A DNA stretch of 64,000 nucleotides, taken from assembly GCF_014466955.1 (NCBI RefSeq), contig NZ_AP023396.1:4216001-4280000 (forward strand), given 5' to 3'. The translations under genes and the position numbers were made by a program. This document shows, in pieces, positions 1-64,000 of the stretch. Every line of letters starts with the position of its first letter. Position 1 is the first letter of the stretch. The notes under the pieces are model-generated. The model saw only the letters and a program-made list of their open reading frames with translations, searched no databases and was not told where the DNA came from. This DNA is from Nocardia wallacei. GTDB taxonomy: Bacteria > Actinomycetota > Actinomycetes > Mycobacteriales > Mycobacteriaceae.

Positions 1-598
1 GCTCGGCCGGATTGAGCACGATGATGGCCTTGCCGTGCGCGGCGCCCCCGACCCGCACGATCGCCTCGGAGGTGGTCTCGGTGAACTCGTCGATATTGGC
101 CCGTGTCCCCGGGCCCGCGGATTTGGCGGCGATGGAGGCCACGATCTCCGCGTAGTGCACCGGGGTGACCGCGGCGACGGCGGCGACGATCGGGATCGTC
201 GCCTGTCCCCCGCAGGTCACCATGTTCACGATCGGGGCGTCGAGGTGCTCGTCCAGATTGACGGCGGGCACCACGAACGGCCCGATGGCCGCGGGCGTGA
301 GGTCGATGAGCCGCTTGCCGTAGGGCCGCAGCGCCTCCTCGTTGGCCAGGTGCGCCTTGGCCGAGGTGGAGTCGAAAACGATTCGGATGTCGTCGAATTC
401 GGGATGGGCGATGAGCCCCCGCACCCCCGTGTCGATGGCGCTGACGCCCAGCCTGCGCGCGCGGGCGAGCCCGTCCGAGGCCGGGTCGATGCCGACGAGC
501 GCGGCGATCTCGACGTGCTGGGCGACGCGGAGGAGTTTGATGACGAGGTCGGTGCCGATATTGCCCGATCCGATGACCGCGGCCTTGATCCGGCTCAT
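1..598 (-). CDS. Acetaldehyde dehydrogenase (acylating), 3' end beyond window
   Basis: Converts acetaldehyde (or propanal) plus CoA and NAD+ to the acyl-CoA, the last step of meta-cleavage pathways; the family (MhpF/BphJ/HsaG) works in a channelling complex with a 4-hydroxy-2-oxovalerate aldolase. The visible 199 residues hold the N-terminal NAD-binding motif IGSGNIG (residues 9-15) and the catalytic cysteine in NMVTCGGQ (Cys129). Family members are about 300 residues, so roughly one third lies left of the window. The start is the ATG at 598, 24 bases after the hydratase stop on the same strand, which indicates one operon; the aldolase is probably next, off the edge. Whether the substrate comes from a simple aromatic or from steroid ring cleavage cannot be told. 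Confidence 0.93.
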
Positions 599-622
599 GG
601 TGTCCTGCTTTCGGGTGAGGGG

Positions 623-1414
623 TCAGTCCGTGAAAGTGGCGGTGACCGAACCTATTCCGGAGATGTGGGCCCGGTAGGTAGCGCCCGGTGTCACCGGTGC
701 CATCGGGCCCAGCGCGCCGGAGAGGATGACCTCGCCCGCGCGCAACGGGGATCCGAACACGCAGCAGGTGTTGGCCAGCCAGGCCAGCGCCTCCCACGGG
801 CTGCCCAGGCAGTCCGCGCCGCGGCCGGTCGAGATCTGTTCGCCGCCGGAGGTCATGGTCATGGTGACCGCGACGAGGTCGGGGGCGGCGGCGGTCGGCA
901 GCGAGTCGCCCAGCACATACAGCCCGGAGGAGGCGTTGTCGGCCACCGTGTCGGCGAATCCGATGTCCCAGTCGGCGATTCGGCTGTCGACGATCTCGAA
1001 CGCCGCGTGCACCCGCTCCACGAAATGCGGCGCCTCGGCGGCGGTGATCGGGTCGAGAATGTCACCGGAGAGGGTGAAGGCGATCTCGGCCTCGATCCGG
1101 GGCTGCAGCAGTCTGCCGAGGTCGACCTTGTCGTCGCCGGTGCAGTCGAAATCGTCGAGCAGGACACCGAAATCGGGCTGTGCCACGCCGAGCTGGCGCT
1201 GCACGGCCGGAGAGGTCAGGCCGATCTTGCGCCCGACGCGGGTGCGGCCACCGGCGAGCAGCGCGTCGATATTTCGCTGCTGGATCTCGTAGGCGGCGTC
1301 GAGGTCGTCCGGCCCGATCAGGTCACGGATCGGCGCGCACGGGGTCCGGGTGGCCGCCGCTGCCGCGAGTCGTTCGGCGGCTGCGCCGATCGTGTGGGGT
1401 TGCACCGTCGTCAT
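623..1414 (-). CDS. 2-keto-4-pentenoate hydratase (MhpD/HsaE type)
   Basis: Hydrates 2-hydroxypenta-2,4-dienoate-type products to 4-hydroxy-2-oxo acids, the step before the aldolase/dehydrogenase pair encoded downstream. The 263-residue protein has the length and core of the fumarylacetoacetase-like hydratase family: a conserved RPRIEAEIAF-like acidic metal-site stretch (here QPRIEAEIAFTL) and an EIVDSRIADW segment in the middle. ATG at 1414 is preferred; an in-frame GTG lies at 1423. It is divergent from the IclR gene at 1462, so both promoters must sit in about 48 bases and the regulator probably controls this operon. Confidence 0.93.
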   Translation of the reverse strand: MTTVQPHTIGAAAERLAAAAATRTPCAPIRDLIGPDDLDAAYEIQQRNIDALLAGGRTRVGRKIGLTSPAVQRQLGVAQPDFGVLLDDFDCTGDDKVDLGRLLQPRIEAEIAFTLSGDILDPITAAEAPHFVERVHAAFEIVDSRIADWDIGFADTVADNASSGLYVLGDSLPTAAAPDLVAVTMTMTSGGEQISTGRGADCLGSPWEALAWLANTCCVFGSPLRAGEVILSGALGPMAPVTPGATYRAHISGIGSVTATFTD

Positions 1415-1461
1415 GCCACGCACGCTATGGCCGGGAATCCGCCGCGAATAGGATGTGTCCC

Positions 1462-2232
1462 ATGAAACGGGATGATTTGTCGCTGCTGCAGCGCTCGGCG
1501 CTGGTGCTCGACGCGTTTCCCGGTGGTACCGCCCTGTCGCTGGCCGAGGTCACCGCCCGCACCGGGCTGCCGCGCTCGACCACACATCGGGTGCTGAGCG
1601 GTCTGGTCGAGCTGGGCTGGCTGACGCGCACGGGCAGCGAATACGAACTCGGCCTGGCCTTGTTCGAGCTCGGCGAGCGGGTCGGGCTGAAGTACCGGCT
1701 GCGTTCGGCGGCGCTGCCGTTCATGCAGGATCTCTACGCGGTGACCGGGCAGACCGTGCACCTGGCGGTCCGCGACGGCCAGGACGCGGTCTACGTCGAG
1801 AAGATCCATGGGCACGCCGCGCTGCCGCTGCCCTCACAGATCGGCGGGCGGCTGCCGTTGACGTGCACCGCGGTCGGCAAGGCGCTGCTGGCACCGGAGG
1901 AGCCGGAGGTCCGCGCCTACGTCCTGGGCTTGCCGCTGCGCAGCTACACCGGCAATTCCATCACCGACCCGGCGCACCTGGCCCGCGAGCTCGAGGCCGT
2001 GCGCCGGACCGGTGTCGCGATCGAGCGGGAGGAGGCGGCTCCGGGCGGCTGCTGTCTGGCCGCGCCGGTGCTGCTGGCCGGGCGGCCGATCGCGGCCCTG
2101 TCGGTGTCGGTGCCCACCGACAGCTTCCGGCCCGAGTTGCTCGCGCCCGCGGTCCGCACCGCCGCGCTGGCGCTGGGCCGGACGCTGTCACGTACCCCGG
2201 CCGATCGTGCGGCCGCGAAGGTCACCTCGTAG
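1462..2232 (+). CDS. IclR-family transcriptional regulator
   Basis: A 256-residue one-component regulator. The N-terminal winged helix (about residues 8-68) contains the recognition segment TGLPRSTTHRVLSGL; the C-terminal part is the IclR effector domain with the usual 'PLTCTAVGKALLA' stretch and a late GGCCLAAPV segment. IclR proteins commonly control adjacent aromatic-catabolic operons; its divergent position from the hydratase/dehydrogenase genes supports that role here. The start at 1462 (MKRDDLSLLQRS) fits the family; the open frame extends upstream but into the neighbouring gene. Its last 11 bases overlap the 3' end of the convergent desaturase gene. Confidence 0.93.
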   Translation: MKRDDLSLLQRSALVLDAFPGGTALSLAEVTARTGLPRSTTHRVLSGLVELGWLTRTGSEYELGLALFELGERVGLKYRLRSAALPFMQDLYAVTGQTVHLAVRDGQDAVYVEKIHGHAALPLPSQIGGRLPLTCTAVGKALLAPEEPEVRAYVLGLPLRSYTGNSITDPAHLARELEAVRRTGVAIEREEAAPGGCCLAAPVLLAGRPIAALSVSVPTDSFRPELLAPAVRTAALALGRTLSRTPADRAAAKVTS

Positions 2233-3265
2233 CGCGCAACGGCGCGCCGACGTGGTGGAGATGCCGCAACGCCTCGCGGTAGGACGCGATGAGGCCCGTT
2301 TCGTGGTATGGCACACCGATTTCCGCGCAGTAGTCGCGGACGATCACCTGGGCGTGCCGCAGATTCGGCGTCGGCATGCTCGGGAACAGGTGATGCTCGA
2401 TCTGATAGTTGAGCCCGCCCAGGGCGAAGTCGGTCAGCCTGCCGCCGCGCACATTGCGGGAGGTCAGCACCTGTCGCCGGAGGAAGTCGGGGCGATCGTC
2501 GCCGGTCAGGGTCGGCATGCCCTTGTGATTCGGGGCGAAGATGCACCCCATGTACAGACCGAACAGCGCCTGATGCACGGCGATGAACGCCAGGGCTTTG
2601 TCGGCGGGCAGCACGGCGAACAACGCGGCCAGATAGCCGATGACATGACCGAAGAGCAGCGCGCCCTCCAGTGCGCGGTGCTTGACGGACCGGTCCCGGA
2701 GCGCACGGGCGCCGGCCAGATGGAGATTCAGCCCTTCCAGCATCAGCAGGGGGAAGAACAGGTACGCCTGGGCCCGCCCGAGGAGCCGGGGCAGGCCGCG
2801 GCTCGCCCGCGCCTGTCGCTGCGACCAGACCAGAATGTCCGGTGCGACATCGGGATCGAGCTCCTCGTGGTTCGGATTGGCATGATGGCGGGTGTGCTTG
2901 TCCTGCCACCAGCCGTAGGCCAGCCCGATCCCCGCATTGCCGACCACGCGGCCCACGATCTCCGTCGGCCGCCGCAACCGGAAGACCTGCCGGTGCGCCA
3001 CATCGTGCATGACGAGCGCGACCTGCGCGCCGACCACCGCCATGAACACCGCGACCAGCAAGGTCCACCACGAGTCGCCGACCAGAACGAATGCCGCCCA
3101 ACTCGCCACGAACGCGGCCGCGACCAGGCCGAGCCGGATCGCGTAATAGCGGGGACGCCGCTGCAAGAGTCCGGCGTCGGAGATCCGGCGCAACAGGCGG
3201 GAGTAATCGCCGTCGCGCCCCCGCGCTCGTGGTGCTGACTGTGGAACCAGGGCCGACGTTGTCAT
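2222..3265 (-). CDS. Membrane fatty acid desaturase
   Basis: A 347-residue di-iron membrane acyl desaturase. The three histidine clusters that bind the iron are present: HDVAH (87-91), KHTRHH (123-128) and QIEHH (288-292). Hydrophobic segments near 43-62, 68-86 and 160-240 fit the usual four-helix membrane topology. The QxxHH third box places it in the front-end/linoleoyl-CoA desaturase-like group that includes mycobacterial DesA3, which introduces a double bond into stearoyl chains using a partner oxidoreductase; no reductase gene is next to it, so an electron donor must come from elsewhere. The protein may modify membrane lipids; the exact substrate is not visible. Confidence 0.93.
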   Translation of the reverse strand: MTTSALVPQSAPRARGRDGDYSRLLRRISDAGLLQRRPRYYAIRLGLVAAAFVASWAAFVLVGDSWWTLLVAVFMAVVGAQVALVMHDVAHRQVFRLRRPTEIVGRVVGNAGIGLAYGWWQDKHTRHHANPNHEELDPDVAPDILVWSQRQARASRGLPRLLGRAQAYLFFPLLMLEGLNLHLAGARALRDRSVKHRALEGALLFGHVIGYLAALFAVLPADKALAFIAVHQALFGLYMGCIFAPNHKGMPTLTGDDRPDFLRRQVLTSRNVRGGRLTDFALGGLNYQIEHHLFPSMPTPNLRHAQVIVRDYCAEIGVPYHETGLIASYREALRHLHHVGAPLRATR

Positions 3266-3311
3266 GAGTCTCCGAATCCGTTGAAGCCGCGCGATGTTCG
3301 CGATTTCGACG

Positions 3312-3614
3312 CTATCGGCAGTTTTCTCGTTCGACGTAGTCCCTCGGTACGGGCGGGAGTAGAACCGTGGGGGGACAACCGGCCCTGCCGCACCTACGAA
3401 CCGCCAACGTCATCGGGCGTGCCATCGTGATCATGCCCAGCTGTCCCGGCCGCAGTCGTACCGCGTCGTCGCATTGTGACAGCCCGATGCCGCCGGACAG
3501 CGGGATCACCAGCCGGGCGCTGCGGTCGTCGTCCGCCCGGATGTGCCGTGCCGACCGCTGGTAACGGATGCGCTTGGAGGACAATCGACCAGCTGGAAAT
3601 CCCCGGTTGCGCAT
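3312..3614 (-). pseudogene. Remnant of an AraC-type regulator N-terminal (ligand-binding) domain
   Basis: About 100 open codons. The middle part (SARHIRADD, then IPLSGGIGLSQCDDAVRLRP, GQLGMITMARPMTLA) matches in spacing and character the cupin-like effector domain of AraC regulators, where a '.L.G.....Q.GR...L.PGD...YD..RPY.L' pattern is typical. Both the start of that domain and the whole C-terminal helix-turn-helix half are missing; the sequence after the motif becomes unrelated (Pro/Arg-rich). I read it as a decayed fragment rather than a functional gene. An intact small protein of unknown role cannot be excluded. Confidence 0.45.
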
Positions 3615-3735
3615 CGACGAGGCGTTGCACCCGCGTGGTGCGTCGAAGTCGCGTCGCGATCGCGGCCCGGATCCCGAGCTGGCCCGGCGCCTTCGTGCGG
3701 TCGCGGTCCGTACCCGGCGCCGGTATGTTCACGCC

Positions 3736-4395
3736 ATGACGCACTACCGGCGGTGGCGCGGTTCGGTTCTCGGGCTGTGTGTGGTCACGCTGACCGCCAC
3801 AGGCTGCATCGGCGCGGTGGATCGCGCCGATTTCGAGGAGCTCGTGCAGGCGCGCGGGGGCGGCCTGGTCACGGCGTTGCCCGGCGACGCGATCGGTGCG
3901 CTGCAGCGGCGGTTGGGCACGGCCGATCTCGAAGCGAGCGTGATCCTGCTGGCCGCGCCGAATTCGTCCCGCTTCCAGTTCGTCATGCTGGACCAGCCTC
4001 CGCAGGTCACCGCGGCACTGAACAGCGGGGGCGCGTTGTCGGGTCGTTATCCGGTGGCGCGCTTGCGAATTCGCGTTCCGCAGGCGCCGGACCAGCTCGA
4101 CGACTACACGTTCGCGCTCGAGACCCTCAGCGAACCCACACCGGTGCAGGCGTTCGCGGGCGATCTGAACGGCACCACCTTCGCGATCGACCAGGTGCCC
4201 GCGCTGCGGCGGGTCGAGGAGATCGTGGACACGTCGGTCGCCCACAGCGGGCTCGACGATGCGCACGTGTCGGCGCTGCTGGTGCACCGATCCGGACGCG
4301 ATGTGCTCGTCACGGTGAATGTCGTCGCGCCCCGCGGCGTGACCGTGCTCCAGTTCGACCACGCCGGAACCCTGCTCCGCGTACAGCGGGCCTGA
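3736..4395 (+). CDS. Putative lipoprotein of unknown function
   Basis: A 219-residue protein beginning with a short Arg-rich n-region, a hydrophobic stretch and TLTATGC, a loose lipobox with the candidate lipidated cysteine at residue 24. The mature part has no motif I recognise; it is a mixed alpha/beta sequence with no membrane helix, expected on the outer face of the cytoplasmic membrane. It ends 2 bases before the next gene on the same strand, so the two are probably co-transcribed. The start at 3736 places the signal peptide right at the N terminus; longer versions would bury it. Confidence 0.75.
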   Translation: MTHYRRWRGSVLGLCVVTLTATGCIGAVDRADFEELVQARGGGLVTALPGDAIGALQRRLGTADLEASVILLAAPNSSRFQFVMLDQPPQVTAALNSGGALSGRYPVARLRIRVPQAPDQLDDYTFALETLSEPTPVQAFAGDLNGTTFAIDQVPALRRVEEIVDTSVAHSGLDDAHVSALLVHRSGRDVLVTVNVVAPRGVTVLQFDHAGTLLRVQRA

Positions 4396-4397
4396 CC

Positions 4398-4766
4398 ATG
4401 GCCAAACCCTTCGCACTCCTGAGCGGTCTCGTGCCCGGTGTGTTCGGCTTCAGCATCCTGCTCTCCGTGGCCTGGCCCGGCGAGATCGCCTTGACCGCAC
4501 CCCTGTTCTGCGCGGACCCGTATCGGGAGCCGATCGTCGTGTCCGACACCTTCCACGACTCCGAGGGCACATCCACGAATTTCACCCTCCATTGCGTCGG
4601 CGACCGCGGCGAACTCACCGACGAAGGCTTCATGCTCCCGTGGCTCACCTTGGTAGCCGCCCATACCGCCCTCGCCCTCCTCCTCACCCTCAGCATCCCC
4701 CTCATCCACCGCACCACCACCGCACACCAACCCCCCGAGACCCCCCGAATCGGCACCGAACTCTGA
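4398..4766 (+). CDS. Small two-helix membrane protein
   Basis: 122 residues with a first transmembrane segment at about 8-30, an outward loop of about 50 residues carrying two cysteines (FCADP and LHCVG) that could form a disulfide, and a second segment at about 76-100, then a short Pro/Thr-rich tail. No family recognised. Its ATG follows the upstream lipoprotein stop by 2 bases, so the pair probably forms a small operon acting at the membrane. Confidence 0.7.
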   Translation: MAKPFALLSGLVPGVFGFSILLSVAWPGEIALTAPLFCADPYREPIVVSDTFHDSEGTSTNFTLHCVGDRGELTDEGFMLPWLTLVAAHTALALLLTLSIPLIHRTTTAHQPPETPRIGTEL

Positions 4767-5054
4767 CCACGCACACCCGCCAACGGCGTCAGCCCCACAC
4801 CCTTCACCGACTCGACCGTTCCACATGCGGCATGGTCGGACTTCCACATCGACGACAGCACCGCCCGCCGGCGAATCGGCGACGGGCGAGCCACCGTCAT
4901 CGCCCCCGGCACGGCACCGGCCGACGCCGAACTGCGCTCCGGCTCCGCGCACCTGCGGGACTACCTGTCCCGCATCGGATTCCCCGCACGGAACCGGCCG
5001 ACGCCCACGTCGGCTGACCGACCCTCTCGGGCCAGCCGCTCGCGTGCGACGGAT
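4767..5054 (+). pseudogene. Coding-like remnant without a start codon
   Basis: Directly after the preceding stop, the same reading frame continues open with strong G/C at third codon positions and a protein-like sequence (WSDFHIDDSTARRRIGDG, ELRSGSAHLRDYLSRIGF). No ATG, GTG or TTG precedes this stretch in frame, and the frame runs into the 3' end of the convergent VOC gene. This looks like the middle of a gene that has lost its 5' end. No family could be assigned. Confidence 0.25.
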
Positions 5055-5522
5055 CTAGGACCGGGCGGGTTCGGGGGTGACGTCGAGAATCCAGGTGATG
5101 CCGAAGCGGTCGGTCAGCATGCCGAAGGCCGGCGCCCACCGGGCGGGACCGAACGACTCGACCACCGTCGCGCCGTCGGCGAGGCGTTCCCACAGCGCAC
5201 CGACTTCCTCCACGGACTCGCCGCGCACCGAAAGGAAGAACGGCTCCTCGGTGAAGGTGGCGCCGTTCTCGCGGCGGGTGGTGGGTGCGCCCGTGGCGCC
5301 GGGCTGCTCGCGGCCGGGCACGTCGTAGGCCATGACCTCGAATCCGTCGTCGGCGACGACCTGGCCGAAGGCCACCTTGCCGGAGTCGGGCGCCGCAGCG
5401 GGCATCCCGAAGTCGCCGTAGGTGACGATGGTGAGCTGGCCGCCGAATACCGTCCGGTAGAACTCCAGGGCCGCGCGAGCCCGACCGTGGAAGTTCAGAT
5501 GGGCAACAGTGTTGATCGACAT
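5055..5522 (-). CDS. VOC/PhnB-like (glyoxalase-fold) protein
   Basis: 155 residues in the vicinal-oxygen-chelate fold of the PhnB subgroup: an N-terminal INTVAHLNFHGRARAALEFY segment, a central acidic/polar stretch with 'VMAYDVPG', and a C-terminal 'DRFGITWILDV' that is a signature of this group (GVxW). PhnB-like proteins bind a small ligand or metal; reactions are mostly unknown. ATG at 5522 (MSINTV) is chosen over one six codons upstream. It is divergent from the WYL regulator gene at 5606, a common pairing, and is likely its target. Confidence 0.88.
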   Translation of the reverse strand: MSINTVAHLNFHGRARAALEFYRTVFGGQLTIVTYGDFGMPAAAPDSGKVAFGQVVADDGFEVMAYDVPGREQPGATGAPTTRRENGATFTEEPFFLSVRGESVEEVGALWERLADGATVVESFGPARWAPAFGMLTDRFGITWILDVTPEPARS

Positions 5523-5605
5523 GGTGATCCGGTCCTTCACGAAAGTGGTTCGCGCCGGAGGATTCCGGCGACGAGATCCACACTGGCACCGGTACCGGAC
5601 AGAGA

Positions 5606-6633
5606 ATGTCCGCTACTCGTGACAGCATGAACCTCATGCCGTCCGCTTCCTCGACGTCGACCTCCCGCCGCCTGCTCGCGCTGCTGTCGCTGCTGCAGGT
5701 CCGGCGGGATTGGCCGGGAGGTCTGCTGGCCGAGCGGCTGCGCGTCAGCGAACGCACGGTGCGCCGCGATATCGACCGCCTGCGCGAACTGGGCTATCCG
5801 GTGCGGGCGGTCAAAGGGCCGGACGGTGGTTATCGGCTGGAAGCGGGCAGCGAACTCCCACCGCTGCTGTTCGACGACGAGCAGGCGGTCGCGCTCGCCG
5901 TGGCATTGCGGACCGCGGTCGGGACGGGAGCGGGAATCGAGGAGGCCGCCGCGCGAGCCTTGGCGACCGTGCGTCAGGTGCTGCCAACCCGCCTGCGCCG
6001 GCGCGTCGATGCCCTCGAGTTCACCGCGGTCAAATCGACCGGAATTCGCGCCGCTTCCCAGCCGACACCGACACCCTGCTCGCGCTCGGCGCCGCCATCC
6101 GATCCGGGGAGGAACTGCGGTTCGACTATGCGTCCCCGGCCCGGCCGCAGACCACCGAGCCGCGCCCGCCGCGGCGGGTGCAACCCCACCATCTCGTGGC
6201 TCGCGGCGGCTACTGGTATCTCGTGGGGTGGGACCCGCAGCGTGCGGACTGGCGGATCTACCGCGCCGACCGCATGACGCTCCGCATTCCCAACGGTCCC
6301 CGCTTCTCCCCGCGGCCCGTGCCGGACGGCGACGTCGCCGCGTTCCTCTCCGCTCGCTTCAAAGGCTCCCACAGCACCGACATCTGGCCGTGCAACGGCG
6401 AGGCGATCCTGAAACTTTCTGCCGCGCAAGTCCTTCCGTTCGCCGGAGACGGTGTGGTGGAGCCATACGGGCCCGACCGGACCAGACTCCTGCTCGGCTC
6501 CTGGTCCTGGGCCGCACTCGCGGCGACGCTGGCCCGTTTCGACACCGAGATCGAGGCCGTCGCCCCCCAGCAACTACGCGACGCCTTCGCCACCCTGTCC
6601 CGCCGCGCCGCCCGCGCCGCAGGACAATGCTGA
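5606..6633 (+). pseudogene. YafY-type HTH-WYL regulator, interrupted by a frameshift
   Basis: The first part (frame starting 5606; alternative ATGs at 5627 and 5639) encodes a DeoR-like winged helix with LRVSERTVRRDIDRLRELGY, then the linker region to about codon 148. After about position 6040 this frame turns into low-complexity sequence, while the frame one base back continues the family: a WYL-domain core (ELRFDYASP, RRVQPHHLVARGGYWYLVGW, DWRIYRADRM) to a stop at 6633. The simplest reading is a 1-base loss between about 6035 and 6060. Either the regulator is dead, or the shift is a sequencing error. It would otherwise control the divergent VOC gene. Confidence 0.8.
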
Positions 6634-6724
6634 CCTCCGCGGGGCTCGAGCGCGTTTCTTCCGGCAGCCGGACACCGGCAACGCCGGATGCACGAACGAG
6701 CGGGGGCGAGCGCGCCGTGGCCGG

Positions 6725-7990
6725 TCAGGAGCTCGCCTGCATCGGCGCCAGGGCGGTGACATCCGCGAAGTCGGTCTCGTAGGTGTGGGCGACGAGGGCG
6801 GCCTGCAGGTGCCACAGGCCGTCGCCGCGGACCGGGTCGAAGCCGGTGTGTTTGGCGATGCCGCGCAACCGGTAGTCGAGGGTGTTCGGGTGGACGTGCA
6901 GCAGGTCGGCGGCGCGCTGGCGTTGCTGGCTGCTGGCGATGTACACGGCCAGGGTCTGCAGCAGTTCGGGCCGCGACCGCAGCGGGTCCATCAGCGCGGC
7001 CAGGCGCTGTCGCGCGGGACCAGGGCGCGAAATCTGGTACTCCAGAGCCAGATCCGCGAATCGGTAGAGGCGGGCGGGCCGGTGCAGCCGCTGCGCGAGC
7101 TCGAGCATTTCGTGCGTGCGATGCGCCGCCTCGGGAATCTCGCGCCGTTGGGCGTGCACCATCGTCGCCAGCAGTGGCACGCGGGCGGTGTTCTGCAGGC
7201 GCTCGAACAGCTCGACCGTGGCGGTGTCGCCGGTCTCCGGTTCGGGGATCAATACCGTGCCGCCCGTTTCGCTCAGGATGCCCAGGGGCGCGGCCGGGTC
7301 GGCGGCGAGTTCGGTGCGCAACCTGTGCAACCGGCGGCGAGCCTCGCCGCGGTCTCGCGCGAACCGGGCGGGCGGCTCCGGTGGGGACGTAATAGCAAGG
7401 GCGAGAACGGCATACGCCGAAGTGACACCACTCCCCCGCGCCATGACGGTGCTGGCCGACCCCGAGATCAACGCGGCGGCCAGCGCCTCGGACCCGGCGT
7501 GCCGGTCGACCGTGTTGGCCCGGATCTCGTGCAGGTAGGCGCGGGTGAACGCGGTGATGATGCGGTCGAGCACCTCGGCCAGCCGCTGACCCGCCAGCAC
7601 CATCGTCTGACTGTCGGCACTGGTAGCGCGCCGCGACAGCAGCTCGAGCACGAACCGGAACCCGAGATGGGTGGCGTGCTGCACGGTTTCGAGCGCCACA
7701 CCTTCCGCCGCCCAGTCGGCGATCTTGGTGCGCAGGGTGGCCGGGATCTCGTCCACCGGGCGGCCCTGCAGCGCCGCCGCGACCAGGCCCAGGCATCCCG
7801 CCACCACCTCCGCGGCCTCGCGCCGCACCACCCCACACGGCAACTTCGCCTCCGGCGGGGCGTCGTCGGCAGAACCGGTCACATGTCCCAGTACTTGCCG
7901 GGACAGATGCGGATTCCGGCGCAGGTGCGCGACGGCCGCGACCCCGGCAATCTCGAGTTCCTGCGGCGCACCCGGGATGCTCGTCGGCAT
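6725..7990 (-). CDS. PucR/CdaR-type helix-turn-helix regulator
   Basis: 421 residues with the PucR layout: an N-terminal sensory region of about 140 residues, a GGDEF-related regulatory domain in the middle, and a C-terminal HTH_30 domain near residues 355-410 with the signature QRQRAADLLHVHPNTLDYRL. The family activates catabolic or transport genes in response to metabolites; no obvious target lies next to it apart from the divergent MerR gene. ATG at 7990 is chosen because upstream in-frame codons are unlike the family. It is convergent with the frameshifted WYL regulator. Confidence 0.88.
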   Translation of the reverse strand: MPTSIPGAPQELEIAGVAAVAHLRRNPHLSRQVLGHVTGSADDAPPEAKLPCGVVRREAAEVVAGCLGLVAAALQGRPVDEIPATLRTKIADWAAEGVALETVQHATHLGFRFVLELLSRRATSADSQTMVLAGQRLAEVLDRIITAFTRAYLHEIRANTVDRHAGSEALAAALISGSASTVMARGSGVTSAYAVLALAITSPPEPPARFARDRGEARRRLHRLRTELAADPAAPLGILSETGGTVLIPEPETGDTATVELFERLQNTARVPLLATMVHAQRREIPEAAHRTHEMLELAQRLHRPARLYRFADLALEYQISRPGPARQRLAALMDPLRSRPELLQTLAVYIASSQQRQRAADLLHVHPNTLDYRLRGIAKHTGFDPVRGDGLWHLQAALVAHTYETDFADVTALAPMQASS

Positions 7991-8052
7991 CGACCTCAAC
8001 CTCCGACCATGCTGGCCAACCATGTCAGCGATTACTGTAATTGTGAGTGACG

Positions 8053-8103
8053 TCCAACACAACCGTTGGCGGTTCTTCCGCTAGTGACCAGGACCCCGGT
8101 CAC
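8053..8103. promoter_or_regulatory. Dyad-symmetric sites between divergent PucR and MerR genes
   Basis: Two inverted repeats lie in the 190-base divergent space: CCAAC-6-GTTGG (8053-8068) and GTGACC-8-GGTCAC (8084-8103). Hyphenated dyads of the second kind are typical of MerR-family binding sites, so autoregulation of the MerR gene is possible. This is pattern recognition only. Confidence 0.3.
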
Positions 8104-8184
8104 CTTTTAGCCACCATCTACTGGAATCATTGAGCTACGCTCGAGAAAATCAGCTCGAGACCGGCAAGCGGGAGAGGTATGGCG

Positions 8185-8943
8185 ATGACGGGACCCGCTG
8201 CGGAGTACCGGGTGTCCGAGCTGGCGACGGCGGCGGGGGTGGGAGTGCGCACGGTGCGCTACTACCAGGAGCGCGGCCTGCTCCCCCCGCCCCGGCGGCA
8301 CGGCCGCCATGCCCTCTACAACGACACCCATCTCGAGCGGCTGACCCTGATCGCGGATCTGCTCGCACGCGGCCACAGCCTCGACGGCATCGCGGATCTG
8401 CTGGCCAGCGCCGAACAAGGCGGTGGTGTCTCGGAGCTGCTGGGTTTCGAGAAGGCGGCCTCGGTGGCGTGGGGCGACGAGGAGGTCACCGTCGACCTCG
8501 AGCAGATGTTCGCCCGATTCGGTGAGCAGGTGACGCCGGAGACGATCGCCGAGGCGGTCGAGCTGGGTTATCTGCGCATCGAGGACGAGGGCTTCGTGTT
8601 CTCCAGCGCGCGCCTGCTCGAAGGCGCGACCGGCTTTGTCGCCGCGGGCATTCCGCTGCGGACGGTGCTGGCGCTGAGCTGGGAACTGGAAGGCGCCTTC
8701 GATCGGATGGCTTTCGCGTTCGTCCGGGAATTCCGCACGCACGTGGTCGGCCGGGTCCTCGAACACCCGTCGCCCGAGCAGTTACGGCAGCTGGCGACAT
8801 CGCTCGCCGACCTGCGCCCGGTCGTGCATCAGGTCGCCGACGAACTACTCGCGCGCGCCATGGACCGCCGCATCCATGCCGACCTGCCCGACGTGTCCGA
8901 GCAACTCAGTCGAGCGACCGGAACGGATCCTGCGGGCCGCTAG
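8185..8943 (+). CDS. MerR-family transcriptional regulator
   Basis: 252 residues. The N-terminal MerR winged helix reads [20 protein letters not shown] followed by the wing residues [10 protein letters not shown]; the rest (from about residue 80) is a long helical effector region without cysteines, so this is not a metal-type MerR but a ligand- or stress-sensing one. ATG 8185 sits 7 bases after a GGAGAGG ribosome site, which is better spaced than the ATG at 8179. The 3' end overlaps the convergent cyclase gene by 4 bases. Confidence 0.9.
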
Positions 8944-9740
8944 CTCTGCGCGCGTTCGGCCGGGTAGAGGCGGAAGGTGCCCTCGAATCCCTTGAGTTCC
9001 ACCTCGCGCTCGGGACCGAGGGCGATGTCCGGCTCCGCGCAGATCGAGTCCCGCACGGCCTCGCTCACCAGCACCTCACCGCCACCGGCCTGCGCGGCCA
9101 CGCGGGCCGCCATCGCGACATTGCGGCCGTAGAGGTCGTCGCCGCGCCGCACCGACGGTCCCATGTGGATACCGATCCGCACCAGCACAGTCGGCCGGCG
9201 CGGCGAATCGGCCCCTGCCAGCGCGACCTGGACGTCGAGGCTGCACCGGACCGCGTGCTCCGGTTCGGCGAAGGCGATCATGAAGCCGTCGCCCTGACTC
9301 TTCACGATATGACCGCGATGCGTGCCGACCAGGTCTCGAACCAGCCGATCGTGCCGGTCGAGCAGTTTGACCCAGGCGCGATCGCCGAGCTGCTCGTTCA
9401 GCGCGGTGGAGCCCTCGATATCGGAGAATACGATCACGACGTTGCCGTCGGGGGTGAGCTTCGCCAGGTCGGGTCGCTCCACCCGGGCCCAGGCGGCGAG
9501 TTCCTCGACCGAACTGAGCACCGCGCCACGAAACCCCTTCTCCCGCACCAGGTTCGCGGTTTCCCACACGGTCTTCACCGCCAGCCGCCCACGCGAGAGC
9601 AGGATCCGGCTCGCGTCGGGCCGACGGCGCCGCGACCGCAGCCGGCGATTCGCGCGCGACAGCAGCACGCCGACCACGACCAGCGCGACAGCCTCGGCGG
9701 CGGCGACCACCACCAGCAGGATCACGATCACCGTGGGCAT
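8940..9740 (-). CDS. Membrane-anchored class III adenylate/guanylate cyclase
   Basis: 266 residues. One transmembrane helix (about 4-27) is followed by an Arg-rich cytoplasmic linker and a CHD catalytic domain from about residue 98. The two metal-binding aspartates are visible in [11 protein letters not shown] (Asp107) and [10 protein letters not shown] (Asp151), and the transition-state region [10 protein letters not shown] is intact, so it should be active. The short linker after the membrane helix lacks a recognisable HAMP domain. ATG 9740 puts the membrane helix at the N terminus; longer in-frame starts exist. It is divergent from the RibD-like gene at 9941. Confidence 0.87.
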
Positions 9741-9940
9741 GGGCAGACCATAACCGGGCCGGGGCGGCCACGTCTCGGCCAGGTGACCGTCGAGCCGCGC
9801 GCCGAGCATGATGCCGGAATCCGGAGTCGGCCCGCGGAGCGTGACAGGCATGACTGGCGATCTCGCCGGTATCGGCCTTCTTGCCGGGCGGGCAGACTGA
9901 GGCCCCGCCGCTGGTCGAGAAGTTCCGAGGAGTTGACACA

Positions 9941-10543
9941 ATGGGTGAGCTGCACGTCAATATGAACATCACGCTCGACGGGGTGATCCAGGCGAACGGC
10001 GGTCCGACCGAGGAGGACAAGGGCTTCCGGTACTCCGGATGGGAACGCCCGTTCTGGGATCCGGAATCCGAAGCACAGATCAACGCGGACGTGCAGGCAT
10101 CCGACGCGCTGCTGCTCGGCCGCACCACCTACGACATCTTCCGCCGATACTGGCCGGGCCAGCCCGACGAGATCGGCCGGGCATTCGACCGGGTACCCAA
10201 GTACGTCGCGTCTCGCGGCACGCCGGAACTGTCCTGGGACACCAGCTTTCAGCTCACGAACGCCGCCGAAGAGGTGCGCGACCTGCGGCGGCGGCACGAG
10301 CAGATCCACACGTGGGGCAGCGCCGATCTGCTGCAGACGCTGTTCCGCGAACATCTGGTGGACCGGGTCAACCTGTGGATGTGTCCAGTCGTGATCGGCC
10401 AGGGCAAGCGACTGTTCCCCGAGGGCGCGCCCGCCGCCCGCTTCGAACTGACCGAACCGCCGAGGTCCTTCCCCGCAGGTGTGACGCTGCTGCGCTTCCG
10501 ACGCCTCGAGGGTGCTCCGGAGACCGCCGACACCGCCGCCTGA
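9941..10543 (+). CDS. RibD-C/dihydrofolate-reductase-like protein
   Basis: 200 residues with the N-terminal beta strand and loop typical of YyaP/RibD-C proteins ([15 protein letters not shown]), the central [12 protein letters not shown] nucleotide-binding turn, the [12 protein letters not shown] helix and the '[14 protein letters not shown]' segment near residue 150. Family proteins are NADPH-dependent reductases of mostly unknown substrate. ATG 9941 follows a CCGAGGAG ribosome site. A second, diverged member of this family lies at 56.5-57.1 kb. Confidence 0.88.
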
Positions 10544-10561
10544 GTCCGACAACGTGAGCGT

Positions 10562-10603
10562 GAACGCGTTGGCCGTCCACGGCCCCCGGTCGGCCACGCG
10601 TTC
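10562..10603 (+). terminator. Hairpin after the RibD-like gene
   Basis: GAACGCGTTGGCCG (10562-10575) pairs with CGGCCACGCGTTC (10591-10603) with one bulged base and a 15-base loop. It starts 19 bases after the stop at 10543. There is no T-run, as is usual in high-GC actinobacteria, so terminator function is inferred from position and stem strength. Confidence 0.5.
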
Positions 10604-10725
10604 GGACCCTCTCATGCGGCCATCTCACCCGTTCGACTGGCGACCGCGCGGCGAATGTGCGACGGTCACGCACGCAGGACGAACACGGCGCCGCGCCGAG
10701 CGACGGTGAGTAGAAATGAGAGCTG

Positions 10726-11970
10726 GTGGCGACCAATTTCCCCTTCGCCGAGGTGACTTCGAATCAACTGTCGTTCGAGGAGCGCGACGCGCGATATGCG
10801 CAGCTGCACGCATGGCCCGACAGTAGCTATCCGCATCACAGCGGACTGCGCATGGTCTGGCGCTACGACGACGCCCGGGAACTGCTGGAGGCGAGCGAAT
10901 CCGGTATCTCGAACGCGAACTCGCTGCAACCGCTGGTCGGTTATCCGCGTATCGCCGCCAATCCGCGCGCCGTCGGCCACCTGTGCCGGCATCTGATTCC
11001 CTTGCCCGCCAAGGCGACCGCGGATTGCACCGACGACGTCCTGCACAAGCGCGTGTGGGACAGCATGGCCGGGCCGGACGGCCACTTCACGATTCCCGCG
11101 GGCCTGCGCGAACAGCGCGCGGCCGAACTCACCGCGCATTTCCACGCGACCCTGGAGGGGCGCGCGCCGCGGCGCGGGACGACGATCGACGCGACGGCGC
11201 TGTCGATCGCCTACGCCGCCCGGGTCGTCGGCGCGGCGGTGGGCCTGCCCGCGACGCAGTGGCCGTCGGTGGCGGAATGGAGTGGTGCGCAGTCCGGTCT
11301 GCTCGGCCGTCGGCTGCGGGGCCGCGAACTGGCCGACGCGGTCGGCGCGCTCGGGCGGTTGTTCACGGTGAGCGGCGACACCGTGGCCGCCGCGCGCCGA
11401 CAGCGCACCGCGGGTTTCGCCCAGCGGCTGGCCGCGGCGGGGATTCCGCACCGCGTCGCCGTCTCCGCCATGGCGAACTCGCTCGCCGCCGGCGTGCACA
11501 CCGTGAGCGGGACCATTCAGCAAGGTCTGCAACGGCTGCTGAGCGATCCCGACCGGCACTGGTGGAATCTGCTGGCCGGACCGGACGCCGGGCGCGTCGC
11601 CACCAAGGTGCTCGCCCTCGACCCCGGGCTGGTGGCGTGGAAACGCGACGTGACCTGGCCCGTGACGCTGCGCAGCGGCACCACGCTGCCCGCCGGGCCG
11701 GTACTGGTGATGTTCGCCGCCGCCAACCGCGATCCGCGGGCATTCGGCGCTCCGCTGGATCTGCACGCACCCGGCAAACTGCCGCTGACCTTCGGTTTCG
11801 GCAGGCATGTCTGCCCGGGCAAGTCGCTGGCTCAGCTGGCGATCGAGGTCTTCCTGCGAGAATGGCGGCTCGTCGCGCCCGAGTGCCGCCTCGCGCCGCA
11901 GCCCCGATCACCGGCTACCCGGCCGGACGATCTGCTGTTCAGCGGCGCCGACGTGACCCTCGTCGGGTGA
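10726..11970 (+). CDS. Cytochrome P450-like protein lacking the ExxR motif
   Basis: 414 residues, normal bacterial P450 length. The heme-ligand loop FGFGRHVCPGKSLA is intact (Cys363), and the preceding 'AAANRDPRAFGAPLDL' stretch is typical. Two usually conserved places are abnormal: the K-helix position, where EExLRxDPP is expected, reads TKVLALDPG, so Glu and Arg are both absent; and the I-helix oxygen-activation segment reads LAAGVHTVSG rather than AGxxTT. Streptomyces CYP157 proteins are known to lack ExxR while retaining heme, so it may still fold. The GTG at 10726 gives the only sensible N terminus. No redox partner is adjacent. Confidence 0.82.
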   Translation: MATNFPFAEVTSNQLSFEERDARYAQLHAWPDSSYPHHSGLRMVWRYDDARELLEASESGISNANSLQPLVGYPRIAANPRAVGHLCRHLIPLPAKATADCTDDVLHKRVWDSMAGPDGHFTIPAGLREQRAAELTAHFHATLEGRAPRRGTTIDATALSIAYAARVVGAAVGLPATQWPSVAEWSGAQSGLLGRRLRGRELADAVGALGRLFTVSGDTVAAARRQRTAGFAQRLAAAGIPHRVAVSAMANSLAAGVHTVSGTIQQGLQRLLSDPDRHWWNLLAGPDAGRVATKVLALDPGLVAWKRDVTWPVTLRSGTTLPAGPVLVMFAAANRDPRAFGAPLDLHAPGKLPLTFGFGRHVCPGKSLAQLAIEVFLREWRLVAPECRLAPQPRSPATRPDDLLFSGADVTLVG

Positions 11971-12013
11971 GTGCTCGGGAGCGCCGGTGGCCGCTATCGG
12001 GCATTATGAGCGC

Positions 12014-12703
12014 ATGACAGAGCGCGACGAGGTGTCGCGGGCCGAGATGGACCTCGTCGAACGTGTCGTCGGGGTCGGCGATCCGCTGGCCGTGGGCCGA
12101 TTCCGCTATTGGTTCGGTTCGCGCCGGTGGGAGTGGTCCCCGGAAGTGGCGCGGATGCACGGCCACCCGCCGGACACCGAGCCGACCACCGCGCTGCTGC
12201 TCTCGCACAAGCACCCCGAGGACCGCGATCGGCTCGAGGCATTGATCACCTCTGTCGAGGACGGCGGCGCGTTCTCGAGTCGCCACCGCATCATCGATGC
12301 CGCCGGGCGAACCCGGGAGGTCCTCGTGGTGTCCGAGCCGATGACCAATGAGAGCGGCGCGGTGATCGGCACCCAGGGCTACTACATCGATCTGTCGGTC
12401 GCCGCGGCCGAGTACCGCAAAGAGGTACTCGACGACGTCCTGCCGCAACTGGTCGACGCCCGCGCGGTCATCGAACAGGCCAAAGGCGCACTCATGCTCG
12501 GCTACGGCATCAACGCCGACCAGGCGTTCGCGGTGCTGCGGTGGCGCTCGCAGGAGACCAACACCAAACTCCGTGCGATCGCCGGCCGCATCGTCGCGGG
12601 CCTGCCCGGCATGGCCGACGAGGACATCAAGCTACGGTCCCGCCTCGATCACGTCCTGTTGACGGCGCACAACGGCGTCGGCCACACACCGCCGGACGAC
12701 TAG
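12014..12703 (+). CDS. PAS-ANTAR domain protein (RNA-binding antiterminator type)
   Basis: 229 residues. An N-terminal PAS fold (about 25-125: WFGSRRWEWSPEVARMHG then HPEDRDRLEALI and a GYYIDL strand) is followed by a coiled linker and an ANTAR domain (about 140-200: ARAVIEQAKGALMLGYG, then AFAVLRWRSQETNTKL). ANTAR domains bind paired RNA hairpins to prevent transcription termination; PAS-ANTAR proteins are abundant in actinobacteria. The RNA targets are unknown. ATG 12014 (MTERDE) is chosen over an ATG nine codons upstream. Confidence 0.9.
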   Translation: MTERDEVSRAEMDLVERVVGVGDPLAVGRFRYWFGSRRWEWSPEVARMHGHPPDTEPTTALLLSHKHPEDRDRLEALITSVEDGGAFSSRHRIIDAAGRTREVLVVSEPMTNESGAVIGTQGYYIDLSVAAAEYRKEVLDDVLPQLVDARAVIEQAKGALMLGYGINADQAFAVLRWRSQETNTKLRAIAGRIVAGLPGMADEDIKLRSRLDHVLLTAHNGVGHTPPDD

Positions 12704-12863
12704 CGCCGCCTCGCTCCCCGGTGCCCTCGCGGAGCAACTCCAAAGGCTCGGGCGACGCCTGACTCGCCACCGTCGGCCACGGTATTCGATCCGGTCGCGC
12801 CGCGTAGCTCCGACCATTACGGGTAATGCGAGAACGCCATTACTGTCGATGATTGGAGGCGTC

Positions 12864-13508
12864 ATGACAGACGTCGACGAGAGGACGGCCACCGGAGGCG
12901 GCGGTCGGCTTCGTATTCCACGCAGTCGCGGCGCGCTGGGCGGGCTGGCCGTACTGCTGCTGGGTATCTGGGGCGCGTTCATTCCGTTCATCGGGCCCTA
13001 TTTCGATTTCGGTTACACCCCGGACGAGCCGTGGGTGTGGTCGGCCGCGCGCGGCTGGCTGCAGGTGCTGCCGGGCGTGGTGGCGGCGATCGGCGGCTTG
13101 CTCATGCTGTCGAGCGGCAATCGTGCCGTGGCGATCACGGGTGCGTGGCTGGCCGCGGCGGCCGGTGCGTGGTTCGTGATCGGGCCCGCGCTGGCAGGCC
13201 CGTTCCACCTCGGCGAGGTGGGCGCCCCGTTGGCCGGATCCGATTGGAAACAGGCGCTGATCCAGCTGACCTTCTTCTCGGGGCTGGGCGCGTTGATCCT
13301 GTTCTTCGCCGCGACCTCACTGGGCCGCCTGTCGGTCCGCAGCGTCCGCGATCTCGCCTTCGCGCGGCGTGAGGTCGGCACCGCGGAGACCCGCCCGGTG
13401 ACCGCCACACCCGGCGTGACCGAGGGCGCCACCGTCACCCGGGACACCCCGCGCACCAGCGGACCCGGTCTGCATCGCGGACCGCGCCTGCACGGTGGTC
13501 CGGCCTGA
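12864..13508 (+). CDS. Four-helix membrane protein of unknown function
   Basis: 214 residues. A polar Gly-rich N terminus of about 25 residues is followed by four hydrophobic segments (about 27-45, 68-85, 90-110 and 132-152) and a cytosolic tail rich in Thr, Arg and Pro. The WSAARGWLQVLPG loop between helices 1 and 2 resembles SPW-repeat-type small membrane proteins, but I cannot assign a family with confidence. A GGAGG ribosome site at 12855 precedes ATG 12864. Confidence 0.72.
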   Translation: MTDVDERTATGGGGRLRIPRSRGALGGLAVLLLGIWGAFIPFIGPYFDFGYTPDEPWVWSAARGWLQVLPGVVAAIGGLLMLSSGNRAVAITGAWLAAAAGAWFVIGPALAGPFHLGEVGAPLAGSDWKQALIQLTFFSGLGALILFFAATSLGRLSVRSVRDLAFARREVGTAETRPVTATPGVTEGATVTRDTPRTSGPGLHRGPRLHGGPA

Positions 13509-13547
13509 GGCGTCGGTGCGACCGAACCGCCGGGACGGTGAAACCCC

Positions 13548-13647
13548 GCCGCCCCGGCGGTAATCGGCGCAAGCCGCCCCGGCGGTGATCGGTGCAAGCC
13601 GCCCCGGCGGTGATCGGTGCAAGCCGCCCCGGCGGTGATCGGCGCGG
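13548..13647. repeat. Four tandem copies of a 25-bp palindromic unit
   Basis: Units at 13548, 13573, 13598 and 13623. The unit is GCCGCCCCGGCGGTGATCGG plus TGCAA; copies 2 and 3 are identical, copy 1 has two changes and copy 4 three. Each unit contains CCGCC-CC-GGCGG, a self-complementary core. The array fills the space between the convergent membrane protein gene and TetR gene and stops 6 bases before the TetR stop codon. It may serve as a bidirectional terminator or simply be a minisatellite; copy number should vary among strains. Confidence 0.85.
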
Positions 13648-13652
13648 CGAGC

Positions 13653-14210
13653 TCACCGCGGGACAGCGGTGAGCCGTCGCAGGCTTTCGGCGAGTTCACG
13701 GCCGGTTGGGGCACGATCGGGGTCGATGAGATATTGCGCCGCGATTCCGGTGAGCAGCGCTTGATACAGGGTTCCGGCGCCAGGCGACGCCGCATCGTCC
13801 TCATCGGCGCCGTCGAACACCCGCGCCAGCCCGGCGCGAGCCTCGGCGAGACTGCCCGCGAGTTCCGCGCGCGCCTCGGGGTGGGCCAAGGCGTCGAAGG
13901 TGGCCGACCACACACCGCGGTGTGCGGCGATCGTGGCCAGCACCGCGTCCCAGCGGTCGGCGAACCGCAGCCACGGATCGGCCGCGTCGTCGGGCACCCG
14001 GGCCAGCGCCTGCTCCAGATCCGCGCCCCATTCCTGGGTCGCCTCGGCCAGCGCCGCGGTGAGCAAGGCCTCCTTGGTCCCGAAGTGATAGCCGATGGCC
14101 GCCATGCTCACCCCGGCGGTGGTGGCTATGTCGCGAACCGTGGTGCGCGCATAGCCCTTCTCGAACAGGCACCGCCGGGCGCCGGCCAGCAGATCCTCGC
14201 GATTTCCCAT
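13653..14210 (-). CDS. TetR-family repressor
   Basis: 185 residues. The N-terminal HTH is complete: ARTTVRDIATTAGVSMAAIGYHFGTKEALL (in pieces, residues about 22-50). The C-terminal ligand-binding part is helical and contains a TetR_C-like 'LLTGIAAQYLIDPDRAPTG' end. It is divergent from a flavin monooxygenase gene and a 34-bp palindrome lies between them, so it very likely represses that gene and itself. ATG 14210 (MGNRED) is preferred over one six codons upstream, which would cut into the operator region. Confidence 0.92.
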   Translation of the reverse strand: MGNREDLLAGARRCLFEKGYARTTVRDIATTAGVSMAAIGYHFGTKEALLTAALAEATQEWGADLEQALARVPDDAADPWLRFADRWDAVLATIAAHRGVWSATFDALAHPEARAELAGSLAEARAGLARVFDGADEDDAASPGAGTLYQALLTGIAAQYLIDPDRAPTGRELAESLRRLTAVPR

Positions 14211-14224
14211 GCCAGCAGCATAGC

Positions 14225-14258
14225 GCAAACGCCTTAGACGATTGTCTTGCGCATTTGC
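14225..14258. promoter_or_regulatory. 34-bp imperfect palindrome, probable TetR operator
   Basis: GCAAA at 14225-14229 mirrors TTTGC at 14254-14258, and AGAC at 14236-14239 mirrors GTCT at 14244-14247, all around one centre at 14241.5; 12 of 17 base pairs match. It sits 15 bases upstream of the repressor start and 25 upstream of the monooxygenase start, covering both promoters. Confidence 0.6.
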
Positions 14259-14282
14259 CCAAATCGGCTGTAGGTTCTGCTC

Positions 14283-15485
14283 ATGCAGCAGATGAGCAAC
14301 CGCGATGTCCTGATCTCCGGCGCCAGCATCGCCGGGCCGGCCCTGGCCTTCTGGTTACGGCGCTACGGGTTCACCCCGACGGTCGTGGAGAAGGCCCCGG
14401 TGCTGCGCGACGGCGGCCAGGCCATCGACGTGCTCGGCACCGCCACGGAGGTGGTGCGCCGCATGGGCCTGCTCGACCGCGTGCACGAACTGAGCACCGG
14501 CAAACGCGGCACCTCCTACGTCGACGCAAGCGGCCGGGCGCGCGCGGTCATCTCGAGCGAGACCTTCAACGGCGTGGGGGCGAACGGGGACAGCGAGATT
14601 CAGCGCGGCGACCTCGCCCGGGTGCTCTATGAGGCCACCCGCGACGACGTCGAATACCGCTTCGGTGACTCCGTCGCCGCGTTGGAACAGGACGCCGACG
14701 GGGTGCGGGTGAGTTTCGACCACGCGCCGCCGCGCACCTTCGATCTGGTCATCGGCGCGGACGGAGCCCATTCACACACGCGCGCACTGGCTTTCGGGCC
14801 CGAGGCACAATTCGCCCGGCACATGGGCTACTACATCAGCACCTACACGATCCCGAATTTCCTCGGCCTCGACCACTGGGAGATGGACTACAACACACCC
14901 GGCGCCATCGCCGGTGCCTACAGCGCACGCGAAAACACCGAGGCCACAGCGATTTTCGCGTGGGCCTCGGATCCGATCGACTTCGACCACCACGATGTCG
15001 AACAGCAGAAGCAGATCGTCGCCGACGCGTTCGCCGGTCAGGGGTGGCAGGTGCCGCGACTACTCGCCCACCTCGACACCGCGCCGGACTTCTACTTCGA
15101 CGCGATGACCCGGATCCACCTGGACAGCTGGCATCACGGCCGGGTCGCGCTCGTCGGTGACGCCGGGTGCTGCGCGTCCCCGCTGTCCGGGCAGGGTGCC
15201 GACCTGGCATTGGTCGGCGCCTACACCCTGGCCGGTGAATTGGCCACCGCCGCAGGCGATCACACCGCCGCCCTGCCCGCCTACGAGCGGCAGATGCGGC
15301 CCATGGTCGACGCCTGCCAGAAGTTCGCCGAGCGCACCGGCGCCTGGTACGCACCCGCGAGCAAAGCCATGATCCGCTTCCGCAACCTCAACGTGCGCCT
15401 CCTCCCCTACCTGCCGTGGCGCGGCCTCATCGGCGGTGCACCGCAGAAGATCGCCCGCACCATCGTCGCCAAGGACTACTCCTAG
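14283..15485 (+). CDS. FAD-dependent monooxygenase (PHBH/TetX-like group)
   Basis: 400 residues of the group A flavin hydroxylase family. Motifs in order: the FAD-binding ISGASIAGPALAFWL near the N terminus (with Ala-Ser in place of the common Gly-x-Gly), the DG motif VIGADGAHSHTR near residue 160, and the GD motif VALVGDAGCCASPLSGQGAD near 290. The enzyme should use NAD(P)H and O2 to hydroxylate an aromatic or polyketide-like substrate; related proteins inactivate tetracyclines or rifamycins, but the substrate cannot be read from the sequence. Control by the divergent TetR suggests substrate induction. ATG 14283 or 14292. Confidence 0.92.
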   Translation: MQQMSNRDVLISGASIAGPALAFWLRRYGFTPTVVEKAPVLRDGGQAIDVLGTATEVVRRMGLLDRVHELSTGKRGTSYVDASGRARAVISSETFNGVGANGDSEIQRGDLARVLYEATRDDVEYRFGDSVAALEQDADGVRVSFDHAPPRTFDLVIGADGAHSHTRALAFGPEAQFARHMGYYISTYTIPNFLGLDHWEMDYNTPGAIAGAYSARENTEATAIFAWASDPIDFDHHDVEQQKQIVADAFAGQGWQVPRLLAHLDTAPDFYFDAMTRIHLDSWHHGRVALVGDAGCCASPLSGQGADLALVGAYTLAGELATAAGDHTAALPAYERQMRPMVDACQKFAERTGAWYAPASKAMIRFRNLNVRLLPYLPWRGLIGGAPQKIARTIVAKDYS

Positions 15486-15506
15486 GACAGGTCCGGCGAC
15501 CGCGGG

Positions 15507-16484
15507 TCAGTGCGCGGCGAGGGCGTCGAGGATCATCGGACGCGCCGTCGCCAGCGCCTCCTGCCAGTACGCCCAGGTGTGGGTGCCGTTGCCGATATCG
15601 ACGCGTGCGCTGATGCCCAACGCCGACAAGCGATCTCGGAACATCTGCGCCGCCACCATCGTCAACGCGTCCAGGGCCATGGCGTTCACCGTGTTGCCGA
15701 CGCCGTTCGGCAGATCCGGCGGACCCGGCACGCCGTTCCCGGCCCAGACGTACATCGGGAGCCCGCGCAGCGATTCGGCCTGTTCGGTGGCGTCGTTGCG
15801 ACGCCAGGCGGGATCTGTCGCGGGGCCCCACATGTCGTCGACATTGTAGTTGCCCTCGTCCCACATGGCCGCGCGCATCGCCTCGTTCCACAGCGGGAAG
15901 GTCGGGTGCACGAACCCGGAGAAGGATCCGGCGAACCTGAACTGGTCGCGGTGGTGAGCGGCCAGCGTCAGGGCGGCGTTACCGCCCATGGACGCGCCGA
16001 CAATGGCATTGTTGGTGCGCGAGACGCCGTATCGAGACAGGAATGCGGGCAATTCGGCGGTGAGGAAGGTCTCCCACCGGTATGTCGTCGCCTGGCGATT
16101 CGTGCTGCTCGGCTGGTGCCAGTCGGTGTAGAAGCTCGAGCGGCCACCGACCGGGAACACCAATGTGACATTGTCGCCCGCGAATTGGCGCAGCGCGTCG
16201 GTATCGGTCGTCCACTGATTGTGATCGGCCGGGGCACGCAGGCCGTCGAGCACGTACAGGGCCGCACTCCCGCCGCGCGCCGCCCACTGCACCTGGACCT
16301 TGATGGGCCCCATGCTGGAGGGCACCGACAACTCCTGGAACCCGCCCGCCGGTGTCTGCCGCACCGGCGCGTGCACCGGCGTGGCCACGGCCGCCGCCGC
16401 GCCGATCCACGACATCAGCAGCACCGTGACCGCGATGATTCCGGTGTTCCGCAGCCACGGCCGTCGGCCCGCGGATCGCGTCAT
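15507..16484 (-). CDS. Secreted esterase of the antigen 85/mycolyltransferase family
   Basis: 325 residues. A signal peptide (TM-like segment about 14-35, cleavage near AVATPVHA) precedes an alpha/beta-hydrolase of the Esterase_D/antigen 85 type. The nucleophile elbow is IVGASMGGNA (Ser165) and the catalytic His lies in NGTHTWAYWQ (His302); the 'FPVGGRSSFYTDW' stretch near 110-122 is characteristic of mycolyltransferases. Such enzymes transfer mycolic acids to trehalose and arabinogalactan outside the membrane. ATG 16484 follows a strong GAGGAGG ribosome site. It converges with the monooxygenase gene. Confidence 0.92.
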   Translation of the reverse strand: MTRSAGRRPWLRNTGIIAVTVLLMSWIGAAAAVATPVHAPVRQTPAGGFQELSVPSSMGPIKVQVQWAARGGSAALYVLDGLRAPADHNQWTTDTDALRQFAGDNVTLVFPVGGRSSFYTDWHQPSSTNRQATTYRWETFLTAELPAFLSRYGVSRTNNAIVGASMGGNAALTLAAHHRDQFRFAGSFSGFVHPTFPLWNEAMRAAMWDEGNYNVDDMWGPATDPAWRRNDATEQAESLRGLPMYVWAGNGVPGPPDLPNGVGNTVNAMALDALTMVAAQMFRDRLSALGISARVDIGNGTHTWAYWQEALATARPMILDALAAH

Positions 16485-16707
16485 CCGCCTACCTCCTCGC
16501 TTTTGTTGCGCTACTGCCGACATCCCGAATTCGACAGTTGCCCAGCATAAATACGCCGGGCGTGCCCACCAGGACCGGGAAGGCATCGAGTTTCCGGCGG
16601 CATCGGTGGCCGGTAGGTAGCGCGCCGGTGCCACCGGGTGCGGCCGAATCGGCACGGCACCGCACTACGCTGACGGGTGATTGCGGACGGTTATCCGAGA
16701 GGGGAAA

Positions 16708-17205
16708 ATGCCTACCAACGCTGAGCGCGGTTTCGACAGGTTCGTCGCGAATGCCGACTATCCGATGTTCGTCGTCACCGCGCGTGCCGGCGAGCACGTC
16801 GCGGGCTGCCTGGTCGGATTCGCCACGCAGATCAGCATCGACCCGCGGCGGTTCCTGGTCTGCGTCTCGCAGGCCAACCACACCCACCGCATCGCCGAGC
16901 GCGCGACACATCTGGCGGTCCACCTGGTCGAGCGGCAGCAGACCGGGCTGGCGCGCCTGTTCGGCGGCGAATCCGGTGACGACGTCGACAAATTCGCGCG
17001 CTGCGAGTGGGACGAGGGCCCGCACGGCCTGCCCATCCTGCGGGAGACCTCGGCCTGGTTCGCGGGCCCGATCGTCGACCGGTTCACCGGCGGCGACCAC
17101 ACGGGTTTCGTCCTCGCACCGGAATTCGGCCCCGAGCGGCAGACCACGGTCGAGCCGCTGCGCTTCACCACCATGCCCGATATCGAGCCCGGTCACGACG
17201 CCTGA
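16708..17205 (+). CDS. Flavin reductase-like FMN-binding protein
   Basis: 165 residues of the FMN-binding split-barrel fold: the N-terminal YPMFVVTARAGEHVAGCLVG and 'ISIDPRRFLVCVSQANHTH' segments are diagnostic of flavin reductase-like domains, with a following 'HLAVHLVERQQ' strand. Such proteins reduce flavin with NAD(P)H, usually for a separate monooxygenase; the flavin monooxygenase at 14.3 kb does not need one, so the partner is unknown. ATG 16708 is next to a GAGAGGGG ribosome site. Confidence 0.85.
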   Translation: MPTNAERGFDRFVANADYPMFVVTARAGEHVAGCLVGFATQISIDPRRFLVCVSQANHTHRIAERATHLAVHLVERQQTGLARLFGGESGDDVDKFARCEWDEGPHGLPILRETSAWFAGPIVDRFTGGDHTGFVLAPEFGPERQTTVEPLRFTTMPDIEPGHDA

Positions 17206-17227
17206 CCGGTCGGCAGTGGCATTCCGC

Positions 17228-18100
17228 TCAACGCATGCGAAGCGTCCGGTGACGCAACCCGCCGCGCAATTGACCAGCCAGCAGACCCAGCAGCAGCCCG
17301 CGTTCCTCGGCGGCGACACCGCGAGCCAGCGTCACACTCCACAGTTCCTTCAGTACGACCGGTAGCCGGATCTCGGGCAGACCGTAACCGGGGAAATCGG
17401 CATGCAGGCGCGCCAGCCCCAGCCCACGCGGGTATCCCTGCCGCAGCGCGGGCCGGAAGCCGTGCCGATAGCGGTAGGCGACGAGCGCGGCGGCCAGGTA
17501 ACCCACGCGATAGCCCGCCCGGTGCACCCGGAATCCGAATTCGACATCCTCGTTCGCCGGATAGGTGACATCGAGACCACCCACCTTCCGATAGACGGCG
17601 GCACGGCACGCCATACTGGCTCCGACAACCACCGGAGCGAGCACGCCCACGGGCTGGAAGGCGTCGGGCTCGGGTATATCCGCCGCGACGCGGGGGCCGC
17701 CCGGATTGAGCGAGCGGCCCTCGACCGCGCAACTCACCAGGTCGTATCCGGTTTCGAGGAACTCCACCAGCCTGCTGATCCAGTCGGGATATACCCGGTC
17801 GTCGTGATCACAGAACAGCAGGATCTCGCCGCTCGCCACCTCGGCACCTCGATTGCGGGCGAACGCGGCCCCACGTTTCTCCGCAGCGTGGAGATACCGC
17901 AGACCGAGCCGCTCTCGCAGCGGATGGCCCGCAAGATGTTCCGACAACGCGACCGGCGATCCGTTATCGGCGACAATCACCTCGAAACGCTCGCCATAAT
18001 CCTGCCGCCCGAGCGCACCCAGCTGAATGTCGAGAAAATTCACACCCGTGCCGGTGTCGATATAGGTAGGAATCACAACCGATACAGCGGGCATTGCCAT
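17228..18100 (-). CDS. Family 2 glycosyltransferase
   Basis: 290 residues of GT-A fold. The N-terminal VSVVIPTYIDTG, the nucleotide-binding 'VIVADNGSP', the metal-binding DHDD (within LLFCDHDDRVYPDW, about residue 96) and the acceptor-site ANEDVEFGFRVHRAGYR (about 180) are all visible. It should transfer a sugar from a nucleotide donor onto a lipid or polysaccharide at the inner membrane face, but it lies alone, with no capsule or LOS genes around it. ATG 18100 has a GAGAGGAAG ribosome site; ATG 18094 is an alternative. Confidence 0.9.
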   Translation of the reverse strand: MAMPAVSVVIPTYIDTGTGVNFLDIQLGALGRQDYGERFEVIVADNGSPVALSEHLAGHPLRERLGLRYLHAAEKRGAAFARNRGAEVASGEILLFCDHDDRVYPDWISRLVEFLETGYDLVSCAVEGRSLNPGGPRVAADIPEPDAFQPVGVLAPVVVGASMACRAAVYRKVGGLDVTYPANEDVEFGFRVHRAGYRVGYLAAALVAYRYRHGFRPALRQGYPRGLGLARLHADFPGYGLPEIRLPVVLKELWSVTLARGVAAEERGLLLGLLAGQLRGGLRHRTLRMR

Positions 18101-18320
18101 TCTGACACTTCCTCTCCCACGTGGAACGCGGCGAATCGACTATTCCGCCGCAGGGCACCGGTCGCATCGGTAGCCCGTCGGTAGTAGGTGGACAATACGC
18201 GAAGTGCCCCCGACCGTCGTGCACCAGAGATCGGGTTGGAGCTGGAGGAGAAATGCTCAGGGCTTGAATCTGACGTCAGGTCGGTTTCTACGGTGGATGA
18301 TGTACCCAGAGCAGGGCGGT

Positions 18321-18419
18321 ATGCGGGCGACAGGCCGAGACGAATTCACCGAGTTGCTCGACACGGCGCGTATTACCCGCAAATTCGACAGCGACTTCCG
18401 CACTGTACCGCCCCGAATT
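18321..18419 (+). pseudogene. Truncated nitroreductase-like N terminus
   Basis: From the ATG at 18321 the frame reads FTELLDTARITRKFDSDFRT then VPPRIL, closely resembling the opening of nitroreductase-family proteins (F..L...R..RKF.....VPP..L). After about 33 codons the match ends exactly where the 3' end of the convergent membrane protein gene begins. It appears that the body of the gene was lost when the neighbouring gene came to lie here. Confidence 0.4.
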
Positions 18420-19199
18420 CTATGCGGAGTCCGCTGCCTTCTCGTCGATCCACTCGTTGATCATCCAGGCGTTCACCACGGCGGGCAGGACGAAGAACGC
18501 GATGAGGTTGCCGCCCATGCAGATCACGCCGTCCACCGCGTTGAACGGTCCGGTCAGCACGAAGAATCCGGTGGCCAGCGACAGATTCAGCACCAGGCAC
18601 ACCAGCACGGTGGCGGTCAGCCAGCCCGGAAACAGCCCGGCGCCCTTGGCGATCGCGTACATCGCCCACAGGTAGGGCACGCCGAGCAGGCCCAGCGGCG
18701 CGGCCGTCACCAGCACCGCCACATGCAGCGCGGCGAGCACCTCGTCGGAGACCTCGTCACTGAGCAGCGGCAAGGCCGCGAAAAGCCCGACCATGACGGC
18801 GAATACGGCGTAGAAGATGGTCTCGGTGGTCCACAGCAGCCGGCTCAGATACCGGCGCGGGCTGGTGTCGGCCTCGACCAGGCGACTGGTGAGGACGGCC
18901 GAGAACCACACCACGTACACCATGGCGCAGGCGGCGACGAAGGCCGCGGCACGCAACAGCGGGTTGTAGTCGTCGAAGAACTCCCCCACCTCGCCCGGCT
19001 CGGTGCCCCGCGGCATCCGGACGACGATGACTACGAGCCCGATCACGCTGAGCGAGAAGGCAATAGCCCAGGCCACCGCGTACACGAGGCGATGAACGGT
19101 CCGCGCTCCCCACCGCGATACCGCGGTGCGAGCGAGCCGCCCCATCGTCTCGGTGCCGGGCAGTACGGGCGCGGCGCCGATGAATTGTGCTGAGCCCAT
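18420..19199 (-). CDS. Polytopic membrane protein of unknown function
   Basis: 259 residues with about six hydrophobic segments (approximately 38-60, 84-104, 126-146, 155-178, 190-212 and 215-240). A DDYNP motif follows helix 1 and the C terminus is acidic (NEWIDEKAADSA). No recognised family. It is divergent from the Hsp70-like operon that begins at 19.3-19.4 kb, with an intergenic region that contains a direct repeat, so a regulatory or functional link is possible. Confidence 0.75.
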   Translation of the reverse strand: MGSAQFIGAAPVLPGTETMGRLARTAVSRWGARTVHRLVYAVAWAIAFSLSVIGLVVIVVRMPRGTEPGEVGEFFDDYNPLLRAAAFVAACAMVYVVWFSAVLTSRLVEADTSPRRYLSRLLWTTETIFYAVFAVMVGLFAALPLLSDEVSDEVLAALHVAVLVTAAPLGLLGVPYLWAMYAIAKGAGLFPGWLTATVLVCLVLNLSLATGFFVLTGPFNAVDGVICMGGNLIAFFVLPAVVNAWMINEWIDEKAADSA

Positions 19200-19237
19200 A
19201 GCGAATATCTCCCCGGCCGTCGACGCATCCGCACGTC

Positions 19238-19257
19238 ACTGGTACGGACTGGTACCG
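19238..19257. promoter_or_regulatory. Tandem 10-bp direct repeat between divergent promoters
   Basis: ACTGGTACGG at 19238-19247 is followed immediately by ACTGGTACCG at 19248-19257. A 10-bp period puts both copies on the same DNA face, as expected for two adjacent protein-binding half sites. It sits 39 bases upstream of the membrane protein start and upstream of the Hsp70-like operon. Confidence 0.35.
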
Positions 19258-19421
19258 ATGAAAGATGAGAATAGGCCGCACACTCGTCCCGGTCAATGGA
19301 CGCTCCGGCCACCGGGCACTACTACCGCGGCACGGCGCTCCGGGACCGGTCCCGGGCGTGCGCGCTTACCGTCGCCTATCGGTTGGCGCAGGCAGGTGCG
19401 AGTCCGGGCGAGGAGAGCGGT

Positions 19422-21494
19422 GTGGATGCGGCGGTGGCCCGATTGCGGGAGGTCTCCGGGCGGGATCTGTATCGGCACAACGCTTTCCGCGTGACCGGGA
19501 TCGCGACCGACGCCGACCGGGCGACGGTGCGGCAGCGGCGGCAGCTGGTGGTCGCGGCCGTCGCCGCCGGAGCCGATATCGACCTCGGACACGGCCGGGC
19601 GGTCACCGAATCACAGGTGCGCATGGCGTTCGATGTGCTGCTGGGCGATCCGCGGCGGCGGCTCGCCGACGAGGTGTTCTGGCTGTGGGGTCGTTCGGTC
19701 GCACGCTGCGGCTGTGCCCCGCGAGTGCACCACGATCACGATGCCGCGGTGCGCGCGCACAGCGCCGCGCTGGACGCGGAGGACGACCCGGACGCACCCG
19801 CGGCGCGAGTGGCCGAATTGTGGGCGCGCGCGGGGCGGCACTGGCGGCTGACGTTGCGGCGCACCGATTTCTGGGACCATCTCCGGCATCGCGTCGGTTC
19901 CCTGAACGACCGCGCGCTGGATCTCTCGACGGTCGAGGCGATCCGCGGCGCGGTCCCGGCAACCCTGGTGAAACCCCTTGTCGAATTGGCGATGTCGCTT
20001 CCGGACCCGGCCCGGCCGATCGGTATCGCCCGGAAGTGGCCGGTGCCCGAGCCGGTCGTGGACGATCTACTCGAGCAGGCGGCCGAGCCGCTGTGCGGGC
20101 GGCTCGACACGATGCTCGACGAGGCGTTCGACCTGCTGCGGAACAACGAATTCGTCGGCGCGGCAACATGTGCCGAGCAGCTGCTGCCGGATCTGCGGCG
20201 CTTGCGATCCGTGCTGCCCGCGCAGCGGTTCCGCCGCACGAGCACCCTGTGTGATCAGACGGCCGTCGTGTTGAACAACTGCGCCCTGGCGGTGGCCGAC
20301 CGGGCGGACGAGGCGCAGCTCGACCGGGCGGATGGCTGGCTGCTGAGCGCCCTGGAACTGGCGGTCGACGCCGAGACCACGACCGCGATCTCGGCGAACC
20401 GCACCGTCCTGAGCGCGGCGCGCGAGCGTGCCGAACGGCGACGGCACGACGAGCGGCGGCGCGCCGAGCGACGAGAGCGGGAACGGCGGCAGTGGCAGGA
20501 GATCGAACAGGAACGGCAGCGGCGGCGGGAACGGCGCGCCCGGCAGCGGCGGACCGTAATCGCCACGCTCGCCGCGACTCTCGCGCGCAGTCGCGCGAAC
20601 CTGTATCTACTGTCCTTCGCGGCGATGGGGACGCGCCGCACGCTGGTCACGGTGGCCGCGGGCGCGCTGTTCATGCTCGGTGTGGTGGGGCTGGCGGTGT
20701 GGCAGACCGCGAGCGCGCAGGAGACGGCCATGGTGTGGGCGGCGCGGGTGTCTGCCAATGCCCCGGTGGGCCGGTGCATCGGGCAGGAGTCGGACTGGTC
20801 GGCGACCACCACGGTGCGCCTCACCGACTGCGACCGTCCGCACTGGGGCGAGATACTCGGCTATCCGCGGCTGGCGCCGTCGCCGTCACCGTACCCGGGC
20901 GACGACCAAGTGGTCGCCCTGGCGCGATTCCGGTGCGGGCTGCAATTGTCGAGCCAGGGCCTGTCCCCCGCGATCTTCGAGAGTTCCCGCATCGACCCGG
21001 ACGCGCGGGTGTGGAACACCGGCGACACGCGGTTCGAGAACTACGCGACCTGCGTGGTGCACCGCCGCGACGGCGCGCCGATTTCCGGTGGGCCGCTGGT
21101 GGATCCGGAGCGGCAGCTACCTCCTTCGCTGCGGATGAGCCTGTACACCGACGCGATCGCCACGAATCCACCGGTGGGCAGCTGCGTCGCCGAGGAACGA
21201 GAATTCACCGCCTCGGTGAAGGACGTCACGATGGTGGATTGCGAGGTCCCGCACTGGGCCGAGGTGGTCGGCTACCCGGTGCTGTACGAGCCGGGCACGC
21301 CGTGGCCCGGAGACGCCGCGACGCAGGAAACGGCGAAATCGGCGTGCCTGCGCCTCGCGGCGCTGCCGAAGGATTTCCGATTGCAAGTCGTCGCGCCCGC
21401 GGGCGACTGGTGGAACCTGTCCGGCACGCGCAAGTACGCCACCTGCCTGGCACAACGCATCGACGGGCGGAAGTTCGACGGAGGCGTGCGATGA
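19422..21494 (+). CDS. J-like/transmembrane protein with two tandem septum-formation-like external domains
   Basis: 690 residues from GTG 19422, which follows GAGGAG by 6 bases; an in-frame ATG at 19296 would add 42 residues. Residues about 11-93 resemble an actinobacterial J-domain-like module (RDLYRHNAFRVTG ... AFDVLLGDPRRRLADEVFWL), but the HPD tripeptide needed to stimulate Hsp70 is replaced by Gly-Ala-Asp. A helical region follows, then a highly charged Arg/Glu coiled coil (about 332-376), one TM helix (about 408-428), and two external repeats (about 447-548 and 583-678). Each repeat has four matching cysteines and a DCxxPHWxExxGYP motif like Septum_form domains. First gene of a four-gene operon; ATGA overlap with the next. 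Confidence 0.8.
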   Translation: MDAAVARLREVSGRDLYRHNAFRVTGIATDADRATVRQRRQLVVAAVAAGADIDLGHGRAVTESQVRMAFDVLLGDPRRRLADEVFWLWGRSVARCGCAPRVHHDHDAAVRAHSAALDAEDDPDAPAARVAELWARAGRHWRLTLRRTDFWDHLRHRVGSLNDRALDLSTVEAIRGAVPATLVKPLVELAMSLPDPARPIGIARKWPVPEPVVDDLLEQAAEPLCGRLDTMLDEAFDLLRNNEFVGAATCAEQLLPDLRRLRSVLPAQRFRRTSTLCDQTAVVLNNCALAVADRADEAQLDRADGWLLSALELAVDAETTTAISANRTVLSAARERAERRRHDERRRAERRERERRQWQEIEQERQRRRERRARQRRTVIATLAATLARSRANLYLLSFAAMGTRRTLVTVAAGALFMLGVVGLAVWQTASAQETAMVWAARVSANAPVGRCIGQESDWSATTTVRLTDCDRPHWGEILGYPRLAPSPSPYPGDDQVVALARFRCGLQLSSQGLSPAIFESSRIDPDARVWNTGDTRFENYATCVVHRRDGAPISGGPLVDPERQLPPSLRMSLYTDAIATNPPVGSCVAEEREFTASVKDVTMVDCEVPHWAEVVGYPVLYEPGTPWPGDAATQETAKSACLRLAALPKDFRLQVVAPAGDWWNLSGTRKYATCLAQRIDGRKFDGGVR

Positions 21495-22015
21495 GCAGAA
21501 TCGGACGGGAATTGCGCCAGCGGAGGTACCACCGCGCCTTCCGCATCGCGCCACCGGACTGGGACGAGCGCGGCCGTCGGCAACTACAGCAGCTGCTGTC
21601 CGAATTCCCCTGCGCCGACGATAATTCCGATTCGCCCCCACCGCTCGACGAGCACGCCCTCGCCGAGGCCGCGACCAGCCTGTGGCGGGCAGAACGCAAA
21701 CTGCGGTCCGACAGCGGGGATCCCGCCGCCCGCGCTCGGCAGGCGCGCCGCTATCTGGACCGCACCCGGCAGGCACTGACCGGCGCCGGACTGGTCGTCC
21801 ACGATCACGACGGCGACGCGTTCCACCCCGGCCGTTCCCTGGACGTGCTCGCGTTCCAGGACGATCCGGCGCTCACGGCCGAAACAGTGATCCAAACCGT
21901 CCGTCCCACAGTCTATTTCCGCGACCGGCGCATCCAAACCGGGCAGGTGATCGTCGGCTGCCCGGCCGAGGACGGTTCCGGCGCGGCCGAGCACGATGGA
22001 GGAAACCGTGAGTGA
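21491..22015 (+). CDS. GrpE-like nucleotide-exchange protein
   Basis: 174 residues. The first 110 are charged and helical with an RQARRYLDRTRQAL segment; the C-terminal part follows the GrpE beta-domain pattern: GLVVHDHDGDAFHPGRSLDV, then ETVIQTVRPTVYFRDRRIQT and GQVIVG, matching the GrpE order 'G.....G..FDP..H.A....... .T V.....GY...R.LRPA.V.V'. GrpE releases ADP from Hsp70. It starts within the stop codon of the J-like gene and its stop overlaps the Hsp70 start by 8 bases, so translation of the three is coupled. Classification rests on this C-terminal match and on context. Confidence 0.68.
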   Translation: MSRIGRELRQRRYHRAFRIAPPDWDERGRRQLQQLLSEFPCADDNSDSPPPLDEHALAEAATSLWRAERKLRSDSGDPAARARQARRYLDRTRQALTGAGLVVHDHDGDAFHPGRSLDVLAFQDDPALTAETVIQTVRPTVYFRDRRIQTGQVIVGCPAEDGSGAAEHDGGNRE

Positions 22016-24506
22016 GCCCGCACCGAACAGCGACACCATCGACGTGGGGATCGACCTCGGCACCACCAACAGCGCCGTCGCGGTCGCCGCGGACGGTGAC
22101 GCGGCCGTGGTCAAGAACAACGAGAACGTCGAGATCACCCCGTCGGCGGTGTGGATTCCGCGCCGCGATCTGGTGTACGTCGGCGACCGAGCGCGCAAAC
22201 GCGCCGAATCCGACCCGCGGAACACGGCATCGGAATTCAAACAGATGATGGGTTACGACGGCGCCGCCTGGCACTTCACCAAGGCAGGCATCTCGCTGAC
22301 ACCGCAGCAGCTGTCGGCGGAGATCCTGAAAACCTTGCGCCAGAACGTCGCTCGCGCGCGGGGCGAGGCGCCCGATGTCGCGGTGATCACGGTCCCGGCG
22401 GCGTTCGCGCTCAACCAGCGCAACGCCACCCTGCACGCGGCCGAACTCGCCGGCCTGGGCCGGGACTGCCCGCTGATCCAGGAACCGACGGCCGCCGCGT
22501 TCGCCTACGCCCTGCACGAGGGCACCGGCCGCGGGTACTGGCTGGTCTTCGACTTCGGCGGCGGCACCTTCGACGCCGCGGTGGTGGATCGCGGCGACGA
22601 CGAACTGCGGGTTCTGACCCACGCCGGCGACCGGAGCCTGGGCGGCAAGGACATCGACTGGGCGCTGGTCGAGCACGTCCTCGCCCCGGCCGTGGCGCGG
22701 CAGTTCGGGTTCGATGATTTCGACCGCGGCAATCGCCGCTTCAGCGGCGTCTTCGGCAGCCTGAAGGCCCTCGCCGAGCAGGCGAAAATCGACCTCTCCC
22801 AGCACGATTCGACCGATCTGCTGGCCGAGCTCAATGTCGACGGCCGCCTCGACGGCCGCGAGGAGATGCTCGAGCTCACCGTGCGCCGCGAGGAACTCGA
22901 CGCGCTCGCCGAGCCCTTCTACACTCGCGCGATCAATCTCGCGCGCACCGCGATCTCCGAGGCCGCCCTCACCGCGGGACGGATCGACCGGGTGTTGCTG
23001 GTCGGCGGCACCACGCTGGCTCCCGGGCTGCGGGAGCGGCTGGCCGACCCGCGGCACGGGCTCGGCATCGCACTCGACTTCAGCGCCGACCCGACCACCG
23101 TGGTGGCGCGGGGCGCCGCCCTGTTCGCCGCCACCGTCCGCCGTCCCCGCCGGGCAGCGCACACGGCGCGCGCGAACGGCTTCGCGCTCGAGCTGACCCA
23201 CGAACCGTCGGTGACCACCACCACCGCCGTGGTCGCCGGGCGGGTGCGGGGCACGGCGGCGGGCGGCTGGCCCGATTATTCGGTGACACTGAGCAATCCG
23301 GAATCGGCGGTGCCGTTCCGGTCGGCGCGCATCCCGCTCAACGGCAACGGCGCCTTCAGCACGATGGTCGACCTCGATGCCCACCGGACCTCGCGGTTCC
23401 GGGTCGAACTCACCGACGCCGCCGGCACGCCCTGCGCGCTCGAACCGGACACCTTCACGCTGACCCATCGGGCCGGTCCCGAGCTCGGCGGCGTCCGGCT
23501 CGCCGATTCGCTGGGTGTGCAACGCGCCGACGAGGGGTTCACGGTGCTGTTGCGCAAGGGCGCGACGCTGCCCGCCACCGTGCACAAGCAGTTCAAGACC
23601 TCCGACGCCCTGCGGCGTGCGGACCTCGACAGCGTCTTGCGCATCCCGATCGCCGAGGGCGAGCGCAGCCGGGGCGAACGCAACCGGCGGGTGGGAATGC
23701 TCGAGATCAGGTCCGCCGACATCCACGTCGACCTGCCCGCCGGCAGCGACGTGGACGTCACCTTCGAAGTCGACACGTCGGGCATGGTCACCGCGGTGGC
23801 CGACCTGCCGGGCGCCGACATCCAGACCGAGGCGGTCATCGATCTCACCGCCCTCGCCCCGCCCACGCACCGGGATCTGGCCGCCCAACTCCGCGAGGCC
23901 GAACAGCGACTGTCGCTGCTGCCCGACCACTCCCGGATGCCGGCGCGGGCCGCCCGGGTGCGCGGCCGGATCGACGAGGAGGACACGGTCGCCTCCGCGC
24001 GCGAGAAGGTCGATGCCGCCGCGGCCGATCCCGCCGCCGCGGTCGCCGCCGAGGACCGGCTCCGGGATCTGCACGCCGCCCTCGACGACATCACCGACGC
24101 CCTCGCGGTCCCCGAACTCGTCCGCGACCTGGAATCCACCCTCGCCGAGATCTCGACGCTGGTCGACCAGACGGGCGACGCCGAGGATCGCCGCAGCTGT
24201 GCCGAACTGCGGGCGCGGGCCGACGAGGCCGTACGGGCACACGATCCGGTCGCCCTGCGCCGCCAGCTCGACCGCGCCACGGAACTGCATATCGACCTGC
24301 TGCGCCGCCGACCCGAATTCCCCCTGCTGGTGTTTCACGCGCTGCAGAGCCAGCTCCAGGCGACGCCCGCCGCCGGGCCACTGCTGCGCGAGGGCGGGCG
24401 GGCCGCGGATCGCGGGGACATGCGGGCCCTGATCTCGGTGAACCATCGCCTGCGCGCGCTGTTGCCCGCGGACATCCGCACCAGTTCGATCGGAATTGTC
24501 GAATGA
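22008..24506 (+). CDS. Hsp70-family chaperone with an inserted beta-rich domain
   Basis: 832 residues. The ATPase domain is complete: IDVGIDLGTTNSAVAV (11-26), IQEPTAAAFAYAL, the phosphate-2 loop VFDFGGGTFDAAVVD (180-194) and adenosine motif RVLLVGGTTLAPGL (328-341). Instead of the usual DVLLLDV linker, an extra beta-rich stretch follows (about 394-490, VVAGRVRGTAAGGWPDYSV onward). Then comes an SBD-beta-like region (about 495-600: FTVLLRKGATLPATVHKQF, DVDVTFEVDTSGMV) and a long helical C terminus. GTG 22008 is chosen because GGAGG just upstream is a good ribosome site; ATG 21996 would overlap that site. It is clearly distinct from housekeeping DnaK. Start overlaps the GrpE-like gene; the next gene begins in its stop. 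Confidence 0.9.
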   Translation: MSEPAPNSDTIDVGIDLGTTNSAVAVAADGDAAVVKNNENVEITPSAVWIPRRDLVYVGDRARKRAESDPRNTASEFKQMMGYDGAAWHFTKAGISLTPQQLSAEILKTLRQNVARARGEAPDVAVITVPAAFALNQRNATLHAAELAGLGRDCPLIQEPTAAAFAYALHEGTGRGYWLVFDFGGGTFDAAVVDRGDDELRVLTHAGDRSLGGKDIDWALVEHVLAPAVARQFGFDDFDRGNRRFSGVFGSLKALAEQAKIDLSQHDSTDLLAELNVDGRLDGREEMLELTVRREELDALAEPFYTRAINLARTAISEAALTAGRIDRVLLVGGTTLAPGLRERLADPRHGLGIALDFSADPTTVVARGAALFAATVRRPRRAAHTARANGFALELTHEPSVTTTTAVVAGRVRGTAAGGWPDYSVTLSNPESAVPFRSARIPLNGNGAFSTMVDLDAHRTSRFRVELTDAAGTPCALEPDTFTLTHRAGPELGGVRLADSLGVQRADEGFTVLLRKGATLPATVHKQFKTSDALRRADLDSVLRIPIAEGERSRGERNRRVGMLEIRSADIHVDLPAGSDVDVTFEVDTSGMVTAVADLPGADIQTEAVIDLTALAPPTHRDLAAQLREAEQRLSLLPDHSRMPARAARVRGRIDEEDTVASAREKVDAAAADPAAAVAAEDRLRDLHAALDDITDALAVPELVRDLESTLAEISTLVDQTGDAEDRRSCAELRARADEAVRAHDPVALRRQLDRATELHIDLLRRRPEFPLLVFHALQSQLQATPAAGPLLREGGRAADRGDMRALISVNHRLRALLPADIRTSSIGIVE

Positions 24507-25375
24507 CGTCGGCCGATGCCACCGTGGCCCGGCGGCTGGCGGTCGCCCGAGCCGCCGATGCCGCCCGCGCGGGGCGTCTCGACGCTGCCGCACGACTGCT
24601 CGACGATCTCGGCGACGCCGCGGGTGACGTTGCCGTGCTCGACCTGCGGGCCCGCGTCCACGCCCAGAACGGCGACCTCGCGGCGGCCGACCGGTGCTGG
24701 GCCCGCGTCCTGGCTGCGGCGCCCGAGTACGAGCCCGCGCACATCGGTCGCGCGGTCATCGCCCGAATCGATCAGGGCCGCACGCCGATCCGACCGCGGC
24801 TGCGACCACACCCGGTCATCGCCGGGGTCGTGGCGGTCGCGGTGGTCACCGCGGCCGGCGGGTGGTTTCTGGCCGAGACGCGGTCGGATGTCCGCGCGGT
24901 GTCCGTCGCACCGGAATCGAGAACTCCCGCGCCGCAACGGCAATCGGACGCTCCGATCACCGACGACGTGGACCGCGATCTCGACGCGATCGCCGCGGCG
25001 GCCTCCGTGCCCGGCGCGACGGCCGCCCGCCGCGCCGACCGGGTCGAGGTCGTCCTCGACGCCGGAGCCTTCGAGTCCGGGACCGAGATCACCACCGCCG
25101 CGGCGGATCTGCTCACCGAAATCGGTGCGCGCACAGCGGCATTGCCGGTGTCGGCCACGGTGGTCGGGCACACGGTCGCCGTCGCGGGCGGCCCGCAGAC
25201 CGGCGGCTCCACCGTCGGATGGCAACGCGCCGCCGTCGCCGCGGCCTACCTCGCCGCGGGCAGCGGACGCCCCTTCACCGCGTTCACCCTCGCCTGCGCC
25301 GACCAGCGCGACGCCCCGCATCCCGAGCCCGCGCGCAACCGCACCGTCACCGTGCAGCTGCGGCCGGAATCGTGA
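24503..25375 (+). CDS. TPR-transmembrane-OmpA-like protein
   Basis: 290 residues. The N-terminal cytosolic part (about 5-90) has two or more TPR-like helix pairs (AARAGRLDAAARLLDDLG, HAQNGDLAAADRCWARVLAA). A TM helix follows (about 102-124, PVIAGVVAVAVVTAAGGWFL), then an external domain. Its end (GWQRAAVAAAYLAAGSG ... PEPARNRTVTVQL) matches OmpA-like peptidoglycan-associated domains, which end with ARNRRVEI. The gene starts in the Hsp70 stop codon (ATGA), so it is the fourth member of the operon. The TPR part could bind the chaperone while the outer part contacts the wall; that is inference. Confidence 0.75.
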   Translation: MTSADATVARRLAVARAADAARAGRLDAAARLLDDLGDAAGDVAVLDLRARVHAQNGDLAAADRCWARVLAAAPEYEPAHIGRAVIARIDQGRTPIRPRLRPHPVIAGVVAVAVVTAAGGWFLAETRSDVRAVSVAPESRTPAPQRQSDAPITDDVDRDLDAIAAAASVPGATAARRADRVEVVLDAGAFESGTEITTAAADLLTEIGARTAALPVSATVVGHTVAVAGGPQTGGSTVGWQRAAVAAAYLAAGSGRPFTAFTLACADQRDAPHPEPARNRTVTVQLRPES

Positions 25376-25394
25376 CGGGATACGTCCGCAGCAC

Positions 25395-25763
25395 CTAGCC
25401 CCAGTTGGCAGCGAGAGTGAGGCAGAACGGGTGGCCGCTCGGATCGAGCAGCACCCGCCAGCTGTCGCCCGGCTGGAACTCCGGCACTGTAGCGCCCAGT
25501 TCGACCAGTTGCTTACTGGCCATCTCGAGGTCGTCGACCGCCAGATCCAGGTGAAACTGCTTGGTGCCGTGCTCGTTCGGCCAGGCGGGCGCCTGATAAT
25601 CCGGGACGGTGCCGAACCCGAGCGCGTGATCCGGACCGGTGAGCATGGCGTACTCGTCCTGGGCGTGGGCGATCTCCCAACCGAGCGCCGCCGCCCAGAA
25701 CTCCGCGTCCCGCCGTGCGTCGGAGCTGTCGAGAGTGAGCATCTTCAACGTAGCAACTGCCAT
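25395..25763 (-). CDS. VOC-family (glyoxalase-fold) protein
   Basis: 122 residues covering one glyoxalase-type module pair: LTLDSSDARRDAEFWAAALG near the N terminus, then KQFHLDLAVDDLEMASKQLV and a C-terminal LLDPSGHPFCLT, the usual 'DP.GH..CL' ending of this group. The His in QFHLDLAV is at the family's metal position. Related proteins include bleomycin-resistance-like binders and dioxygenases; substrate unknown. ATG 25763 chosen over one six codons upstream. Convergent with the Hsp70 operon, 19 bases apart. Confidence 0.87.
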   Translation of the reverse strand: MAVATLKMLTLDSSDARRDAEFWAAALGWEIAHAQDEYAMLTGPDHALGFGTVPDYQAPAWPNEHGTKQFHLDLAVDDLEMASKQLVELGATVPEFQPGDSWRVLLDPSGHPFCLTLAANWG

Positions 25764-26031
25764 GGGTCTTCCTCTCCGCAACGAAATTACCGTCGACAGT
25801 CTGCGACCACCGCCGCCGCACCGGATTGCAAAAACGCGACACCAGCCCTGTGACCGGCGTGTACGCCGAGACCGCCGGAGAAGCGCGCCGAGACGGGCCC
25901 GGCCCCGTATCGTCCAGCCGACGGATCGGCGCTGGCGGCGGCCGGTGATATATCGCTGGCGGGCGTGGCCGTCTCGGTGTTAGCGTCGCGTGATCGAGTT
26001 CGACGTGGCGCGAGACAGCAGAGGTGAGTCG

Positions 26032-26100
26032 ATGATTGTGGTGAAGACCGCTGCGTTGCGCAGCGCCCCGATCATCCTCATGTCCGGGGCTCCGGTCTGA
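26032..26100 (+). CDS. Possible 22-residue leader peptide
   Basis: ATG 26032, preceded by GAGGTGAG, opens a short frame MIVVKTAALRSAPIILMSGA plus PV and stops at 26100. It lies 153 bases upstream of an acetyltransferase gene, with a hairpin between. Small translated leaders upstream of resistance-type genes in actinobacteria can work by ribosome stalling. There is no homology evidence; this is based on position, ribosome site and codon make-up. Confidence 0.3.
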   Translation: MIVVKTAALRSAPIILMSGAPV

Positions 26101-26138
26101 TCGAATCCCCTCGCCGATCGTGGCGTGTGCCCGTGGCA

Positions 26139-26171
26139 GACGCACCCGGCGACCGCTCGGCTGCGTGCGTC
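26139..26171 (+). promoter_or_regulatory. Hairpin in the leader of the GNAT gene
   Basis: GACGCAC (26139-26145) pairs perfectly with GTGCGTC (26165-26171), leaving a 19-base loop. It lies between the short leader frame and the acetyltransferase start at 26254, a layout compatible with attenuation. Confidence 0.3.
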
Positions 26172-26253
26172 CGTCCGCCGCAGGCGCTTTCGCTCGTGGA
26201 CATGCCAACGCCACAGCCGTGCGACTCACCTTTCCACACGGAGATGAAACGCT

Positions 26254-26766
26254 TTGAGCACTCATATCAACTGGATCACTCGTGCCGAGACCATCGCCGA
26301 CATTCCGGCGATCCGCAAGATCAACCTCGGCGCATTCGATACCGCGGAGGAGGCCGATCTCGTCGAAGCTCTGCGCGCCGATCCGGCGTGGATGGACGGC
26401 TTGTCCATCGTCAGCGCGGGACCGGACGGCGAGCCGGTCGGATACGCACTGCTGACTCGCTGTCACGTCGACGACACCCCGGCGCTGTGCCTGGGACCGT
26501 GCGCGGTCCTGCCCGAGTACCAGCGGACCGGGGCGGGTTCCGCCGCGATCCGCGCCGCGCTCGCGGCCGCCGCGCGAGCGGGTGAGAATTTCGTGATCGT
26601 GCTCGGGCATCCGAGCTACTACCCGCGATTCGGCTTCACCCGTGCCTCCCGGTACGGCATTCGCCTGAGTATCGATGTCCCGGAGGACGCATTGATGGCG
26701 TTGAGCCTGAACTCCGGACAGCTACCCAGCGGAACCGTCCGTTACGCAGCACCTTTCGGCATCTGA
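26254..26766 (+). CDS. GNAT-family N-acetyltransferase
   Basis: 170 residues of the YhbS-like GNAT group: N-terminal ITRAETIADIPAIRKIN, the acetyl-CoA-binding motif in 'LGPCAVLPEYQRTGAGSAAIRAAL' (Q/RxxGxG/A, here QRTGAGSA), and the typical VLGHPSYYPRFGFTRAS that defines the subgroup. It transfers an acetyl group to a small molecule or protein amine; substrate unknown. TTG 26254 follows GGAGATG; no better start exists. The long untranslated leader (with short frame and hairpin) suggests post-initiation control. Confidence 0.9.
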   Translation: MSTHINWITRAETIADIPAIRKINLGAFDTAEEADLVEALRADPAWMDGLSIVSAGPDGEPVGYALLTRCHVDDTPALCLGPCAVLPEYQRTGAGSAAIRAALAAAARAGENFVIVLGHPSYYPRFGFTRASRYGIRLSIDVPEDALMALSLNSGQLPSGTVRYAAPFGI

Positions 26767-26798
26767 CGAGCCGAGACCCTTCGCTGCGCTGTCCCGTC

Positions 26799-26838
26799 GT
26801 CCTGGGCTCGCCCGCAGACATGCCGGCGAGCCCAGGAC
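26799..26838. terminator. Perfect 14-bp inverted repeat, bidirectional terminator
   Basis: GTCCTGGGCTCGCC (26799-26812) and GGCGAGCCCAGGAC (26825-26838) form a perfect 14-bp stem with a 12-base loop. It lies between the stops of the convergent GNAT and SDR genes, so it can end transcription from both sides. Confidence 0.75.
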
Positions 26839-26925
26839 TCCGGCCCCTAACTCCGACGAATTCGCCGATCCCGATCCGAGGGCGACCGGCCATCCCGCTC
26901 GTTCACCGTGCCGATCCCCGTGGGC

Positions 26926-27693
26926 TCACGACGGCTGGCGGGTCGGCATGATGGTGACCTGCTGCAGGTTCACGCGTGCGGGCTGGGCGGCCAGGAATTC
27001 GACGGCGGCGGCGATATCCTCCGGGTGGAGCCAGGTCATCGATTGTTTCGAAGCTTCGAGCCAGTCCTGGGCGCCGGGGTCGGTGACGTGGCCCTGCAAC
27101 TCCGTGCCGACGATGCCCGGTTCGATCGCGGCGACTCGGACATCCTTGGCTCCGAGTTCGGCGCGCAGGGTCCGTGACAGGTGCGTCACGTAGGCCTTGG
27201 TGCCCGAGTACACCGCGAAGTTCGGGAAGATGTTCTGCGCGGCGATCGAGGACGTGTTGATCAGGTCGGCCACGCCCTTGTCCGCGGCCGCGGCGATCAA
27301 CTGCGGGACGAACGCGCCGATGGTATTCATCAGGCCGGTCACGTTCAGATCGATCTGCCGCTGCCACTGCTCGACCGGCAGTTCCTCGACAGGTGCGGGC
27401 AGCATGACACCGGCATTGTTGAACAGCAGGTCGGCGGTGCCGAGTTCGGCGGCGACTCGCTCGGCGGCGTTTCGCACAACTTGCGCGTCGGTCACGTCGA
27501 CGGCCAGGGCCAGCGCCGTCCCGCCGGACCGCTCGATCCGCGCGACCAGCTGTTCGAGTCGACCGGCCCGGCGTGCGAGCACGGCAACCCGGGCCCCGGC
27601 GGCGGCCAGCCGTTCGGCGGTGGCCGCGCCGATGCCGCTGGAGGCACCCGTCACGACGGCGACGCGGCCGGCGAGGGTCTTCTGGGTAGTCAT
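26926..27693 (-). CDS. Short-chain dehydrogenase/reductase (classical SDR)
   Basis: 255 residues. Cofactor loop TGASSGIG (15-22), DVTD and NNAG (about 66 and 92), and the catalytic Tyr/Lys in AVYSGTKAY (YxxxK, with the upstream Ser in INTSSIA) are all present, so it should be an active NAD(P)-dependent oxidoreductase, probably of alcohols or ketones. ATG 27693 follows GGAGAGA. It is divergent from an MmyB-type regulator at 27871, a frequent SDR partner in actinobacteria, and is probably its target. Confidence 0.93.
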   Translation of the reverse strand: MTTQKTLAGRVAVVTGASSGIGAATAERLAAAGARVAVLARRAGRLEQLVARIERSGGTALALAVDVTDAQVVRNAAERVAAELGTADLLFNNAGVMLPAPVEELPVEQWQRQIDLNVTGLMNTIGAFVPQLIAAAADKGVADLINTSSIAAQNIFPNFAVYSGTKAYVTHLSRTLRAELGAKDVRVAAIEPGIVGTELQGHVTDPGAQDWLEASKQSMTWLHPEDIAAAVEFLAAQPARVNLQQVTIMPTRQPS

Positions 27694-27719
27694 CGGTGGT
27701 CTCTCCTTCGTGTCGTCCG

Positions 27720-27753
27720 CGGCGGTTGCGCCGCGTATGACAGACAACCGCCG
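27720..27753. promoter_or_regulatory. 9-bp inverted repeat between SDR and regulator genes
   Basis: CGGCGGTTG (27720-27728) and CAACCGCCG (27745-27753) are exact inverse complements separated by 16 bases. The site lies 26 bases upstream of the SDR start and 118 upstream of the regulator start, so it is a candidate operator for the divergent regulator. Confidence 0.4.
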
Positions 27754-27870
27754 AAACACCGCCCGCGGACGGCCGAATCGCGCCCTGATCGACCTAGGTC
27801 CGGCGAACCTGGTTCCAGCAGACCGACCTTCGGCGGCGACAGGTGCCGACGGTCCGGTCACACTGGATCC

Positions 27871-28785
27871 ATGGAGCACAACGCCGAGCTGAAGGAGTTC
27901 TTGCGCACCCGCCGTGCGCGCCTGAACGTCGAAGACGTCCAGGTCGGCGGAACGGGCGGCGTGCGCCGGGTGCCGGGATTGCGCCGCGAGGAAGTGGCCC
28001 GGCTGGCCGGGGTGAGTGTGGACTACTACAGCCGCCTCGAGCAGGGCCGCAATCTGAACGTCTCCGACGATGTCCTCGACGCCGTTGCCCGCGCCCTGCG
28101 CCTGGACGAGGTCGAGCGGTCTTATCTGTTTCAGATCGCCCGGGCGAATCCGCGGCGTGCCCGGCGCCGCACTCCGGCGCGAGTACAGCGCGTCCGCCCG
28201 GGAGTCCGCCGCATCCTCGAGACGCTCGACGACGTGACGCCCGCCTTCGTCTTCGGCCGCCGCATGGACATTCTCGCAACCAACCGTCTCGCCCGGGCGT
28301 TGCTGACCGACTTCGAGGCGCTTCCGCCTCGGGACCGAAACATGTTGCGCTACACCTTCCTCGACGATTCCGCCCGCGAGCTCTACGTCGATTGGGAGGA
28401 GGTCGCCCGGGACAACGTCGCGGTCCTGCGCCTGGACGCCGGCCGCCACCCCGACGACCCACTGCTCACCGAACTCGTCGGCGAACTCGCGGTCAAGAGC
28501 CCGGAGTTCCGGCGCTGGTGGGCGGACCACAACGTCCGCGAGCGTAGTCACGGCACGAAGCGCTACCACCATCCCCTCGTCGGCGATCTCACCATCGACT
28601 ACGAAAGCGTCTCCCTGCCGGGCGATCCCGACCAGACCCTGTGCATCTACACCGCCGAAGCAGGCTCGCCGTCGGAGACCGCGCTCGAGCTGCTCGCCAC
28701 CTGGACCGGCTCGCAGCGGCCGGCCGACGGCCCCGATCCGGAACACCGGTCGCGAGCCGAGCGGCCGGGCGTCCGGCAACCCTGA
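27871..28785 (+). CDS. XRE-type HTH regulator with MmyB-like ligand-binding domain
   Basis: 304 residues. N-terminal HTH_31/XRE domain with VPGLRREEVARLAGVSVDYY and SRLEQGRN (about 33-62), the signature of the MmyB group, then the MmyB-like C-terminal domain (FVFGRRMDILATNRLARALL, RNMLRYTFLDDSARELYVDW, and the HHPLVGDLTIDYESV end). In Streptomyces relatives the C-terminal domain binds a fatty-acid-like molecule. Divergent from an SDR gene. ATG 27871 is the only sensible start. The tail after residue 285 is polar and disordered. Confidence 0.92.
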   Translation: MEHNAELKEFLRTRRARLNVEDVQVGGTGGVRRVPGLRREEVARLAGVSVDYYSRLEQGRNLNVSDDVLDAVARALRLDEVERSYLFQIARANPRRARRRTPARVQRVRPGVRRILETLDDVTPAFVFGRRMDILATNRLARALLTDFEALPPRDRNMLRYTFLDDSARELYVDWEEVARDNVAVLRLDAGRHPDDPLLTELVGELAVKSPEFRRWWADHNVRERSHGTKRYHHPLVGDLTIDYESVSLPGDPDQTLCIYTAEAGSPSETALELLATWTGSQRPADGPDPEHRSRAERPGVRQP

Positions 28786-28797
28786 TCGCGCGGCGGA

Positions 28798-30075
28798 TCA
28801 GTTCGGTGCGTGTTGCAGGCGGTGCCGGCGCCGGGTCTTGGCGAGGTAGAGCCGTCGGTCCGCGGCGTCGAGGAACGCGTCGGCCGCGGTGTGCGCCACC
28901 GGCGCGAGCACGGCGCCGACGCTGAGGGACAGGACGATCCGGTGGTCGTCGATGACGACCGGGACGGCGAGCGCGGACCGCAGGGTGGCGGCGGTGGCCG
29001 CGAGCCGGTCGTCATCGACCGGCGGCGGCAGGAAGACCACGAACTCGTCACCGCCGAGCCGGGCCAGGGTGCAGTCGTGACGGCGCAGGTGTCGGCGGAG
29101 CCGGGCGCCGACCGCGCGCAGTACCTCGTCGCCGACCCGATGACCGTAGGTGTCGTTGACCTGTTTGAAGTCGTCGAGGTCGGCGAAACACAGTCCCGCG
29201 CAAGCGTTGTCGGTCGCCGAATCCGCGGCCGCGTGCAGCAGTTCGAGCAGTTGCCGCCGGTTGGGCAGGCCGGTGAGCGGGTCGTGGCGGGCCTGCCAGC
29301 GCAGTTCGTCCTGCAGCAGGCGGCGCTCGGTGATGTCCTCGCCGACAGCCAGCAGATAGTCGTCCTGCCCGTCACCGCCGGGCACGTAGGTGACCGTGAA
29401 CGCGGCCCATCGCGTGTCCCCGGCGGGCGCGAGGCCCCGGCCCTCGATCCGCACCGATCCTTTTCGCGCCGCGACGAGCTCACCGAACACACGCGCATGG
29501 ATGTCGGCGAGATCGGCCGGATGCGCGAATTGATCCACCGGCATCCCCCGCAGCGTCTCGACCGGCGCACCGAGCATGGCCGCCAGACACTGGTTGGCGT
29601 CGATCAGCACACCGCGGGTGTCGGCGATGCCGATGGCGACCGCGGTGTTGTCGAACACGACCCGGAACCGGTCGGCGGCCGCCCGATCCGCCTCCGTGGC
29701 ACCGGCGCTGTCCGGCGGCGCTGCCGCTCGCGCCTGCTGGTATCCCTGCGCCAGCGCGGCGAGGACACCCGCGGCCCGCGCAGCCGCGTCGCGACGACCG
29801 GTTGCGGCGGCGAGCCGCGCGAGCAGAGGTGCGGACAGCACGGGAACCGCGGGATCCCACGGCAGCGCCCGGGCCAGAGCGCGGCCCACACCGGCACCGG
29901 CGGAGCTGTCGAACGGGTCGGCGTCCACCGCCTCGGCGAACTCGTCGACCAAGCGGCCCAACACCATCGGCAGCTGCGGCCGCGCGGCCGCTCCGACAAC
30001 GCCCAGGGCGTCGTGCCACTGGGCAACCCATTCCGAACGTCGCTGTTCGTCCACCGCTGATATCCCGCTCCTCAT
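28798..30075 (-). CDS. PAS-GGDEF diguanylate cyclase
   Basis: 425 residues. The first 130 residues are helical without a clear family, then a PAS domain (about 135-255: FRVVFDNTAVAIGIADTRGV, LLAVGEDITERR) and a GGDEF domain (about 265-420: HDPLTGLPNRRQLL, LCFADLDDFKQVNDTYGH, LARLGGDEFVVF). The GGDEF active loop is intact, so cyclic di-GMP synthesis is expected. The allosteric inhibition site, normally RxxD five residues before GGDEF, reads RHDC, so product inhibition may be lost. No EAL partner is nearby. ATG 30075 is chosen; 30093 is possible. No membrane segment. Confidence 0.9.
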   Translation of the reverse strand: MRSGISAVDEQRRSEWVAQWHDALGVVGAAARPQLPMVLGRLVDEFAEAVDADPFDSSAGAGVGRALARALPWDPAVPVLSAPLLARLAAATGRRDAAARAAGVLAALAQGYQQARAAAPPDSAGATEADRAAADRFRVVFDNTAVAIGIADTRGVLIDANQCLAAMLGAPVETLRGMPVDQFAHPADLADIHARVFGELVAARKGSVRIEGRGLAPAGDTRWAAFTVTYVPGGDGQDDYLLAVGEDITERRLLQDELRWQARHDPLTGLPNRRQLLELLHAAADSATDNACAGLCFADLDDFKQVNDTYGHRVGDEVLRAVGARLRRHLRRHDCTLARLGGDEFVVFLPPPVDDDRLAATAATLRSALAVPVVIDDHRIVLSLSVGAVLAPVAHTAADAFLDAADRRLYLAKTRRRHRLQHAPN

Positions 30076-30329
30076 CCCCGCCAGAAGGGCCATAGACGGG
30101 CTCGTGCAGACACACACGATAAACGCTGGTGGCGCGCCCGGCGGAACTTCGGTGAACGGGCGCCGAGGTCGGTCGCGATCGAGGGGATCGAAACGTTCCA
30201 TCCCGGAGGCGAATTCACCGATGCCTCCGGGGCCCCGCACGACTCCGCGGCTGATCACACGCGGGAGCGATGAGTTCGCGGGTTCTCTCGGATCAGTACT
30301 GGTGACACCGATTCACTGAAGGAGCCAGG

Positions 30330-30971
30330 ATGACCAGGACTGTCATGGTGCGGTATCGGACGCATGCGTCGGCCGCGGAGGAGAACCAGCGGCTGATCGA
30401 AAATGTCTTCGCCCAGCTGCATCGGGAACGACCAGCGGGGTTGCGCTATACGGTATACCGGCTGGATGACGACGCGGGTTTCGTCCACGTCGCCGCCGAG
30501 GAGCCCGACGGTGCGTCTTTGACCGCGTCGACGGCCTTCGCGGAGTTTCAGCGCGATATCCGTTCCCGGGTGCCGGAAGCGCCACGGTCGGCGCGCGCCA
30601 CTGTGGTCGGCACTTACCCGGCCCCCGCCGCCGGACATGCGGCGGTGGTCGCGGTGGCGTTCGTCGAGGCGTTCGGCAAACGTGACATGTCCGCGGTGTC
30701 GGCGTTGTTGGCCGATGACGTGGTGTTCGAGAGCCCGCGGGTGCGCATCACCAACGCGACGGACGTGCTGGCCGCCATCACAGATTTCGCCCAGGCGGTG
30801 ACCGGAGTCGACATCATCGACGCCTTCGGTGACGACGAGCGCGCCGTGGTCGTCTACGACATGCACACCGGGCCGTTCGGAACGCTGCGCACCGTGGACC
30901 ATGTGGTCGTCCGGCACGGTCGAATCGCTTCGGACACCGTCATTTTCGATACTCGTCGGATCCTCGCATGA
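30330..30971 (+). CDS. Two-part SnoaL-like protein
   Basis: 213 residues. The first part (1-95) resembles a small antibiotic-monooxygenase/ferredoxin-like fold (TVMVRYRTHASAAEENQRLI, YRLDDDAGFVHVA); the second (100-213) is a SnoaL/NTF2-like fold (AFVEAFGKRDMSAVSALLAD, VDIIDAFGDDERAVVVYDM, DHVVVRHGRI). Neither half shows catalytic residues I can name. Its stop overlaps the sigma factor start (ATGA), so it is co-translated with it and may be the accessory or sensing partner of that sigma factor. Confidence 0.8.
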   Translation: MTRTVMVRYRTHASAAEENQRLIENVFAQLHRERPAGLRYTVYRLDDDAGFVHVAAEEPDGASLTASTAFAEFQRDIRSRVPEAPRSARATVVGTYPAPAAGHAAVVAVAFVEAFGKRDMSAVSALLADDVVFESPRVRITNATDVLAAITDFAQAVTGVDIIDAFGDDERAVVVYDMHTGPFGTLRTVDHVVVRHGRIASDTVIFDTRRILA

Positions 30972-31921
30972 CGCACCCGGTCGAGTCCGCCGCCCAGCAG
31001 TTCCGTGGCGAGTTGTTCACCTACTGCTACCGGATGCTCGGTTCGCCCCACGACGCGGAGGACGCGATTCAGGAGGTCTATCTGCTGGCGTGGCGCGGAT
31101 ACGGCGATTTCGAGGGCCGTGCGTCGCTGCGGACCTGGCTCTACCGCATCGCGACCAGGGTCTGCCTCAAAGCGATCGACCGCCGTGGTCGTCGCGCGCT
31201 GCCCTCGGGACTGGGCGGGCCGGGTGACCCGGGCGAGCCGGTGCGGCCACGCTTGCGTGAAGTGTCCTGGGTCGAGCCGGTACCCGACACCGCACTTGAT
31301 CCGGCGGCGACGATCGAGTCGAGGCACGCGACCCGGTTGGCCTTCATCGCCGCCCTGCAACACCTGTCCGGACGACAGCGGGCCATCCTCATCCTGCGTG
31401 ACGTACTGATGTTCCCGGCCGCCGAGGTCGCCACCCTGCTGGCCACCACGACCCCCGCGGTGAACAGTGCCTTGCAGCGCGCACGGACCCAGTTGGCCGC
31501 ACTCGCCACGACCGGATACAACCTGTCCGAACCAACAGATCCGCAGCGGCGCGAAGTACTCGACCGGTATGCCGCCGCGTTCGAGAATGCCGATATCGCC
31601 GAGTTGGTGCGCGTGCTCACCGAGGACGCGGTGCTGGAAATGCCCCCTGTGCCCACCTGGTTCCGGGGTCGCGACCAGGTCGGGGAATTCCTGCGCTCCC
31701 GGTTGACCACACCCGGCGCCGTCCGGCTGGTGCCGACCGCTGCCAACGCCCAGCCCGCGTTCGGTGTGTACCTGCACGGTCACGGCGGCGTCCATCACCC
31801 GCACGCCGTGCAGCTTCTCACCCTCACCGAATCGGGCATCGCCCGCATCGACATGATCCACGACCCCACCCTCTTCCCACTTTTCGACCTTCCGGATCTC
31901 ATTCAGAAAGCAGAACGATGA
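30968..31921 (+). CDS. ECF sigma factor with C-terminal SnoaL-like domain (SigG/SigJ type)
   Basis: 317 residues. Region 2 is FRGELFTYCYRMLGSPHDAE then DAIQEVYLLAWRG (about 12-44); region 4 is QHLSGRQRAILILRDVLMFP then AAEVATLLATTTPAVNSALQ (about 130-178). The extra C-terminal 110 residues (RYAAAFENADIAELVRVLTE onward) form a SnoaL-like fold, which in this ECF class regulates activity in place of a separate anti-sigma. Between ATGA overlaps on both sides, it is the middle gene of a three-gene operon with a SnoaL-type protein and an NmrA-type reductase. Confidence 0.9.
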   Translation: MTHPVESAAQQFRGELFTYCYRMLGSPHDAEDAIQEVYLLAWRGYGDFEGRASLRTWLYRIATRVCLKAIDRRGRRALPSGLGGPGDPGEPVRPRLREVSWVEPVPDTALDPAATIESRHATRLAFIAALQHLSGRQRAILILRDVLMFPAAEVATLLATTTPAVNSALQRARTQLAALATTGYNLSEPTDPQRREVLDRYAAAFENADIAELVRVLTEDAVLEMPPVPTWFRGRDQVGEFLRSRLTTPGAVRLVPTAANAQPAFGVYLHGHGGVHHPHAVQLLTLTESGIARIDMIHDPTLFPLFDLPDLIQKAER

Positions 31922-32841
31922 AACTTCTCACCGGGGTCACCGGTTCCGCGGGCTCGATCGTGGTCCGTGAATTCGCGGCCCAACAGGTTCCGGTCCGAGT
32001 ACTCGTCCGCGACCGCGGCAAAGGACAGTGGCTCGACGACCTCCCCACCGTCGAGGTCGTATACGGCGACATGCTCCGGCCGGACACACTCACCGCGGCG
32101 CTCGCCGATATCGACCGTGTTCTGATGATCTCCTCACCCCGGCAGCAGATGGTCGAGACCCAGTGCCGGTTCATCGACGCCGCGAAGGCCGCGGGCGTCG
32201 GGCACATCGTCAAGTTCAGCGGCAAGGAATCGGGAACGACGTTCGACCCGAATCGTTTTCGCGGCACCCGCTGGCACCTGGAGATCGAGCGATATCTCGA
32301 GGCGTCGGGCGTGGCCTGGACCCATCTGCGGCCGAGCCAGTTCATGCAGTTCTACCTGCCCGGCACGCTGACCGGCGTGGACAGCCGACGGCGAGAGCTG
32401 GTCATGCCCATCGGAGACAGTCGCCTGGCGCCGGTCGACATCACCGACATCGCCAAGGTCGCCGTCGCGATGATGCGAGCAGACGGCATCGAGGGCAGGG
32501 CTTTCGACATGACCGGCCCCGAAGCGCTCACGATGGCGGAAATCGCGGCCCGGATCACCGCGGCCACCGGTCGCCGGTACCGCTACACGGCGGTAACCCT
32601 CGAGCAGAAGCGAGCCCTGCACCAAGCCGAAGGACTCCCGCCCGAGGTGCTCGACCTCCTCGACGAGATCTATCGCGGCCGCGCGGAATCCCCCGAGTCG
32701 CGGGTGGTCCTCGACACCCACCGCGAATTCGGTGTCGAGCCGACCAGTTTCGCCGCGTTCGCCCGCCGCCACGCTGCCGCCTTCACCGACACCACGGCGG
32801 GAGATCCCGTGCGAAGGCCACCGACGCCGGCGATCGGTTAG
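31918..32841 (+). CDS. NmrA-like NAD(P)-binding reductase
   Basis: 307 residues of the atypical SDR/NmrA family. The Rossmann opening is TGVTGSAGSIVVREF (GxxGxxG pattern), followed by VLVRDRGKG for NADP phosphate recognition and a 'KFSGKESGTTF' segment at the active-site strand. The SDR Tyr-Lys pair is not obvious, so the protein may be a redox sensor or a quinone reductase. It overlaps the sigma factor stop by 4 bases and ends 4 bases into a convergent small gene. Its link with the sigma factor suggests a role in an oxidant or electrophile response. Confidence 0.85.
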   Translation: MKLLTGVTGSAGSIVVREFAAQQVPVRVLVRDRGKGQWLDDLPTVEVVYGDMLRPDTLTAALADIDRVLMISSPRQQMVETQCRFIDAAKAAGVGHIVKFSGKESGTTFDPNRFRGTRWHLEIERYLEASGVAWTHLRPSQFMQFYLPGTLTGVDSRRRELVMPIGDSRLAPVDITDIAKVAVAMMRADGIEGRAFDMTGPEALTMAEIAARITAATGRRYRYTAVTLEQKRALHQAEGLPPEVLDLLDEIYRGRAESPESRVVLDTHREFGVEPTSFAAFARRHAAAFTDTTAGDPVRRPPTPAIG

Positions 32842-33065
32842 TCCTCCCCGCCGGTTTCGACGCGCGGATCGGAGAAGACGGTGCCCCCGGCCGCCGCCAC
32901 GCGGGCGGCGACCGGGTCGTCGACGCGCAGCGCGTAGGTTCCCCGGTCCGGGTCGACGGCGATGAGGCCGTATGCGGTGTCGACGTCGGATGTGGTCAGG
33001 TGCAGCGCCCGCAGGGCGTCGGCCAGGGTGGCGCCCGGCGGGAGCTGAATGGTGAGCAGCTGCAT
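32838..33065 (-). CDS. Small protein coupled to a subtilase gene
   Basis: 75 residues (MQLLTIQLPPGATLADALRA start). It begins 11 bases after the S8 peptidase stop on the same strand and ends overlapping the convergent NmrA gene. The sequence looks like a compact alpha/beta protein: a beta strand, the helix LADALRALHL, then DTAYGLIAVDPDRGTYALRV. No cysteines, no signal peptide. Not recognised as a family; its tight linkage suggests it acts with, or on, the peptidase (for example as inhibitor or adaptor). Confidence 0.65.
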   Translation of the reverse strand: MQLLTIQLPPGATLADALRALHLTTSDVDTAYGLIAVDPDRGTYALRVDDPVAARVAAAGGTVFSDPRVETGGED

Positions 33066-33075
33066 GCCCACCACG

Positions 33076-34374
33076 CTACGCGCGGGTGGACTCCTGCCGC
33101 AGGGCTCCGAGAATCCCTGCGGTGTCGGCGATTCCGTATCCGTAGTCGTAGTCGAATTCGGTGCCGCCGTGCCGCAGGGCGGTGCGCCGCACCAGGTCCC
33201 GCAACCGCTCCGGCGGGATCACCCCGGCCGGATACCGGGTGCGCACTGCCGCGATCAGCCCGGCGGCGGTCGGGCAGGCGGCCGAGGTGCCGGTGTCGGG
33301 CGTATCGGCGCCGAATGCCGTCGACCCGAGGAAGTGGGTGTAGGTGCACACGTCGGGTTTGCGCTCCGCCAGGCGACCGGGCCCCTGCGACGAGTAGCCC
33401 ACCCGCTGATTGCCGGTGTCGACGCCGCCGACGCTGAGCACACTCGGATGCGAATTGGCCCCGTTGATCGGCCGATCCGGGAAGGCACACCGCCCGTCGG
33501 GGCAGTCGCGCCCGCAGTTGCCGGCGGCGAAGAGGATGTCGGCCCCGGCGGCGGCCAGCGTGCCGACGATCGTATTGAACGGATGGCTCGGGTTGTCGGA
33601 GTAGTTGCCGGGATCGCCGACCGGGAAGTCGGTGTCCGGTGAGAACACGCCCCAGCTGTTGCTGACCACCAGGGCCCGCGTCGACTCGGGCTGGGCGGTG
33701 AGCACCGTGCGCAGGTGCGCGTAGGCGGCCAGCGCATCCGAGAGCAGTCCGTCGGTAGGCGAACCGCCCTGACGGGAACTGCGCAGCACGGGAAGATCGA
33801 GCAAGGTGGCCGCGGGCGCGGCGATCATCGCGTCGAAGGCACACATCGTGCCGTGGCCGACGGGAAACTCACCCGCGGTTCCCTTGACGCCCTGCGGGTT
33901 CCAACTGCGTCCCGCGTCGACGGTCGGCCGCCCGCGCACCTGCCCGACCTTCGCGGCATTGATGCCGGTATCCACGATCGCGAGCGCCACGCCCGCGCCG
34001 TCCAGCCCCGCCGCGGCCAGATCGCCGACACGCAAACGGCTTTCGACATCGTGCCAGGTCCCCACCGCTGCGGAATCGCCGCACGTGACGACCGGTTGAA
34101 TGGTCGGATCGGCGAAAACACCGACAACGCCCGCCGATCGCCGCACCGCCGCCGCGGCGGCCTCGTCCGCCACCTCGCCCCGCACCACGACCGTATTCCC
34201 TTCCGGCTCCGGCGAAGGCACGGCCGAACCGGTCACATCCACACCCGGCGCCACGACGACGGGCCCGTAGTCCCGATCGAGCGCGAACCCGGGCAACTCA
34301 CCCCCGACCACCTCCGACGCGGTGAGGCGAACAGCGGAATCGGTCTCCGGACGAAACTGAATCACAACACGCAT
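33076..34374 (-). CDS. S8 (subtilisin-like) serine peptidase without signal peptide
   Basis: 432 residues. The catalytic triad is complete: Asp135 in LAIVDTGIN, His174 in VGHGTMCAFD and Ser364 in GTSAACPTAAG, with oxyanion Asn286 in LFAAGNCG. Residues about 60-95 (TVVVRGEVADEAAAAAVRRS then AGVVGVFADP) resemble an I9 propeptide that may act as an intramolecular inhibitor. No signal peptide or TM segment is visible, so it is probably cytoplasmic or exported by another route. Cysteines in the catalytic domain (NCGRDC, PDGRC, DVC) could form disulfides if exported. ATG 34374 is chosen. Operon with the 75-residue protein. Confidence 0.9.
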   Translation of the reverse strand: MRVVIQFRPETDSAVRLTASEVVGGELPGFALDRDYGPVVVAPGVDVTGSAVPSPEPEGNTVVVRGEVADEAAAAAVRRSAGVVGVFADPTIQPVVTCGDSAAVGTWHDVESRLRVGDLAAAGLDGAGVALAIVDTGINAAKVGQVRGRPTVDAGRSWNPQGVKGTAGEFPVGHGTMCAFDAMIAAPAATLLDLPVLRSSRQGGSPTDGLLSDALAAYAHLRTVLTAQPESTRALVVSNSWGVFSPDTDFPVGDPGNYSDNPSHPFNTIVGTLAAAGADILFAAGNCGRDCPDGRCAFPDRPINGANSHPSVLSVGGVDTGNQRVGYSSQGPGRLAERKPDVCTYTHFLGSTAFGADTPDTGTSAACPTAAGLIAAVRTRYPAGVIPPERLRDLVRRTALRHGGTEFDYDYGYGIADTAGILGALRQESTRA

Positions 34375-34515
34375 CCCGCCAGTCTGGCGCGCTTCGCACC
34401 GATTTGCTCGCCGAACGCTCGCCGTGATCCGCTCCGACGCGACTCGGACAGGTGGCGGCGTCGACACGGCTTCCGGTGCTGGACACGGGTTTCCGCCCGG
34501 CCCGCAGGAACCGGG

Positions 34516-35235
34516 TCAGGCGGCGCGGTGGTGGCTTGCCGGGCGCTGGTGGCCGAATGTCTTCCCCGGAACCCGCGGCGTGGGCCGCGATTCGACGCTG
34601 TCGGCGCCGGACGTGCCGGATGGGGTGAGTGCGGCGGCGTGGTCGGGGTGGTCGTCGTCGCGGTGCCGACGGTAGACCAGGTACAGCAGGGCGACGCCGA
34701 GCACGACGGGGATGTGGGACACCAGGCGGGCGGCGGTGACGTCGCCGCGGGTCAGGTCGAGCAGCGAGGCGGCCGTGAGAACTCCGACGAAGACGGTCAG
34801 CATGGGCAGTTGTCCGGCGGCGGCGCGGGTGCGCAGCGCGGCCCACACCAGTCCGATGCCGATCGCGACGTTCCAGGCCGCGCTCTCGTGGCTCATGTGG
34901 CCCATCATGAACGCCTCGTGCCCGTGCCCACCGGCCACGCCGAACAGTTGCGTGAGCGCCAGGACGGTCTGCGCGGCGGCCACGACGCCGAGTGCGACTC
35001 GGGCATAAGGATGTTCGCGGCGCGGTGGCAGCCGTGCCATGATGGCGGCGGTCAGGTCCGGAACCTCGGGCGCGGTGTGCAGGATGGTGGCGCGCCGCAG
35101 GGCTTCCGCGCGGCGATACCAGTCCTGGCAGGCGGGACAGGCGCTCAGGTGCCGATCGGTGGTGTCGGCGGGGATCGGTTCCTGTTCGCCGTCGATACGC
35201 GCGGACAGTGCTGCACGGACCGTTTCGCACTTCAT
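34516..35235 (-). CDS. Zinc-finger anti-sigma factor with His/Met-rich loop
   Basis: 239 residues. The N-terminal anti-sigma zinc finger reads RHLSACPACQDW (HxxxCxxC, about 29-37) after a polar lead containing Cys3. Helices at about 80-100, 120-135, 144-160 and 170-185 make a polytopic membrane part. The loop between the first two contains GGHGHEAFMMGHMSHE, an unusual run of His and Met residues suited to copper or zinc binding. Divergent from the SigC-like gene, 74 bases apart, so it is the likely partner that holds that sigma factor at the membrane. The tail is disordered. Confidence 0.82.
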   Translation of the reverse strand: MKCETVRAALSARIDGEQEPIPADTTDRHLSACPACQDWYRRAEALRRATILHTAPEVPDLTAAIMARLPPRREHPYARVALGVVAAAQTVLALTQLFGVAGGHGHEAFMMGHMSHESAAWNVAIGIGLVWAALRTRAAAGQLPMLTVFVGVLTAASLLDLTRGDVTAARLVSHIPVVLGVALLYLVYRRHRDDDHPDHAAALTPSGTSGADSVESRPTPRVPGKTFGHQRPASHHRAA

Positions 35236-35309
35236 GTCTCTATGGTCGCGCAGGCCGCGGGACAGGTTCCCAGAGCGGGGGGTGAAATTCCACGACGGGC
35301 TGTAGTAGC

Positions 35310-35885
35310 GTGCTGACCGTGCGCGGTGGTGCCTTGGAAGACGAGTTGACCGCGCTTGCTATGGCCGCGGGACGTGGTGATCGGCGGGCGTTCGAGCAGT
35401 GGGTGCGGGCCTTGCAGGCCGATGTGTGGCGCTTTCACGCCTACCGGGCGGGCCCGGGCGCTGCCGACGACCTGACGCAGGAGACGTTCGTGCGGGCGTT
35501 CGGCAGCCTGCCGCGGTTCGCGGGCCGGTCGACCTCGCGGGCCTGGCTGCTGTCGATCGCACGGCGGGTGGTGGTGGATTCCATCCGGTCCGCCGTCGCG
35601 CGGCCGCGGTTGCACGGGGGCGACGACTGGGAGTCGGTCGCCGAACAGCGTGCCGCTCAGCAACGTTCGGGTCGCACGTTCGAGGATATGGTCGAGATTC
35701 GCATGCTGCTGGACGGCCTGCATCCCGAGCGGCGCGAGGCGCTGGTGCTGACGCAGGTGCTGGGGTTGTCGTACCAGGAGGCCGCGGACGTGTGCGGGGT
35801 GCCGGTGGGCACGGTGCGCTCGCGGATCGCGCGGGCGCGCGAGGATCTGCTGGCCGCGAGCGAGGAGCGCGACGGCGTCGGCTGA
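35310..35885 (+). CDS. ECF sigma factor, SigC-like
   Basis: 191 residues. Region 2 (DVWRFHAYRAGPGAADDLTQ, ETFVRAFGSLPRF, AWLLSIARRVVVDSIRS) and region 4 (LLDGLHPERREALVLTQVLG then LSYQEAADVCGVPVGTVRSR) are complete; the sequence resembles the SigC group of mycobacteria and nocardiae. GTG 35310 is chosen, GTG 35319 is possible. The divergent zinc-finger membrane protein is the candidate anti-sigma. Downstream are an MFS exporter and, convergent, a metal ABC importer, which suggests a metal-related regulon. Confidence 0.9.
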   Translation: MLTVRGGALEDELTALAMAAGRGDRRAFEQWVRALQADVWRFHAYRAGPGAADDLTQETFVRAFGSLPRFAGRSTSRAWLLSIARRVVVDSIRSAVARPRLHGGDDWESVAEQRAAQQRSGRTFEDMVEIRMLLDGLHPERREALVLTQVLGLSYQEAADVCGVPVGTVRSRIARAREDLLAASEERDGVG

Positions 35886-35942
35886 CCAGCCACACGGCCG
35901 GGCGCCGGGAACTTTCTCCGGCGCGGAGCCGACCTGTGTTCG

Positions 35943-37127
35943 GTGAGGGTCGACGCGAAAGCCGTTCCGGGAGCGCGGCAATGGGTTCTGGCGGGGCTGC
36001 TGATCACCGCGATGACGCTGTCGATGCTGCCGTTGTTCCTGGTGGGTGCGCTGGGGCCACGTCTGATCGATGAGTTCGACGGCGCCGCTTCCCTTCTCGG
36101 TGCGCTGGTCGCGGCGGGCTTCGCGGTGGCGGCGGTGTTGTCGCTGATCGTGGGGCCGATGGTGGCCGCGCTCGGGGTACGCCGGTGCCTGGTCGCGATG
36201 TTCGTGGTGTCGGCGCTGGCGCTGACGCTGTTCGCCGTCGCGCCCGGCTACCCGGTGCTGGTGGCGGCGATCGCGGTGTCCGGTCTGGCGCAGGCGTTGG
36301 CGAACCCGACGACCAATCAGCTCATCGCGACGCGCATTTCCGCCGACCGGCGCGGCAGCGTGGCGGGTTGGAAGCAGTCGGGTGTGCAGTTCGGCGCCTT
36401 TCTCGCCGGGTTGCCGCTGGCCGCGATCGCGGTGGCGACCACGTGGCGCGTCGCGGTCGGCGCCGCGGCGGCCGGCGCGGCGGTCGCGGCCGCGCTGGCG
36501 CTGGCGGTCACGAAAGATGCTGCGCCGCCGCGTGTTCCCCGCGTCGAGGTGGCGACTTCGGCCGGTGACGCGGGCTGGATGTGCGGCTTCTCGGTGCTGC
36601 TCGGCGCGGGTATCTCCGCGATCAACACCTATATCGCCTTGTACGCGGCAGACGAACTGTCGCTGTCGGCGACGACCGCGAGCATGCTGGTAGCGGTGCT
36701 CGGCGTCGCGGGCATCACCGGCCGCGTGGGCTGGACGAGGTGGGCGTCGAAGCTGCGCTGCTCCGGTGTCGTGCTGGGGCCGTTGGCTTTCGGTGCCGCC
36801 ATCGCCACGCTGGCCATCCTGGCCGCGGCCGCGGGTGGGGCGTGGTTGGCGTGGGCGGGTGTGCTCGGCATCGGCGGCTGCGCGGTGGCGGCGAACGCGG
36901 TGTCGATGATGACGGTGATCGCCACCGCGGCTCCCGAGCACGTCGGCCGGGATTCGGCGGTGGTGTCGGCGGGTTTCTTCGCCGGGTTCGTGGTCGGCCC
37001 GCCGCTGTTCGGAGTGCTCGCCGCATCCGGACGCCACCGGTACGGCCCGGCGTGGACGCTGGTGGCCGCGGAATTCCTGGCCGCCGCCGTCGTGGCCTGG
37101 TGGTGGCAGCGGCGGGCGGCGCGATGA
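35943..37127 (+). CDS. MFS transporter
   Basis: 394 residues with about 12 membrane segments. The A-motif region after helix 2 reads GPMVAALGVRRCLVAMF and helix 4/5 contains NPTTNQLIATRISADRRGSV, as in the cyanate/CynX-like and sugar-efflux branches of MFS. The substrate cannot be told. It starts at GTG 35943, 57 bases after the sigma factor stop and on the same strand, so it may be in the same transcript. Converges with the metal-binding protein gene. Confidence 0.88.
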   Translation: MRVDAKAVPGARQWVLAGLLITAMTLSMLPLFLVGALGPRLIDEFDGAASLLGALVAAGFAVAAVLSLIVGPMVAALGVRRCLVAMFVVSALALTLFAVAPGYPVLVAAIAVSGLAQALANPTTNQLIATRISADRRGSVAGWKQSGVQFGAFLAGLPLAAIAVATTWRVAVGAAAAGAAVAAALALAVTKDAAPPRVPRVEVATSAGDAGWMCGFSVLLGAGISAINTYIALYAADELSLSATTASMLVAVLGVAGITGRVGWTRWASKLRCSGVVLGPLAFGAAIATLAILAAAAGGAWLAWAGVLGIGGCAVAANAVSMMTVIATAAPEHVGRDSAVVSAGFFAGFVVGPPLFGVLAASGRHRYGPAWTLVAAEFLAAAVVAWWWQRRAAR

Positions 37128-37160
37128 CCGCACGACATGTCCCTCCCGATGCGCCGGTGG

Positions 37161-37958
37161 TCAATTCCGCAGTGCCGCGGTGATTTTCGCGGCCGCGTCG
37201 CGGTAGACCGTACGCAGGTCATCGTCGTGGGTGGGGTAGTTGGTGAGCGTGATCTGGGTGGCCGGGATGCCGGGCAGGACCGTGCCGGTATCCATCTGCT
37301 CGTTGGCCAGCACGTACTGCGGGTGGAGGGCGGACAGGGCCGCGACCTGTCTGGCGGTGACGGGTTCGGGGCCGTAGGTGCCGAGGACCTCCGCGCCGGA
37401 CAGTTCGGCGGCGAAACCGGTGAATGCCTGGGTGAGGACCTTCGGGGCTCGGCCGTCGCGCCATGCCGCTCGCACTTCCTCTGCCAGCCTGTCGTATTCG
37501 CCGCCGAAGTCGTGCAGCCAGGTGTCGGCGGCGGCGCGGGTGCCGAACAGGTCACCGAGACGCTGCACCTCCGCCACGACGGCGGCGCGGCTGTTGTCCA
37601 GGTTCACCGCGACGGTTCTCGCCGCCGAGCCCGCGGCCTCGGTGATCTTGCCCGCGAAGCCCTCGAACCGGGCGTAGAGCACGAAGTCCGCTTCGGTCAC
37701 CGCGGCGAGATCCGACGGCTTCGGGTCGTAGTCCGGAGCGTGTTTGATCGACGACGGCACGATCACGGTGACGTCGGTGGCTCCGGCGGCTCTGGCGAAG
37801 GCCGCTTCCCAGCTGGTGGTCGCGACCACGCGCGGGCCGTCGTGCTCGGCGTGGTCGTGGTCGCCGGTGCCGCAACCGGCCGCCGCGAGAGCGGCCGCGA
37901 TCAGTGCCACGGCACCGGATCGGCAGCGGCCGAAGCTGTTTCGCGCGAGAAGGGCCAT
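37161..37958 (-). CDS. Metal ABC transporter solute-binding lipoprotein (ZnuA/TroA family)
   Basis: 265 residues. Signal sequence with a lipobox-like LAAAGC (Cys at about residue 29) followed at once by a His/Asp-rich stretch GDHDHAEHDG that can load metal. The rest is the cluster A-I fold: VVATTSWEAAFARAAGATDV, SSIKHAPDYDPKPSD (metal-site His), a long backbone helix and NEQMDTGTVLPGI. The protein should bind Zn or Mn outside the membrane for the permease and ATPase upstream. Its ATG at 37958 lies 58 bases inside the 3' end of the permease gene, so translation is coupled. Confidence 0.85.
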   Translation of the reverse strand: MALLARNSFGRCRSGAVALIAAALAAAGCGTGDHDHAEHDGPRVVATTSWEAAFARAAGATDVTVIVPSSIKHAPDYDPKPSDLAAVTEADFVLYARFEGFAGKITEAAGSAARTVAVNLDNSRAAVVAEVQRLGDLFGTRAAADTWLHDFGGEYDRLAEEVRAAWRDGRAPKVLTQAFTGFAAELSGAEVLGTYGPEPVTARQVAALSALHPQYVLANEQMDTGTVLPGIPATQITLTNYPTHDDDLRTVYRDAAAKITAALRN

Positions 37959-38779
37959 CGTCGTTTTCTCCCATCGGGTAACACATGAACAGCGAGGGCG
38001 ACCGCGCCCGCCGACAACACCAGCACCGGGCCCGGCGGCAGGTCGCAGGCCACCGCCAGTACGAACCCGGCGACATTCACCACCAGCCCGACGGCCACCG
38101 CGGCGGCCACCATGCCCGGCAGCGAATTCGCCAGCCGCCGCGCCGCGAGCGCGGGCAGCAGCGTCAACGCGTCCACCAGCAGCGCACCGGTCAGCCGAAT
38201 CCCGGCCGCGACCGAGACCGCCACCAGCACAAGCAGAACGAGGGTGAGCCGATCGACGCGTACGCCCGAGCACGCTGCCAGCTCCCGGTCGTACAGCAGC
38301 AGTCCCAGCTGCCGCCGCCGTGCCCAGAACAGCAGCGGCACCAGCACGGCGAGCACGCCGAGCACCACGACGTCACGGGTGCGGGTGGCCAGGATGGAGC
38401 CCCACAGCAGTTCGAACGCACTATTGGCATTGACTCCGGCGATCGACAGCACCAGCAGCGCACCCGCGATCGCCAGACTCATCAAAAGGCCCATGGCACC
38501 GGACAATCCGGCGGGGCTGCGCGCCATCGGCGTCAACGCCGCACCCGAGGTCCCGCACGCCACCAGCGCGCACAGCAGCGGGTCGAGTCCGATCAGCATG
38601 CCCACCGCGATGCCCAGCAGCGCGACGTGCATCATCGCGAACCGCACCGGCATGATGTCCAGGCCGATGATCACCACACCCACGATCGGCAGTCCCACCG
38701 CACCCAGCACCAGCGCGACCAGTGCCCGCTGCACCGAGGCCAGCTGCCACAGATCCACGAAGCTCGCGGCAGCGTTCAC
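37901..38779 (-). CDS. Metal ABC transporter permease (ZnuB family)
   Basis: 292 residues from GTG 38779, which overlaps the ATPase stop by 4 bases (GTGA). Eight or so hydrophobic helices and the family's conserved ABC-3 segments (DIMPVRFAMMHVALLGIAVG, SGVRVDRLTLVLLVLVAVSV, GALLVDALTLLPALAARRLA). It forms the membrane channel for a divalent metal, with the ATPase and binding protein encoded on either side. Confidence 0.9.
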   Translation of the reverse strand: MNAAASFVDLWQLASVQRALVALVLGAVGLPIVGVVIIGLDIMPVRFAMMHVALLGIAVGMLIGLDPLLCALVACGTSGAALTPMARSPAGLSGAMGLLMSLAIAGALLVLSIAGVNANSAFELLWGSILATRTRDVVVLGVLAVLVPLLFWARRRQLGLLLYDRELAACSGVRVDRLTLVLLVLVAVSVAAGIRLTGALLVDALTLLPALAARRLANSLPGMVAAAVAVGLVVNVAGFVLAVACDLPPGPVLVLSAGAVALAVHVLPDGRKRRWPFSRETASAAADPVPWH

Positions 38780-39441
38780 GCGATTTCCCCTGCGGCGGCG
38801 GGTATTCGGCGTAGCCGTCCGTCGGCCATCTCCAGCACGCGATCGCACCGGGCGGCCAGTGCCCGATCGTGGGTGACCACCAGCAGCGTCACCGGCAGCT
38901 CGGTCAGCAACGCACCCGCTTCCTCCTGTCCGGCGAAATCCAACGCGGCTGTCGGTTCATCGGCGAGCAGCGCCCCGGCACCGGCCGCCACACAGCCCAG
39001 GGCGCGCGCGAGATACATCCGCTGCAATTGCCCACCCGACAACGTGTGCAGGGGCCGGGCGATCAGATCCGCGACCCCGAGCCGCCGCGCGGCCGCCGCG
39101 GCCGCGTCGAAAGCGCCACTGCTGGTGAGTAGTTCACGGCCCGGCAGCGGAAACCGGCCGGGCGCTTGCCGCTGCGGAATCCAGGTCACCGCGCGTCTGC
39201 GCCGATCCCAGTCGGCCGCGCCGCGTGCCACCACACCGTCGACGGCGATCAACCCCGCCGTCACCGGATGCAGCCCGAGTACCGCCCGCAGCAACGTCGT
39301 CTTCCCGGAGCCGTTGGTACCGGTCACCGCGACCCGCTCCCCCGCCGCGACCGTCAGGTCTACTCCGCGCACCACCGCCCGGCGGCCGTGCGCACACCAC
39401 ACGTCCGCGCATTCGATCCTCGAACCCTCACGCACCGTCAC
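38776..39441 (-). CDS. Metal ABC transporter ATP-binding protein (ZnuC family)
   Basis: 221 residues. Walker A is GTNGSGKTT (about 41-49), the signature LSGGQLQRMYLARAL (about 134), Walker B GALLADEPTAALD and the switch His in LVVTHDRAL. Size and order match ZnuC-type metal importers. It is the first gene of the ATPase-permease-binding protein operon; a symmetric site is found 41 bases upstream. Confidence 0.92.
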   Translation of the reverse strand: MTVREGSRIECADVWCAHGRRAVVRGVDLTVAAGERVAVTGTNGSGKTTLLRAVLGLHPVTAGLIAVDGVVARGAADWDRRRRAVTWIPQRQAPGRFPLPGRELLTSSGAFDAAAAAARRLGVADLIARPLHTLSGGQLQRMYLARALGCVAAGAGALLADEPTAALDFAGQEEAGALLTELPVTLLVVTHDRALAARCDRVLEMADGRLRRIPAAAGEIA

Positions 39442-39481
39442 TCCACTCGTCTCACCGACACTGTCGGCCGCCCGGCACCGG

Positions 39482-39495
39482 AAGTTCCCGAACTT
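39482..39495 (-). promoter_or_regulatory. Palindrome upstream of the metal importer operon
   Basis: AAGTTC-CC-GAACTT: two perfect 6-base arms around a CC centre, 41 bases upstream of the ATPase start. Position suits a metalloregulator site. It does not match the Zur box I know from actinobacteria (an AT-rich TGA/TCA palindrome), so the regulator is open. Confidence 0.35.
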
Positions 39496-39556
39496 TTCGA
39501 ATCCCGGATGACGTTCACGCGCAGACGTATCGGCTACGGCTCACCGAGCAGCACCG

Positions 39557-40774
39557 TCATGACGGCTCGGACGGTGCCGAAGGGCAGATCGGTGGATCAC
39601 CGGCGGACGGCCGGGGGTCGTGCAGGTATCGGCGGGTCAGGCGGCGGGCGGTGGCGCTGATGTGGAACTCGTCGGCACCGTCGAGGATGCGGGCGGCGCG
39701 GGCGATCCGCAGCAGGCGCGGGAGTCCGGTTGCGGCGGTGAGTCCTTCGGCGCCGTAGATCTGGATGGCACTGTCGACGGCGGTACCCAGGGCGCGGGCG
39801 GCGGCGACCTTGGCCATGCTCACCTCGATCTGCGCGGGCAACTCGGCCGCGACCAGCTCCGCGGCCCGGACGGTGAGCAGGCGGGCGGAGCGCACCGCGA
39901 GTTCGGCCTCGAACAGGTGTTGTTGCGCCAGTTGCCGATCCGCGAGCACCCCGCCGCCGAGCGGACGGGCGGCCGCGCGGGCGGCGAGTTGTTCGACAGC
40001 GCGTTGGGCCTGCCCGATCCAGCGCAGCGCACGCAGTGTCCGGCCGAGTGCCAAACGTTCGCCCGCGAACGTGGATCCCGCGCCCACGGCACCGACCAGG
40101 TGTGTCGCGGGCACGAACACGTTGTCGAAGGCGATCTCCGATTGCCCGCCCGCGCCCAGGACGTCGAGTTCCCGCACCACCCGGTATCCGGGAGTGTCGG
40201 TGGGCACCACCAGCATCGACAACGCTTCTCGCACCGGCCCGTCGCTGGTCCGCACCACGACGACGACGAAATCGGCGCGGGCCGCGCCGGTGGTGAACCA
40301 CTTGCGGCCGGTGAGACGCCACCCGTCGCCCGCGGCGACCGCGCGGGTCCGTAGTCCGGCGGGGTCCGATCCGGCGACGCCGGGCTCGGTCATGGCGTAG
40401 GCGGCCCGGCGCTTCCCGGAGACCAGGTCCGGCAGCAGGCCGTCGCGCAGCGCGGGATGGGCGTGGGCGGCGAGCATGCGCACGGTCAGCAGCGCGGACG
40501 AGCCCAGCGCGTCCGGGCCGTGGTCGCTGCGGCCCTCGTCTTCGGCGAGAGCGAGATACTCCGCGAGCGGCAGACCGCCACCGCCGTACTCGGACGGGAG
40601 TGGCAGTGCCCACACCCCCGCCGTCGTCGCCTGCCGCCGCAGCCGCTCCCAGGCCGCGGCGGCACCGGCGTCGAGCGCGTCCTCGGCCGGAATGACCTGG
40701 TGGGCAACGAAATCGCGCACCCGTCTCCGCAACGTCGCGAACGGGTCTGGGCCGGAATGTCTTTCGTCACGCAT
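39557..40774 (-). CDS. Acyl-CoA dehydrogenase
   Basis: 405 residues with the full acyl-CoA dehydrogenase fold: the YAMTEPGVAGSDPAG segment contacting FAD/substrate (about 127), WFTTGAARADFVVVVV, the second FAD motif region 'ERLALGRTLRALRWIGQAQR' and the C-terminal IQIYGAEGLTAATGLPRLLR where the related families carry the catalytic or FAD-contact residues. The helical N-terminal part contains ALPLPSEYGGGGLPLAEYLA. It oxidises an acyl-CoA to the enoyl-CoA. Divergent from the CoA-transferase/ligase operon; together they suggest a carboxylic acid or sterol side-chain catabolic cluster. Confidence 0.93.
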   Translation of the reverse strand: MRDERHSGPDPFATLRRRVRDFVAHQVIPAEDALDAGAAAAWERLRRQATTAGVWALPLPSEYGGGGLPLAEYLALAEDEGRSDHGPDALGSSALLTVRMLAAHAHPALRDGLLPDLVSGKRRAAYAMTEPGVAGSDPAGLRTRAVAAGDGWRLTGRKWFTTGAARADFVVVVVRTSDGPVREALSMLVVPTDTPGYRVVRELDVLGAGGQSEIAFDNVFVPATHLVGAVGAGSTFAGERLALGRTLRALRWIGQAQRAVEQLAARAAARPLGGGVLADRQLAQQHLFEAELAVRSARLLTVRAAELVAAELPAQIEVSMAKVAAARALGTAVDSAIQIYGAEGLTAATGLPRLLRIARAARILDGADEFHISATARRLTRRYLHDPRPSAGDPPICPSAPSEPS

Positions 40775-40803
40775 GCCCCGATCACACCATCACCCGACCT
40801 TTC

Positions 40804-40999
40804 CGTTGCCCACTCCCCAATCTGGCCATTCCACAGCCTTTTTCGTTGCCCACGCCCAATCTCGCCGATACCCGGCCTTTTCGTTGCCCATGCTCTGATC
40901 TCGCCGATGCCCGGCCTCGTTGCCCATGCTCCGATCTCGCCGATGCCCGGCCTCTTTCGTTGCCCATGCTCCGATCTCACCGATGCCCGGAACTCGGAG
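40804..40999. repeat. Five degenerate 36-40-bp direct repeats
   Basis: Copies begin with CGTTGCCCA at 40804, 40844, 40882, 40918 and 40958 (spacing 40, 38, 36, 40). The consensus is CGTTGCCCATGCTCCGATCT then CGCCGATGCCCGGCCT with a variable T-rich joint. Copies 3-5 are the closest; copy 1 is diverged. The array lies in the divergent space between the acyl-CoA dehydrogenase and CaiB genes and covers most of both promoters. There is no unique spacer sequence between copies. Confidence 0.8.
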
Positions 41000-41053
41000 G
41001 GCACTGCGGCCGACCTATTCGGCGATGAACCGGACTTCGGTGGAAGGCGAACC

Positions 41054-42772
41054 ATGACGACGCAGACATCCGTACCCGCCTCGGCGGTCGCTCTGTTACC
41101 CGCCGGAACGACCGCCACCGTCACCGGATCCGGCGCCACCGCCCAGGTCCTGCGCGAGCATCTGCGCGCGATCGGCGCGACGCTCACGGGCAGCGACGAG
41201 TCGGGGACGGATGATTCGGCCGCGGCGACCGTGGCGCTGTCACTCGGCGACGGCCGCCGCCGCGCGGCCACCGTCGGATGGGCGGGCCCGGTCGCCGATC
41301 CCGACCTCGCCGATGAGACCACCGTGCAGGCGATCTGCGGGGTGATGCACGTCAACGGCCGCCGCAGCGGGTACCCACGCGGGCTGGAGGTGGACTACTG
41401 CGCCACCGCGGCGGGCGTGCTCGCGGCCACCGGCCTGCTGGCGAGCCTGCTCCTGCCCGCGGAGCGACTCCGCGTGGACACGAGTGTGGCCGAGGCCGCG
41501 CTGCTGGCGGTCTCCCAGTATCTGGCCGCGGCGGGCGCCGACGACCCGGAGGCGGTGGACCCGGCGCCGGGCGGCCCGCCGTTCGTCAGCCTCGACGGTG
41601 TCCGGTTCGAAATCGAGTCGCTGCAACCGGAACCGTGGGCGGCGTTCTGGTCCGCGCTCGACGCCGAACCCCGCGCACTACGGAAAGGGTGGCGGCCCTT
41701 CCAATTCCGTTACGCCACCGCCACCGCACCCGTGCCGCAGGCGCTGCACGACGCCACCCGGGGCCGCATGTTCGCCGATATCACGCGCATCGCCGCACGA
41801 TCCGGCGTCTCGGTGTGCCGGTTGTATCGCGGCGACGAGCCGGGCGCCCCGGCGCCGGATTGCCTCCCCGCCCCCTGGTCGCTCGTTCCGCAGCCGACGA
41901 AGGTTGCGAGGCAAAGGTATTCGGCACCGATGGCGATGCAACGGTATTCGGCACCGATGGCGTCGAGCCCGTTGTCCGGAATCCGGGTGCTCGAGGCCGG
42001 GCGGCGCGTGCAGGCACCGCTGGCCGCGCACCTGCTGCGGCTGCTCGGCGCGCACGTCACCCGGGTCGAACCGCCGGGCGGCGACCCGCTGCGGCAGATG
42101 CCGCCCTGCAGCGGCGACCTCTCGTCGCGGTGGCTGGCGCTCAACCGGGACAAGGCCGCCGCCGAATTCGATATCAAATCTCCCGGCGACCGCGCCCGGC
42201 TGCGCGCCTCGGCCGCGGAAGCCGATGTCTTCCTGCACAACTGGGCGCCGGGGAAGGCCGAGGAGTTCGGCCTCGCCGCCGCCGATCTGCCGTCCGGACT
42301 GGTCTACACCTATACCTCCGGCTGGTCCGGGCTCGACCTGCCCGATCTGCCGCCGGGCACCGATTTCATGGTGCAGGCGCGCAGCGGCCTCGCCGACCTC
42401 GTCGGCCCGCCCGACACCCCGCCCGCTCCGTCGCTGATGACCCTGCTCGACGTGCTCGGCGGTGTCCTCGGTGCCGAAGCGACCGTCCTCGGCCTGCTGC
42501 ACCGCGACCGCACCGGTGCCGGCGCCGCGGTGGAAAGCAGCCTGCTCAGCGCCTCGAACACGCTACGGCGGCACGGCCGCACGACCAGTCGGCGCGGCAC
42601 CCGGCAACCGTTCCGGCTCGATGGCCGCTGGGTCGCCGTCGGCTCCTCCGGCACCCCGGTTCCGGTCACCGGCGACCTCGCCGATCTACCCACCGACGCC
42701 CGCTTCGCGACCGTACTCGGCCGCGACACCTTCGGCTGCCCCGCCCTGACCACACCGTGGAGACTGTCGTGA
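41054..42772 (+). CDS. Double-domain CaiB/BaiF-type CoA-transferase
   Basis: 572 residues made of two family III CoA-transferase halves: a diverged first half (about 1-280) and a more typical second half (about 300-572) with IRVLEAGRRVQAPLAAHLLR, LGAHVTRVEPPGGDPLR, and DKAAAEFDIKSPGDR. The usual catalytic Asp, expected around the middle of a full CaiB domain, is not clear in the second half, so activity needs both halves or a different residue. The inter-domain linker holds a 27-bp in-frame duplication. ATG 41054; the ligase gene starts inside its stop codon (GTGA), so the two act together on an acyl-CoA. Confidence 0.87.
   Translation: MTTQTSVPASAVALLPAGTTATVTGSGATAQVLREHLRAIGATLTGSDESGTDDSAAATVALSLGDGRRRAATVGWAGPVADPDLADETTVQAICGVMHVNGRRSGYPRGLEVDYCATAAGVLAATGLLASLLLPAERLRVDTSVAEAALLAVSQYLAAAGADDPEAVDPAPGGPPFVSLDGVRFEIESLQPEPWAAFWSALDAEPRALRKGWRPFQFRYATATAPVPQALHDATRGRMFADITRIAARSGVSVCRLYRGDEPGAPAPDCLPAPWSLVPQPTKVARQRYSAPMAMQRYSAPMASSPLSGIRVLEAGRRVQAPLAAHLLRLLGAHVTRVEPPGGDPLRQMPPCSGDLSSRWLALNRDKAAAEFDIKSPGDRARLRASAAEADVFLHNWAPGKAEEFGLAAADLPSGLVYTYTSGWSGLDLPDLPPGTDFMVQARSGLADLVGPPDTPPAPSLMTLLDVLGGVLGAEATVLGLLHRDRTGAGAAVESSLLSASNTLRRHGRTTSRRGTRQPFRLDGRWVAVGSSGTPVPVTGDLADLPTDARFATVLGRDTFGCPALTTPWRLS
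41916..41962 (+). repeat. 27-bp in-frame tandem duplication in the CaiB linker
   Basis: The 20-mer GGTATTCGGCACCGATGGCG occurs at 41916 and again at 41943, a 27-base period, giving RYSAPMA twice in the protein. It falls exactly in the linker between the two CoA-transferase halves and keeps the frame. Confidence 0.85.
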
Positions 42773-44409
42773 CCCTCGTCGAAAACACCAGCCGCTACAC
42801 CGATCTCGTCCCCGCCGAGTTACGCGGCGCCTGGTCCGCCGCCGGCCACTATCCCGGCAGTGACATCTACACCCTGTTCGCCCGGCACGTGGCCCGGCAC
42901 CCGGACAAGCCCGCCGTCGTCGACGCCGACGGTACCGTCACCTATGCCGAACTCGACGATCTGACCGTCCGGCTCGCCGCCGGGCTGTCGCGCCTCGGGA
43001 TCGGCGCCGAAGACGTTGTCGCCGTGCAGCTTCCGAACTCCCGGCTGGCGTGCGCGGCCGATCTCGCCGTCGCCGCGCTCGGCGCGATCGTGCTGCCGTT
43101 CCCGGTCGGCCGCGGCACCCGCGAGGCCGCCACGCTGCTGCGCCGCTCGGAGGCCGTCGCCGTGATCGCCCTCGCCGAGCACAACGGGCAGCACAGCGCC
43201 CGCCTGATCCGCGAGATGGCCGCCGACCTGCCCGCCCTGCGCGCGGTGATCGGCGTCGGCCGCCACAGCTGCCGCGGCTGCGTGCCCATCCACGCGCTGC
43301 TCGCCCCCGATGCCGGAGACTTCCGGCCGCACCGGCCGGATGCGGACGGGCCCGCCCGGATCCTGGTCACCTCCGGGTCGGAGGCCGAACCGAAAATGGT
43401 GCTGTACTCCCACAACGCCCTGACCGGCGGCCGCGGCGCCATGCTCGCCGCCCTGCACGACGACGACCCGGCCACCATGCGCAACCTGTTCCTCGTCCCG
43501 CTCGCCTCGGCCTTCGGATCCAGCGGCACCGCGGTCACCCTCGCCGCCTTCGGCGCCACCCTCGTCCTGCAACCGCGATTCGATCCCACCGCCACCCTCG
43601 CGATGGTCGAAAAGACCCGTCCCACCCACCTGCTGGGCGTGCCCACCATGCTGCGACTACTGCTCGATCACCCCGCTGCCGCGGCCACCGATCCGAGCGG
43701 ACTGCGCGCGATCGTGCTGGGCGGCTCACCTCTGGACAGCGAGACCGCACGCCGGGGACGCGACCTGTTCCGATGCCCGGTCATCAATCTCTACGGCTCC
43801 GCCGACGGCGTCTCCAGCCACCCCGCCCTCGATGATCCCGCCGACCGTGCGACCACCGCGGGCCGCCCCGATCCCGCCGTGGCCGAAATCCGCGTGGTCG
43901 ACAGTGAATTCCGTGCGCTTCCGCCCGGGCAGGTCGGTGAGATCATCGCCCGCGGTCCCATGTCGCCGATGTGCTACGTCGGTGCTGCCGAACTCGACAC
44001 CGCGCTGCGCACGCCCGGCGGCTGGACCCGCACCGGCGACCTCGGCCGCTTCGACACCGACGGATATCTCACCGTCGTCGGCCGCAGCAAGGACGTCATC
44101 ATCCGCGGCGGCCTCAATATCAGCCCGGCCGAGGTGGAGGCCGTGCTCCTCGCCCACCCCGCCGTCACCGACGTCGCCTGCGTTCCGATTCCCGACCCGC
44201 TCTACGGGGAACGGTTGTGCGCCTGCCTGGTCGCCACCGAACCACTCACCCTGCACCAGCTCACCGAGCACCTCGTCGGACAAGGACTGGAGCCGCGCAA
44301 GTTTCCCGAGCGCCTTCTCCAATTGCCTTCGCTGCCTTTGGGTCCCGCCGGGAAAGTCGACCGCCGGGCGTTGCAGGCACAAGCGCGACAGCGTTCCCGC
44401 GAACGCTGA
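42769..44409 (+). CDS. Acyl-CoA synthetase (ANL superfamily)
   Basis: 546 residues. ANL motifs in order: an A3-like loop ILVTSGSEAEPKMVLYSH (the usual TSGTTGxPKG is altered, with Glu-Ala-Glu-Pro-Lys), INLYGSADG where YGxTE is expected, the ATP-hinge TGDLGRFDTDGYLTVVGRSK and DVIIRGGLNISPAEVE, and the catalytic Lys near the end in LPLGPAGKVDRR. The relaxed TSGSEAEPK loop resembles cyclohexanecarboxylate/benzoate-type ligases. It activates a carboxylic acid with ATP and CoA. GTG 42769 overlaps the CoA-transferase stop by 4 bases. Confidence 0.92.
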   Translation: MTLVENTSRYTDLVPAELRGAWSAAGHYPGSDIYTLFARHVARHPDKPAVVDADGTVTYAELDDLTVRLAAGLSRLGIGAEDVVAVQLPNSRLACAADLAVAALGAIVLPFPVGRGTREAATLLRRSEAVAVIALAEHNGQHSARLIREMAADLPALRAVIGVGRHSCRGCVPIHALLAPDAGDFRPHRPDADGPARILVTSGSEAEPKMVLYSHNALTGGRGAMLAALHDDDPATMRNLFLVPLASAFGSSGTAVTLAAFGATLVLQPRFDPTATLAMVEKTRPTHLLGVPTMLRLLLDHPAAAATDPSGLRAIVLGGSPLDSETARRGRDLFRCPVINLYGSADGVSSHPALDDPADRATTAGRPDPAVAEIRVVDSEFRALPPGQVGEIIARGPMSPMCYVGAAELDTALRTPGGWTRTGDLGRFDTDGYLTVVGRSKDVIIRGGLNISPAEVEAVLLAHPAVTDVACVPIPDPLYGERLCACLVATEPLTLHQLTEHLVGQGLEPRKFPERLLQLPSLPLGPAGKVDRRALQAQARQRSRER

Positions 44410-44451
44410 CTCGGAACCCGTTGCGGCGCAATTTATCTCGATAACTACGGT

Positions 44452-44464
44452 TTCCCTTCGGGAA
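44452..44464 (+). terminator. Small hairpin after the ligase gene
   Basis: TTCCC-TTC-GGGAA, a 5-bp stem 43 bases after the ligase stop. Short and without a T-run; weak terminator candidate. Confidence 0.25.
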
Positions 44465-44575
44465 GCAATGCGATCTTTGTCACCTCAGGCCGGGAACTTT
44501 CCCCGTGCTGTCGGCGACTTGTTTGTCGGCAGCGAAATCGCGTTGCCCGACAACAGTATTGGGAGTTGGAACACA

Positions 44576-45244
44576 ATGATGCTCCGCACAGGCGCGGCGA
44601 TCGCGGCCATGGTCGTCTCGGCGCTGGGAATCACGGCGGGAACCGCGGCGGCCCACCCGGCGCCCGAGACGCCGGATATCCATTTCCAGGCCACCGTCGT
44701 CGACCACTCCGTGGTCCTTACCGCCGACGCCGGCACTCTGTCGGTCGCCGACGAGCACCTGCGGTTCGTCGACCGCCACGGTGCGACCGTCGCCACCCTG
44801 CCGCTCGCCTACCTCCGCGGCGGCAGCGCGCTCCCCATCGCCGCGCACGCCGAAGGCGACACCGTCACGCTCACCCCGTCCACCGATCCCGCCGCAGCGT
44901 ACCCGCCCGGTGCGGCCACCGCACAGGAAATCGACGCCCTCTCGCACCCGAATTACAATGCGGCACTGGGCAACTTCAGCATGTCGATGATGGCCGCCGC
45001 GACCGTCGGCAGCCTGCTGGGCAGTACCGTCGGCGCCGGGATCGGCTGTGTCGCGGGCGGTATCGTCGGCGGGGCCACCGGCGGCGTGGTGTCCATCGGA
45101 CTACTCGCCGTGCCCGCGGCGATCGGCGGCTGCCTGGTCACCGGCGCGGCACTCGCGGCCATGGGCGCGGTCGTCGGCACCATCGTCGTCGGCATCCCGG
45201 CCCTGATCGCCGCCGGAGCACAATTCTGGAACGACACCCACTGA
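44576..45244 (+). CDS. Exported protein with Gly/Ala-rich membrane region
   Basis: 222 residues. A signal peptide (hydrophobic about 6-22, cleavage near TAAAHPAP) leads to a beta-rich domain (FQATVVDHSVVLTADAGTLS, VADEHLRFVDRHGATVATLP) and then a long Gly/Ala/Val-rich hydrophobic stretch (about 128-212) with two or three membrane segments and two cysteines (IGCVAGG, GGCLVTG). This layout, a short external beta domain plus a glycine-zipper-like tail, is frequent in nocardial and rhodococcal exported proteins of unknown role. ATG 44576 follows GGGAGTTGGA. Confidence 0.8.
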   Translation: MMLRTGAAIAAMVVSALGITAGTAAAHPAPETPDIHFQATVVDHSVVLTADAGTLSVADEHLRFVDRHGATVATLPLAYLRGGSALPIAAHAEGDTVTLTPSTDPAAAYPPGAATAQEIDALSHPNYNAALGNFSMSMMAAATVGSLLGSTVGAGIGCVAGGIVGGATGGVVSIGLLAVPAAIGGCLVTGAALAAMGAVVGTIVVGIPALIAAGAQFWNDTH

Positions 45245-45251
45245 CCCGCGC

Positions 45252-45269
45252 CCGGCACGGCGGTGCCGG
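45252..45269 (+). terminator. Hairpin after the exported protein gene
   Basis: CCGGCAC-GGCG-GTGCCGG: a perfect 7-bp stem with a 4-base loop, starting 8 bases after the stop codon at 45244. A good position for a factor-independent terminator although no T-run follows. Confidence 0.5.
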
Positions 45270-45435
45270 CGTCCGGCTCGGCCGGCTTCACCCTCGTCGG
45301 CCGCCGCCGTCGCGCCGCGTCGTCGGGTCAAGCTACCCGGCGTTCCGGCTACCTGGTTATCGCCTGTGTGTCATGGTGCGTGGTGATCGCGGCATGCCCG
45401 GCCGTGCACGCTGTGCTGTAACGGATGATGGCGCG

Positions 45436-46338
45436 TCAGTCCGGGAGCCAGTGCAGTTCGCGTGCAAGGGTTTTGGCGACGCTGCGGACGCGGCGGTGCA
45501 GTGGTGACTGTACGCGCGGGAGGACCAGGTGGATGGTCAGGGTGGGTGCGCCCCGCAGCGGTCGCCACGTGAGACCGGCAGGTTGGGTCGTGGCCGCGAC
45601 CTCACCGGCCGGAGCGAGGGTGCGGCCGTCGCGCAGGTCGCGCTGAGACATGTCGAAAGAGACTGCCGGCGTGTGGAATCGGGGTTGCGGCCGGGTGTCG
45701 CGGAACAGTGCGGACAGCTGATCGTGGATCACGGGGTTGGCCGTACGGTCGGGGAGCCGCAGTGGATACGCGGCCGCATCGGCGATCTCGATCTCCGCGT
45801 GCTCGGCCAGTGGATGATGCTGTGCCAATTGGACCCCGACCCGCTCACGCCGCAGCAGGAACCTGCGCACGCCACGGCCGGGCTGTTCGCCGCGGGTGAT
45901 CCCCGCATCGATGCGGCCGTCGGCGACCGCGGGAGAGATCTCCGGTGTCGCCATCGGGACCGCGCCGACCTCGAGCCCCGGGCTGCTGCGAATGAGCCTG
46001 TCCACCAGGGCCGGTGCCGTCTCGGCCCCCGTGCTGAGGCTGTATCCGATGCGCAGCGTGCCCAGTTCCCCGGCCCCCGCGTTCCGGGCGGTGTCCCATG
46101 CTCGGTCCAGCGCCGCCAGCGCGGGCGGCGCGGACTCCGCCAAAGCCGCACCGGCCGTGGTCAATACGACGCTACGCGTGTTGCGGACCAGCAGGGTCGT
46201 GCCGAGTTCCGCCTCCAATCGGCGCATCCGGGCACTGAGCGCGGGCTGGGCGATACCGATCCGTGCGGCCGCGCGGGTGAAGTTCAACTCCTGCGCCAGC
46301 ACCAGGAAGTACCGCAGGCTCACCGTGTCCGGCGCCAC
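45436..46338 (-). CDS. LysR-family transcriptional regulator
   Basis: 300 residues. Winged helix with LNFTRAAARIGIAQPALSAR then MRRLEAELGTTLLVRNTRSV (about 18-58), and the periplasmic-binding-like effector domain starting TLRIGYSLSTGAETAPALVD. GTG 46338 (VAPDTVSLRYF) is chosen, 5 bases after GGGAGGGCAC. The divergent EthD-like gene at 46500 is the obvious candidate target. Confidence 0.92.
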   Translation of the reverse strand: MAPDTVSLRYFLVLAQELNFTRAAARIGIAQPALSARMRRLEAELGTTLLVRNTRSVVLTTAGAALAESAPPALAALDRAWDTARNAGAGELGTLRIGYSLSTGAETAPALVDRLIRSSPGLEVGAVPMATPEISPAVADGRIDAGITRGEQPGRGVRRFLLRRERVGVQLAQHHPLAEHAEIEIADAAAYPLRLPDRTANPVIHDQLSALFRDTRPQPRFHTPAVSFDMSQRDLRDGRTLAPAGEVAATTQPAGLTWRPLRGAPTLTIHLVLPRVQSPLHRRVRSVAKTLARELHWLPD

Positions 46339-46499
46339 GTGCCCTCCCTGCCGATTGATAACGATCCGTTCTGAGTCTATCCCGTCCCGGTCTTTCCCTC
46401 GACCACACAGCAAGCCCTAACCTGCGCATATGACGATCCACTCGACCGCGGTACCGAATATCGCACTCACGCACGCCCCTGATCCGGACGGAGGTCGTC

Positions 46500-46811
46500 A
46501 TGCATAAGACGGTGGTCCTGTACCCCGAGCCGGTCGACCCCGACCACTTCCGCGACTACTACGTGACCCACCACCTGCCACTGGTCGTGGAGTGGCCCGG
46601 CGTGCTCGCGTGGCGCTACAGCTTCGACGTGGCGGCGACCGACGGAGAAGCCCCGTATTTCGCGGTCTTCGAAGCCGACTTCGCCGATGCCGCCGCCTTG
46701 GCCGCGGCGCGATCGTCGCCGCAAGGTCAGCGGTTGACCGCCGATGTCGCCAACTACGCCACCGGCGGCGTGGTCGTCATCGACTATCCGGTGGTGGACG
46801 GCGTCGGCTGA
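46500..46811 (+). CDS. EthD-family small protein
   Basis: 103 residues of the EthD/dimeric ferredoxin-like fold: HKTVVLYPEPVDPDHFRDYY then VTHHLPLVVEWPGVLAWRYS, with the family's paired His (THHLPL) and a C-terminal VANYATGGVVVIDYPVV. EthD proteins support degradation of ethers or act on small quinone-like substrates, usually without a known mechanism. Divergent from the LysR gene. Confidence 0.85.
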   Translation: MHKTVVLYPEPVDPDHFRDYYVTHHLPLVVEWPGVLAWRYSFDVAATDGEAPYFAVFEADFADAAALAAARSSPQGQRLTADVANYATGGVVVIDYPVVDGVG

Positions 46812-46861
46812 GGAAGGAGGGCTCGCTCCCGGCCGTCGCGGCAGGCGCCGGTTGCCGCTTG

Positions 46862-47599
46862 TTACGAGGCTCGTCGGTGGTCGGGCTCATCGTGGTCGGC
46901 CGGGGCGGGTGGATCGGATTCGCTCGACGAGGTGAGCACCTGTCTTCGGCGGTCGTAGGCGAGTCCGGCGAGGGCGATCATGACGCAGACCGCGGCGGGC
47001 AGCAGCAGCGCCGCCTCACCGGCCCGGCTGCCCATGACGGTGCCCGCGACGCCCCCGGCGATGAACGAGACGACCGTGGCCGACAGCACCGTCGCCCGCC
47101 AGCGGTCGAACTCGTGACGCCGGGACCGTCCGATGAGCAGGCCGAGATCGGTGACGGTACCGGTGAAGTGCGTGGTGCGGATCTGCATCGTCCGCAGGCT
47201 CGAGGTCGCCCCGTTCTGCAGCCCGCAGGCCAGCGCGGCCAGGAAGATCGACAGCAGATCTCCCGACCAGATGAAGGCCAGCAACAGCAATAACGCCTCA
47301 CCGGTCATGACGGCGCTGTGCCGTCCCCCGGCATGCGCGCTCGCCGGCGCCAGGACCGCACCGGCCGCCGCGGCACCCAGCAGGAACCCGACGATGATCG
47401 CAACCAGCAGGCTGGTTTCGAACATCCACGGGCTCGCGGCGTCCATCCCTAACTGGGTGGTCGTGCCGGTCACGTTGGCGACCGGGATCGCCAAGGTCAA
47501 GATGGCCACGGCATTGACGAAACCCGCGACGGTCGCGAGCAGTGATCCGTAAGCGAGGACGAGCACACGGTGCGATGGGATAAAGCTCATGGCAGGCAT
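46862..47599 (-). CDS. DUF1275 (YoaK-like) membrane protein
   Basis: 245 residues with six or seven helices. The signature GFVNAVAILTLAIPVANVTG TTT near the N terminus, ALACGLQNGATSSLRTMQIR and THFTGTVTDLGLLIGR are diagnostic of DUF1275. Function is not established in the family; transport is suspected. ATG 47599 follows AGGGGAG. The Glu/Asp-rich C terminus (after residue 220) faces the cytosol. Confidence 0.9.
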   Translation of the reverse strand: MPAMSFIPSHRVLVLAYGSLLATVAGFVNAVAILTLAIPVANVTGTTTQLGMDAASPWMFETSLLVAIIVGFLLGAAAAGAVLAPASAHAGGRHSAVMTGEALLLLLAFIWSGDLLSIFLAALACGLQNGATSSLRTMQIRTTHFTGTVTDLGLLIGRSRRHEFDRWRATVLSATVVSFIAGGVAGTVMGSRAGEAALLLPAAVCVMIALAGLAYDRRRQVLTSSSESDPPAPADHDEPDHRRAS

Positions 47600-47893
47600 A
47601 CAGCTCCCCTGAGTTGTTGTCTGACATAGGGCAAACGGGACAATAAGTACCAGGAGCGCCTCGGAAAATCCCGTGAGTATCACCCCCAACGCTGGAAACA
47701 CCACGGCGGCAACCCAATCGGGATGAGCATGGCGCACCGCCCGATATCCATCGAAACATATTGCGCCGCAGCAGCTTCCGCAGGAGACAAGGCGCGCACC
47801 CGGCAGAGCTGCGCGGAGAGGACACGTCGATGCCGCGACGCGCGCCGATTTGCTCTGCGGCAGAAGACATTCCGAAGAGAAAATCAGGGTTCA

Positions 47894-48028
47894 GTGGCTG
47901 TTCCCGGGGCTCTGCCCGAGCATGCGATCGAGGAGATGGTCGACAAGTTCGAGCGCGGGTTCAGGCACGCCGCCGCACGGACGGCACTCGCGGCGCAAGG
48001 CGTCAGGAAGCGGGCAGACGGCCGGTAA
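47894..48028 (+). CDS. Possible 44-residue protein (or gene remnant)
   Basis: GTG 47894 opens a frame with high G/C at third positions: LPEHAIEEMVDKFERGFRHA then AARTALAAQGVRKR. It has no ribosome site I trust and overlaps the 3' end of the MDR gene by 26 bases. It may be the C-terminal end of a decayed gene, since the same frame is open from 47723 but with unlikely composition. No family recognised. Confidence 0.25.
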   Translation: MAVPGALPEHAIEEMVDKFERGFRHAAARTALAAQGVRKRADGR

Positions 48029-48923
48029 CGGTGAGAACGGCTTTGCCGTTGACCCGCCGCCCACGCAGCGCCTCGGCGGCCTCGGCGAACCGCTCCAGCG
48101 GCCCATGCCAGCCGATCTCCACCGGCAGCGCGCCCGACTCGACGAGCCGCACCAGGTCGGCCAGGTCGGTCGCCGCCGCCCCCTGGTTGAGGAACGACGT
48201 CAGCGACTTGGGCGGGCCGATCGTGGAGTACGGCGGGAACACCGCCGGCTCGCCCGAGGTCCAGCCGATGCTCTGCAGGGTGCCGCCCGGCGCGAGCAAC
48301 TGCCAGGCCGCTACCAACTGCGGGCCGCCCACGTTGTCGAGCACCACGTCGACCGGCCCGTCGATGCCCTCGAGACCGACCACGACTTCATCCGCACCCA
48401 ACTCGGCAAGGCCGGCGCCTCGTTCCGGACGACCCACCGAGGCGATCACGGAGGCCCCGGCGATCGAGGCGAGCCGCACGGCGAATCGGCCCACACCACC
48501 GGACGCGCCGGTCACCAGCACCCGACGGCCGAGCACCGCGCCACTCGCCCGCAACGCCCGCAACGCCGCGACGCCGGCCACCGGAAGTGCCGCCGCCTGC
48601 GCGAGATCCACCCCCGCCGGTACCTCGGCCAGCGAGCCGACGTCGACCACCACCCGCTCGGCGAACGCTCCCGCGACCAGCGCCACCACCCGCGTGCCCG
48701 GCGGCGGCCCCCCGGATCCCGATCGCAGCACAATCCCCGCCACATCCGACCCCAGCACCGCGCCCGGCGGCACCCGCCCGGACTTGGCATCGTTGAGATC
48801 CCCGTAGTTCAGCGCCGCCTCCCGCACCTCGACCAACACGTCCTCACCCCCGGCAACGGGCTCGGCAACCTCGGTGAGGCGCACAGCCTCGGGCGCGGAA
48901 GGGTCCACAACCAGTGCACGCAT
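48003..48923 (-). CDS. Zinc-independent MDR-family oxidoreductase (quinone reductase-like)
   Basis: 306 residues. The GroES-like N-terminal half begins with MRALVVDPSAPEAVRLTEVA and contains the LNYGDLNDAKSG substrate-site stretch; the Rossmann half has VLVTGASGGVGRFAVRLASI (NADPH loop) and a VVLDNVGGPQLVAAW segment. Zinc-binding cysteines are lacking, as in quinone oxidoreductases. A single enzyme with no clear partner. ATG 48923. Confidence 0.9.
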   Translation of the reverse strand: MRALVVDPSAPEAVRLTEVAEPVAGGEDVLVEVREAALNYGDLNDAKSGRVPPGAVLGSDVAGIVLRSGSGGPPPGTRVVALVAGAFAERVVVDVGSLAEVPAGVDLAQAAALPVAGVAALRALRASGAVLGRRVLVTGASGGVGRFAVRLASIAGASVIASVGRPERGAGLAELGADEVVVGLEGIDGPVDVVLDNVGGPQLVAAWQLLAPGGTLQSIGWTSGEPAVFPPYSTIGPPKSLTSFLNQGAAATDLADLVRLVESGALPVEIGWHGPLERFAEAAEALRGRRVNGKAVLTVTGRLPAS

Positions 48924-49118
48924 GAACGATCAACTCCTCCAATTCATGATCACGAACAGCGGGCCCTCGTTCCGCTATTCCCGATAGGCCGACCGCGCGT
49001 CTCCACGCATCCGCACGTACAACGGCTCGGCGCTTGTTGTTTCACGCATGCCGAACGGGGGAATCGCCGGTCCGCCGCCCGAGTATCGAGGGCGGTGATG
49101 TGAGGGAGGCGCGGGCGG

Positions 49119-50177
49119 ATGCAGACGACGGTGGTGCAACTGATCGCCGGTGTGGCTGTGGCATCGAGTGGTGTGGCGCTGGCCTTCGCCGGGGCCGTGC
49201 GGGTGGTGTCGGAACCGCGTCGGCTGTCCACGGGTTTCGTGTTGCTGGCGGCCGTTGTCTTGCTGGGAGCCGGGGCCGCGGTGGTGGTCGCGGGGCTGAT
49301 TCCCGCGACGTCGCCGGGCGGTGGCGCGGTGGCGCTGGTGGCTGTTCCACTCGCCGTGGCCGGTATCGGGTTGATCGTGAACGGGCTCGGGCTGATGCGC
49401 AGAGACGGAATCGCACCACTCACCGCTACACCGGTGGTGGTCGGCGCCGGTCTGTTGTTCCTGCTCGCCGCGGCGGCGATGGTCGAATCGGGGCCACGGG
49501 TGCCGAGCTGGGCAGGGCGGGTGACGGTCATCGCGATCGTCGCCGGGGTGTACCTGGTGGTCCACATGATCGCTTTCGGCGGCTACGCTCTGCTCTACGG
49601 CACTCTGCCGGTCCGCCCGGAGGCCGACGCCGTGGTGATACTGGGATGCGGGCTGGATCGAAGATCGGTGACACCGCTGCTGGCGGCCCGGCTCGATCGG
49701 GGCATCGCCGTCTACGACGTGGCGGTGCGGTCGGGACACGACCCGGTCGTGGTCACCTGCGGTGGACAAGGGCCGGACGAGGCGACCACCGAGGCCGACG
49801 CGATGGCACGCTACCTCGTAGCCGCCGGGGTGCCGCCACATTCGGTGATCCGCGAGCGGCACTCGCGCAACACCGCCGAGAACCTGCGCAACTGCCTGCG
49901 CGAACTCGAACTACGCGGCATCCCTGCCCATGATCTTCGAATGACCGTGGTAACCAGTAACTTTCATGTCCTGCGCGCCGCGGCACTCACTCGCCGGCTC
50001 GGGATCGACGCCCAAGTCGTCGGCTCGGCCACCGCCGCCTACTTCCTCCCCGCCGCATTCCTGCGCGAATTCGTCGCCGTCCTCGCGACGCACTACCGGC
50101 GCAGCCACCTCGCTGTCGCCGCCATCATCCTGATCGCGCTGCTGGCGATCATTACCGACCTGGCGACCCAGCCCTGA
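49119..50177 (+). CDS. YdcF-like (DUF218) membrane protein
   Basis: 352 residues. Five or so N-terminal helices (about 4-160) lead to a DUF218 domain: ADAVVILGCGLDRRSVTPLL, ARLDRGIAVYD, VVTCGGQGPDEATTEADAMA, RHSRNTAENLRNCLRE and VVTSNFHVLRAAAL, followed by a last helix at the C terminus. Members such as SanA and YdcF are linked to envelope integrity or vancomycin tolerance; the biochemical function is not known. The acidic PDEATTEADA motif fits the family's usual conserved E. Confidence 0.92.
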   Translation: MQTTVVQLIAGVAVASSGVALAFAGAVRVVSEPRRLSTGFVLLAAVVLLGAGAAVVVAGLIPATSPGGGAVALVAVPLAVAGIGLIVNGLGLMRRDGIAPLTATPVVVGAGLLFLLAAAAMVESGPRVPSWAGRVTVIAIVAGVYLVVHMIAFGGYALLYGTLPVRPEADAVVILGCGLDRRSVTPLLAARLDRGIAVYDVAVRSGHDPVVVTCGGQGPDEATTEADAMARYLVAAGVPPHSVIRERHSRNTAENLRNCLRELELRGIPAHDLRMTVVTSNFHVLRAAALTRRLGIDAQVVGSATAAYFLPAAFLREFVAVLATHYRRSHLAVAAIILIALLAIITDLATQP

Positions 50178-50281
50178 AGCGCCGCCATAACCACACCGGC
50201 GGTCGAATAACGGTGGCGGGCACTGTGCCTCGTAACGGACCGATCAGCATCGCCGCGACGGCCCTCGGCTCGGCCGCTGTG

Positions 50282-51178
50282 TTAAGCGCCCGACTGCGGG
50301 AGGGCCGGATCGGGGGTGCCGAGAAGCCGTTTCGGGTGCATGCCGTCGACAGCGCCCATGAACGGCGGGTGGATGCTGTAGCCGAGCATTCGCCGGATGT
50401 CCTCGGACACCGTTCGGGCGGTTTCTCGACTGGTCGACAGCGTGTATGCCTCCTGAGGGCGCAACCATGGTTCGCAGTACTGTGCGGTCACGGCGAGCCG
50501 CGCGGCGCTGGTCCGGTTCGCGCCGCCGCCGTGCCAGAGCGTTCCGAGATAGAACACGCACGAGCCCGCCGACATTCGCGTGCTGATTCGGGTGTCGGAT
50601 TCGGCCGGCTGGCGTGAATCCCATCGGTGGCTGCCGGGCAGAATCACGGTGCCGCCGTTGCGATCTGTGAACGGGTCGATGGCCCACATCGTTGCGGCGC
50701 TCAACGGCGGGCGGGGCCTGGGTATCGGATAGAAGCCGTCGTCGTAGTGCAGGAGCTGAGCCTGCTCACCAGGCAGGATATTGATCACCTGCAGCTGGGA
50801 GAGCAGGTAGTTCGGCAGGAACAGCCGGTCGAGCAGGGCCAGCACACGTGGATGGTCGACCAGCCGGTCATAGGCGCGGGTCTTCTCGAGCAGGCTGTAC
50901 ACCCGTTGGGTTCGTCTGCCCTCGAACGTGTTTCGGCCGGGCGGCCCGAGCAGAGCCGTGCTCGCAGCATGTATGCGTTCGCATTCCTCGGGTGTGATCA
51001 GGTCCGGCAGAATGACATACCCGTCACGATCCAGGGCGGCCATATCGGCATCGACCACCGGGCGGTCGATGCTCGCCCCCGCGCTGACCGTGGCCCGGTG
51101 GCGTCCGGCGAGGTCGACACGCAGGCCGTCGAGGTCGGTGATGACATCGTGGCCGCGGGGCGTTGCTCCCGGGTTCAT
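50282..51178 (-). CDS. Phytanoyl-CoA dioxygenase-family hydroxylase
   Basis: 298 residues of the Fe(II)/2-oxoglutarate dioxygenase superfamily: DRDGYVILPDLITPEECERI near residue 50, the metal-binding HxD in LLHYDDGFY (about 143-145), NGGTVILPGSHRW, and the distal His in YLGTLWHGGGANRT with a following Arg for 2-oxoglutarate. It should hydroxylate a lipid or secondary metabolite. ATG 51178 follows GCGAGGAG; a GTG at 51211 overlapping the previous stop is an alternative. It is 29 bases after a cyclopropane-synthase-like methyltransferase, so the two probably modify the same molecule. Confidence 0.88.
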   Translation of the reverse strand: MNPGATPRGHDVITDLDGLRVDLAGRHRATVSAGASIDRPVVDADMAALDRDGYVILPDLITPEECERIHAASTALLGPPGRNTFEGRRTQRVYSLLEKTRAYDRLVDHPRVLALLDRLFLPNYLLSQLQVINILPGEQAQLLHYDDGFYPIPRPRPPLSAATMWAIDPFTDRNGGTVILPGSHRWDSRQPAESDTRISTRMSAGSCVFYLGTLWHGGGANRTSAARLAVTAQYCEPWLRPQEAYTLSTSRETARTVSEDIRRMLGYSIHPPFMGAVDGMHPKRLLGTPDPALPQSGA

Positions 51179-51207
51179 GACTGACTCCTCGCTGGGTAGA
51201 CGGCCGG

Positions 51208-52101
51208 TCACGCCTCGGATGGCAGATCAGTCAACTTGCGAAGCGAGATCCGGTAGAGCACAAGATGTTCCCGGTCGAACTGCCGGATCGACGCCTCCAG
51301 ATAACGCTCGTATGACTCGGTAATGCGGGCGCCGACAAGCCGTTCCGCCTCGGTGCGGTGTGACCGGAGCCTACGCAGCCACTCCGCACAGGTGGCCGAG
51401 TAATCGTGACGATCGTTGACCACCGAACCGATTTCGAAAAGCTTCTCCGCGGCATGGGCGAGTTCGGCCAGTCGCGGTGGATCCGATTCCGGAAATATCT
51501 CGTTCGCCAGGAACTGCACATCGTTGAGCGCCTCGTGGTCCAGCGGCCGGTTGCCCTTGCCGATCGTCTGGATGACCAGCCCGCCGCCCGGGCGCAGCAT
51601 GCGAGAGCAGTGCGTGAAGAACTCTCGATAGGCCGCGGTGCGGTCACGCCGCGACAGTCCGAATTTCACGAAGTGTTCGAGGGCGCCGACGCAGAATATG
51701 ACGTCATAAGCACCGTCGGGACGATGTGTGTTCCAGTGTTCGAGCCGGACATCGATCCGATCCGTCGAATGCCTTCGGACGTAGTCGTATTGGTCTCGGC
51801 TCAGCGTGAGGCCGGTGATGTGGGCCTGCCAGTTCCGGTCGGCTACCCGCCGCATCAGGCTGCCCCAGCCGCACCCGATGTCCAGCACGCGCTCCGCACC
51901 GACGATGTCGGCCCGCTCGATCAGATAGTCGAGCTTGCGCTGCTGCGCGTGGGCGAGATCGTCGCCGTCGGACCACAGCGCGCACGAGTATGTCAGGCTG
52001 CTGTCGAGCCACAGCCGATAGAACTCGGTTCCGATGTCATAGTGCTGCCGGACCGCATCCGATGAGGCACCTTGGTACTCACTGATTTCCGATACCATCA
52101 T
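51208..52101 (-). CDS. SAM-dependent methyltransferase, cyclopropane fatty acid synthase family
   Basis: 297 residues. Typical family blocks: VRQHYDIGTEFYRLWLDSSL, TYSCALWSDGDDLAHAQQRK, the SAM motif RVLDIGCGWGSLMRRVAD (about 70-87), and CVGALEHFVKFG where CFA synthases carry the EHFGH-like acidic loop. Mycobacterial relatives modify mycolic acid double bonds; others methylate carotenoid or amino substrates. The CFA-type loop is less conserved than in CmaA proteins, so the substrate may differ. ATG 52101 (or 52098) is the family start; in-frame sequence upstream belongs to another, truncated gene. Confidence 0.88.
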   Translation of the reverse strand: MMVSEISEYQGASSDAVRQHYDIGTEFYRLWLDSSLTYSCALWSDGDDLAHAQQRKLDYLIERADIVGAERVLDIGCGWGSLMRRVADRNWQAHITGLTLSRDQYDYVRRHSTDRIDVRLEHWNTHRPDGAYDVIFCVGALEHFVKFGLSRRDRTAAYREFFTHCSRMLRPGGGLVIQTIGKGNRPLDHEALNDVQFLANEIFPESDPPRLAELAHAAEKLFEIGSVVNDRHDYSATCAEWLRRLRSHRTEAERLVGARITESYERYLEASIRQFDREHLVLYRISLRKLTDLPSEA

Positions 52102-52189
52102 CGACCCCTTCCGTTCCGAATCCTCCGGTGAAGTCGAGTCGGATACACCACTCGGCCTCTGATGTGACCCGGGGCCACGACGACGTCCC

Positions 52190-52371
52190 AGCCCCGGGCG
52201 TGGCCGATGGAGACTTGCCAATGACTCCACATACGCCGAAAGCCTGTGCTCATCCCACCGCACCGCTAAACTCCGAGCCCACTTGGCACGTTCGTTGACG
52301 TAGGCCGTGACAAACGCCAGGGCACCACCGACAGCCACCCCCGCAAGCGTTCCCAGCACTTGACCGAGCAT
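52190..52371 (-). pseudogene. 5' fragment of a membrane protein gene
   Basis: From ATG 52371 the frame reads LGTLAGVAVGGALAFVTAYV (one TM helix) then NERAKWARSLAVRWDEHRLS and AYVESLASL, which is the usual opening of a class of actinobacterial proteins with one N-terminal helix and a cytosolic helical domain. After about 55 codons it becomes Arg/Pro/Gly-rich and runs without a stop into the methyltransferase frame. I read it as a gene truncated at its 3' side. Confidence 0.4.
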
Positions 52372-52592
52372 CGCCCAATCTTATTCCAGCGCACGCGAAT
52401 CGGTGGCCGAAGCACGCATCGTGCCAACACCTGGCCAGGACGGGCGCTCACATCGCCGAAGGACCCGCCGCGACACCACAGGTGGCGTGTCAGGCCCAAC
52501 CAGAGTGCCCCGGAGAAATCTCGGGTCACTGATGTGCAGCGGTGTCCCCGCCTCGAACTCGCTGCGCGGTGCATCGGAGTCGCGCACGGAGT

Positions 52593-53465
52593 TCACTGGT
52601 TCGTGGGTAGTACTCGGTCGAGGAAGGGGCGGAGTGCTGCGACGCATTCCTCGAAAGCGGTTTCGAGGACCCAGTGTCCGGCATCGAGTAGGTGCAGCTC
52701 GGCTTCGGGAAGGTCGCGGTGGTAGGCGCGGGCGGACTCCTCGGGCATGTATCTGTCGTGCGGGCCCCACAGCAGCAGTGCGGGTGGCTTGTGTTCTCGC
52801 AAGTACGCCTGGTATCGGGGGAACCAGGCGAGGTTGTCGCGGAGACCGGCGATGACACGCACCGCGATATCGCGCCGTTGATCGGTCATCAGGTGCCAAT
52901 GCAACTCCCACATGTCCGGTGGGATCCGCTCCGCCAGCTCTGCACCGATATCGTTGAGGACTTCTTCGCGAAAGCCGTCATTGCTGACCGCGGCTTGGAT
53001 GGCAGCGAGGTTTTCGAGGGACGGGTCTTCCCAGTACCGCCGCAATATCTCGTAGCCGGGGCCGAGAGTGTCGCGATAGATGTCGCCGTTACTGATGACG
53101 AGCGCAACGATTCGCTCCGGATGCGCGATCGCGTAGCGCAGCCCGATCTGCGAGCCGAAGTCGTGTAACCACAGTGCGTGTCGCTCCACGCCCAATACCT
53201 TGACGAACTCCGAGAGCCATCGGGCGTATCCATCGAAATCGTAGGAGAAGTCCTCAGGATCGGCGGTGTAGCCACAGCCGGGGAAATCAGGTGCAATCAG
53301 TCGCCAGCGATCGGCCAGTGCGGGCAGCAGCCGCCGGTAGGCGAACGAGGAAGACGGATAGCCGTGCGGCAGGAGAAGCACGGGTGCATCGGGAGGGCCA
53401 GCCTCCCGATAGAAGGTGTCGACCCCGTCGACGATGATTCGACGATGAAGAGTGTGACCGGACAT
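52593..53465 (-). CDS. Alpha/beta hydrolase with Asp nucleophile (epoxide hydrolase/dehalogenase-like)
   Basis: 290 residues. The oxyanion-hole HGYPSSS (about 34-40) and the nucleophile elbow LWLHDFGSQIGLRYA (about 98-112) show an aspartate instead of serine, as in epoxide hydrolases and haloalkane dehalogenases. The acid LLWGPHDRYMP and His in LDAGHWVLETAFEE complete the triad. The enzyme probably opens an epoxide or dehalogenates a small molecule. ATG 53465. No metabolic partner is adjacent. Confidence 0.9.
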   Translation of the reverse strand: MSGHTLHRRIIVDGVDTFYREAGPPDAPVLLLPHGYPSSSFAYRRLLPALADRWRLIAPDFPGCGYTADPEDFSYDFDGYARWLSEFVKVLGVERHALWLHDFGSQIGLRYAIAHPERIVALVISNGDIYRDTLGPGYEILRRYWEDPSLENLAAIQAAVSNDGFREEVLNDIGAELAERIPPDMWELHWHLMTDQRRDIAVRVIAGLRDNLAWFPRYQAYLREHKPPALLLWGPHDRYMPEESARAYHRDLPEAELHLLDAGHWVLETAFEECVAALRPFLDRVLPTNQ

Positions 53466-53489
53466 TCCAGCACGATAGCCGCAGATCGC

Positions 53490-54080
53490 CTACCTCAGGG
53501 TCGTCAGGCCGTTGTCGCGGAGCCAGTTGTCTAGTGCGGCGGTGACTCGGTGCGGCGTGGGATCGGATTTGATCATCGCGCTGACGCGCTGCGCCTGTGC
53601 GGTTGTGGGCAGGAATCCGACCAGCAGGGCTGGTAGCAGCAGCCTGCGAGCCAGTAGCTCTTGCGCCGATGTCATCTGAGGTCGGCGCAGGACCGAGACG
53701 TTGACGCGGATGGCATGCTCGTTACCCCGAGGGACACCCGGTCGATCGGTTTCGATAGCGGCATAGCGGAATCCGTGCGCGAGGTGGCAGGCAGAACACG
53801 CCATCGGACCGCGCCCGAGACGGCTTCCGCACTCGTCGCAGACGATCCGATCGAGGGCAGCGTCGACGATCCGCCAGTCATGTCGATCGGGTTCGGCGGC
53901 AACGAGTTCCGCGAGGTCGAGTTCGCTTTCGGCCGGCCAGTCGACGAGGAACAGACGCCACTGCTGCTCGACGATATCGTCGACGAGGAACCGACAACGG
54001 CGACAATCGGGCGCTCCGCTGTACTCGTAGCCGCCGCACTCCGCACACAGGGCCAGGGCAGCGCCGAGGGCGGGTCTCAT
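53490..54080 (-). CDS. Zinc-ribbon protein of unknown function
   Basis: 196 residues with two cysteine pairs sets: CAECGGYEYSGAPDCRRC (about 13-30) and CDECGSRLGRGPMACSACH (about 79-97), each a CxxC-n-CxxC knuckle. The middle is acidic and helical, and the C-terminal third contains an RRLLLPALLVGFLPTTAQAQ stretch that resembles a weak hydrophobic helix, then NWLRDNGL. ATG 54080. I do not recognise the family; the paired ribbons suggest nucleic acid or protein binding. Confidence 0.72.
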   Translation of the reverse strand: MRPALGAALALCAECGGYEYSGAPDCRRCRFLVDDIVEQQWRLFLVDWPAESELDLAELVAAEPDRHDWRIVDAALDRIVCDECGSRLGRGPMACSACHLAHGFRYAAIETDRPGVPRGNEHAIRVNVSVLRRPQMTSAQELLARRLLLPALLVGFLPTTAQAQRVSAMIKSDPTPHRVTAALDNWLRDNGLTTLR

Positions 54081-54495
54081 CCCTCTATCATCGTGCCGCG
54101 GCGACAACCCTCGCCACTGAATAGATCCACCCGACCGAGGTCTGCCACACCCGTCTGCGGTTGACCGGGCCACATCCGCGCCGACCTCGTGTACATCCTG
54201 TGCGCGGGACTGATCGGTATTCACCACCGCAGTAAATACAACGCATACACCTCATGCGTCGGCACTTCCTGAGTCCGAATCATCTGGTCGACGGGGTGAG
54301 AATATTCGTTGTCTCGAAATATCGGAGTGCGGAAATGTTGATGATCGCAACTCCCGTGTCGGGCGGTCGGCTGGGCCACCAGTAGTGGTCTCCGCGAAGC
54401 TCGCTCAGGACTCACTGTCGCAGCCGCGTTGCCATGTGCACGAGCCTAGCCGGACGGGCGTGGCCGTGCTCGGAGCGGGTACGTATCGGTTACCG
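54081..54495. other. 415-bp intergenic stretch of atypical composition
   Basis: Between the zinc-ribbon gene and the small-protein genes. It is less GC-rich than its surroundings (runs such as ATATTCGTTGTCTCGAAATA around 54300). No coding pattern, hairpin or repeat stands out. It probably carries the promoter of the small-protein genes. Confidence 0.3.
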
Positions 54496-54693
54496 ATGTC
54501 CGCGGTGAAGGTCCGAACCTATGCTGGGGCCGTTGGTCGTCTGAATCGAAATCCAGGAGGAGGCATTCGAGGACCCTTCGCGAGCCTCGACGACTGTAAC
54601 CGAGACCGCAATTACGCCTTCCTGCACGGGGATACCTACACCGTCTGCACGTCCGACGCGGCGGGGCAGTGGTTCTACTACAACTACTCCTGA
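54496..54693 (+). CDS. Small protein with a two-cysteine C-terminal motif
   Basis: 65 residues from ATG 54496 (GTG 54385 would give 102). The C-terminal half (GPFASLDDCNRDRNYAFLHG then DTYTVCTSDAAGQWFYYNYS) looks like the mature part of small secreted actinobacterial proteins, with two cysteines and a Trp/Tyr-rich end. No signal peptide precedes it, and codon use is less GC-biased than neighbours, so it may have lost its 5' part or come by transfer. It lies 18 bases before another small protein gene. Confidence 0.45.
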   Translation: MSAVKVRTYAGAVGRLNRNPGGGIRGPFASLDDCNRDRNYAFLHGDTYTVCTSDAAGQWFYYNYS

Positions 54694-54711
54694 GATCGGA
54701 AAGAGTGTCGA

Positions 54712-54921
54712 ATGGGAATCAAGAGAAATGCCGTGCGGCAGTCGGTGGCCGCCGCCGCGGTCGGGATGGCGCTGGTGACGGTGAGCGGCCCGGCGTCGGC
54801 GGCCGAGCCGATCGACTCCGGGTCCTACTCCGGGTCCGGGTATCTGCTGGAGGCGGCACTCAACGCGTTCTGCGTGCTGACCGGGTCGCGGCCGGGATGC
54901 TGGGGAGACAGGCCGGTTTAG
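54712..54921 (+). CDS. Small secreted protein
   Basis: 69 residues with a clear signal peptide (Arg/Lys n-region, hydrophobic AVRQSVAAAAVGMALVTV, cleavage near ASAAEP). The mature peptide is about 39 residues: Ser/Tyr/Gly-rich, two cysteines (FCVLTG and PGCWG) that could form one disulfide. Function unknown. It is preceded by GAAAGAGTG and shares the strand with the previous small gene. Confidence 0.65.
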   Translation: MGIKRNAVRQSVAAAAVGMALVTVSGPASAAEPIDSGSYSGSGYLLEAALNAFCVLTGSRPGCWGDRPV

Positions 54922-54983
54922 ACCGTGCCTGCGCTGCCGGAGTTCCGACATCACCGAGCCCGGCCTGCTCCCGGGCAGCTGCG

Positions 54984-55400
54984 CTATTGCGCAGCGGCCG
55001 CCGCTTCGGTCCGGGCATTGACGACGAGCTCCCACAGGTGTCCGTCCGGGTCGCTGAAGTACCCCATGTACGACCCGTCATACTCATCGGCCGACCGAGC
55101 CACTGAACCGCCCGCCGCTGTCGCTCGACGAAGGATGTCGTCCAGCTCCTCCTTGCTCCCGATGGCACACGAGATGGAGCAGGCACCGGGCGCAGGCAGG
55201 CGAGGAGCGATACCGGCGCGGCTCGTGTACTTCTCATACTCGCCGTACTCGATAAGGTACAGCGACAGGTTCGGCAACTCGAACGCGATGATGCTCTCAT
55301 CGGCCTCAGCTGGGGCCAACCCCAACCCGTCCCGGTAGAACCGTAATGAGCGTTCCGGATCGGCAACGGGCAACGAGACAATCGCAGTCGCGGGCTTCAT
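54984..55400 (-). CDS. VOC-family protein
   Basis: 138 residues: IVSLPVADPERSLRFYRDGL near the N terminus (typical glyoxalase entry), a central IAFELPNLSLYLIEYGEYEK, and YMGYFSDPDGHLWELVVNA, the classic DPDGHxWE ending with the metal-site Glu. Short length and this ending match the lactoylglutathione-lyase-like group. ATG 55400. It is followed upstream by a truncated MDR gene on the same strand. Confidence 0.87.
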   Translation of the reverse strand: MKPATAIVSLPVADPERSLRFYRDGLGLAPAEADESIIAFELPNLSLYLIEYGEYEKYTSRAGIAPRLPAPGACSISCAIGSKEELDDILRRATAAGGSVARSADEYDGSYMGYFSDPDGHLWELVVNARTEAAAAAQ

Positions 55401-55411
55401 GCCTGCCAAGG

Positions 55412-55720
55412 CTAGTCGGCCAGGGCGCGATCGAGGAGATCCAGTCCGATGACCGGCTGCCCGACCGCGAACGTGGCGACACCTGTTCCGAGGCAAGCGA
55501 TCTCGGCCGCGACGTCCCAGCCGATTCCGGTGACGTCCCGTGGGGCCATCAGTCCTGCGGCCGCCAGATCGCCGGAGCAAGTGACAACAAGGTCTACGGG
55601 GTTGACCGCGGCGGCCTCGACGCGAATCAACACCTGCCCGCGACCCGGTGCGGGAACCGGGACCTCGACGACCTCGAGCACGTCTGGTCCGCTGTAACCG
55701 CGAGCGACCACGGCCCGCAT
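55412..55720 (-). pseudogene. Truncated MDR-family (quinone oxidoreductase) gene
   Basis: 102 residues: MRAVVARGYSGPDVLEVVEV, VLIRVEAAAVNPVDLVVTCS and GWDVAAEIACLGTGVATFAV show the GroES-like N-terminal half of a zinc-free MDR enzyme. It stops after VIGLDLLDRALAD, where a full protein of about 300 residues should continue with the NADPH-binding half. So the gene is broken at its 3' end, 11 bases before the VOC gene. Function is very unlikely. Confidence 0.7.
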
Positions 55721-55831
55721 CGTCCCCCGCTCTGCCATGCCCCGAATCCAGGAAGCTCCGCTCTTCACCGGGAAGTACGCACTTCGAGGTGCCTAGGGTG
55801 CGTGCGGGTTCGTCGGTTTAAGATTTGCGAG

Positions 55832-56542
55832 GTGGGGCTGGATTTCGGGACGCGCGGGTCGGATTCGCCGTGGGTCGAGTCGGTGTGGACCTGCCGCAGC
55901 GACGACGTCTCGGAGATGACCTCGGTCGCCTCGGAGACCTGGGGGCTGGTGTTCTGGGAGCAGGCCGGGCGCGCCCAGGCGGCGATCACCGGGCCGGAGA
56001 CCCGGACGGGTACCGCGCCCGTCCCCGAGGGCGCCCAGTTCGTGGGAATCCAGTTCGCCGTGGGCACCTCGCTGCGCATGACCGCGACATCCGCACTGCT
56101 CGACGGCGGCATCGTGCTGCCCGACGTGACCGGCCGGACCTTCTTCCTCGACGGAGTCCATCGGGAGACGCCGCGGCCGGACGACGCGGAGGCGCTGGTC
56201 GCCCGGCTCGTGCGCGACGGGGTCGTGGTCCGCGACCCGCTGGTCGCGGCGACGCTACAGGGGTCGGCGCCGGGGGTCGGCGAGCGCACGCTCGAGCGTC
56301 GATTCCGGGCAGCGACCGGGCTCACGCAGGGCGGGGTCCGGCAGATCGGGCGGGCCCGCACCGCCGCGATCCTGTTGACCTCCGGTGCGACGGCCGCTCA
56401 GGTCGTCGACAAACTCGGGTACTACGACGAACCCCATCTCGCCCGTGCGCTACGCCGGTACGTCGGGCGGACGGCCCAGCAGTTGCGGGCCGGGATCGGG
56501 GGCGCGATCGCACTCGACCCCGGTCAGCGCACCACCTCGTAG
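55832..56542 (+). CDS. AraC-family transcriptional regulator
   Basis: 236 residues. The N-terminal part is a divergent sensing domain; the C-terminal HTH pair is clear: GVGERTLERRFRAATGLTQG then QVVDKLGYYDEPHLARALRR and YVGRTAQQL (about 150-225). GTG 55832 is chosen, GTG 55802 is possible. It ends 19 bases inside the 3' end of the convergent RibD-like gene, which it may regulate through other sites. Confidence 0.85.
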   Translation: MGLDFGTRGSDSPWVESVWTCRSDDVSEMTSVASETWGLVFWEQAGRAQAAITGPETRTGTAPVPEGAQFVGIQFAVGTSLRMTATSALLDGGIVLPDVTGRTFFLDGVHRETPRPDDAEALVARLVRDGVVVRDPLVAATLQGSAPGVGERTLERRFRAATGLTQGGVRQIGRARTAAILLTSGATAAQVVDKLGYYDEPHLARALRRYVGRTAQQLRAGIGGAIALDPGQRTTS

Positions 56543-57099
56543 ACGAGTTTGGTGACGCCGTTGGAATAGCTCGCCGAATCCCGCAACCGCAGCGATTGCT
56601 TGTCCCGGTCCGCTCGGGTGAACAGATTCTTTCCCGCGCCCAACAGCACCGGGAAGACGAGCAGGTTGTACCTGTCGATCAGATCGGCCTCGCCCAGCCG
56701 CCGGGCCAGTTCCGCGCTGCCGTGAATGTAGATCGGCCCGCCGGCGGTCTGCTTGAGCTTCTCGACATCCTCCGTGGTGCGCAGAATCGTGATCTCTCCC
56801 CAGCCGTCGATCAGCGCGTCCTCGGTCAACCCGGACGAGACGACATACTTGGGCAGCTCTTTGTACGCGGCGTGGTCCTCGGAGTCGCGCCAGATCGGGG
56901 CGAACGCCTCGTAACTACGGCGACCGAACATGAGCGCGGTGGTGTCGGCGAGTTCCTCCCCTTTGAGAGCGAACGCCTCGGGGACGAATTCGGTGTCCAT
57001 CACCCACCCGCCGCTGCGGTGCCCCTCGGCCTTTCCGCCCGGCGAGTCCACCACGCCGTCCAGCGACATGAAACCCGTGTAGACCAGTTCGCGTGCCAT
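56524..57099 (-). CDS. RibD-C/dihydrofolate-reductase-like protein
   Basis: 191 residues: ELVYTGFMSLDGVVDSPGG, TALMFGRRSYEAFAPIW, IYIHGSAELARRLGEADLID and LVFPVLLGAGKNLF follow the YyaP/RibD-C pattern. It is a paralogue by fold of the 9.9-kb gene but only distantly similar. NADPH-dependent reduction of an unknown substrate is expected. ATG 57099 is preceded by AGGAGGAAAAG. Confidence 0.88.
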   Translation of the reverse strand: MARELVYTGFMSLDGVVDSPGGKAEGHRSGGWVMDTEFVPEAFALKGEELADTTALMFGRRSYEAFAPIWRDSEDHAAYKELPKYVVSSGLTEDALIDGWGEITILRTTEDVEKLKQTAGGPIYIHGSAELARRLGEADLIDRYNLLVFPVLLGAGKNLFTRADRDKQSLRLRDSASYSNGVTKLVYEVVR

Positions 57100-57481
57100 C
57101 TTTTCCTCCTGAGTACCGGCCTCGAATCGGGCCTGCGGTCAGCATAGGAACAGCCGGTCACACAGTCTTGGACGAAACCGACAGAGCGTCAGCGGCCACC
57201 GAGCGGCATCGACACATTTCGCTGCCGAGGTCCCTCGGGAGCCTGCGGTGACCGCAGCTCGAACGGGCGAAAACACTCGGTCGCCATGCCTTCGCGCCGC
57301 TGGCGGCCCCTGGACACTGTTGGGTCGTCGATCCGCGCTGGCGCGAAACGCGCTCCACCGGAGCAGGACGTACCGGTCGATCCCTGCCGGAAGCTCGGCG
57401 ACGAGTGATCGGTCGACGAGATCCAGTGTCGGCCTGGGTGGTGGCCGACTGTCGGCTGACCGCGCGACGCGTCCGTTGTCG
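57100..57481. other. 382-bp intergenic stretch
   Basis: Lies downstream of the beta-lactamase-fold gene and upstream of the RibD-like gene. On the minus strand, about 57320-57430, a short run resembles coding sequence (LDLVDRSLVAELPAGIDRYV, then LLRWSAF) but has no start or family. Otherwise nothing clear is seen. Confidence 0.25.
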
Positions 57482-58957
57482 CTACCCCCGCTTCCGGCGT
57501 TCCATGGTCAAGGGGTGGAGGTCGAAATACATTGTGTGTCTTCCGGTCCGGGCATCGCGACCGAACAGGATTCGTCCGGTGCCCAGGCCGAACCGGGTGA
57601 GGTCGAGACGGTAGGCCCAGGGGTCGTCGCGGTCGTCGGGGTGTAGTGGCAGGCCGCGTAGCAGTGCGGGGATCGGCGTCAGGACACGCAGCACGGGGCG
57701 ACCGCCGCTGATCCGGACCTCGGCGCCGGCACCGACCATTCCGCGGGCGCGAACGTCGGTGAGCGATCCGGGAAGCCGATAGGAACCGCAGATGTCCGGC
57801 CAGACCTCGGGGCGGTGTGGGACATCGGTGCGGATGCGGGGCTCCTGGACACCGAGTACCTGGTGCAGCAGCGTCGACGTCTCGGCCGGCAACCACAGCA
57901 GCGCGCGGTGGCCGCCGGTGACTAGCGACAGGACACCGGTCCGGTCGGCCGGGCTCAGCCACATCTGTGCATTGAACCCCGGCAGGATGCCCTGATGTTC
58001 GACCACGGAGCGGTCGCCGACGAGGCCGCGGAACAAGCCCAGTCCAATGCCGGGGATCCGTGGATCGGGCTGGTAGTGGGGTGCGAACATCGTTGCGAGC
58101 GTGTCGGATTGCAGAATGCGGCCGTGGTCGTTGCGGCCGCCGTTCAGCAGGGCGGCGAGGTAGCGGGTCATGTCGTGAGCCGTGGAGTACGCCGAAGACG
58201 CCGGGGCGGTGATCATTTCGCGGTGTGTCACCGGTACGGGGCCCCGCGCGCCCAGGGTGTACCCGGTGGCCCGGTCGCGGGTCGATACCTCCCCGGACAC
58301 CATCGTCGTGTCGAACATGCCCAGCGCCTGGAAGATGTGCGTGTGCAGGTAGTCCGCGAACGCGACACCGGTGATGTCGGCGACGACCTGGCCGAGAGTG
58401 GCGAAGCCGTGGTTGGTGTAGGTCCACCGGGTGCCCGGCTCGGCATCGACCCGCAGGCCCTGCCGGTAGTAGTCGGCGAGCGGCGTCACCGGCGCGCCCG
58501 GTGGCACACTTTCACCGAAATCCGGCCCGAGTACCCGCCACGGATGAGCGGTTTCGCCGATGCCGGACGTGTGGGTCAGCAAGTGCCGCACGGTCACCGG
58601 CCCGAATTCGGGGTCGGTGGGGGCCAGGCGATAACCGCGCAGGTAGTTGCGGACCGGAGCGTCGAGGTCGAGTAGGCCGCGTTCCCACAGCTGCATGATC
58701 GCTATCGCGGTGAACGTCTTCGTGATCGAGGCGATCCGGAAAACGGTGTGCTCGGTGGCCGGTCGGCGCTCGGCGATGTCCGCCCAACCGTGCCGGACGT
58801 ATTCGACCACACCGTCGTGCACGACCGCGACCACTCCCCCGACCACCGGTCGCCGCCCGAACAACGCGGCCACGTGCTGCGCGAGGTCGGAATCCTCGTT
58901 CGCCACCGTGTTCCGGCCGGGTGTCGCCACGCCGGTGGGGCCGTCGATCCGGCTCAT
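57482..58957 (-). CDS. Serine hydrolase of the beta-lactamase/PBP fold
   Basis: 491 residues. SxxK motif in FRIASITKTFTAIAI (about 73-78), YxN-type motif WTYTNHGFATLG (about 165), and a downstream HQGILPGFNAQMW where the third motif (HxG) sits. The C-terminal 120 residues form an extra domain (CGSYRLPGSLTDVRARGM onward) of DUF3471/lipocalin-like type common to these esterases. Likely a peptidase or esterase; no signal peptide, so cytoplasmic. ATG 58957 overlaps the stop of the USP gene by 4 bases. Confidence 0.9.
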   Translation of the reverse strand: MSRIDGPTGVATPGRNTVANEDSDLAQHVAALFGRRPVVGGVVAVVHDGVVEYVRHGWADIAERRPATEHTVFRIASITKTFTAIAIMQLWERGLLDLDAPVRNYLRGYRLAPTDPEFGPVTVRHLLTHTSGIGETAHPWRVLGPDFGESVPPGAPVTPLADYYRQGLRVDAEPGTRWTYTNHGFATLGQVVADITGVAFADYLHTHIFQALGMFDTTMVSGEVSTRDRATGYTLGARGPVPVTHREMITAPASSAYSTAHDMTRYLAALLNGGRNDHGRILQSDTLATMFAPHYQPDPRIPGIGLGLFRGLVGDRSVVEHQGILPGFNAQMWLSPADRTGVLSLVTGGHRALLWLPAETSTLLHQVLGVQEPRIRTDVPHRPEVWPDICGSYRLPGSLTDVRARGMVGAGAEVRISGGRPVLRVLTPIPALLRGLPLHPDDRDDPWAYRLDLTRFGLGTGRILFGRDARTGRHTMYFDLHPLTMERRKRG

Positions 58958-59856
58958 GGTTCGCGCACCACGATCACCGGGCATTCGGCGGCGTGCGACA
59001 CCGCGGTACTGGTCGACCCGAGCAGCATACTGGCGAATCCGCCACGCCCGTGGCTGCCCACCACCAGCAACTGCGCCTCGTCGGCATACTCCAGCAGCGA
59101 TTGAACGGGCCTGTCGCACACAACGATCCGTTCGACGGCCACGTCCGGATACCGCTCGCCGAAGCCGGCCAGATTCTCGGCCAGCAGGATGTCCTGAGAT
59201 TCCCGGAGATCGTCCCAACCGCGAACGGGCAGGTCGTAACCGGACGTGTCGCTCCACGCGTGCACGGCGACCAGCGGGACCTTTCGCCACGACGCCTCTT
59301 CGAACGCTGTCTCCACGGCACGCATACTGGTGGGGCTCCCGTCGACGCCCACGACCACGGGGCGGCGCGCCGATACCGGGTCGGTGTGCGCATTGCCGTG
59401 CACGACAGCGACGGGACAGTGCGCGTGCCGGGTGAGCGCCGTACTCACCGACCCCATCACCGCCCGGCCGATCGCACCCCTGCCGCGGTTGCCGACCACC
59501 ACCATCCGGGCTACCCGCGAGCGCGCGATCAAGGCCGGGATCGGTAGCTCGAAGGTGGATTCCGTCGTGACCGGGATCGTGGCACCCGGCACCACGTCGC
59601 GCGCCGCCGCGCTCGCCTCGGCGAGCACGCGCCGCCCGTCTTCACGCAGCCATTCCAGTTCCGGTTCGCCCAGCGTCGACCCCAGGCCGTACCCGGTCGC
59701 AATCGCATTGGACGTGACGATGTGCAGCGGGCATTGCCGCAATTGGGCATCCACCGCCGCCCACATCACCGCCTGGTAGGAGATCTTCGAGCCGTCCACC
59801 GCCGCAACGATCGGGCGGTCCACGAGACCGGTGTCGAGTGTCGGGGATTCTGCCAT
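58954..59856 (-). CDS. Tandem universal stress protein (two UspA domains)
   Basis: 300 residues, two UspA domains (about 14-150 and 165-298). Each has the ATP-binding G-2-x-G-9-x-GS pattern: VGNRGRGAIGRAVMGSVS and VGSHGRGGFASMLLGSTS, so ATP binding is expected. In M. tuberculosis the double-domain protein Rv2005c, in the hypoxia regulon, lies next to the OtsB1 gene; here it lies next to the OtsB1-like gene on the same strand, ahead of the serine hydrolase. A role in dormancy or stress is inferred from that. Confidence 0.92.
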   Translation of the reverse strand: MAESPTLDTGLVDRPIVAAVDGSKISYQAVMWAAVDAQLRQCPLHIVTSNAIATGYGLGSTLGEPELEWLREDGRRVLAEASAAARDVVPGATIPVTTESTFELPIPALIARSRVARMVVVGNRGRGAIGRAVMGSVSTALTRHAHCPVAVVHGNAHTDPVSARRPVVVGVDGSPTSMRAVETAFEEASWRKVPLVAVHAWSDTSGYDLPVRGWDDLRESQDILLAENLAGFGERYPDVAVERIVVCDRPVQSLLEYADEAQLLVVGSHGRGGFASMLLGSTSTAVSHAAECPVIVVREP

Positions 59857-59995
59857 GATGCCTCCTGGTCGGTGTCACTTCGAGCATCGCGCGCGACTCG
59901 CGGCCCGCCCAGGGAAGAAGGTCATCGGACGGGATGGACCGCCGTCCCCCCGGCCGCCGAGACGCGGCGAGGTTTCCGGCCCCTGGTCACACCGG

Positions 59996-62900
59996 TCACT
60001 TCCCTGCCGGCAGCCGGATCGTTTCGCCGGCGGCCAGGCGCGCGGACCGGCCGCGGCATTCGATTTCGATCGGCGCGGCGTCGCCGCGGTCGGCGTGCAC
60101 TTCGACGGTTCGACTGTCGATCCGAATCGTCAGGCGGTGCCCCCGGTACCGGATCGGAAACGTCAACGGAGCCAGTGCCGCGGGCCAGCAAGGACTGAAA
60201 CCCATTCGGCCGCTGCGGGTTTCGAGACCGGTGAAGCAGCGTTGCAGGAGATCGACGCTTCCTGCCATGGCGGCGAGGTGAATGCCTTCGGCGGTGGTGC
60301 CGCCCTGGATGTCGGCGATATCGGATTCCAGGACATCGGTGAGGAACTCCAGGGCGCGGTCGCGGTTGGCGCGTGCGAGTACCCAGCTGTGCACGACGGC
60401 GCTCAGGGTGGAGCCGTGGGTGGTGCGGGCGAGGTAATAGTCCACCGTGCGCGGGATCGTGTCGGTGTCGAGCTGATATCCCATGTGGTGCAGCTGGTCT
60501 CGGAGTTCGTCGGCGGAGAGCAGGTAGAGCAGCATGAGGACGTCGGCTTGTTTGGCGACGCGATAACGGTTGACGTCGTCGCCTTCGGCCTCGAGGATTC
60601 GATCGAGCCGGCGGATGTCGCCGTAGCGACGGCGGTAGGCGTCCCAGTCCAACTCGGCCAAATCATGGTAACCGGCGAACTGGCTGATCATTCCGTCGTG
60701 GAAGGGAATGAACATCCGGGATGCGACCTCCGCCCAATGAGCGGGTTCCGCCGCGGTCACGCCGAGGGTCTCCATGAGTTCGGCGCGAGCGCGCGGTGCC
60801 AGCAGGTCCATGGCGGCGAGAGCATGACGGATCGTCCAGGCGGCCATGATGTTGGTGTAGGCGTTGTCATCGATACCGTCGTACGGGGCCTGCGGGTATC
60901 CGGAGTGGAACTCGTCCGGACCGATGACACCGCGCAGGTGATAGCGGTCGTCGGCGGGCTCGTAGACGGCACTGCCGGACCAGAAGCGGGCGATCTCCAC
61001 CAGCAGTTCGGCGCCGTGGTCGGCGAGGAACTCGCGATCCTCGGTGGCCTGGTAGTACTGCCAGACGCTGTAGGCGATCGCCGCACCGGCGTGGTGGGCC
61101 CGGTGGCTCGGGTCCGGGGTCCAGTGTCCGGAACGCGGGTTGAGATGCAACCGCTGGCTCTGTTCGCGGCCGTCGCTGCCCGACTGCCATGGAAACAGCG
61201 CGCCGCGGCGACCGAGATCGGCTGCGGCACGGCGGGCTTCGGGCAGCCGCCGGTAGCGGTAGTGGAGCAGGGCACGGGTCAATGCCGGGAAGCGCACGGT
61301 CAGTACCGGCAGCACGAACAGTTCGTCCCAGAAGACGTGACCGCGGTAGGCCTCGCCGTGCAGTCCGCGCGCCGGTACTCCGGCGTCGAGATCGGCGGTG
61401 TGCGGCGATAATGTCTGGGCCAGATGGATCAGGTGCAGGCGTGTGGTCCGGGCCAAATGCGCGCTGCCGTCGGCGTCGATACGCAACCGTGCCCACAGGT
61501 GCTCCCAGGCCGTGGTGTGCCGGGAGAGCAGTTCGGCGAACCGCCCCGCGTCGGCGAGTGAACGCAGGGCCTGGGCGGCGGGATCGGATATGGCGGTGTC
61601 GTGGCCGGTGTGTACGGCGGCGACCTTTTCCACCAGTACCCGTTCGCCCGCAACGATCTCGATCTCGAATTCGTGCGCGGGCTGGTTGTCGGCGGAGGTG
61701 AATTCTCTTGCGACGACCAGAGTTTCATCATCCCGGTACACGACCGTACGTGTCGCGGTCGCGATCGGTATCCGAGATTGCGTGGTTTCGGCGAATACCA
61801 GCGCGATGCCGGTACCCACTGGGGCTGCCTGCCGAACGGCGAGGTGTGCGCCGGACAGATCCCGGTACCGATCGACGAGCGTGTTGCGGACCGTCCCATC
61901 GATGCCGGACGTGATGGTCAGGCGACCGGACCAGTTCTCGGCGGCGACCGTCATTTCCAGCGCGCACAGATGCGGGGCGTGCATGGCCGCGAACCGCCGT
62001 TGGGTCACCGCCGTGACGCGGCCGGCCCGGTCACGCACGCGCAGGGTGCGGATGAGTACGGCGCGGCGTAGATCGAATTGCTGCCGGTAGGTCAGTATGT
62101 CGGTGTCGTCGACGTCGAACCATTCGCTGTCGTCGATCCGCCAGCGGACCGGCAGCCAGTTCGGCAGATTCACCAGGCTTTCGTTGTGCACGGTGCGCCC
62201 GGCGATCTCGTCGCGGAGTTCGTTGTAGATCCCGGCCGCGTAGGTGCCCGGATAGTGATGGGCGGCGGCGCGGGACTCGGGTGCCGCGCCACGAGTGGCC
62301 AGGTAGCCGTTGCCGACAGTGCACAGCGCTTCGCGCAGCTTTTCCGTGGCCGGGTCGTAGCCGTCATAGGTCAGTAGCCACGAGTCGGAGGCGGCGGCCT
62401 CGTCAGCTCCAGAGAGCAGTTCGGCGAGCCGGTCGAGAAAGTCGCGGACCCGCGCGGGGCCGTCCAGCGCGAAATGCGCCGCGGTGCGTCGATCACCGTT
62501 CTCGGCCTGACGGACCACGATCGGTATGCCGTCGGAGGCGATCGCGTCGAACGCGTCTTCATCGGTCAGGTCGTCACCGGCGTAGACGGGCCGAGCGGGC
62601 ATCCCGAGCCGGTCCATGATCCATTGCAGCGCAAGGCCTTTGTCCCAGTCCACGTCCGGTTGCAGCTCGGTGACCATGCGGCCGTTGGTCACCCGTAAGC
62701 CGAGCCGCCTGCCGATCTCGTGCGCGGCACCCACAACCTGGCCGACGGCTGTGCGGGCGACGTTGCGGTGATGGACGGCGACCGCGAATCGCTTGTGCTC
62801 CACCCGCACTCCGGCGACGTTCCGCAGCCGCTGTTCGATGTCGGCGGCGGCGCGCGCCAACACGGGTTCCGCCACCGCCCCGGCCTCGTGGATGTGCACT

Positions 62901-63958
62901 GTGCCGTCGGGTGCGCAGAGTTCGTAGCCGTGGCTGCCCGCATACCAGAGCCCGTCCACCCCGACTCGCTTCCGCACATCATCGAGCCCGCGGCCACTGA
63001 CGATCGCGACCGGGCACACCCGCGCCAGCGCGGCCAGCGACTCCCCCGCGCCGTCGACCAGCGTCGCAGCGTCCGGATCGGCCACGATCTCGGCCAGGGT
63101 GCCGTCGAAATCCAGGAGGACGGCCGCGCTGTCGGCGTCCAGCAGGTCAGCGATTTGCGGCCACGCGGCCACCGCGTCCGGCAGATCCCACATTTTCCGG
63201 AAGCCATCACGTACCCGGACACCGGCCAGATCGGTGACCACCACATCAGCGCCCGACCCGCGCAGCCGATCGGCGTGGCCACTCCGATCCACTCCGATGA
63301 CCAGCCCGAATCCCCCGCCACGACCGGCGGCCACCCCGGCTTCGGAGTCTTCGACCACCGCGGTGCGCACCGGGTCGGCGCCCAGGCGGCGGGCCGTCTC
63401 GACGAGCATCGCCGGATCCGGTTTACCCGGCAACGCCAGCTCCTGCGCCACAAGGCCGTCCACTCGAATTCGGAACAGGTCGGCGATCCCGGCCGCCGTG
63501 AGTACCTCGGCGCAGTTGCGGCTGGCGGAGAAGACCGCGGTGCCGACGCCGGCGCGGCGCAACCGCCGGATCAAGGCGATCGTCGACGCGAACGCCGGTA
63601 CACCGTCACGGTGGAGCCGGGACAGAAAGAGGCGGTCCTTGCGGTTGCCCAGTCCGCAGATCGTCATCGCGTCGTCGGGATCGGCCGGCTCGCCGAAGGG
63701 CAGGAGAATGCGCCGCGCGGTGAGGAAATCCGCGACACCGTCATAGCGCGGTTTGCCATCCACATACCGCTCATAATCGGCGGTGGTGAACGGAGCGGTG
63801 TCCTCTCCGGCCGAGGCCGGGCGGGTCGCGAGAAACGCATCGAACAATTCTGTCCAGGCGGCGAAATGAACCGACGCGCTGTCGGTCACGACGCCGTCCA
63901 TGTCGAAGATCACCGCGTCGTAGCGGCGCGTGTCCAGCGTCGGCCCTGCCGTCGACAT
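59996..63958 (-). CDS. otsB1: OtsB1-like fusion: HAD phosphatase, trehalose-6-phosphate phosphatase, GH65
   Basis: 1,320 residues in three parts. First, a beta-phosphoglucomutase-type HAD (1-250: IFDMDGVVTDSASVHFAAW with Asp19/Asp21, VVEDSEAGVAAG). Second, an OtsB trehalose-6-phosphate phosphatase (about 275-500: VLLDFDGTLAEIVADPD, YAGDDLTDEDAF). Third, a GH65 glycoside phosphorylase (about 515-1320: candidate general acid Glu1016 in GPDEFHSG, phosphate-site KQADVLMLLY about 1136 and THGSTLS about 1181). The order and length are those of M. tuberculosis OtsB1 (Rv2006). It may make, hydrolyse and phosphorolyse trehalose-type glucosides; whether each part is active is not proven. ATG 63958 preferred over GTG 63967. 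Confidence 0.93.
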   Translation of the reverse strand: MSTAGPTLDTRRYDAVIFDMDGVVTDSASVHFAAWTELFDAFLATRPASAGEDTAPFTTADYERYVDGKPRYDGVADFLTARRILLPFGEPADPDDAMTICGLGNRKDRLFLSRLHRDGVPAFASTIALIRRLRRAGVGTAVFSASRNCAEVLTAAGIADLFRIRVDGLVAQELALPGKPDPAMLVETARRLGADPVRTAVVEDSEAGVAAGRGGGFGLVIGVDRSGHADRLRGSGADVVVTDLAGVRVRDGFRKMWDLPDAVAAWPQIADLLDADSAAVLLDFDGTLAEIVADPDAATLVDGAGESLAALARVCPVAIVSGRGLDDVRKRVGVDGLWYAGSHGYELCAPDGTVHIHEAGAVAEPVLARAAADIEQRLRNVAGVRVEHKRFAVAVHHRNVARTAVGQVVGAAHEIGRRLGLRVTNGRMVTELQPDVDWDKGLALQWIMDRLGMPARPVYAGDDLTDEDAFDAIASDGIPIVVRQAENGDRRTAAHFALDGPARVRDFLDRLAELLSGADEAAASDSWLLTYDGYDPATEKLREALCTVGNGYLATRGAAPESRAAAHHYPGTYAAGIYNELRDEIAGRTVHNESLVNLPNWLPVRWRIDDSEWFDVDDTDILTYRQQFDLRRAVLIRTLRVRDRAGRVTAVTQRRFAAMHAPHLCALEMTVAAENWSGRLTITSGIDGTVRNTLVDRYRDLSGAHLAVRQAAPVGTGIALVFAETTQSRIPIATATRTVVYRDDETLVVAREFTSADNQPAHEFEIEIVAGERVLVEKVAAVHTGHDTAISDPAAQALRSLADAGRFAELLSRHTTAWEHLWARLRIDADGSAHLARTTRLHLIHLAQTLSPHTADLDAGVPARGLHGEAYRGHVFWDELFVLPVLTVRFPALTRALLHYRYRRLPEARRAAADLGRRGALFPWQSGSDGREQSQRLHLNPRSGHWTPDPSHRAHHAGAAIAYSVWQYYQATEDREFLADHGAELLVEIARFWSGSAVYEPADDRYHLRGVIGPDEFHSGYPQAPYDGIDDNAYTNIMAAWTIRHALAAMDLLAPRARAELMETLGVTAAEPAHWAEVASRMFIPFHDGMISQFAGYHDLAELDWDAYRRRYGDIRRLDRILEAEGDDVNRYRVAKQADVLMLLYLLSADELRDQLHHMGYQLDTDTIPRTVDYYLARTTHGSTLSAVVHSWVLARANRDRALEFLTDVLESDIADIQGGTTAEGIHLAAMAGSVDLLQRCFTGLETRSGRMGFSPCWPAALAPLTFPIRYRGHRLTIRIDSRTVEVHADRGDAAPIEIECRGRSARLAAGETIRLPAGK

Positions 63959-64000
63959 ATCGTGCACACCCCCACTGTGGTCGCGGCCGCGGCGGACCGG

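Follow-up and report, generated by a model that had tools for sequence, protein, structure and literature searches.

A recurrent Hsp70 operon with an HPD-less J-like protein and predicted membrane anchors in Nocardia wallacei

Four overlapping genes in a 64,000-nucleotide stretch of DNA, analysed whole and called the window here, encode a J-like protein, a GrpE-like protein, an Hsp70-family protein and a protein with TPR and OmpA-like parts (T). Do these genes specify a dedicated chaperone machine linked to the membrane, as a first-pass annotation proposed, and how would its Hsp70 be triggered? The features on which an answer can be built are the following.

19422..21494, plus strand: J-like membrane protein, 690 amino acids from GTG 19422 or 732 from ATG 19296; homologue in 61 of 62 related loci
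19464..19685, plus strand: J-like domain, about residues 57-130 of the 732-residue ORF; no HPD
19707..19760, plus strand: CxC....HxxHD......H motif, directly C-terminal of the J-like domain
20643..20699, plus strand: predicted transmembrane segment of the J-like protein, about residues 450-468 (hydropathy and model helix 447-471)
20724..21491, plus strand: predicted extracytoplasmic tandem repeat, two Septum_form-like copies (Pfam and comparison of the copies)
21491..22015, plus strand: GrpE-like protein, 174 amino acids, with helical hairpin 54-98 and beta wing 101-157
22008..24506, plus strand: Hsp70-family protein, 832 amino acids from GTG 22008 or 836 from ATG 21996
22470..22481, plus strand: site matching E. 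coli DnaK R167-N170, with P159 and Q162 of the 836-residue ORF
23151..23507, plus strand: Hsp70 insert of about 118 amino acids at the junction of NBD and SBD-beta (alignments)
23508..23813, plus strand: SBD-beta-like region of Hsp70 (identity to the genome's own DnaK and HSP70 profile)
23814..24503, plus strand: Hsp70 C-terminal region, lid by position (weak HSP70 profile match to 24158, the remainder by position only; family alignment)
24503..25375, plus strand: T, TPR - TM - OmpA-like protein, 290 amino acids (profile matches and hydropathy)

Gene layout and recurrence of the set

The coordinates, read from the sequence and its open reading frames, agree with four plus-strand genes that overlap by 4, 8 and 4 bases, as annotated. 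The J-like gene runs to 21494, past the start of the GrpE-like gene at ATG 21491; the latter ends at 22015, beyond the Hsp70 start at GTG 22008, which is preceded by GGAGGA. An alternative Hsp70 start at ATG 21996 would extend that overlap to 20 bases. The Hsp70 gene ends at 24506, and T runs from ATG 24503 to 25375. The J-like gene had been placed from 19238, a position that is out of frame and whose frame reaches a stop after 7 codons; the ORF opens at ATG 19296, encoding 732 amino acids. Translation probably begins at GTG 19422 to give a 690-residue protein, given that most tblastn matches of relatives to the ORF start at residue 30 or later, that residues 1-42 of the structure model have a pLDDT below 50, and that a GAGGAGAG stretch precedes this GTG. 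A gene for a protein with six transmembrane segments at 18420-19199 was considered as a fifth part, and a tblastn relative of it is present in 0 of the 62 related loci.

The 62 related loci, all found via the GrpE-like gene, come from 15 named actinobacterial genera and from Edaphobacter. In 60 of them, the J-like, GrpE-like and Hsp70 genes are arranged in this order on a single strand, so chance does not account for the grouping, and the proposal of a dedicated module of co-occurring genes stands. T has a relative in 46 loci, 45 of which have the full four-gene order. Among the 16 loci where T was not found, the contig stops at the Hsp70 or GrpE-like gene or shortly beyond it in 4 (L025, L027, L059 and L061), and T seems truly absent from the other 12.

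Within the window's genus, 12 of 98 genomes carry the module (E ≤ 1e-15), and within its class 13 of 394 do (E ≤ 1e-8), with the window's own copy included in each count. A search of 396 genomes of the phylum with the A1 profile, in which 8 candidates were scored per genome among the matches listed, returned the window's own copy only. To judge by the names of the organisms, many of the hosts are filamentous actinobacteria. The only families common to at least 10 of the 62 loci are those of the J-like protein, Hsp70, the GrpE-like protein, a kinase, T and FHA; families in fewer than 10 loci lack annotation, so variable effectors may be among them.

In 32 of the 62 loci, a Ser/Thr kinase relative is encoded within 5 kb on the module's strand (tblastn, 1e-5); the corresponding counts are 18 for an FHA relative and 16 for both. 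The kinase count includes L078, whose gene calls show no kinase in the operon, and the FHA count includes L071, where only part of the GrpE-like gene was found. Clusters of gene calls place a kinase in 30 loci and miss that of Edaphobacter, since no genes were called there. A nearby kinase match need not be part of the module. PP2C accompanies kinase and FHA in 4 loci, 28 loci have no relative of the three within 5 kb, and the window's operon contains none of them. HRDxK is absent from all 31 actinobacterial kinases examined, with T or S instead and with DFG kept, so kinase activity is uncertain; Pfam checks covered seven of the kinases counted near the module. Two supposed FHA neighbours were set aside: in L063, the family-81 protein beside the kinase is an alginate lyase, and in L074, the protein of family 38 has no FHA match.

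The four proteins and the missing J-domain contact

The alignments contain 54 J-like and 57 Hsp70 rows, window included, from 62 and 61 called genes; a length filter removed nine J-like proteins (eight longer than 800 amino acids and one fragment) and five Hsp70s (fragments or truncated genes). They took in 42 of 52 J-like domain pieces, 44 of 54 J-like proteins, 44 of 57 Hsp70s and 27 of 57 inserts. The T alignment joins the window's T to 33 of 35 related proteins, one with a longer start, and further alignments contain canonical GrpE (24 loci of 30) and P0001 together with 40 of the 120 relatives listed.

The N terminus of the first product had been called J-like, and this is upheld by the family profile of the domain, which matches J-domains of DnaJ proteins among PDB structures (1bqz being the best, E = 8.9e-4). 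Of the 29 PDB chains listed, 24 are named DnaJ or Hsp40, and three more (HCG3, mL77 and SIS1) are known J-proteins or are named as such in a sister entry. The match is weak, at 22.8 bits and with E ≤ 1e-3 for only 1 of the 29 chains listed. Pfam finds no DnaJ in the single window sequence. The structure model has a pLDDT of 88.6, with helices of the J-like domain at 63-67, 75-90, 105-116 and 119-127; as a whole it yields no Foldseek match at E ≤ 1e-3 and no evident J-domain among the 50 matches listed. The HPD motif is present in 0 of 52 compared domains (54 alignment rows, of which L027 and L059 have no domain). It is likewise found in 0 of the 62 J-like genes called in related loci, although the domain pattern failed to match 7 of these; the eight proteins longer than 800 amino acids were checked by this pattern only, with 7 of 8 matched. 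Both canonical DnaJ proteins of the same genome contain HPD. Therefore, the J-like protein is not an ordinary J-domain cofactor, and in this respect the annotation does not carry over as worded. The columns of the adjacent CxC....HxxHD......H motif are nearly invariant in the alignments of both the domain and the whole protein, with the CxC part missing in L067-L069 and L074, and may form a metal site.

The third product had been credited with complete Hsp70 ATPase motifs, in agreement with a Pfam HSP70 match at 1.1e-73. Its NBD is 33.9% identical to the genome's own DnaK, GIDLGTTNS is kept in the 54 of 57 family rows that cover it (one with I replaced by V), and the K70 and DxGGGTFD columns are kept in all 57. 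The HPD motif and its arginine partner are regarded as key to the partnership of J-domains with Hsp70 (PMC7289447), and R167 of E. coli DnaK is such an HPD contact (PMC7289447; PMC8215388). In DnaK numbering, R167 is replaced by P and N170 by Q in 57 of 57 family Hsp70s, whereas canonical DnaK has Arg and Asn at these sites in 29 of 29 readable control loci, one of the 30 being without a readable motif. The Edaphobacter protein, from another phylum, shares P and Q at these sites and has an insert too, as judged by eye. By sequence, both sides have thus lost the classical J trigger, with no HPD in the J-like domain and with P and Q at the R167 and N170 sites. Since the contact is missing from both partners, the machine probably uses a different trigger.

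An insert of about 118 residues separates the ATPase and substrate domains, where the VLLLD linker is expected. No VLLLD-like string is found in any of the 57 family Hsp70s; canonical DnaK has VLLLDVTPL in 26 of its 30 loci. Automatic alignment sets the DnaK linker opposite a conserved (V/I)EL.D string, with D in 52 of 57 rows, within the insert, so a diverged equivalent of the linker is possible there. The insert has no Pfam match, no PDB relative below E = 0.1 and no recognised fold. Downstream, the SBD-beta-like region is 27% identical to residues 372-466 of the genome's own DnaK, and HSP70 profile positions 393-588 match 23508-24158 (E = 1.5e-6). A special loss of SBD residue D481 was considered and dropped, since Asn already occupies that position in the genome's own DnaK.

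The GrpE-like call for the second product is upheld by fold and by family profile. Structure comparison shows the helices and beta wing of GrpE, with TM-scores of 0.35-0.45 and rmsd of 7-13 in Foldseek, and a profile-profile match to the GrpE family (hhalign) covers the C-terminal wing only, with unrelated controls at 0.2% and 0.6%. Pfam detects no GrpE in the single window sequence, a PDB search with the profile recovers none, and residues 1-51 are barely tested in the VIA list for the model. As modelled, the protein has the GrpE fold.

Hydropathy predicts one transmembrane segment in the J-like protein, near residue 450, one in T, near residue 105, and none in the GrpE-like protein or Hsp70, consistent with the membrane anchors and external domains that had been described for the first and fourth products. 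Pfam matches Septum_form (6.1e-10) to two stretches of the J-like protein, which form tandem copies of about 128 amino acids each, 36% identical to each other (E = 1e-23). This family name is the sole support for the suggested link to division or the septum, which was not retained. The family profile of T matches TPR proteins and OmpA-like domains in the PDB, including 6jfw (2.5e-6), MotS, PomB, MotB and TssL (4.2e-4), and a separate, weaker match to TssL has E = 0.014. Pfam detects OmpA in the T protein of L074 (6.2e-8), with no match in the window's T or in that of L067. T is predicted from these matches to carry an OmpA-like domain.

A candidate mechanism and its alternatives

One reading is given an even chance: an Hsp70 remodelling machine that is anchored in the envelope, specific to a client and triggered independently of HPD. 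The J-like domain would hold Hsp70 at the membrane beside its client, and the inserted domain and remodelled interface would replace the HPD-Arg switch. The GrpE-like protein, with predicted exchange activity, would reset the cycle, while the OmpA-like and Septum_form-like domains are putative devices to read or grip the wall. Such a machine may assemble or dismantle a membrane-bound client complex. In relatives that bear kinase and FHA, phosphorylation probably gates the machine; the window copy lacks both, and its trigger must therefore come from elsewhere. A broader claim is tentative and falls short of even probability: that these proteins form a distinct class of bacterial Hsp70 in which the HPD-arginine switch has been abandoned, with an HPD-less membrane J-like protein, a Pro-switch Hsp70 with an extra domain and a private GrpE, activated by signals from the envelope and, in many members, through Ser/Thr phosphorylation that an FHA protein reads. 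The kinase/FHA extension in relatives, the Hsp70 insert and the loss of the HPD-contact arginine all go beyond the first-pass annotation.

Patchy spread, together with the presumably filamentous habit of many hosts, would also suit a system for biological conflict, anti-phage or thresholding, in which the chaperone restrains an effector until infection. The parts list resembles the HSP70/GrpE/DnaJ theme of GAP1-N2 systems, as set out by Kaur et al. 2020 (PMC7159879). However, GAP1-N2 is absent from 23 of 26 module genomes, including that of the window (22 of the 25 others), and lies on contigs other than the module's in the remaining 3; PADLOC returns no match to a known defence family, and the short roster of families common to at least 10 loci counts against this reading as well, although variable effectors may be among the smaller families. 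The reading is unlikely. Alternatively, Hsp70 may be held repressed by the J-like protein as a pseudo-J inhibitor or scaffold, with its ATPase triggered by a canonical HPD J-protein from elsewhere. A precedent is Pam16/Magmas (PMC8605242), a J-like protein of type IV that has no HPD; it is unable to stimulate mtHsp70 and has a regulatory role in the import motor. The genome also encodes two canonical DnaJ proteins. This is less likely still, given that the arginine targeted by HPD is missing from all 57 aligned family Hsp70s and that a pattern search finds no canonical HPD J-domain among the 924 genes called in related loci (L070 has no called genes).

Retained ATP-site motifs and a GrpE-like partner would be expected of an ordinary DnaK paralogue operon that serves general folding at the membrane through a degenerate yet canonical cycle. 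The family-wide loss of HPD and R167, the lack of a VLLLD string and the conserved insert make this improbable, and the same residues in Edaphobacter show that the change is not degeneration within a single lineage. A secretion or assembly motor controlled like the type VI threonine-phosphorylation pathway, in which Hsp70 drives membrane-complex assembly or transport, is very improbable: kinase and FHA, with PP2C in 4 loci, do neighbour an OmpA-like membrane protein in relatives, and T matches TssL weakly, but the window's operon lacks all three phosphorylation genes. No recurrent secretion part is seen, in that no further family is common to at least 10 loci, with smaller families unannotated.

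A family that has lost the HPD contact on both sides, with the partner genes together in two phyla, amounts to a natural double mutant. It opens HPD-free triggering of Hsp70 to direct testing, with phosphorylation or the inserted domain suggested as the replacement. On the preferred reading, it would also be an Hsp70 machine of the cell envelope that has an exchange factor of its own.

Comparison with known systems

The module shares with canonical DnaK-DnaJ-GrpE the three-part logic, the Hsp70 ATP-site motifs and the GrpE fold; it differs in lacking HPD, R167 and the VLLLD string, in the extra Hsp70 domain and in the membrane-anchored J-like protein. The mitochondrial PAM motor (mtHsp70, Pam18, Pam16 and Mge1) likewise combines an Hsp70 and a GrpE homologue with membrane-bound J-type proteins, one of them HPD-less (PMC8605242). 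PAM also has Pam18 to stimulate mtHsp70; an HPD J gene was not found among the 924 genes called in the module loci, and such a partner may be encoded elsewhere in the genome. The likeness is one of analogy only. HscC with DjlB/DjlC is also a specialised Hsp70 with membrane-anchored J-proteins encoded nearby, but HscC has 550-580 amino acids and is expected to be GrpE-independent (PMC8215388), whereas the module Hsp70 has about 800-850 and its own GrpE-like gene.

Some module relatives resemble the pathway of threonine phosphorylation in type VI secretion (PpkA, PppA, Fha and TssL), in which Fha binds phospho-TssL (PMC3953482): their kinase, phosphatase and FHA genes adjoin one for an OmpA-like membrane protein. 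In contrast, the abstract of that paper names no Hsp70, the window copy has no kinase or FHA, and type VI genes are not recurrent among the annotated families of the module loci, those in at least 10 loci.

The claim that no named system has this exact set holds within the literature searched, which returned nothing on an HPD-free or insert-bearing Hsp70 and no mention of PF13845. The closest published set there is the HSP70/GrpE/DnaJ(-FNIII) theme of GAP1-N2 GTPase-centric systems (PMC7159879), which also pairs HSP70 with its own GrpE and includes a J-bearing or TPR protein and membrane-linked parts, likewise in actinobacteria. Membership in these systems was rejected, with no GAP1-N2 in the window's genome and none on a module contig in the 26 module genomes. 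FNIII has no Pfam match in the window's J-like protein and T or in 8 J-like and 3 T relatives. In that paper, the section on the HSP70 theme is silent on loss of HPD and on any insert in Hsp70. A kinase/PP2C theme is described there alongside the HSP70 theme, and the two are presented as non-overlapping, whereas in relatives of the module kinase/FHA and Hsp70 are found in one operon.

Gene arrangement and distribution

A membrane-linked Hsp70 module of four genes was proposed at 19238..25375 by the first-pass annotation, and the four-gene observation is right, with overlaps of 4, 8 and 4 bases between + strand genes. As a start for the J-like gene, 19238 does not fit the reading frame. The ORF calls are as follows:

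19296 (or GTG 19422) to 21494, + strand, J-like gene
21491-22015, + strand, GrpE-like gene (G)
GTG 22008-24506, + strand, Hsp70 gene (H)
24503-25375, + strand, TPR/OmpA-like gene (T)

Matches to relatives, the structure model and a stretch resembling a ribosome-binding site suggest that translation does not include the first 42 codons of the 19296 ORF. A six-helix membrane protein by hydropathy is encoded divergently from the module (18420-19199, - strand); it has no Pfam match, and none of the 62 module loci has a relative of it nearby. In the 7.9 Mb host genome, where the window spans 4,216,001-4,280,000, the searches detected a single canonical GrpE, two DnaJ proteins and one canonical DnaK. 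The closest named relative of G is a protein of Nocardia thraciensis (74% identity), so the host is probably a Nocardia.

The 62 loci comprise 51 from a scan with G and 11 more from genomes of the window's genus; locus counts are therefore conditional on G, through which the loci were collected. The J-like gene, G and H follow one another in this order on the same strand in 60 of 62, the exceptions being L061, where the contig stops just past G, and L071, which holds a G fragment only. A relative of T is present in 46/62 loci and the complete set in 45/62; in 4 of the 16 loci without T, the contig runs out at H or G or a short way past one of them. The distribution of the module is patchy: of the 98 genomes from the genus, 16 match at E<=1e-3 and 12 of these also at E<=1e-15; in the class, it occurs in at least 13 of 394 genomes at E<=1e-8, the latter a lower bound because 8 candidates were scored per genome. 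Both counts include the window's own genome.

A matched change in the J-like protein and the Hsp70

A profile of the J-like N terminus, built from 42 sequences, was run against the PDB and matched 29 chains at E<=10, 24 of which are named DnaJ or Hsp40. The top match, and the sole chain under 1e-3, is 1bqz (E=8.9e-4), which we take to be DnaJ of E. coli. Predicted helices at 63-67, 75-90, 105-116 and 119-127 are, in our reading, compatible with a J-domain. Contrary to this assignment, Pfam DnaJ has no match in the window's protein, and Foldseek with the whole model stays without a match at E<=1e-3; most of its top-ranked rows are helical-repeat proteins. The HPD motif, present in both canonical DnaJ proteins of the host, occurs within the first 200 residues of none of 54 aligned J-like proteins (domain covered in 52), nor was it seen in a repeat look at all 62 called J-like genes, 7 of which were not matched by the pattern used.

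Directly after the domain lies a conserved CxC....HxxHD......H motif (residues 138-155; 19707-19760), possibly a metal site, of which the CxC is missing in L067-L069 and L074. A TM helix near residue 450 is followed by two tandem Septum_form-like repeats, mutually 36% identical.

Eight loci of the window's genus (L075-L082) encode a longer protein of 867-1245 aa, and no T relative was found there; in the two scanned, L076 and L078, Sel1 repeats occupy its N-terminal part and CxxC pairs lie close to its C-terminal TM segments. Two diverged J-like genes stand in tandem in one operon at L026:6931-10004 and L052:6967-9959. An Ala/Pro/Thr/Glu-rich low-complexity stretch, in L072 a regular short repeat, separates the J-like gene from G at L072:9908-10505 and L073:7742-8442.

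H retains the ATP-site motifs and is 33.9% identical to the host's own DnaK over the NBD. The positions matching E. coli R167 and N170, which we mapped from the NEPTA motif, are P and Q in 57/57 family members, versus R and N in all 29 readable of 30 canonical DnaK control loci of the same class. R167 is reported to be the residue contacted by the HPD aspartate (PMC7289447, PMC8215388). Both sides of one contact are thus gone in both partners, and we infer that this paired loss reflects a new trigger.

An insert of ~118 residues separates NBD from SBD-beta across the family, with nothing in Pfam and nothing below E=0.1 in the PDB. A VLLLD-like string is found in 0/57 members; since automatic alignment pairs the DnaK linker with a (V/I)EL.D string that is conserved within the insert, the linker may have shifted in position instead of having disappeared.

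In T, TPR and a single TM helix are joined by an OmpA-like domain, which is recognised by profile (6jfw at 2.5e-6; MotS, PomB and TssL also matched).

Kinase and FHA neighbours

With assignments checked by Pfam on a sample, a same-strand kinase relative lies within 5 kb in 32/62 loci, an FHA protein in 18 (16 of which also have the kinase) and PP2C in 4; 28/62 have no relative of the three within 5 kb. A sub-threshold Trans_reg_C match also occurs in all four actinobacterial FHA proteins scanned. The window's operon, without kinase, FHA or PP2C, is a reduced form of the module.

In Edaphobacter (Acidobacteriota) the order is kinase, receiver plus J-like, G, H and FHA; its H shows P and Q at the same two positions and also has the insert. 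A search with this G gave 71 proteins. At L070:7589-9905 one gene, apparently split into two frames, joins the receiver to the J-like domain.

Reading of the module and known systems

The module is best read as an Hsp70 machine for remodelling that is anchored in the envelope, has an exchange factor of its own and is triggered independently of HPD; kinase/FHA control is often added. The earlier interpretation, a chaperone machine with membrane-anchored cofactors perhaps coupled to division or secretion, is partly right. What is shown are the parts and their conservation; we infer mechanism, client and signal. That interpretation did not extend to what is of greater interest: HPD and its arginine partner are lost in a matched way, and a domain has been inserted.

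Among the matches listed, the only relevant publication on this gene combination is Kaur et al. 2020 (PMC7159879). There, ~14% of GAP1-N2 neighbourhoods are described as combining HSP70 and GrpE with DnaJ-FNIII or TPR proteins; kinase plus PP2C form a separate theme that does not overlap with the HSP70 theme. GAP1-N2 was not found in 23 of 26 module genomes searched, including the window's; in the other three it lies on a different contig from the module. The GAP1-N2 HSP70 module may be a cousin of the window's module, which differs in lacking a defining feature of those systems. The kinase/FHA/OmpA-like set of the relatives recalls type VI phospho-control (PMC3953482). The nearest functional analogy is the mitochondrial PAM motor, in which an HPD-less J-like protein unable to stimulate mtHsp70 stands beside the J-protein Pam18, mtHsp70 and Mge1 (PMC8605242).
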